Shown: one piece after another, positions 1-21,444 of the stretch | How the letters are laid out: every line of letters starts with the position of its first letter | How positions within the stretch are numbered: position 1 is the first letter of the stretch | Source of the DNA: a virus | Strand: one strand, 5' to 3' | DNA: 21,444 nucleotides | IMG/VR virus record: IMGVR_UViG_3300045935_000106 | Coordinates: 1-21,444 of that record | Translations under genes and position numbers: made by a program | Notes under the pieces: model-generated | The model's input: the letters and a program-made list of their open reading frames with translations, nothing else | Told to the model about the DNA's origin: nothing | Databases searched by the model: none

Positions 1-1277
1 AAACCTAACACCATACCGGCGAACAGTCCAGCCAGCTTGAAAAGAATAATCCCTTCTATAATTCGAAACAAAAATCCCATATGCGTGCTAAGATCAGCAA
101 TCCATTTGATTGCATCAACCATAGATGTAACCCATGCACCTATGCTTTTACCGAATTCAATAACGTTATCTATTGTTTTGGGGTCTTTCAAAAACTCTTG
201 GGTACTTTTAATTAGTTCAGTCAGGAATGGAATTGCTTTGGTCCCAACATCGATAACCAACGCCAGTAGATTATTCTTAAACAACTGAAACTGCTTACCA
301 AGACCCTGTATCACACGCTCTTGTTCGCGTATCGCTGACGTGCCGCCTTCAAATCCTACAGTTGCGTTTCTAACATTTCTATCCAGTATATCGTAACCTT
401 TGGATGCATCATCCGCTAAAGCCGTGACCAATCCAAAAATGCGCCCGCCGCCTGAAGATTGCTGGATAAAACTGGCACGTGTCTGCGCATCCATTTTAGC
501 CAGCGCATCAAGATACAGCTTCAACCCGGCTATACCATCGTTCTTTAAGATGGAAATAAACTCGTGGACAGGCTTGCCGATAGCAGGTGCAATTTTATCC
601 GCATCCGTTTGAAGATGTAAAAACACCTTCTGGAATGAAGTCCCTACAGTCTCCACTGTAAGACCAAGGTCGCGGCCTGTAGCGGCAAGTGCGGTAGCTT
701 GTGTAGCATTCAATACGGTACCGGCAGTCCCGATCCGCTGAACCATGTCAATCAGTTCTTTACCGCTTGCCGTTGAATTATTAGAAACTTCGTTCAGAAG
801 CGAACCGATCCGTTCTACTTCTGTTACATTGATTTTGAAGATGTTCAGCAAACGCGCCGCGCCCTGTGCTGCTTCTTCGGCAGTAATGCCGAGCACGGAC
901 GCCATACGTGATGCAGTTGCAGTAAATTGGAGTATGCCTTGTGACCCCGACCCGCCTAAACCCAATTGTCCGGCGATTGCCGCAATTTTGGCTAGATCAA
1001 CAGCGGTAACGTCTACTTGGCTGGATAACTCTTTCAGGCCATCACTTAATGCGCCGATTTGATCGTTCGTAAAATTCGTCGTCTTGGCGACGTTAATCAA
1101 TTCTGCCTGAAAGTCAGATGCCGATTTAATCGGAAACAGCGCCGCCGCCAATACAGAAACGAGGGACGATACTGCGCCGACCAACCGGATAATACTAGAT
1201 TCGGTTTGTTTGAAAACGCCGGATGCCTGATCCTGCGCTTTAATTAGAATATCAAGTTCAGAAGTATTAGTAGCCAT
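1..1277 (-). CDS. Tail tape measure protein, TP901 type, N-terminal part (truncated by window edge)
   Basis: This gene is open to the left edge, so about 425 N-terminal residues are visible. Tape measure proteins fill the tail tube and set its length. The start MATNTSELD, followed by an IKAQDQASG motif, is typical of the TP901 tape measure family. Long helical Ala/Leu/Val-rich stretches follow, with TAEEAAQGAARLL near residue 125 and a hydrophobic segment (LFRIIEGIILFKLAGLFAG) at the visible end. The ATG at 1277-1275 overlaps the end of the upstream chaperone frame by 11 bp, the usual arrangement behind a G/GT chaperone pair. The family call is firm; full length and C-terminal domains cannot be seen. 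Confidence 0.88.
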   Translation of the reverse strand, partial: MATNTSELDILIKAQDQASGVFKQTESSIIRLVGAVSSLVSVLAAALFPIKSASDFQAELINVAKTTNFTNDQIGALSDGLKELSSQVDVTAVDLAKIAAIAGQLGLGGSGSQGILQFTATASRMASVLGITAEEAAQGAARLLNIFKINVTEVERIGSLLNEVSNNSTASGKELIDMVQRIGTAGTVLNATQATALAATGRDLGLTVETVGTSFQKVFLHLQTDADKIAPAIGKPVHEFISILKNDGIAGLKLYLDALAKMDAQTRASFIQQSSGGGRIFGLVTALADDASKGYDILDRNVRNATVGFEGGTSAIREQERVIQGLGKQFQLFKNNLLALVIDVGTKAIPFLTELIKSTQEFLKDPKTIDNVIEFGKSIGAWVTSMVDAIKWIADLSTHMGFLFRIIEGIILFKLAGLFAGMVLG

Positions 1278-1509
1278 CTTTATCCAGTTTTAATTGATCG
1301 AGATATTCCTTGAGACCCTTACCGCTTAGTGCTATCCCGATTGAGGCTACCAAATCCGATACTACAACCTTCCGTTCAGCGAATTCCTTTCGTATCACTG
1401 CTTCAACATACAGATAGAACTTGTCTAGCTGCATGTCCAGTATTTCGTCTTCCGCAAAACCCTCCGCTTTCAAAAGTAGAATTTGATCGATCAGGATTTC
1501 GCCGTCGCT
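1267..1509 (-). CDS. Tail assembly chaperone, frameshifted C-terminal part (T-like)
   Basis: An open frame, -1 relative to the upstream chaperone gene, ends 11 bp inside the tape measure start. It encodes about 80 residues if entered by slippage at 1509-1512, beginning SDGEILIDQILL and continuing KAEGFAEDEILDMQLDKF. That Leu/acidic pattern is typical of the second chaperone of long-tailed phages. Its own first possible start is a TTG at 1473 with no Shine-Dalgarno sequence, and the frame stays open upstream into the first gene. Expression as a fused GT-like protein is therefore the better reading. The slip site is inferred; no canonical XXXYYYZ heptamer is present. Confidence 0.65.
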   Translation of the reverse strand, partial: SDGEILIDQILLLKAEGFAEDEILDMQLDKFYLYVEAVIRKEFAERKVVVSDLVASIGIALSGKGLKEYLDQLKLDKDGY

Positions 1510-1961
1510 TTTCTCTTTACCATGAACTCCGCGAATGCGGCCTTGACGAGAGGCAACACCCTTTGTATAAAAAAATCGTAATTCAATCCCAACACGTTCT
1601 GCGTCAAGACGATCATGTCATCCAAATCAAGCTCACCTACTTCCGCAAGTGTTAATGATGAAAATCGGGAGACAATGGCAAACACTTCCGGCCCCTTGTC
1701 TGAAATCAATTTCAAAAGAAAACTTACATCGCGTAGTTTGGCGCGGACTATTGCCTTTAGTGTTTCTTCGTCCTCCAGTCCGCTGTTGATTCCTGATTGT
1801 TCCCACAACATCGTAACGAACTCAACGAAAACCGCAACATCCTTGACCTTACATAGACGAATTTCGACCTCGCGGTTTTCACTTAATTCAATCGTTTTCT
1901 TGCGCATCAGTGTGTTGACGACTACAGACGCGCTCAATTCTTTTTCGATCGGTGCATTCAT
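1491..1961 (-). CDS. Tail assembly chaperone (G-like), 156 aa
   Basis: A soluble, mostly helical, acidic protein (MNAPIEKELSA at the N-terminus, ending KRKATAKS). It sits between the tail tube genes and the tape measure gene, which is the standard place for the tail assembly chaperone that coats the tape measure before tube polymerisation. ATG 1961 is chosen because ACGGAG lies 8 nt upstream; a longer reading to 2114 would overlap the previous gene and lacks such a site. Near the 3' end the codons AGA AAA GCG offer an A-AAA-G slip into the -1 frame. The role comes from position and architecture; no specific motif was recognised. Confidence 0.75.
   Translation of the reverse strand: MNAPIEKELSASVVVNTLMRKKTIELSENREVEIRLCKVKDVAVFVEFVTMLWEQSGINSGLEDEETLKAIVRAKLRDVSFLLKLISDKGPEVFAIVSRFSSLTLAEVGELDLDDMIVLTQNVLGLNYDFFIQRVLPLVKAAFAEFMVKRKATAKS
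1701..1714. repeat. Palindrome copy 1 (TGAAATCAATTTCA), inside the chaperone gene
   Basis: A perfect 14-bp copy of the window's recurring palindrome, here within coding sequence, where the minus strand reads Leu-Lys-Leu-Ile-Ser. It is one of two copies fully inside accepted genes. Confidence 0.7.
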
Positions 1962-1974
1962 GAACGGTACTCCG

Positions 1975-2229
1975 TTAAGCCTTGGTAAGGCCACCTTTAC
2001 GCCCACTCTCGGCGTCGCTGGTGCCGATGGAGGGCACATAGGGCTTCCTGCCGTTATCGACGCCTGTAGACGTTTCTGCGGCCTCCGAATTCGACACGCC
2101 AATCTGTTCGGCAAGACCCCGCTCCTTCAGTTTTACCCAGATACGCCCCGGTACTTCAAGTTCAGACCCTTTAACTACAAACTCACTGCCGATAGTGACA
2201 TCGGCCAGAGTACGTATTTGTACAGTCAT
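1975..2229 (-). CDS. Small structural-cluster protein, 84 aa, function unknown
   Basis: Starts MTVQIRTLADV at an ATG with GGAG 8 nt upstream and lies between the second tail tube gene and the chaperone gene. The N-terminal half is a plausible small beta domain (VVKGSELEVPGRIWVKL); the C-terminal half (about residues 48-84) is rich in Ser, Gly, Glu and Lys and probably disordered. The stop is 13 nt before the chaperone start, so the two are likely coupled. Position suggests a minor tail or tail-assembly role, but no family is recognised. Confidence 0.75.
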   Translation of the reverse strand: MTVQIRTLADVTIGSEFVVKGSELEVPGRIWVKLKERGLAEQIGVSNSEAAETSTGVDNGRKPYVPSIGTSDAESGRKGGLTKA

Positions 2230-2259
2230 GACTGGTCTCCATGTAAAAAGTTACTTGAT

Positions 2260-3216
2260 TTAAGCAGCAACGTTCCACTGCCGGAAATAATTACTACCCG
2301 TCAACTGCAATGAATCGAACAAAATAGTCCCTTTCATGGAAGCCGAAGCCAGGTCTTCGTTGATCAGCGGATACCCGCTCAAAGGGTCAAACTTTGCTTT
2401 GAAGATATCCACGATCACGTGGGACCCATCCACTGTATTCAATCCTTCGAAGCGGAGATAACGTTCCGGGGCGGGAACGGTAAACACATCGACTCTACCA
2501 GTTGTCGCATAAGTGTAATCGATCAAGTACGGACGCCCTTCCTCGATGCCTACCCCCGCCGCCAGCGGCTGCGTCGGTGTAATCATACCAAACTTCGCTG
2601 CCAGGATAAAATCCACATCCGGTGTTTGGTTAATCAAGCCCATGTCTGTCCATGTCACTTGATCATCAACAACCACACCACCATTGACCGGCCACGTTGG
2701 CTGAACCGCAGGAGCCGTTTTCGTGTCACCCGCTACCGCAGTCGCCTTGTAGTAATGACTGTTCGCTACCGTCGGTATCTTGTATGCGCCAAGCACTGTT
2801 ACGGTATCCGCAACCCATGCCGTCGCCACAAGACCATCTTTAGCGGAAACAGTAACAGCAGATACGTCCGGGTAGGCAAGTGTTGCACTCTTGCTCGAAT
2901 AGAGTATAACTTCTTCGTCCACCACGGAAGCACCATTGATCGTAGTTTTGGTGCCGTACAAACCCATTGCTAGATTGTCCAGGCTCAAACTTTCCAGCTT
3001 GAACGCGAAAGTCGATTTGTTCTCTTTGTTGATCGACAAATCAATCAGCCGGTCGCCGCTTTGTGATTCTTTGTGTTCAAACACCGTCGTTGCGATGTCA
3101 ATAGTCAAATCTGGCACGTTGCCGACTTGAAACAATCCAGCAGGTTTGCCCAACAGCGTACGCGGGGCCATATACAGCGAACCTTGCCCGGAGTAGTAGT
3201 AGTTTTGAAAAGCCAT
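2260..3216 (-). CDS. Tail tube protein paralogue B with inserted domain, 318 aa
   Basis: A major tail protein of the long-tailed type, homologous to the 247-aa gene immediately upstream. Shared landmarks in order are NYYYSGQGSLY, VGNVP.LTIDIATT.FEHKES, KENK.TFAFK, SLDNLA.GLYGTK, APER.LRF.GLNT.DG, DIF.AK.DPL.GY and the C-terminal FRQWN.AA. This copy carries an extra segment at about residues 140-195 with YYKATAV, PTWPVNGG and VTWTDMG, a pattern seen in small beta modules displayed on phage virion proteins. ATG 3216 has AAGGAG upstream. Expected location is the tail tube, perhaps a minor or surface-decorated form. No sheath gene is adjacent, which fits a non-contractile tail. Confidence 0.85.
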   Translation of the reverse strand: MAFQNYYYSGQGSLYMAPRTLLGKPAGLFQVGNVPDLTIDIATTVFEHKESQSGDRLIDLSINKENKSTFAFKLESLSLDNLAMGLYGTKTTINGASVVDEEVILYSSKSATLAYPDVSAVTVSAKDGLVATAWVADTVTVLGAYKIPTVANSHYYKATAVAGDTKTAPAVQPTWPVNGGVVVDDQVTWTDMGLINQTPDVDFILAAKFGMITPTQPLAAGVGIEEGRPYLIDYTYATTGRVDVFTVPAPERYLRFEGLNTVDGSHVIVDIFKAKFDPLSGYPLINEDLASASMKGTILFDSLQLTGSNYFRQWNVAA

Positions 3217-3233
3217 GATAGTTCTCCTTCAAG

Positions 3234-3247
3234 TGAAATCAATTTCA
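3234..3247. repeat. Palindrome copy 2, between the two tail tube genes
   Basis: TGAAATCAATTTCA. It lies 17 nt upstream of the paralogue B start codon, immediately 5' of its Shine-Dalgarno sequence, and downstream of the paralogue A stop codon at 3265. Confidence 0.85.
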
Positions 3248-3264
3248 AAAGCAAACCGGGCCAA

Positions 3265-4008
3265 CTACGCTGCGATGTTCCATTGCCGGAAATACTTGCT
3301 ACCGGTGATACGCAACAGGTCGGCCAGAACCGTACCTTTCATGGAAGCCGAGGCAAGCTCGTCATTGATCAGTGCGTAACCGGTCAACGGGTCCAATTTC
3401 GCCCTGAAAATGTCAATCATGGTTTTTGTTCCATCAATCGTATTCAAACCATTAAATCGCAGCCAACGCTCAGGGGCAGTGACCGTAAAAGCGTCAAGCC
3501 TGTTCGCTTGTGCATAGTTGTACGAAACCAATACCGTGGTGTCATCCGGAATGGAGCCGCCTGTTACGCCCGCGACCGTCCCATTTTTTGGACCAATCGT
3601 GTAATCCACATTCACCACTTTGGTTGCGGCCACAACTTTGAGAACAACACTGGATACATCCGGATGATCCAGCGGTGTATTCTTATCCAAGTAAAGTTGG
3701 TGCGGTTCATCTACCACTGAACCACCCGGAATAACGGCCTTGGTTCCATACAAACCAATCGCCAAATTATCCAATGACAGGTTTTCCATTTTGAACGCAA
3801 ACGTACCTTTGTTTTCTTTGGTAATCGTCAGGTCAATACCACGCGCCCCGGATTCGGATTCCTTGTGCTCGAATATCGTGGTCGCAATGTCAATCGTCAA
3901 TTCAGGCACGTTCCCCACTCTAACAAACCCAGTAGGTACGCCCAGAATAGAGCGCTCGGCAAGGTAGAGCGAACCCTGTCCGCTGTAGTAATAGTTCTGA
4001 GTGTTCAT
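3265..4008 (-). CDS. Major tail tube protein paralogue A, 247 aa
   Basis: This is the compact member of the tail tube pair and the likelier major tube subunit. It begins MNTQNYYYSGQGSLY and ends KYFRQWNIAA, with the same core blocks as its neighbour (TIDIATTIFEHKES, KENKGTFAFK, LDNLAIGLYGTK, APERWLRFNGLNT). It lacks the inserted YYKAT...VTWTDMG domain and instead has a short variable stretch (about residues 100-150). The ATG at 4008 is chosen because AAGGAG lies 9 nt upstream and the start matches the paralogue; upstream in-frame residues overlap the previous gene. Subunits assemble as rings around the tape measure protein. Confidence 0.87.
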   Translation of the reverse strand: MNTQNYYYSGQGSLYLAERSILGVPTGFVRVGNVPELTIDIATTIFEHKESESGARGIDLTITKENKGTFAFKMENLSLDNLAIGLYGTKAVIPGGSVVDEPHQLYLDKNTPLDHPDVSSVVLKVVAATKVVNVDYTIGPKNGTVAGVTGGSIPDDTTVLVSYNYAQANRLDAFTVTAPERWLRFNGLNTIDGTKTMIDIFRAKLDPLTGYALINDELASASMKGTVLADLLRITGSKYFRQWNIAA

Positions 4009-4021
4009 GATTCCGTTCTCC

Positions 4022-4519
4022 TTACGAGTTTGAATAGTTGCCGAGGAATGGCACCGATGTTTGCCACACTTGAGAATAGAAGACCAAACCATCAACCGAC
4101 ACGGATGGTTCCGGCTTCTCTCCCATAAACCGCCACGCCCGCGTGTTCACTTTTTTGTAGCCTATCAGCTTTAACCGTACCTGATGCAGCAAGGCCATTG
4201 CACTTTGTTTATTGTCGCTTTGACCCATATTCGTGTACTGGATGGCAACGACTACCAAAAATTGAATATCAACGAATGCAGCGCCCCGCTCTCCATTCGA
4301 TTCGACAGTATTCCCTTTAGGATCGATTTGATTGCCTTTCGGCGCGGCCCCGTCATAGCCAACTCCGACAATAGGCAGATTACCCGGCTGTTCAGTAGAA
4401 AGGCGCTCCATGTCTTCCAGAGAAAAAATGGAAAATGCTTTATCGACAAAGGCAGGGACTTCTTTAACCATACCCATCAATTCGGTCTCCAACTGATCTA
4501 AGGTGCATGGTATGATCAC
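4022..4519 (-). CDS. Tail terminator / Mu gp37-like (DUF1834-type) protein, 165 aa
   Basis: The layout fits Mu gp37-like proteins: an N-terminal helix (LDQLETELMGMV), a central LPIVGVGYDG strand, FVDIQFLVVVAIQYTN, an ALLHQVRLKLIGY helix and a final strand VFYSQVWQTSVPF. Such proteins act at the tail end or head-tail interface. The start is GTG within a GTGA overlap with the preceding gene's TGA, implying translational coupling. The position, after the gpG-like gene and before the tail tube, is that of a tail terminator. The family assignment is from pattern and gene order, not a search. Confidence 0.65.
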   Translation of the reverse strand: MIIPCTLDQLETELMGMVKEVPAFVDKAFSIFSLEDMERLSTEQPGNLPIVGVGYDGAAPKGNQIDPKGNTVESNGERGAAFVDIQFLVVVAIQYTNMGQSDNKQSAMALLHQVRLKLIGYKKVNTRAWRFMGEKPEPSVSVDGLVFYSQVWQTSVPFLGNYSNS

Positions 4520-5010
4520 TTCAACCCGCCTTTCGTCAACACGTGCAACTTAATCGCGGCGGCAATCATGGTCAAATCTGACGCAGCAACACCTAAGAAA
4601 CGACGCTGTTTTACACCAATGCCCATTTGATGAAAACGCGCATAATCCCGAACAATTTCTCTATCGATGCCGATTCGCCCGCCTACCCCGGTTGACACAC
4701 CTAATGCGCCTGCGCTCAAGCCTTGCAGAATCTTAATGGAATCACGCATAGCACCCGTACGCTCGAGTATTTGCTTGCCTGCCGTGCGTGGGTCGGGTTT
4801 GCGCCCTTTTTGCGGTGGTGCTCTCGCAGGCCACAATATACCGGTCGGACTGATTTGTTTGAGAAAGCGTTCCTGATTGGCTTTAAGCATTAATTCCAAC
4901 AACACATTCTGCTTTTCGCCATTCAACACAAACTGCGTGCGTTCGCGGATGCCGCGAAGCATTGCTGCCATTTTATCTGCGCCGCGCACATAAGGCGTAT
5001 CAAAGCTCAT
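4516..5010 (-). CDS. Virion morphogenesis / tail completion protein, Mu gpG-like, 164 aa
   Basis: Carries the family signature of phage virion morphogenesis proteins: GILWPARAPPQKGRKP, then ILERTGAMRDSI, then the YARFHQMGIGVKQRRFLGV block near residues 130-150. These proteins function in head-tail joining or tail completion. The ATGA overlap with the upstream connector gene and the GTGA overlap with the downstream gene indicate a tightly coupled three-gene set. No anomalies seen. Confidence 0.8.
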   Translation of the reverse strand: MSFDTPYVRGADKMAAMLRGIRERTQFVLNGEKQNVLLELMLKANQERFLKQISPTGILWPARAPPQKGRKPDPRTAGKQILERTGAMRDSIKILQGLSAGALGVSTGVGGRIGIDREIVRDYARFHQMGIGVKQRRFLGVAASDLTMIAAAIKLHVLTKGGLK

Positions 5011-5660
5011 AGCGTCACGCTAGTAATGACACTACGGTCCGGCCATATCAAGCCCATGCGGGGACGGATGTGCGGGTTTAATAATTGTGTGACCTCCCCC
5101 ATCAGGCAGTTCTGCACGTCCTTTATAATGGGTGCCCGCCGCGAAGTAAAATGGGCGGGATTCATTTGAAGCAATCGGACCGCGGATAACACACCCGCTT
5201 GAGATAACCAGTCAGGCAAACCTTTTAAGACTTCACTTTCTTCATCCATGACGAATCCAGCAGTATACGTCACAGCGAGTACGTTGAAGCCAGTCTGTCG
5301 ATCCAATAAAAGCATCAGCGTACCTTTTTCCGCATCCAGAACATACTGACTCGGATCAACGATAGCAACATTATCCACGTTTTGCAGAACGGTATGGTCT
5401 AGTGCTTCACAAAAGACAAAAGTCACCGGATCAACAAATCCTGTACTAAGACGAAACGTAACCGGCACAAAGCCACGGCGAAAACGCGGAATGTCGTAAC
5501 TGAAAAAATCAGTGTAAGTGGCGATTGGCAGTATCGCCCCTAAACGTGCGCTAACAATAGGTGCAGTCACGTCCAAGGCACTTGCCGCGTTCAGACGTGT
5601 CCCGTCATTATCGACAACCGCCATGATTTTAACAACAGCCTGTACTGTAGCGAGACGCAT
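5007..5660 (-). CDS. Head-tail connector (gp6-like adaptor), 217 aa
   Basis: Lies between the head genes and the gpG-like gene. It contains YVLDAEKGTLMLL and VLAVTYTAGFV, the strand pair common in head-tail adaptor proteins, followed by LPDWLSQAGVLSAVRLL, a C-terminal helix typical of gp6-type connectors. The N-terminal part (residues 1-110) is longer than in compact adaptors of about 100-140 aa. ATG 5660 has no strong Shine-Dalgarno sequence. Its last codons overlap the next start as ATGA. The connector role is inferred from these features and from gene order. Confidence 0.65.
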   Translation of the reverse strand: MRLATVQAVVKIMAVVDNDGTRLNAASALDVTAPIVSARLGAILPIATYTDFFSYDIPRFRRGFVPVTFRLSTGFVDPVTFVFCEALDHTVLQNVDNVAIVDPSQYVLDAEKGTLMLLLDRQTGFNVLAVTYTAGFVMDEESEVLKGLPDWLSQAGVLSAVRLLQMNPAHFTSRRAPIIKDVQNCLMGEVTQLLNPHIRPRMGLIWPDRSVITSVTL

Positions 5661-5680
5661 CAGAAGGCACCAAGTTAGGA

Positions 5681-5989
5681 TTATGCGGCTTTTCTGGCAA
5701 TACGCTTTGCTACAACCACCGCCGGAGTCCGCGCCCGCAAACGACTCCGTTGCACAGGAATTTCCATCGTTTCCCGTACGTCAGCGTCTTCCGGGCCGTC
5801 CACTTCTGTAAACAGCGGGTATTCGTTGTTGGACGCATCCGAATTCGTGATGCTCAACACTTCTTCTGCATCGATTTCAGAAAACGAATGCACTTGCCCG
5901 CGTTCCAGCAACTTGTTGTCTGTGCGTGGTCCAACATACCGCTCACCGCCGGTCAACTTCAGCCAAACTTTCCGTTCCTCTTCTGCCAT
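5681..5989 (-). CDS. Small head-region protein, 102 aa, function unknown
   Basis: Begins MAEEERKVWLKLTGGERY at an ATG with TGGAG upstream; a longer in-frame reading to 6049 would cross the palindrome and the end of the previous gene. The N-terminal half looks like a small beta domain; the middle is very acidic (EVDGPEDADVRETME), and the C-terminus is basic (RSRLRARTP...RKAA). The gene sits between the putative decoration gene and the connector gene. An assembly or head-stabilising role is possible, but no family was recognised. Confidence 0.7.
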   Translation of the reverse strand: MAEEERKVWLKLTGGERYVGPRTDNKLLERGQVHSFSEIDAEEVLSITNSDASNNEYPLFTEVDGPEDADVRETMEIPVQRSRLRARTPAVVVAKRIARKAA

Positions 5990-6004
5990 GATTGTCTCCA
6001 AATG

Positions 6005-6018
6005 TGAAATTGATTTCA
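6005..6018. repeat. Palindrome copy 3, between the decoration-like and 102-aa genes
   Basis: TGAAATTGATTTCA, 15 nt upstream of the start at 5989 and 5' of its GGAG. The stop codon of the previous gene is at 6031. Confidence 0.85.
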
Positions 6019-6030
6019 AACGTACCGCAC

Positions 6031-6981
6031 TTAGTGCTTGTTGTACCACACCAACAAAACTTGATTTGTCGCCCCGGTCGATTTGATTCCGCCGGTTACA
6101 GTACCGCCCGCCAGCAACGCACCTGACAACGTAATGCCTGCCCCGACCCTTACCAAATCGATATCGTTAGCAGTATCGCCTTCATCTGGCGTGATGGTGA
6201 CAACAGCAAGTGCGGCGGATGCCAACACCTTGAGCGTACCGTGTGTAGCGTCGTACGCGTTGATCACGTCGGCAATCACTGCCGCCTGTTCCGTATTCGT
6301 ACCGACAACCAAAAAGTCCTGATCGGTAACCGGGTCAGCTTTGCCAGTGAATAAAACACCGTTGATAGAAAACGTATCGTTTACTGCGACAGCGGCGGCA
6401 GTCAATGTAGTGATTGCCGTACCTGAACTCCCCGCCACAAGGCGTACTGCCGTGCCTAGCGTAGTTACAACACCGCCAACGCCGGATATCGTCGCCCGGA
6501 GTGTTACAACATTGACCAAAGGAGTCGCTGTCATTTTCGATCCACTCAACCGTTGCGATTCCCTGCCGTTAATGGCGGCGGCGAGATTCGCGGCGGTATC
6601 AGTATCTGACAGGCCGAGATAGAATTTACGGTAATCGAAAGCCGCCTTGGTCGCGGTATTAGCCAGCGCGGTAAATGTGTAACCATCGATGGTTACGGTA
6701 TTGCCTGCAACAAGACCAACAACGGTAATGGTAGCCCCTGCAACCGTGTCAGCAATGGTGATGGTATTGGTGATATCCGTCAACACCCCAGCATTGTTAT
6801 TCATCGCAAATGCAACAGTATCCTCCTGGCGTATCGCAGCCAGATTGATCTTAGTGTTAGCCGCCGCGCCAGCGAGCAAGCTAAACGTAAGCCCTTGCAA
6901 TTCCGTCAGGGCCGCTACGTCTTCGCTTGAGCCATCAAGCCCATAGTATTCGCGCCCGCCCCCAGTTATTGCTTGCAGCAT
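6031..6981 (-). CDS. Putative head decoration protein with two internal repeats, 316 aa
   Basis: Directly downstream of the major capsid gene. The protein is Ala/Thr/Val/Gly-rich and beta-rich. It contains two related units: the first has GNTVTIDGYTFTA with DTAANLAAAIN (about residues 95-145), the second NDTFSINGVLFTG with AAVIADVIN (about residues 205-245). Each is followed by a VVTL or VVTI strand and a Gly-rich turn. Such INGxxFT...TAANLAxAIN units occur in several phage virion proteins. ATG 6981 has AAGGAG upstream. Position after the capsid gene suggests a capsid surface or decoration role; this is inference. Confidence 0.65.
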   Translation of the reverse strand: MLQAITGGGREYYGLDGSSEDVAALTELQGLTFSLLAGAAANTKINLAAIRQEDTVAFAMNNNAGVLTDITNTITIADTVAGATITVVGLVAGNTVTIDGYTFTALANTATKAAFDYRKFYLGLSDTDTAANLAAAINGRESQRLSGSKMTATPLVNVVTLRATISGVGGVVTTLGTAVRLVAGSSGTAITTLTAAAVAVNDTFSINGVLFTGKADPVTDQDFLVVGTNTEQAAVIADVINAYDATHGTLKVLASAALAVVTITPDEGDTANDIDLVRVGAGITLSGALLAGGTVTGGIKSTGATNQVLLVWYNKH

Positions 6982-6995
6982 GATATGTCTCCTTG

Positions 6996-7009
6996 TGAAA
7001 TCGATTTCA
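6996..7009. repeat. Palindrome copy 4, between capsid and decoration-like genes
   Basis: TGAAATCGATTTCA, a fully symmetric copy, 14 nt upstream of the start at 6981 and directly 5' of AAGGAG. Confidence 0.85.
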
Positions 7010-7074
7010 AGCGCGAATGAGGGCCGGTCGTCTAGCCCCTATTCACATAAGATTAAATCAAGCGACCGCAAAAA

Positions 7075-8016
7075 TCAGATGTTGATGATCTTGACCGTCG
7101 CGTCGATATCGTCTATCTGCAACGCGCTGCGTGCAGTAAGCACGATGATAATTTCACGGCTGCGGATATCCTTGTCGGTCTCAACTTGAATAGTCCGTTG
7201 AATACCGAACAACAAATTTTGCGGATAGGTGAAGAACCCTTTGCTGCCATTGCCGACAGAACCTAGCAAATCCGCAACCACGAGCGGTACGCCATACGGC
7301 GACAGCGAAACGTTTCCATTCAAGGCTGCGTCACCCATGCCGCCGATGCGTTTCGAAATCAAGTCACGATAACGAAGCTCATTGGCTTTTGACAAAAAGA
7401 ACGACATCTGCGACACATTGCGCAGATACTTTTGCGGAATCGCCAACAGACTATTCAGAAACAAGTCGGGTCCGACTCCGGCATTGGCGTTGTCCACGAT
7501 GTGTGACACCATGCGCTTGATGTAGCCATCTTGCAGAGCCAGGAACGGGTCACCGGAACCGGTGTCAGACCACAAGGCCCATTCTTCGAAGTCCAGCGCG
7601 GCGCGTTCCGCGATAAGCCGCATCACGTGCGATTCAAAGCTCGCCCCTTCGATGTTATCTTCCAGCAATTCATACGGAATATGCACTTCCGCGATCACTT
7701 CAGACGTATTCAATTCGATTTGCGCGGTCGTCGGCTTTGCACGATCTGCTGCACGCACATACCGGTCATTACCGCCCGCGTCAAGCGACCCGCCGACTTG
7801 CCGTGCAGCGCGCAAAATGCGCGTCGCAAAACCGATGCGGTTGATTTTCATTTGCGGGGCGCGCATGCGAACGGTACGCACTTTCGCCAATATGGTAGGC
7901 TGTTCCTGTACCATATCAATGAAGGTGTTGGCTTGATCCGGCGTCAAAAGACCGCCGTTTGCATTCAGGTCAGCCAGAGCGATGTCGGCACGGCGGGCCA
8001 ATTCTTGGTTAGTCAT
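7075..8016 (-). CDS. Major capsid protein, HK97-fold type, 313 aa
   Basis: Length and layout fit an HK97-fold major capsid protein without a long cleaved N-terminal arm. Features in order: helical N-terminus (ELARRADIALADL); QEQPTILAKVRTVRM, the usual region where the E-loop and N-arm begin; DRAKPTTAQIELNTSEVIAE near residues 93-112; SFESHVMRLIAERAALDFEEWAL, the spine-helix-like segment; and a C-terminal P/A-domain-like part ending in SREIIIVLTARSAL. ATG 8016 has AAAGGA upstream. It follows the protease and scaffold genes, as expected for prohead assembly. Confidence 0.85.
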   Translation of the reverse strand: MTNQELARRADIALADLNANGGLLTPDQANTFIDMVQEQPTILAKVRTVRMRAPQMKINRIGFATRILRAARQVGGSLDAGGNDRYVRAADRAKPTTAQIELNTSEVIAEVHIPYELLEDNIEGASFESHVMRLIAERAALDFEEWALWSDTGSGDPFLALQDGYIKRMVSHIVDNANAGVGPDLFLNSLLAIPQKYLRNVSQMSFFLSKANELRYRDLISKRIGGMGDAALNGNVSLSPYGVPLVVADLLGSVGNGSKGFFTYPQNLLFGIQRTIQVETDKDIRSREIIIVLTARSALQIDDIDATVKIINI

Positions 8017-8057
8017 GATTGCGTTCCTTTACAATGATTGAGAATGAGCCGGATTAC

Positions 8058-8639
8058 TTAGGCGTTGGCCGAATGCCGGAAGATACCAGCAAAGGTATCG
8101 GGTTTTTTCTCCGTCTGTTTTGTGTCCCCACCGTCCGAACGCACAGTCGTCGCACCTTCCAGCTTTTCCAAACGTGTCAACGTCAATTGAGCACTTTTCA
8201 CCAGAGGCTCGACCGCGCTCCGTACCGCTTCCGCGAGAATAGCAGCGGGGTCTGGTGCGTCTTTTTTGACTGGATCAGTAACAACCGGATCAGCGACTTT
8301 CTCGTCCTTTGTATCCGTCCGTTGTGTACCGACTTCTTTGATTGCAGCAGTTACGGCAGCAGTAATCAAAGCGGCAATTTCACCCCGCGTGACCGGTTGT
8401 TTGTCGGCTTCATCCTGTACTTTCTTTTCGGCGTCAGCCAAACCAACGCGGTGCAATTCAATCACTTCGGCATCGGACCGTTTCATCAAACCGGCATCGG
8501 TCAAAGGCTTACCGTCTTTGTCCGCTACATTGGCTTTCAGCCACGTGCGGGCAAGTCCGGCATTTTTGGTAACTTCGTCGGCACGCTTCGCGTCATCGAG
8601 GACTTGGCGCTCGGCATCCAGTTGATCTTTCGTCTTCAT
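8058..8639 (-). CDS. Nested in-frame scaffold protein, 193 aa
   Basis: This internal start is in the frame of the 514-aa gene. An AAGGAG lies 8 nt before an ATG that begins MKTKDQLDAERQ (residue 322 of the long form). The product is highly charged and helical (DAERQVLDDAKRADEVTKN, VGLADAEKKVQDEADKQ) with a C-terminal DGGDTKQTEKKPD region, the composition of a capsid scaffolding protein. The arrangement parallels lambda Nu3 within gene C, where protease and scaffold share their C-terminus. The Shine-Dalgarno sequence is visible; the scaffold function is inferred from composition and position before the capsid gene. Confidence 0.7.
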   Translation of the reverse strand: MKTKDQLDAERQVLDDAKRADEVTKNAGLARTWLKANVADKDGKPLTDAGLMKRSDAEVIELHRVGLADAEKKVQDEADKQPVTRGEIAALITAAVTAAIKEVGTQRTDTKDEKVADPVVTDPVKKDAPDPAAILAEAVRSAVEPLVKSAQLTLTRLEKLEGATTVRSDGGDTKQTEKKPDTFAGIFRHSANA

Positions 8640-9602
8640 GGTCAATTTCTCCTTCAGGTCAGATGTATAACTTGTGATTACTCTCGTCGGAAGGGCATCC
8701 AACAGAGCGCCAATGTACGCCGCAAATTGCGACGTTGCCCGTACCACAAGCTCCTTGCGCACCGATACCGGAAGGTAGCTGTAGAATAAAATTTTATCCA
8801 GAACATCTCTCAACATACTTGAACCTTCCCGCGTCATTTCGCAAAACTCACAGTCAGCCATTGCCGCCGCAAAATCAAGCTGACCCCACCCCCACGAACC
8901 ATACGCGGCTTCCGAAATAACTTCAACTATACTGGGTGGAACATCCTGTACGGCGGTAGGCATAATTACCACTTGTATTCCTTCCGCCATATCCATACGC
9001 CTAACTTCCGCGCCTTCAGTAATGGTAATACGATTAACCGTAGTAACGTCTTCTCCCGCGACAATAGTCGTTTTCGCAGGATCAATGTCGTTACTGTTCA
9101 GCCATGTTTCTATTGCTGCCTGATCGAATGTTTTGGCAAACTCAATTGCCACTACCGCAATATTCGGTGTCGGATTCTCATCTGTCGCCACCGCCACACC
9201 TTGCGCAACCAAGGCTTTAACGCCGTTGCGCAAATTGACCGTAATGTATGATTCCGGAAAAGGTTCTGTGGCGTCGGCGCGGGTTACAATCGGCATACCA
9301 TCCACAGAAACACCAATACTGTAATCGGATATGCCGAACTCCAGCATCGTTGCGTTGATATCGTCTTCAGTGGTGCCTTCCGCAAAAATAAACATCAGCG
9401 TGGCATCCATGCGCCGCACTGTGCGCTGCCGCACAACTTTATTAGGCGACTGGTCCTCCGGCTTCACCGGTTCATCTTTACGAATCAGCTTGAATGCGAC
9501 TTCATTCGCTGGGCTTTTGGTAAGAGTCAAAAAATTGGGCTTTGCCAATCTGGCGACTTTGACTGGTTTTGTCACAATCTTTTCATCCGAACGTTTTGCC
9601 AT
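8058..9602 (-). CDS. Head assembly protein with C-terminal scaffold domain, 514 aa
   Basis: The long form starts at ATG 9602, with AAGGA upstream, one base after the protease stop (TAACATG). The N-terminus FLTLTKSPANEVAFKLI resembles a segment that commonly follows XkdF-type proteases. Two small alpha/beta units follow: LMFIFAEGTTEDDINATMLEFGISDYSI near residue 68, and VVAIEFAKTFDQAAIETWL near residue 148. Next comes a segment with WGWGQLDFAAAMADCEFC, then the charged scaffold-like part from residue 322. In related phages the protease and this domain may be one polypeptide; here they are separate. Likely active inside the prohead. Confidence 0.7.
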   Translation of the reverse strand: MAKRSDEKIVTKPVKVARLAKPNFLTLTKSPANEVAFKLIRKDEPVKPEDQSPNKVVRQRTVRRMDATLMFIFAEGTTEDDINATMLEFGISDYSIGVSVDGMPIVTRADATEPFPESYITVNLRNGVKALVAQGVAVATDENPTPNIAVVAIEFAKTFDQAAIETWLNSNDIDPAKTTIVAGEDVTTVNRITITEGAEVRRMDMAEGIQVVIMPTAVQDVPPSIVEVISEAAYGSWGWGQLDFAAAMADCEFCEMTREGSSMLRDVLDKILFYSYLPVSVRKELVVRATSQFAAYIGALLDALPTRVITSYTSDLKEKLTMKTKDQLDAERQVLDDAKRADEVTKNAGLARTWLKANVADKDGKPLTDAGLMKRSDAEVIELHRVGLADAEKKVQDEADKQPVTRGEIAALITAAVTAAIKEVGTQRTDTKDEKVADPVVTDPVKKDAPDPAAILAEAVRSAVEPLVKSAQLTLTRLEKLEGATTVRSDGGDTKQTEKKPDTFAGIFRHSANA

Positions 9603-9603
9603 G

Positions 9604-10206
9604 TTATTGTCCGTCCTTGCCAGAAACCATGTTAAATCGATGGGAATGTCCGCCGGAAATATCTGTTACCGTATGCACGCTGATCGTGTGGGAATGTCCA
9701 TTCACTTCATCGGTCCCGCCGGAAATAGGTCGATTATCCGTTCCCACAATGACCATAAATGAATGGATATGACCGTCCCCGCCAGCAACCGGTTCTGTTA
9801 CGCCTGTACGGACTCCCGAATCCAGAGTCGCAAGTGTAGCATCCAGAAAATACACAAGCGCCTTATACGAAAACCCGTTGATGTTGTTATCAAGAACGTC
9901 TTGCCACAACTGATCGTCCTCTATTTTCATGCCGATTACCCAGGCTCCTTCAATAAAATCTGGGTCACCAGGACGAACTATAAACGACTCGACCGGGTAT
10001 ACTTTGTCGATAATATCGACTTCATCATGTTCTACATCCACACCAAAACCGTCCCGCATAAATCCGTAAGCAAATTCTTTCACTGCCTCTTTAGTCCAGT
10101 AATCGTTATAGACATTGGGGGTTTCCGGTATAAGAACTTCCGCATACACGATGCGCTCCCATTGCTGATCGGCGCGGGCGTGTAATCGAACTTCAGTGGT
10201 AGACAT
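9604..10206 (-). CDS. Prohead protease, XkdF-like, 200 aa, with His-rich C-terminus
   Basis: The core matches XkdF-type prohead serine proteases: RIVYAEVLIPETPN, then a VDVEHDEVD segment supplying the probable catalytic His, YPVESFIV, GAWVIGMKI and finally NGFSYKALV, whose Ser is the likely nucleophile. After about residue 140 there is an unusual tail with three HxH motifs (GHIHSF, GHSHTISVH, GGHSHRF), possibly metal-binding. ATG 10206 has no Shine-Dalgarno sequence: a palindrome copy sits 4 nt upstream, where one would be expected. The protease should cleave scaffold and/or capsid proteins during maturation. Confidence 0.78.
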   Translation of the reverse strand: MSTTEVRLHARADQQWERIVYAEVLIPETPNVYNDYWTKEAVKEFAYGFMRDGFGVDVEHDEVDIIDKVYPVESFIVRPGDPDFIEGAWVIGMKIEDDQLWQDVLDNNINGFSYKALVYFLDATLATLDSGVRTGVTEPVAGGDGHIHSFMVIVGTDNRPISGGTDEVNGHSHTISVHTVTDISGGHSHRFNMVSGKDGQ

Positions 10207-10210
10207 GGAT

Positions 10211-10224
10211 TGAAATTGATTTCA
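10211..10224. repeat. Palindrome copy 5, between portal and protease genes
   Basis: TGAAATTGATTTCA, only 4 nt upstream of the protease ATG and 8 bp beyond the portal stop codon. Here it takes the place of a Shine-Dalgarno sequence. Confidence 0.85.
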
Positions 10225-10231
10225 AATCGGA

Positions 10232-11827
10232 TTACTGTTGACCATTTTCCGGAGGCTGAAAACCCACATTGCCTGTTTGTTCTGTATTCTTGGTGCTTCC
10301 GTCTTTTTGCGACTGCCCATCTTGCGAGGCGGTGCCTTTGGTCACAAAGATAATAGGCATGTCCATCCACGGTTCGTAACCTTCGTCCCCTATTTCCGGA
10401 TATTCCTTCAGTTCAATTTCCAAAATGCGATTCGATGCACGCTGCGCCATTCTTGGCGTCAGTGCCCCCATCACATTCAGCGCGGTTAGGGATTTGATTA
10501 GCTCTTGTGGGTTGGTGATAGCAGGGACTTGACTGCACAACATGCACGTTTTCAAACCAAGGCCATTTGGCCCATTAACTAATTGCTTGTTCAGTATTTC
10601 ATCAAAGATACGGCGCAGCGGCAAATACACTTGAGTCTCCGCTATAAATGCCGAGACATTCGCGGTAGCGAAAGTAACATCTTGCGATAAACCGACAGCG
10701 ACCGGCGGCAGGCGAAACGACGACCGGACTTTCGATTGATTGCCTTCATCGTACTCCTTAAACAGCCCGTCACTTGGGCGCGTGTCCGCAAGCTTATCCA
10801 CCCGCAAGGTAACCGACCCTTTATCATCCAATGACTCCCGTTCTGGTACCGCTTCTATCAGAAGCATTTTATGCTGCCGGTCCCGGCCAAGTGACTCCTG
10901 GGTCAACATGCGTTGCAGTTGTTTGAACGACTCAGAAGTCAAACGCCCGCCTGCAACAGAAAGAATCATTGGCGGAATCGTATTGTCTTCAAAATAACGC
11001 AAGTTCACTTCTTCTGCTTCCCGGCTTCCTAGTATATTTGGAAGCTGATTGATCCAGCGCGGGACTCCATAACTGTCTTCACTAGATTGACGAAAATGCA
11101 ATATCTCAGTCGCCAGAAATTCGTCTGGAACTAAATTGTTAGAAGCTTCATAATCGCCAGTGTTGTAATGCATGCGGCGTTCGTCACCAAATTCCTTGAA
11201 GTAACGAAACTTGCCGTTCACGATCTGTACGAAACGCCGCCATTGTTTCAATTCCGTCACTGTCGCAATGCGCGGCCCGCGCACGATATCGTACTTAACA
11301 GGAGAATAAGTTTGTTCACGCTGGATCAGTCGAGTAATTGAAGCGCGGCAGTGTCGTACAATAGTAATACGTTTACGGCGGTCCCGAATTACTTCCAAAA
11401 AACCGTACCCTAATTGTTCGTAATTTTCTACCACCTTGGATAAAGTGACTGCCAACGATTCGTCACAATTGGAACTGTCAATAAAAGATTGCAAAGTCGC
11501 GTGCTCATCCGGGTCCACATCAAGCCCATCTACTGCCGGAACGGCATCGTAGCCACAGAGCGAAACGTTATTGACATAAGCAGTAATGCACTGCTTGAGC
11601 ATATTCGATTGTTCAATAATCAACAACAGATGAAGAGGATCGTACGGAGGGGTAATCGGGGCTAATCTAACAGCGGAAGGAAATGAACTATTGAATTCGT
11701 TTTCAGCGTACATCTGGCGTGATGTATCCGCACGGCGGACAGGTCCGCCGATGCTTGTTGCACGTGCAGTAATTTTAGTTGCTGGTCGAACCCGGCGAAT
11801 ACGCCGTGTCGTTGTTACTTGCGCCAT
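10232..11827 (-). CDS. Portal protein, PBSX/HK97 type, 531 aa
   Basis: Forms the dodecameric DNA channel at the capsid vertex. Family landmarks are the early PPYDPLHLLLIIEQSNMLKQ segment followed by AYVNNV, the LGYGFLEVIRD strand, the EILHFRQSSEDSYGVPRW block (about residues 240-260), RYFEDNTIPPMIL, and the SFRLPPVAVGLSQDVTFA segment before the C-terminal clip and crown helices. The C-terminal 30 residues are polar and probably disordered (KDGSTKNTEQTG). The start MAQVTTTRRI at 11827 is preferred because GAGGTAGG lies just upstream; the first 53 bases overlap the preceding nuclease-like gene in another frame. Confidence 0.9.
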   Translation of the reverse strand: MAQVTTTRRIRRVRPATKITARATSIGGPVRRADTSRQMYAENEFNSSFPSAVRLAPITPPYDPLHLLLIIEQSNMLKQCITAYVNNVSLCGYDAVPAVDGLDVDPDEHATLQSFIDSSNCDESLAVTLSKVVENYEQLGYGFLEVIRDRRKRITIVRHCRASITRLIQREQTYSPVKYDIVRGPRIATVTELKQWRRFVQIVNGKFRYFKEFGDERRMHYNTGDYEASNNLVPDEFLATEILHFRQSSEDSYGVPRWINQLPNILGSREAEEVNLRYFEDNTIPPMILSVAGGRLTSESFKQLQRMLTQESLGRDRQHKMLLIEAVPERESLDDKGSVTLRVDKLADTRPSDGLFKEYDEGNQSKVRSSFRLPPVAVGLSQDVTFATANVSAFIAETQVYLPLRRIFDEILNKQLVNGPNGLGLKTCMLCSQVPAITNPQELIKSLTALNVMGALTPRMAQRASNRILEIELKEYPEIGDEGYEPWMDMPIIFVTKGTASQDGQSQKDGSTKNTEQTGNVGFQPPENGQQ

Positions 11828-12170
11828 TAAGCCTACCTCGGTAAACGAATCCACGACCCTTTAACAGATCGTTGACATTGACTTCAAAATGTGTTCCGGG
11901 TTCTTCTGCAAAAAGAACGACCAGCCAGCCGCCCTTGCCTTCTGATACAAGCTCGGCGCGGCATCTACCTGCGGTCAATTTTTTCACTTCATCCCGTAAA
12001 ATTCCGGCCTCAGTTTCCGTTTTGGCCCTATACGCGTTTGGGGTATCTACCCCCTGTAAACGCAGACGAACACGTTTGAATAGTCTGTCTACACCAAGAT
12101 CGACCATGGCGATTAAATCATCACCAGAATGAACTTCTTCCACCTGACATGGGTAGCTACGTGCTTCCAT
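11775..12170 (-). CDS. Degenerate staphylococcal nuclease-like (SNase/OB-fold) protein, 131 aa
   Basis: Aligns by eye along most of the thermonuclease fold: YPCQVEEVHSGDDLIAMVDL matches the first strands, VRLRLQGVDTPNAY the active-site strand, and ETEAGILRDEVKKL the helix. The end, VNDLLKGRGFVYRG, matches NEALVRQGLAKVAY of SNase. Residues equivalent to Asp21, Arg35, Asp40 and Thr41 are kept. The Glu43 equivalent is Asn, and no Arg is found at the Arg87 equivalent (KGGWLVVLF), so nuclease activity is doubtful. ATG 12170 is chosen because the likely promoter leaves a GTG at 12194 almost without a leader. The gene overlaps the portal start. A structural or DNA-binding role near packaging is possible. 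Confidence 0.6.
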   Translation of the reverse strand: MEARSYPCQVEEVHSGDDLIAMVDLGVDRLFKRVRLRLQGVDTPNAYRAKTETEAGILRDEVKKLTAGRCRAELVSEGKGGWLVVLFAEEPGTHFEVNVNDLLKGRGFVYRGRLNGASNNDTAYSPGSTSN

Positions 12171-12208
12171 TATTACTGTCTTATCACCAAACACCTTGCG
12201 TGTTGTGC

Positions 12209-12237
12209 ATCATACATAACTTGACAGATAGATGCAA
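12209..12237 (-). promoter_or_regulatory. Sigma70-like promoter upstream of the SNase-like and portal genes
   Basis: Minus strand TTGCAT, 17-nt spacer, TATGAT. Predicted transcription starts near 12202, about 30 nt before ATG 12170. It would serve the head gene block. Confidence 0.5.
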
Positions 12238-12249
12238 GTAGTTTATAGA
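12221..12249 (+). promoter_or_regulatory. Sigma70-like promoter on the plus strand, overlapping the minus-strand one
   Basis: Plus strand TTGACA, 17-nt spacer, TATAGA: a perfect -35 with optimal spacing and a good -10. No plus-strand gene follows, so any transcript would be antisense to the 84-aa gene region. Confidence 0.4.
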
Positions 12250-12306
12250 ATTTAGGCAAAAATAAATCCCGCACACAGTTTTACCTATGGCAGGACCTAT
12301 TTAGAT

Positions 12307-12320
12307 TGAAATTGATTTCA
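12307..12320. repeat. Palindrome copy 6, downstream of the 84-aa gene
   Basis: TGAAATTGATTTCA, in the gap between the 84-aa gene stop (12353) and the divergent promoter pair. It also overlaps the end of an out-of-frame reading with a CxCGGCxxC motif. Confidence 0.85.
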
Positions 12321-12352
12321 AATAATCATCACATTGTGGGCAACCTCCGCAG

Positions 12353-12607
12353 CTACACGCATACCGGGTCTGAACCGTTACGTTCCTTATCGCTTTTACG
12401 AACAGGATTTTGCCGCAAGCGTTGGTCCACAAACGCATCGTATTCTTCAGGCGTATCGAACACACCTTGATGACGACGCACCCATTGGTACCGGACAAAT
12501 GCCAGCTTGCACTGCCGCTGCGCGGCTTCATAATGTTCGATACTACGCTCCAGTTTTTTCAGGCAGTTCGAAACAATGGGTTGAATTTTGGTCTCCTTTT
12601 GATTCAC
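12353..12607 (-). CDS. Small charged helical protein, 84 aa, function unknown
   Basis: Starts at GTG 12607 with AAAGGAG 8 nt upstream, beginning (M)NQKETKIQPIVSNCL. The centre is helical and charged (KKLERSIEHYEAAQRQ), followed by DTPEEYDAFVDQRLRQ and a polar tail ending SDPVCV. No family is recognised. Just past the stop, the +1 frame encodes a Cys cluster (CSCGGCPQCDDY) ending at 12301, which could be a lost or frameshifted C-terminal zinc knuckle. It is preceded by its own promoter-like sequence and is the last small gene before the head block. Confidence 0.75.
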   Translation of the reverse strand: MNQKETKIQPIVSNCLKKLERSIEHYEAAQRQCKLAFVRYQWVRRHQGVFDTPEEYDAFVDQRLRQNPVRKSDKERNGSDPVCV

Positions 12608-12632
12608 AGTCTTTCTCCTTTCGCACAGTTAT

Positions 12633-12660
12633 TGTATAAAATTTTACCTACATCAGTCAA
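12633..12660 (-). promoter_or_regulatory. Sigma70-like promoter upstream of the 84-aa gene
   Basis: Minus strand TTGACT, 16-nt spacer, TATACA (or 18 nt to TACAAT). It lies in the short gap between the Cys-rich 96-aa gene and the GTG start at 12607. Confidence 0.45.
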
Positions 12661-12947
12661 GCTATTTCGGAAGACTCCTTTTTCTTATATAACGGATTCA
12701 ATGTATTCTTTCCGGTTCGAAATGGATGAAGCGGACATGCCGTAGCGGGACAGTGCGCAACTGCCCGTGGCTGACCCCCCAAACACTGAATGCAAAAGGC
12801 ATGTATAGCACGCATTGGAGTTACGGCGCGGGCAGCGTACTTAGCCTGAATACGGTCCAATTGTTCTGTCTCAGTTTCAGTTTTTCCGACCGGTTTCACA
12901 AAGGCTTCCAGCGAAGGCCGGGCCAGGAGATTGCGTACTTGATTCAT
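12657..12947 (-). CDS. Small Cys-rich putative zinc-binding phage protein, 96 aa
   Basis: A conserved-looking C-terminal module, AIHAFCIQCLGGQPRAVAHC followed by PATACPLHPFRTGKN, has four Cys in a CxxC...CxxxxxC layout. This is typical of small phage proteins that carry a CPLxPFRxGxNP ending. The N-terminal part is polar and helical (GKTETETEQLDRIQAKY). ATG 12947 has GGGG five nt upstream. An alternative ATG at 12980 forms an ATGA overlap with the upstream stop but lacks a Shine-Dalgarno sequence, so the start is uncertain. The function of the family is not known to me; binding of metal and possibly nucleic acid is inferred. Confidence 0.75.
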   Translation of the reverse strand: MNQVRNLLARPSLEAFVKPVGKTETETEQLDRIQAKYAARAVTPMRAIHAFCIQCLGGQPRAVAHCPATACPLHPFRTGKNTLNPLYKKKESSEIA

Positions 12948-12976
12948 TATTACCCCACATGAAAATCTCCCTATCT

Positions 12977-13294
12977 TCATTTCGGATTAAGCCAAACTGG
13001 CTTGGATTGCAAAACAGCAAGTACTCTCCCTTGCTGTCTGCGCGATGGATGAAACATATACAGTGCAAAAATCTTCCATTGCCTGCCTGTGTGGCTTACA
13101 CGCAAGTAGGCAGGATTATCGGGACCGATACCGCTAGGCATGATCTTTCCCACGTGCTCCACCAGTACTTCTGAGAAACGAATGAACGCCCATTTCCTAT
13201 CCACACCATTATACACCGGTATAATGCCTGACAGTGCTGGATGCGCTTCTGGTACCTTCCCGGCGCGCAGTTTCATGGCTTTGGTAAAGCGCAT
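12977..13294 (-). CDS. Hypothetical protein, 105 aa
   Basis: Begins MRFTKAMKLRAG at an ATG one base after the stop of the upstream DUF1640-like gene (TGATATG), so translation is probably coupled; no clear Shine-Dalgarno sequence is present. The product is basic with mixed strands (GIIPVYNGVDRKWAFIRFSE, KIFALYMFHPSRR). The end is ATGA-adjacent to the next gene. No family recognised and no membrane segment seen. Confidence 0.7.
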   Translation of the reverse strand: MRFTKAMKLRAGKVPEAHPALSGIIPVYNGVDRKWAFIRFSEVLVEHVGKIMPSGIGPDNPAYLRVSHTGRQWKIFALYMFHPSRRQQGRVLAVLQSKPVWLNPK

Positions 13295-13295
13295 A

Positions 13296-13553
13296 TCAGA
13301 GTAGTTTAATAATTGCAGCAAGCACGCCTACGGCAAGTACAGTCATGCCGCCTAATTTGATTACCAGACGTAACTCCATTGCGGCCATATCCGATTTAAG
13401 CTCTTTACGCAAATCATCTAAATCACGTCTAGTTGTAAGCTGAACCGTCGCATCCCTAGCTGCCTCCACCATAGTCTCTGCTTGACTAGGCGTAAAACCA
13501 GCCGACAACAAACGTTTCACAATCTGATGTGAATCAAACCATATTGCAGACAT
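13296..13553 (-). CDS. DUF1640-like coiled-coil membrane protein A, 85 aa
   Basis: Architecture: an N-terminal helix-turn (WFDSHQIVKRLLSAGFTPSQAE), then TTRRDLDDLRKELKSDMAAME as coiled coil, then LRLVIKLGG, and a C-terminal membrane segment (MTVLAVGVLAAIIKLL). This matches the small bacterial and phage DUF1640/CCDC90-like proteins. ATG 13553 is chosen for GGGGAGG upstream; the longer frame to 13607 runs into the previous gene. Three shorter relatives lie within 6 kb. The role is unknown; a membrane-associated coiled-coil oligomer is expected. Confidence 0.78.
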   Translation of the reverse strand: MSAIWFDSHQIVKRLLSAGFTPSQAETMVEAARDATVQLTTRRDLDDLRKELKSDMAAMELRLVIKLGGMTVLAVGVLAAIIKLL

Positions 13554-13566
13554 TGCCAGTCCTCCC

Positions 13567-14559
13567 CTAAAAAATACCCTTGACTGATACACGACGTTCC
13601 GAATCATCTACAGATACGGATACCACGCCTTTTAGTTTTGATGCAGCCTGCGCAACTTCATCCGGATTGATTAATGATGACGGTATGAAATCAATTTCAA
13701 AAGTATTGTCCGTCCATCGGTATGCATGACCTTTATTCCAGCCCGCCGATTCGTAGGCGCGGACGATAGACAATCGATGGATACCCAACGTAGTTAAAAT
13801 ACCATCATACAGCGTGCCAACCCGTTTGAATTTCTTGACCCAATCTTCTGTCAAGGTCGGACAGTTCTTGTGCCCTTCGGTCAAGGCTTCCGTACTGTAG
13901 AGGAAATCAGAAAGCATCGTAAACCGGCTTGTTCGGATATGATGCACTTGTCTAACCCCGCCGCCATGATACGACGGATGTCCGCCGCCGCGCCAGTTGT
14001 GTTCCAGACGGTGTGTACGAAAGAACGCTTCACGGTTTTGTGGAATGGTTGTGAATTTCGGCTTGGCTTTATACACGCCCTCGTATCGATTTTCGTAAAA
14101 CGCTTTACGCGGGCGGTCACTGTTTATCTCTGCTGCCTTCGTCCCAACACAGATAAAAGGTGACTCAGAGTAAGTGATGGTGCGATTCATCGGAAACTCT
14201 TCATCAATCGCCCGCGCAATCGTGATGGGAGAAATATCCAGCGCATCCAAGTTATGGACGACGATATCACATGCGGCCCCGTTGGACCATTGATGCAAAG
14301 AAGTGGCATCCGGATTCGGATAATTTCCATGCAGTTTCCCGGCGGCGCTATCACCGACATAACCGAAAGAAATGGAAATAGGGGAAGTTTGCACAATAGG
14401 CTCCAACACGGTTTCGGCCAAGCACACGCCTTCTACAATCTTGATTCCTGTGGGATCATCGAAAACGTTCGGGATACCGCGAACATAAAAAGAATGTCCT
14501 CCGCACAAATCTGATAATAAAAAATTTTCACTTAATCGTACCGATGTAGGATCAACCAT
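13567..14559 (-). CDS. Putative M15-like peptidase (endolysin candidate), 330 aa
   Basis: The N-terminal half resembles phage M15-family D-Ala-D-Ala peptidases: LSENFLLSDL, EGVCLAETVLEPIV, SFGYVGD and SLHQWSNGAACDIV. In the last, the spacing of His, Gly-Ala and Asp recalls the SxHxxGxAxD zinc motif but with two extra residues. The second half has a similar pattern (TLYDGILTTLGIHRLSIV, WNKGHAYRW, FEIDFIP), suggesting a diverged duplicate domain. HPSYHGGGVRQVHHIRTSRF between them offers more His ligands. Close to several small membrane proteins, so lysis is plausible. No signal peptide. The start shares a base with the upstream stop (TGATG). Family call is tentative. Confidence 0.5.
   Translation of the reverse strand: MVDPTSVRLSENFLLSDLCGGHSFYVRGIPNVFDDPTGIKIVEGVCLAETVLEPIVQTSPISISFGYVGDSAAGKLHGNYPNPDATSLHQWSNGAACDIVVHNLDALDISPITIARAIDEEFPMNRTITYSESPFICVGTKAAEINSDRPRKAFYENRYEGVYKAKPKFTTIPQNREAFFRTHRLEHNWRGGGHPSYHGGGVRQVHHIRTSRFTMLSDFLYSTEALTEGHKNCPTLTEDWVKKFKRVGTLYDGILTTLGIHRLSIVRAYESAGWNKGHAYRWTDNTFEIDFIPSSLINPDEVAQAASKLKGVVSVSVDDSERRVSVKGIF
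13686..13699. repeat. Palindrome copy 7, inside the M15-like gene
   Basis: TGAAATCAATTTCA within coding sequence; the minus strand reads Phe-Glu-Ile-Asp-Phe. One of the two copies fully inside accepted genes. Confidence 0.7.
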
Positions 14560-14690
14560 CAGTGCGTGCTGAATTTAATTACTGTTGTTGCAATACCAAA
14601 CAAGACGACCATCAATCCTCCCAGTTTAATAATGATACGTTGTTCCATAGTAGCAAGTTCTTGCCTAAGATACTCTTCTATAGTAACCAT
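14559..14690 (-). CDS. DUF1640-like minimal membrane protein B, 43 aa
   Basis: A very short gene, MVTIEEYLRQELATMEQR followed by IIIKLGGLMVVLFGIATTVIKF. It keeps only the last coiled-coil turn, the IKLGG motif and the membrane segment of the longer relatives; the N-terminal helix-turn part is absent. GGAAG lies upstream of ATG 14690, and its TGA overlaps the ATG of the M15-like gene (TGATG), so the two are translationally coupled. With one membrane segment beside a putative endolysin, it could be a holin or accessory lysis protein; this is inference. Confidence 0.65.
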   Translation of the reverse strand: MVTIEEYLRQELATMEQRIIIKLGGLMVVLFGIATTVIKFSTH

Positions 14691-14694
14691 TACA

Positions 14695-15009
14695 TTAACT
14701 TCCAGACTTTACGCCAGCGCCCGCTGGTAGCGTAATGATGATCGGTTGTTGTGACATTTTCGGAACCGCGTTGTTCAGAACAAAAGTCATCACTGTAATT
14801 CCGGCAATACCGAGACCGATTGCTGTCCCGACAATCCATTTTATCAACTCAGCTTTCATGTCGGACAATTCCGCCTTTGTTGCAAGTGTAGGCAGTACTG
14901 CTTCGATATACGTAACCCGCTGCTGCACATCAATAATAGTGTGTTGCATATCTTTCATATCGTGCCGCATATCTGTTACGTCAGCTTGAAGTCCTTTTAT
15001 TTCTTCCAT
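14695..15009 (-). CDS. Coiled-coil protein with one membrane segment, XhlA-like layout, 104 aa
   Basis: Residues 1-50 form a heptad-rich coiled coil (LQADVTDMRHDMKDMQ, VQQRVTYIEAVL). A TKAELSDMKAELIKW helix follows, then a membrane span (VGTAIGLGIAGITVMTFVL) and a polar tail. This is the layout of phage haemolysin/XhlA-type proteins and of the DUF1640-like group nearby. AAAGGAG precedes ATG 15009. It lies directly upstream of minimal protein B and the M15-like gene, consistent with a lysis-module partner, though the role is not shown by any specific motif. Confidence 0.7.
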   Translation of the reverse strand: MEEIKGLQADVTDMRHDMKDMQHTIIDVQQRVTYIEAVLPTLATKAELSDMKAELIKWIVGTAIGLGIAGITVMTFVLNNAVPKMSQQPIIITLPAGAGVKSGS

Positions 15010-15030
15010 GTTTTTCTCCTTTAATTGTTT

Positions 15031-15234
15031 TTAAGCTACCCATCCTGGCGTCTTTCCTGCGGGCGGCGGTACATCCACTGGTAGTTCTTCTTTTTCTAAT
15101 GCGATACCGTTCATGTCGATCAGACCGTCATCAAACGCGTGGGCGTACCCGGCCTGCCGCAGCTTTGTCTCTATTTCTTCGAACGTCCCAATACTGACTT
15201 CCAGTATTGCATACGTATGAGTATGGTGAACCAC
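15031..15234 (-). CDS. Small hypothetical protein, 67 aa
   Basis: GTG start at 15234, with AAGGAG six nt upstream formed at the stop of the preceding gene. Begins (M)VHHTHTYAILEVSIGTFEE and has an acidic helical middle (IETKLRQAGYAHAFDDGL) and a Pro-rich end (VDVPPPAGKTPGWVA). No membrane segment and no recognised family. Starts at 15264 or earlier would overlap the previous gene. Confidence 0.65.
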   Translation of the reverse strand: MVHHTHTYAILEVSIGTFEEIETKLRQAGYAHAFDDGLIDMNGIALEKEELPVDVPPPAGKTPGWVA

Positions 15235-15244
15235 GTTATTCTCC

Positions 15245-15523
15245 TTACGCAGGAACCTTGTCAACTAAGGATGCGGATAGGTTGATACTTACCTGACGCA
15301 ACCCGGTTTCTTCGTTTTCCCAAAGTGCGCCATTAACCGACACAGCCACTTCCTTCGTGATATCTGTCGGCAACAGGTTGATAAAGGATTCCACTGCCGC
15401 GAGGGCGGCCCCCTCATCTTTCGCATGCAATGGCTGTTGCTGAACTACGAGAGCCAATCGAGCAGCAACTTTCAAACACGCTTCTTGTTTCGTCGGAGCA
15501 AGAATGTTGAATGCATATGACAC
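15245..15523 (-). CDS. Small hypothetical protein, 92 aa
   Basis: GTG start at 15523 with AAAGGAGG six nt upstream. The sequence (SYAFNILAPTKQEA, ARLALVVQQQPLHAKD, AAVESFINLLP) suggests a compact alpha/beta domain with a strand-rich end (QVSINLSASLVDKVPA). No family recognised. A palindrome copy lies upstream. Its TAA stop is part of the ribosome binding site of the next gene. Confidence 0.7.
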   Translation of the reverse strand: MSYAFNILAPTKQEACLKVAARLALVVQQQPLHAKDEGAALAAVESFINLLPTDITKEVAVSVNGALWENEETGLRQVSINLSASLVDKVPA

Positions 15524-15545
15524 GGTAGCCTCCTTTGATTAAGGA

Positions 15546-15559
15546 TGAAATTGATTTCA
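15546..15559. repeat. Palindrome copy 8, between the 142-aa and 92-aa genes
   Basis: TGAAATTGATTTCA. Read on the minus strand, its TGA is the stop codon of the upstream gene (CAT TGA AAT). It ends 22 nt before the next start codon. Confidence 0.88.
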
Positions 15560-15985
15560 ATGCAAATGACGTTTCACTTCCGGCTTGTTTTCTGTTTCCG
15601 TTGTTTCTCCGGGCGGACCGTGTTCTACTAGAGAATGCGCGCCCAAGGTTCCTAGAACCCTTGCCGTGGTTTGGATGTCTTCCGGCGTAATGGTTATCAT
15701 ATCCGCACCAAGCTTTTCTCTCGATTCGTACACCATGACCCGGATCATGTATTCAGCAATCACTTTGATGTTGCCTTCTTCCGGAAGGGCTTCCAGCGAC
15801 AGAATGAAAGCGTACATATGATACATCGCTTCCAGCGCATGGGTCGGTTCATGGCTTTTCTTGAATGTTTCCATTTTTTCATGGAACACTGTATACATAT
15901 CCTGCCAAGTTACGACACGTTCTTCGATTTCTTTTTGCAAATTCTCGTAAGCCGCTTGTTTTGTTTTTGCATCCGCTTCCATCAT
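15557..15985 (-). CDS. Helical hypothetical protein, 142 aa
   Basis: Predominantly helical and acidic: AKTKQAAYENLQKEIEERV, HALEAMYHMYAFILSLEAL, IKVIAEYMIRVMVYESREK, then TPEDIQTTARVLGTLG and a disordered polar tail ending KRHLH. A CAGGAG site precedes a tandem ATG ATG at 15985/15982. A -10-like TATAAT inside a palindrome lies about 30 nt upstream. The stop codon is supplied by the recurring palindrome. No family recognised. Confidence 0.72.
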   Translation of the reverse strand: MMEADAKTKQAAYENLQKEIEERVVTWQDMYTVFHEKMETFKKSHEPTHALEAMYHMYAFILSLEALPEEGNIKVIAEYMIRVMVYESREKLGADMITITPEDIQTTARVLGTLGAHSLVEHGPPGETTETENKPEVKRHLH

Positions 15986-16004
15986 GATGCTCCTGTTATG
16001 TGAC

Positions 16005-16021
16005 AAGAGTATTATACTCTT
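16005..16021. promoter_or_regulatory. Inverted repeat AAGAGTATTATACTCTT containing a -10-like TATAAT
   Basis: A perfect palindrome with 8-bp arms around one base. On the minus strand it contains TATAAT (16011-16016) upstream of the gene starting at 15985. The matching -35 (TAGCTT) is weak, which would suit an activated or repressed promoter. Confidence 0.4.
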
Positions 16022-16042
16022 TCACGAGGCATTAAGCTAGTC

Positions 16043-16384
16043 TCAGGGTTTCCAGTTTTTCATCGTTTCCGCTGCTTCCGGAAGTTTCATTCCGATTCCC
16101 CACGACTCTGCTTTCATGCCGGGAAATCGTTGCTCCAGCATGGCGTGCATCCATTCAGCCTCCGCGATTATAGTGTTTTCAAATTCTTCTGTAGTGAATA
16201 CACCTTTATCGATAAGCAGCTTGGTCAACGCATTGACTTCAGTACGCAACAAGAGTGTCACTTCTCTATGATCGCGGACGGCCTCGGCTTCCGGGTCTTC
16301 TTTAATACGCGTGCCGAGTTGCCAGCCTGCCAGAACTGAACGCCATTTAGCCAGCCTGTTCGTTGCGTCCGTATATGCGCTCAT
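16043..16384 (-). CDS. Hypothetical helical protein, 113 aa
   Basis: Begins MSAYTDATNRLAKWRSVLAG. Charged helical segments follow (EDPEAEAVRDHREVTLLLRT, VNALTKLLIDKGVFTTEEFE, then AEWMHAMLEQRFPGMKA). The start overlaps the stop of the 42-aa membrane protein (ATGA), with an AGGA six nt upstream. The EEF...AEWMHAMLEQRFPG segment looks like a conserved phage hypothetical protein, but I cannot name a function. Confidence 0.72.
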   Translation of the reverse strand: MSAYTDATNRLAKWRSVLAGWQLGTRIKEDPEAEAVRDHREVTLLLRTEVNALTKLLIDKGVFTTEEFENTIIAEAEWMHAMLEQRFPGMKAESWGIGMKLPEAAETMKNWKP

Positions 16385-16509
16385 TTTGAGTCCTGTCCAG
16401 AATCAGACTTGTCGTGGTTTGCTACCCATGCCGCAAGACACAGCAAACCAAAAGCACCAAGAACTAAAACACCCATCCCTACATACCACCCAGTCAAAAC
16501 GTCCATCAT
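16381..16509 (-). CDS. Tiny single-span membrane protein, 42 aa
   Basis: MMDVLTGWYVGMGVLVLGAF followed by GLLCLAAWVAN, then a polar tail HDKSDSGQDSK. One membrane span with a short charged C-terminus. AAAGGAG lies upstream of a tandem ATG ATG (16509/16506). The start overlaps the stop of the preceding 67-aa membrane gene and its stop overlaps the next start, so all three are coupled. It could be a small holin-like or spanin-like accessory protein; only position and membrane span support this. Confidence 0.65.
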   Translation of the reverse strand: MMDVLTGWYVGMGVLVLGAFGLLCLAAWVANHDKSDSGQDSK

Positions 16510-16709
16510 TTTTCTCCTTTACAGAGTGAATCCATTAAAAAAGCAAGACCTTGCAACGCAGTCCAAATAATTACAGTAATTGCAATAATAAACCCGATCC
16601 CGTATTGGTACACTAACACCGCAGAAATCGCGGACGCCAGCCACGAAGCCCGTCGTAATTCCTTTGAGATAGCCCCAAACGCCTTCTTATTATAACAAAT
16701 ATGTATCAT
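16506..16709 (-). CDS. Small membrane protein, two spans, holin candidate, 67 aa
   Basis: After a short basic N-terminus (KKAFGAISKELRRASW) there are two adjacent hydrophobic stretches (LASAISAVLVYQYGIGFIIA and ITVIIWTALQGLAFLM), then a charged tail CKGEK. Small size, two spans and a basic end fit a holin, but no family signature is visible and the endolysin candidate is 2 kb downstream. AGGGAG precedes ATG 16709, with a palindrome copy 20 nt upstream. Confidence 0.68.
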   Translation of the reverse strand: MIHICYNKKAFGAISKELRRASWLASAISAVLVYQYGIGFIIAITVIIWTALQGLAFLMDSLCKGEK

Positions 16710-16729
16710 TTTATCTCCCTAAATGCTAT

Positions 16730-16743
16730 TGAAATCGATTTCA
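16730..16743. repeat. Palindrome copy 9, upstream of the 67-aa membrane gene
   Basis: TGAAATCGATTTCA, fully symmetric, 20 nt before the start at 16709 and 5' of AGGGAG. Confidence 0.87.
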
Positions 16744-16861
16744 AGACCGCAAAATGGTATCAAAAACACGCGTTTTCTTGCAAAAATCGAACAAAAATGA
16801 CATAAAAACGCGATTTTCGAGAGAAAATCACACGAAATCGGCCCAAAACTCGCTATTTTCT
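16744..16861. other. A/T-rich non-coding gap with repeated GCG-ATTTTC elements and a hairpin
   Basis: The plus strand is A-rich with three spaced related elements (GCGTTTTC, GCGATTTTC, CGCTATTTTC) about 40 bp apart. A perfect hairpin, GATTTTC-GAGA-GAAAATC, lies at 16812-16829. No gene fits. Possible roles are a regulatory leader, a replication-associated site or a terminator region. Confidence 0.45.
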
Positions 16862-17488
16862 TCAATAACGATGAATATCAGGAAAAGAAGATCGTTTTTT
16901 ACGGTATTTTGCCATACCAATCTGCTGATCGCTCCATAAACCACCTTCCGGATTAGCCCTCGGCCATTCATCAGGTATTTGAATTAACGACGATACATCT
17001 GAACCTTTTCGTACCCGCCGCACTCGAATAACTCCTTCTCTTACGTGTATAAACGGCCAAAAAGGCTTACGCACCGTCAATCTCCGCCCGATCTTGTTGA
17101 TACGCGTATTTGCCCTATCTAATGTAGGGCTGAATCGTATCCCAAGCTCGGCAAACCCCAATCTAAACAGCAACTCCGTATGAACCATCCACTCCTGCAT
17201 TTGCAAATAGGCTATAGAATTGATTTCGATCAAGGTACCATCAAACATCCATGTTGTAATGTTGTCATCCGCGACATTGGCCTTCAGTACGTTTTCCATA
17301 ACAACGTAAAATGATTCTAATAGCCAATATGGGTTTGTTTCCGTCAGATAGTTAGCGTAGCCTTCTAATTCAGAAACCACGTCCTGACTTAATCGAACAA
17401 ACTTTGTTTCAGATGTCAGACCGAAAGTGTTGTACATTTCGGTCAATAAGGCATCCGCCCGCGCTTCAGGGTCAACAGGATACTGCAT
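16862..17488 (-). CDS. Hypothetical protein, 208 aa
   Basis: ATG 17488 with GGGAGG upstream. The N-terminal half is helical and acidic (MQYPVDPEARADALLTEMYN, NYLTETNPYWLLESFYVV, MQEWMVHTELLFRLGFAEL). The C-terminal half is basic (DRANTRINKIGRRLTVRKPF, VREGVIRVRRVRKGSD) and ends KYRKKRSSFPDIHRY. This acidic-then-basic layout might indicate nucleic-acid contact through the C-terminus. No family was recognised. It precedes the A/T-rich gap. Confidence 0.75.
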   Translation of the reverse strand: MQYPVDPEARADALLTEMYNTFGLTSETKFVRLSQDVVSELEGYANYLTETNPYWLLESFYVVMENVLKANVADDNITTWMFDGTLIEINSIAYLQMQEWMVHTELLFRLGFAELGIRFSPTLDRANTRINKIGRRLTVRKPFWPFIHVREGVIRVRRVRKGSDVSSLIQIPDEWPRANPEGGLWSDQQIGMAKYRKKRSSFPDIHRY

Positions 17489-17523
17489 GCACCCTCCCTT
17501 GCTCTCCCGAACAGAAACGTGTG

Positions 17524-18093
17524 TTATTGTGGGACCTCGATTTCAACAATGGAAGCCGAAAACCGCTCAGGCGCGACCACGCGAGTCCTTATTGTTTTCG
17601 TTGTTCTTGCTTTACGCACTGCTTTAGGTGCTTTGCTTTCCGCAAGTGCCGCATCCAATTCAGCTTTGCCTCCCGCTTTCGTGATGAATGTTTTCAGCCG
17701 CCGCAAGACATCACGGAGTGTAGTTGCTTCCGGGGCCGCGTAATAATACGGTGCAAAAATGTGCATTGCCGCGTCCGTGTCCATACCGAGCACGTGGGCG
17801 ACTGCTCCGTATCCACGCAACAGCCTGACCCTGCCTTCCGTAGCGCGGAAGGTCGGCGCATAGCGCGCACCGATTCCGTTCCCGCCCGGTTTATCCATGG
17901 ACAAGCCGAGTTTGCGGAAGTACGGATACTGCACAACCCATCCTGCCGCGTTGCAGATGGTGCGGCAGCGGCCATCCTCTGTAATCTTGAACGGTTCCCC
18001 GAAGTCTGTTGAACACTTGAAGTTGCGATCCTGCACACTCGATAAGGCATTGAATGCAGCAATCAAATGACTGATATTTGCTTTGCGTTCCAT
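17524..18093 (-). CDS. Hypothetical protein, 189 aa
   Basis: MERKANISHLIAAFNALSSV starts at ATG 18093, the first in-frame ATG after the palindrome. GGGGGA lies upstream. The middle contains two Cys (STDFGEPFKITEDGRCRTIC), an aromatic segment (GWVVQYPYFRKLGLSMDKPG) and YGAVAHVLGMDTDAAMHIF followed by APYYYAAPEATTLRDVL. The C-terminus is basic and rich in Lys, Arg and Thr (KAVRKARTTKTIRTRVVAPE). No family recognised; nucleic-acid binding through the basic tail is a weak inference. Confidence 0.75.
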   Translation of the reverse strand: MERKANISHLIAAFNALSSVQDRNFKCSTDFGEPFKITEDGRCRTICNAAGWVVQYPYFRKLGLSMDKPGGNGIGARYAPTFRATEGRVRLLRGYGAVAHVLGMDTDAAMHIFAPYYYAAPEATTLRDVLRRLKTFITKAGGKAELDAALAESKAPKAVRKARTTKTIRTRVVAPERFSASIVEIEVPQ

Positions 18094-18113
18094 TGTATCC
18101 CCCGTTCTGGTTA

Positions 18114-18127
18114 TGAAATCAATTTCA
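18114..18127. repeat. Palindrome copy 10, between DUF1640-like C and the 189-aa gene
   Basis: TGAAATCAATTTCA. Its TGA on the minus strand is the stop codon of the upstream gene (CAT TGA AAT), and it ends 20 nt before the next start. Confidence 0.88.
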
Positions 18128-18358
18128 ATGCATCCAGCGCAATGCACCTAGAATAGTTACAGTACACGCAATGACTGTACCACCAAGTTTGATAATTAAC
18201 TCTTGTTTCAGGATTACTAAATCCTCCTTGGTGGTAAGTCTATTTTGTGCATCCGTAATGACTTGCACTGCGGTATTCGCTTGCAGTTCTGAAAAACCCG
18301 CCTCACGCAATCGGCGTGACGCATCCAGAGTGTCAAAGGTAACGGTAATACTTGCCAT
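18125..18358 (-). CDS. DUF1640-like coiled-coil membrane protein C, 77 aa
   Basis: MASITVTFDTLDASRRLREA then GFSELQANTAV, a TTKEDLVILKQEL coiled coil, IIKLGG and a C-terminal hydrophobic segment (TVIACTVTILGALRWMH). Same layout as proteins A and D; the last helix shares IKLG...VIAC...LRW.H with D. GGGGAGG lies upstream of ATG 18358, and an extended -10 promoter precedes it. The stop codon lies in the palindrome. Likely a membrane-anchored oligomer, role unknown. Confidence 0.77.
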   Translation of the reverse strand: MASITVTFDTLDASRRLREAGFSELQANTAVQVITDAQNRLTTKEDLVILKQELIIKLGGTVIACTVTILGALRWMH

Positions 18359-18403
18359 CACATCCTCCCCTATACAACAAACAAAAGTTCTTACGTACCC
18401 AAT

Positions 18404-18432
18404 AGTATACCATAAAAGACAAAGAAACACAA
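18404..18432 (-). promoter_or_regulatory. Extended -10 promoter upstream of DUF1640-like C
   Basis: Minus strand TTGTGT, 17-nt spacer, TATACT preceded by TGG (extended -10). The 11-mer TATGGTATACT is identical in the promoter at 20677-20705. Confidence 0.6.
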
Positions 18433-18441
18433 GCATTATTT

Positions 18442-18825
18442 CTAACCACGTCGAACCCGGATACGGCGTTTCGCTTTGCTGTAGTCCACTGCGACTGGTT
18501 TCTTTTGTGCCACAAATGGAAACTCTTGGTAAGGATTCCTGCCCGCACGTAATACACGTTCTCGCGGCGGTACCGTATTCATTACCTGTTCCAGCATGTT
18601 GAGCACATTCGCACTTGGGTCTTGCACTCTTGCAGCGTCCGCCAGCAAAGCGGATACTGTTCGTTCCTCGAAATAAGCATAGTCCGTGTTGAACATACTG
18701 TTTACCCTGGCGTCATGCATAATGCGTTCAGCAATTAACGGTGATGTGGCTCCCTCTTTTCGATCGATGAACTCAAACGGAAGAACAGAATGCAGGTTGA
18801 CCATCAAATCTTTATTGCTTGCCAT
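18442..18825 (-). CDS. Hypothetical protein, 127 aa
   Basis: MASNKDLMVNLHSVLPFEFI at ATG 18825 with AAGGAG seven nt upstream; one base separates it from the previous stop. Segments include ATSPLIAERIMHDARVNSMF, YAYFEERTVSALLADAARVQ and LNMLEQVMNTVPPRERVLRA, then a basic end (YSKAKRRIRVRRG). Mainly helical. No family recognised. Confidence 0.74.
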   Translation of the reverse strand: MASNKDLMVNLHSVLPFEFIDRKEGATSPLIAERIMHDARVNSMFNTDYAYFEERTVSALLADAARVQDPSANVLNMLEQVMNTVPPRERVLRAGRNPYQEFPFVAQKKPVAVDYSKAKRRIRVRRG

Positions 18826-18826
18826 G

Positions 18827-19180
18827 TCAAGTCTCCTTCGCCACCGCCACAATCAGTTTAGCTAGGTTCTCCAGTTGCCGTTCGTTCAGCGTCCCTGTGC
18901 TGATTTGTTTGATTTGTTTTGCTTTCACCTTTGGTTCCGGTTTCACATCATCGGGCGGGAACGGAATATTAACTTCTTCTTGAGTGACCCCTTTCGGCCA
19001 CAACTCTTTCGGCAAATCCTGTAATGTAATTTTCCCGGCGGCGAGCGTCGCCTGAATATTCTTCTGCATCAGTTGCCTTATGGTCAGTTGATGTACCGTT
19101 GCAACATGAGAGCGCAGCTTCGCCAACTTTTTCCGCATGGCGATAGACTTCACATGCGCTTCTTTACTAAATGTACCCAT
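18827..19180 (-). CDS. Hypothetical basic protein, 117 aa
   Basis: MGTFSKEAHVKSIAMRKKLA followed by KLRSHVATVHQLTIRQLMQK: a basic N-terminal helix region, then a Pro/Glu/Lys linker (NIPFPPDDVKPEPKVKAKQ) and a C-terminal helix (NERQLENLAKLIVAVAKET). ATG 19180 has AGGGAG upstream and a palindrome copy beyond it. Could bind nucleic acid through the basic helix, but no domain is recognisable. Confidence 0.73.
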   Translation of the reverse strand: MGTFSKEAHVKSIAMRKKLAKLRSHVATVHQLTIRQLMQKNIQATLAAGKITLQDLPKELWPKGVTQEEVNIPFPPDDVKPEPKVKAKQIKQISTGTLNERQLENLAKLIVAVAKET

Positions 19181-19196
19181 CGTGTTCTCCCTAATG

Positions 19197-19210
19197 TGAA
19201 ATTAATTTCA
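19197..19210. repeat. Palindrome copy 11, between DUF1640-like D and the 117-aa gene
   Basis: TGAAATTAATTTCA, the only copy with a TA centre. Its TGA is the stop codon of the upstream gene, and it ends 16 nt before the next start. Confidence 0.88.
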
Positions 19211-19447
19211 ATGCGGCCAACGTAATAATACAAAAAGAATGGCATTACAGGCAATAACGATTGATCCAAGCTTAATAACTAGCTCATGCCTCAGTAGTTG
19301 TAATTCCGCTTTCAAGTCTTTCTTCGTTACTAGCTCATCCTGGGCATCAACCATAGCTCGCACAAACGCTACTGCTTGTTTTTCAGTAAAACCTTCTTGT
19401 TCTAATTTTTTAGCAGTTTCCAAGGTATTAAAAACAGTTGCAGCCAT
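19208..19447 (-). CDS. DUF1640-like coiled-coil membrane protein D, 79 aa
   Basis: MAATVFNTLETAKKLEQEGF then TEKQAVAFVRAMVDAQDEL, a coiled coil (TKKDLKAELQLLRHELVIKL) and a membrane segment GSIVIACNAILFVLLRWPH. It is the closest relative of protein C; both end LRW.H at a palindrome-borne stop. AAGGAG lies immediately after palindrome copy 12 and before ATG 19447. Function unknown. Confidence 0.77.
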   Translation of the reverse strand: MAATVFNTLETAKKLEQEGFTEKQAVAFVRAMVDAQDELVTKKDLKAELQLLRHELVIKLGSIVIACNAILFVLLRWPH

Positions 19448-19460
19448 TGTATTCTCCTTT

Positions 19461-19474
19461 TGAAATTGATTTCA
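19461..19474. repeat. Palindrome copy 12, between the 65-aa gene and DUF1640-like D
   Basis: TGAAATTGATTTCA. Its TGA ends the upstream gene (GAA AAA TGA), AAGGAG follows at once, and the next ATG is 13 nt away. Confidence 0.9.
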
Positions 19475-19669
19475 TTTTTCGGTGGTCGCGTTTTTCACCA
19501 TGCCATGGCTTCTGTGTTCTTCCCGCCACTTGTCAGCCAACTCCACCATGGTTTGTGTCTTAGGCTTTACTGATCTAAAAATTCTGGCAACGGACGGTGA
19601 AAAGAAGTTATCCGTATCGTCATCATACTGAAACTTCGCGCCACACGAACACTGCATGAACAATTGCAT
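19472..19669 (-). CDS. Small CxCG zinc-ribbon-like protein, 65 aa
   Basis: MQLFMQCSCGAKFQYDDDTD has one CxCG knuckle near residue 7 followed by an acidic patch. The rest is polar and helical (QTMVELADKWREEHRSHGMV). Only half of a typical four-ligand zinc site is visible, with two later His as possible extra ligands. GGGAGGAAG precedes ATG 19669; longer readings overlap the upstream gene. The stop is in the palindrome. Role unknown. Confidence 0.7.
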   Translation of the reverse strand: MQLFMQCSCGAKFQYDDDTDNFFSPSVARIFRSVKPKTQTMVELADKWREEHRSHGMVKNATTEK

Positions 19670-19694
19670 CACTTCCTCCCTCTTTGTTTTACAT

Positions 19695-20018
19695 CTATTT
19701 GTTTTTACTTTGAACAAGTGTCTTGGTTTCCGGACCCAGGTACCCCCACCCTGTAGGCCGATGGATGTAGGTGCCCATATCCTTCTCGTTCCGCACATCG
19801 TAGATTTGGATCGCTACTCCAATCGGTTTGAAGCGGCATTCAATCATCGCGGCGGTATGTGCCCTGAACAATGACTTGTACGCCCGCCCGATCAGGTTGA
19901 TTTTACTGGATTGGCTGTACAGCCGGTATGGCCGAATGGCCTCCCCCCGCTTTGGGTCCCACTTATATTTTTCTTCACCGTTATGGACAGGCGTTATCTT
20001 TCGTTCCCGTTGTTCCAA
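19695..20018 (-). CDS. Hypothetical protein, 107 aa (TTG start)
   Basis: (M)EQRERKITPVHNGEEKYKWD begins at TTG 20018 with GGAGGGAG upstream. The protein is basic with strand-rich parts (YRLYSQSSKINLIGRAYKSL, MIECRFKPIGVAIQIYDVRN, YIHRPTGWGYLGPETKTLV). No family or membrane segment recognised. The TTG is preferred because the ribosome binding site is strong and positioned immediately behind palindrome copy 13. Confidence 0.7.
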   Translation of the reverse strand: MEQRERKITPVHNGEEKYKWDPKRGEAIRPYRLYSQSSKINLIGRAYKSLFRAHTAAMIECRFKPIGVAIQIYDVRNEKDMGTYIHRPTGWGYLGPETKTLVQSKNK

Positions 20019-20031
20019 GACTCCCTCCTTT

Positions 20032-20045
20032 TGAAATTGATTTCA
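20032..20045. repeat. Palindrome copy 13, between the 72-aa and 107-aa genes
   Basis: TGAAATTGATTTCA. Its TGA is the stop of the upstream gene (ATT TGA AAT), AAAGGAGG follows, and the next start (TTG) is 13 nt away. Confidence 0.9.
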
Positions 20046-20261
20046 AATAAACCCTTCCTTCTTGCACAACCAAGCTGCAATCCACAAAACCGGCGGGACT
20101 GTCCTGTCAATCCTTTCGACCTGGGACATAGGAATCCAGTAATCATCATCGGCGTAAACAATCAGAATTGCATTATCTGATTCACGTTTAATAAAGTCCA
20201 CTGTAATAGGTGTGTATTCTGTACCCCCGTATTCTGTACCACGATACTCTTGATCGCTCAT
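20043..20261 (-). CDS. Small hypothetical protein with short N-terminal repeat, 72 aa
   Basis: MSDQEYRGTEYGGTEYTPIT carries a short tandem repeat (RGTEY/GGTEY) matched by a repeated GGTACAGAATAC in the DNA. The rest is DNAILIVYADDDYWIPMSQV and RIDRTVPPVLWIAAWLCKKE, a possible small beta domain with an amphipathic helix at the end. ATG overlaps the upstream TGA (ATGA). No family recognised. Confidence 0.7.
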   Translation of the reverse strand: MSDQEYRGTEYGGTEYTPITVDFIKRESDNAILIVYADDDYWIPMSQVERIDRTVPPVLWIAAWLCKKEGFI

Positions 20262-20638
20262 ATCTTTTCCTTACGCACCCGAATTTTGCGATTCTGAAAC
20301 CGGGCCTGTAAGTCAGTTGTATAGATTATAAACAGCGAGGCTGGTCCCCACATTTCTTCTGCATGAATTTGATCATCAATACGGTACTTTGCAGCTAATG
20401 CAGGAAAGTACTTGAGGTAGCAATCCGGACAAACGCAATCTACACCGTCTACACGTGGCATCATTATTTCAAACATACTTAACCACATATTGCATTTTTG
20501 ACATTTGTAGCAGCGGGGTTCGTTTTTTATTTTTCTCCAGCGTGGAACATCTTCCATTCGCGGAAGACGAACACATCTTGTATAGCCGTCGTAGCATGAA
20601 AACGACATATCACACATCCGGCAACCTACCCACGTCAT
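20258..20638 (-). CDS. Cys-rich putative zinc-finger protein, 126 aa
   Basis: MTWVGCRMCDMSFSCYDGYT then RCYKCQKCNMWLSMFEIMMP and DGVDCVCPDCYLKYFPALAA: three Cys clusters (CxxC, CxxC, CxC-PDC) consistent with two zinc sites. The C-terminal part is helical and basic (NRKIRVRKEKI). ATG 20638 is chosen for GGGAGG directly upstream and because a well-placed promoter ends just before it; the frame extends to 20710 without a ribosome site. It is the first gene after the non-coding gap, so an early or regulatory DNA-binding role is possible. Confidence 0.75.
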   Translation of the reverse strand: MTWVGCRMCDMSFSCYDGYTRCVRLPRMEDVPRWRKIKNEPRCYKCQKCNMWLSMFEIMMPRVDGVDCVCPDCYLKYFPALAAKYRIDDQIHAEEMWGPASLFIIYTTDLQARFQNRKIRVRKEKI

Positions 20639-20676
20639 ACAATCCTCCCGAAAAATTTTTGATACCCTTAAACGAG

Positions 20677-20705
20677 AGTATACCATACAATCAACGACTT
20701 GGCAA
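20677..20705 (-). promoter_or_regulatory. Extended -10 promoter for the small-gene block
   Basis: Minus strand TTGCCA, 17-nt spacer, TATACT preceded by TGG. It shares TATGGTATACT with the promoter at 18404-18432. A palindrome copy lies 15 bp upstream of the -35. The leader to ATG 20638 is about 30 nt. Confidence 0.62.
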
Positions 20706-20720
20706 ATCATTTGATCTAGG

Positions 20721-20734
20721 TGAAATCGATTTCA
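20721..20734. repeat. Palindrome copy 14, upstream of the first small gene
   Basis: TGAAATCGATTTCA, fully symmetric, between the A/T-rich region and the -35 of the promoter at 20677-20705. With no gene ending here, this copy looks most like an operator. Confidence 0.88.
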
Positions 20735-20764
20735 AAAAATTTTTATCAGGGTGAATGATATAGC

Positions 20765-20770
20765 ATTATA
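20765..20770 (-). promoter_or_regulatory. Possible -10 (TATAAT) in the A/T-rich gap
   Basis: Minus strand TATAAT in an A/T-rich context, about 30 bp upstream of palindrome copy 14. No good -35 is present at 16-18 nt, so this is weak. Confidence 0.25.
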
Positions 20771-20915
20771 TACACTTATATAATTTTATGGTCCCCGCTA
20801 AAACACAAATTCAAAAAATTTGATCTAGGTGGTGTGGTTTTAGGTGGCGAAGAAAAACATGCTCCGCACCGGCAAGAAGCGTGCCCGAAAAAGTCGATGG
20901 TCGATTATTTAACTG

Positions 20916-20932
20916 TGGCACGGAACGTGCCA
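20916..20932. other. Hairpin TGGCACG-GAA-CGTGCCA
   Basis: A perfect 7-bp stem with a three-base loop, third in a row of hairpins downstream of the partial gene at the right edge. There is no T-run after it on either strand. Confidence 0.5.
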
Positions 20933-20940
20933 AGGAAAAT

Positions 20941-20968
20941 TCCATGCCAACCGGCGGGCTGGCATGGA
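20941..20968 (-). terminator. Terminator-like hairpin (9-bp stem) followed by ATTTTCC
   Basis: TCCATGCCA pairs with TGGCATGGA around a GC-rich loop that can pair further. On the minus strand ATTTTCC follows, a weak T-tract. Could end the transcript of the gene stopping at 21020. Confidence 0.4.
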
Positions 20969-20975
20969 TTGTGAC

Positions 20976-21023
20976 CTAGGAATTTATCGGACCATGTAGG
21001 AGCATGGTCCGAATATTTCCTAG
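20976..21023 (-). terminator. Long imperfect hairpin (21-bp stem, 3 mismatches) at the end of the right-edge gene
   Basis: CTAGGAA...CGGACCATG pairs with CATGGTCCG...TTCCTAG around the loop TAGGAG. It begins at the TAG stop codon of the upstream gene. No T-run follows, so termination, transcript stabilisation or processing are all possible. Confidence 0.5.
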
Positions 21024-21444
21024 ACTGTTACCTTCGCGTAAAATTGCTTACCCGCGAGGGTACCGGACGCTTTACCTGTATCTACCGCGACAAGCATATC
21101 CGCCATAACGTTCTGGGGTATAGCGCCATGCAAGGTTATGTATTCGGAAAAGGCGGATTGTCCTTTGGCCGAGAATGAGGCTTTACCTGGGCCGGCATCG
21201 TTCCAAATACCGCCCCGCGTAGTTACCCAATATGATTTGACTTTGGACGTGGGCGAGGCGAATACTTTACCGATTGGAAACTTCGCATTGGACGCATCCA
21301 AGGCCGATACGCCAAGTTGCAAGGCATAGAAGGCATAATACATGGCGCGACCGAGCAAGGCATTTGTTGCGAACGAGTCGCAATAATAAAGGGTTCTACC
21401 CTTTGTTGCGACAATGGTTACTTCACCGGATTTATCCTTTGCCT
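21020..21444 (-). CDS. C-terminal 140 residues of an unrecognised protein (truncated by window edge)
   Basis: The frame is open to the right edge and ends at TAG 21020. Visible segments: SGEVTIVATKGRTLYYCDSF, LLGRAMYYAFYALQLGVSAL, SPTSKVKSYWVTTRGGIWND, GKASFSAKGQSAFSEYITLH, then a C-terminal GKASGTLAGKQFYAKVTV. The pattern is beta-rich with a Gly/Ser/Ala-rich composition, compatible with a virion protein, but no terminase, tail fibre or enzyme motif is visible. It belongs to a transcription unit that ends at the hairpins just downstream. Confidence 0.7.
   Translation of the reverse strand, partial: AKDKSGEVTIVATKGRTLYYCDSFATNALLGRAMYYAFYALQLGVSALDASNAKFPIGKVFASPTSKVKSYWVTTRGGIWNDAGPGKASFSAKGQSAFSEYITLHGAIPQNVMADMLVAVDTGKASGTLAGKQFYAKVTV

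Follow-up and report, generated by a model that had tools for sequence, protein, structure and literature searches.

The window, by which we mean the whole stretch of DNA analysed here, comprises positions 1-21,444 of the 21,444-base virus record IMGVR_UViG_3300045935_000106, a genome fragment whose structural genes lie on the minus strand. Two of these genes, arranged in tandem, encode major tail (tube) proteins of different length, P0002 (short) and P0001 (long). The order around them is terminator-like gene, P0002, P0001, tail chaperones and tape measure (Table 1), which places the tube genes between the terminator and neck on one side and the chaperones and tape measure on the other, where a major tail protein of the phrog_807 type is expected. 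Pseudomonas phage SM1 has the same order of neck, terminator, tube, chaperones and tape measure, with one tube gene compared to the two of the window. Each of the two genes possesses its own ATG with an AAGGAG a few bases before it. As both are encoded on the minus strand, the long gene is the second of the pair in the order of transcription, in agreement with the earlier note on this DNA, which gave no strand.

Table 1 Features of the tube locus and its surroundings (window positions).
Feature	Position	Strand	Basis
Tape measure protein, truncated by the window end	3..1277	-	PF10145 6.2e-19; phrog_28 4.8e-42
Tail assembly chaperone, downstream neighbour	1491..2114	-	phrog_1442 2e-4; start codon unsure
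P0001, the long major tail (tube) protein; 318 aa and a stop codon	2260..3216	-	open reading frame
Decoration domain of P0001, residues 90-242, insert included	2491..2949	-	alignment A2 to JBD30 88-175
Inserted module of about 63 aa, P0001 residues 131-193, inside the decoration domain	2638..2826	-	profile common to L025, L004 and three Cy-LDV1 copies
Shine-Dalgarno-like AAGGAG of the P0001 gene	3224..3229	-	sequence
Intergenic palindrome TGAAATCAATTTCA, P0001/P0002 gap	3234..3247	.	one of 14 exact window copies
P0002, the short major tail (tube) protein; 247 aa and a stop codon	3265..4008	-	ATG at 4008
Decoration domain of P0002, residues 90-171	3496..3741	-	alignment A2 to JBD30
Shine-Dalgarno-like AAGGAG of the P0002 gene	4018..4023	-	sequence
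Tail terminator gene, upstream neighbour of the tube pair	4022..4519	-	PF23840 2.5e-5, 24.6 bits, under the cut-off of 27
Palindrome TGAAATYRATTTCA, all window positions	1701, 3234, 6005, 6996, 10211, 12307, 13686, 15546, 16730, 18114, 19197, 19461, 20032, 20721

Elsewhere in the window, a 330-aa protein (13567-14559), whose gene overlaps the next one, matches the phrog_894 endolysin (4.9e-19). Three small proteins (13296-13607, 18125-18436 and 19208-19447) match phrog_17872, the first of them also matching the CCDC90-like PF07798 below the family cut-off.

Both tube reading frames are intact, and both proteins match phrog_807, 'major tail protein with Ig-like domain', as whole proteins (P0001 2.5e-55, P0002 5.4e-65). 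BLASTP aligned the two paralogues over their N-terminal part (3e-57) and their C-terminal part (6e-43). The cores are identical at 123 of 172 columns (72%), while the decoration domains, once the insert is removed, share 25 of 67. The claim of tandem tube paralogues with a common core is thereby borne out; the profile and BLASTP matches rule out chance or artefact as the source of the likeness, and the observation of a duplicated tube is far beyond chance. P0001 exceeds P0002 by 71 residues, of which about 63 form a recognisable module, and the motifs YYKAT, PTWP and VTWTDMG, which had drawn attention to the extra residues, all lie inside it.

By sequence, both paralogues match the tail protein of phage JBD30 (P0002 1.8e-14, P0001 5.5e-18), and the YSD1_22 and Chi tubes over the N-terminal part. 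AlphaFold models of P0002 and P0001 had a mean pLDDT of 92.5 and 83.1, respectively, and JBD30 was the best Foldseek match of both (2.1e-19 and 6.0e-19). Superposed on JBD30 (8rk3), the P0002 model gave a Z of 18.8 and an rmsd of 4.5 over 237 aligned residues, and the P0001 model a Z of 17.8 and an rmsd of 4.1 over 242. In the published description of the JBD30 tube protein, residues 8-41, 62-73 and 184-256 make up the core and residues 42-62 the hinge loop, while the decoration domain, at 88-175, has an Ig-like fold and sticks out from the disc (PMC11445458). The β-sandwich core, the hinge loop, the helix and the decoration domain of JBD30 gp44 map one to one onto both paralogues, and core, hinge loop and decoration domain were matched to it in both models.

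The insertion point of P0001 falls between JBD30 residues of about 127 and 161, inside the decoration domain. The P0001 model has core strands of high confidence, and its insert comes after the strand at residues 118-125, the insert's own pLDDT being low, at about 45-60. Structure prediction, which the earlier note had proposed for both proteins, thus delivered a tube fold for each and left the insert's own fold and pose at low confidence. The outward-facing placement that the note had suggested is supported by homology, as the insert lies inside the outward decoration domain of JBD30 and outside the core that forms the lumen, and folding of the insert into the lumen is therefore unlikely.

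The module is found in a second tube. A related contig, L025, encodes a tube of 310 aa that carries the module in the loop used by P0001; its gene lies between terminator-like and chaperone-like genes, and the two inserts are identical at 33 of 61 positions. No second tube is present across the 9.6 kb of L025, so that its only visible tube is the long form, and the module is thus compatible with tube building. In a tree calculated without the insert columns, L025 groups with L020, L024 and L026, all of which lack the module, and a P0001+L025 clade, corresponding to a single inherited origin of the long forms, was rejected (p-AU 0.0055, 29-row tree), with losses elsewhere being possible. Hence the module either moved or had several origins, or else it was lost on repeated occasions. 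We also considered whether P0001 and L025 had exchanged their entire decoration domain as a mosaic; their identity in this domain, 32 of 78, is near that of other relatives (30/69 and 29/69) and does not support such an exchange.

Further copies of the module occur three times in a tail-region protein of Cy-LDV1, once in an adaptor-like protein of L004, in a large fibre-like protein of L098 and in smaller proteins of L099 and L100, where the functions given for L004 and L098-L100 are our reading of the sequences and not profile results. Weak matches were obtained with the P-HM2 fibre (E 2) and among capsid, tail and decoration proteins of other phages (best E 0.009). The module also resembles the C-terminal part of phrog_20658, 'head decoration' (L025 copy 4.7e-13, P0001 copy 0.017), a family of head-decoration proteins, whereas the P0001 module is in a tail tube. 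The suggestion that the extra residues resemble small modules of phage surface proteins therefore held, given their recurrence in adaptor-like, fibre and tail-region proteins of several phage virions.

The P0001 insert matched no Pfam family and is not assigned to a Pfam domain. One Cy-LDV1 copy resembles CBM_5_12 (PF02839; 7e-4, 20 bits against a cut-off of 26.2), the L025 copy reaching 7.9 bits; none of these copies attains the curated cut-off, and a search of the window itself returned no CBM_5_12 match at E 10 (0/1). Because the likeness is weak and below the family cut-off, we did not file the module under CBM_5_12, although it may work like a carbohydrate-binding module.

P0001 and P0002 were recovered as sisters in a tree of 81 tube proteins (SH-aLRT 99) and in the tree of 29 rows, a subset chosen by hand from the window's neighbourhood (support 100/99). 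The paralogues could also be drawn together on a tree if their tandem cores had undergone gene conversion. Synonymous sites of the cores are saturated (pS 0.76-0.77) while pN is low (0.20-0.21), so the pair is old and both cores are under purifying selection. Alignment A7 has 57 other rows, and of the 31 columns that are at least 90% conserved among these, 31 are retained by P0001 and 30 by P0002. The pair therefore appears not to be recent, with no decay visible in either copy.

Taken together, we propose that the tube gene was duplicated in tandem in the lineage of this phage, and that both copies would have been retained as working subunits that co-assemble in one tube, as mixed rings or as separate stretches. 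In P0001, one loop of the outward-facing, Ig-like decoration domain would hold a small module of the virion-surface kind, and the long form would thereby line the tail with modules that bind the host surface weakly, probably through carbohydrate. We give this reading a probability of roughly 0.7. The ring-forming core and the hinge loop are common to both subunits, which makes co-assembly most likely; from the sequences we likewise infer that the two subunits would share one virion at some ratio and that the module would bind.

Our attention then turns to the gap between the genes. The palindrome TGAAATYRATTTCA has 14 exact copies in the window, mostly at gene junctions, where the Shine-Dalgarno and start of the following gene on the minus strand come directly after it. 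Ten of the 14 are followed 13-22 bases downstream on the coding strand by a Shine-Dalgarno-like stretch and a start codon; one of these ten, at 1701, is probably spurious and falls within a chaperone gene. None of the 14 window copies is followed by such a pair on the opposite strand. In five of the 14, the first TGA of the palindrome ends an upstream frame of at least 75 codons. The palindrome was found in 12 of the 16 records searched, window included (11 of the 15 others), and a reversed control pattern in none of the 16. Its placement in four related contigs that we read was less regular than in the window, and in a relative, L054, a copy directly follows the single tube gene. The element may be an operator, may be linked to starts or may mark junctions at which genes are gained, and its presence between the genes could mean differing expression of the two copies rather than joint expression.

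Such differing expression bears on the possibility that the copies are used separately, with the long form confined to a special zone (for instance the rings at the neck or at the tip), or with a minor structural role for one copy, and without random mixing. The module is indeed found on one copy only, the palindrome precedes the long gene alone, and a Shine-Dalgarno for each gene would allow separate dosage. The conserved core residues, on the other hand, are kept in both copies with no visible loss at the ring interface, and the long form is the only visible tube of L025, and we consider separate use rather unlikely. An unlikely and more speculative extension of a two-gene heteromeric tube is that the palindrome TGAAATYRATTTCA sets the dosage of the subunits and that modules move between tube lineages by way of one decoration-domain loop; if true, tails could be re-decorated without touching the channel.

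We then looked at how common two tubes are. All 109 phage records matching P0002 at E 1e-5 show one place, and none of the 109 contains a second full phrog_807-type tube; a looser tblastn (E up to 1) gave 283 places in 281 records. Among related viral contigs, a second full tube of this type was found in none of 86 distinct ones, comprising the best 80 of 140 confirmed loci, 70 of which have at least 1 kb on each side of the tube, and six more. The latter come from a further search that returned 33 loci, six of them on contigs new to the 80 and each with one tube. Scans of viral contigs with single proteins gave none for P0002 and two for P0001, and the A4 scan of genome contigs gave no match.

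This rarity would fit a transient redundancy or alternation, in which either copy suffices and one is used at a time or is being lost, since a state seen in none of the 86 contigs and 109 records looks short-lived or rare. The saturated pS and low pN of both cores point instead to long joint retention under constraint, and both frames are intact, which leaves redundancy improbable. A role of the second copy as decoy, or as escape variant, in the face of a tube-sensing defence such as DSR2, which binds and senses a phage tail tube protein, is very improbable: related folds of both models include the DSR2-bound SPR tail tubes 8ygc, 8ygo and 8xff, but the paralogues differ mainly in the decoration domain and not in the core.

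Two further loci deserve description. L005, which was found separately and left out of the 86 contigs, has a 177-aa tube-like frame (4281-4814, 79.7 bits) upstream of its normal tube, in which the hinge-loop motif precedes the YFSGQG motif, as if rearranged. L065 encodes a single phrog_807-type tube (4977-6047) with about 100 extra C-terminal residues matching the phrog_476 major tail protein (1.3e-4), an extension that, judged from its sequence, would be another route to a decorated tube.

The preferred reading, a duplicated tube gene whose two products co-assemble, can be set beside known systems. Among the closest are the siphophage major tail proteins JBD30 gp44 and the YSD1_22 and Chi tubes, all of them phrog_807-like. 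A single gene of this kind was seen in JBD30, and it lacks an insert of the P0001 type; the YSD1_22 tube is described as bearing other extra domains (PMC8718954). According to the same account, the SPP1 tail is built from gp17.1 and a longer gp17.1* made by frameshift, at 3:1, and the extra outward domain of gp17.1* is dispensable and has been proposed to contact cell-wall carbohydrate (PMC8718954). Lactococcal phages of the 936 group are described as extending the major tail protein (MTP) by frameshift to MTP-TpeX, with a carbohydrate-binding module, and TpeX bound host cells (PMC6669499). As in the window, only part of the tube subunits would then bear a module, although that of P0001 resembles a carbohydrate-binding module only weakly. 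SPP1 uses one gene, a frameshift and a C-terminal FN3 domain, and the 936 group, as described in that source, a frameshift after the adhesin domain, a BppA-like module and a Gram-positive host, whereas the window has two genes and an internal insert; P0001 and P0002 are separate genes, each with its own start signals, and not products of a frameshift of the SPP1 or 936 type.

Microbacterium phage Camille (MH153800; L144 10906-14404) contains three tandem tube paralogues, gp17, gp19 and gp20 (286, 410 and 255 aa), near-adjacent between the terminator and the tape measure, gp19 and gp20 being 48% and 42% identical to gp17. They belong to phrog_2645, a family other than the phrog_807 of the window; gp19 is longer beyond the shared part, and no P0001-type insert was identified in Camille. 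Its relative Damascus is described as having two major tail proteins (PMC11080557). Tandem tube paralogues, as in Camille, and plain and decorated tube forms made by frameshift, as in SPP1 and the 936 group, are thus already known, and the window departs from them in its protein family, in its use of gene duplication together with an insert inside the decoration domain, and in the type of module. That two tubes which are not sisters bear this module in one and the same loop suggests that the outer face of the tube has a site where insertions are tolerated; such a site may help in studying how phages alter surface adhesion without altering the channel, and gene duplication is a suggested route to the plain and decorated tube subunits that SPP1 and the 936 phages reach by frameshift.
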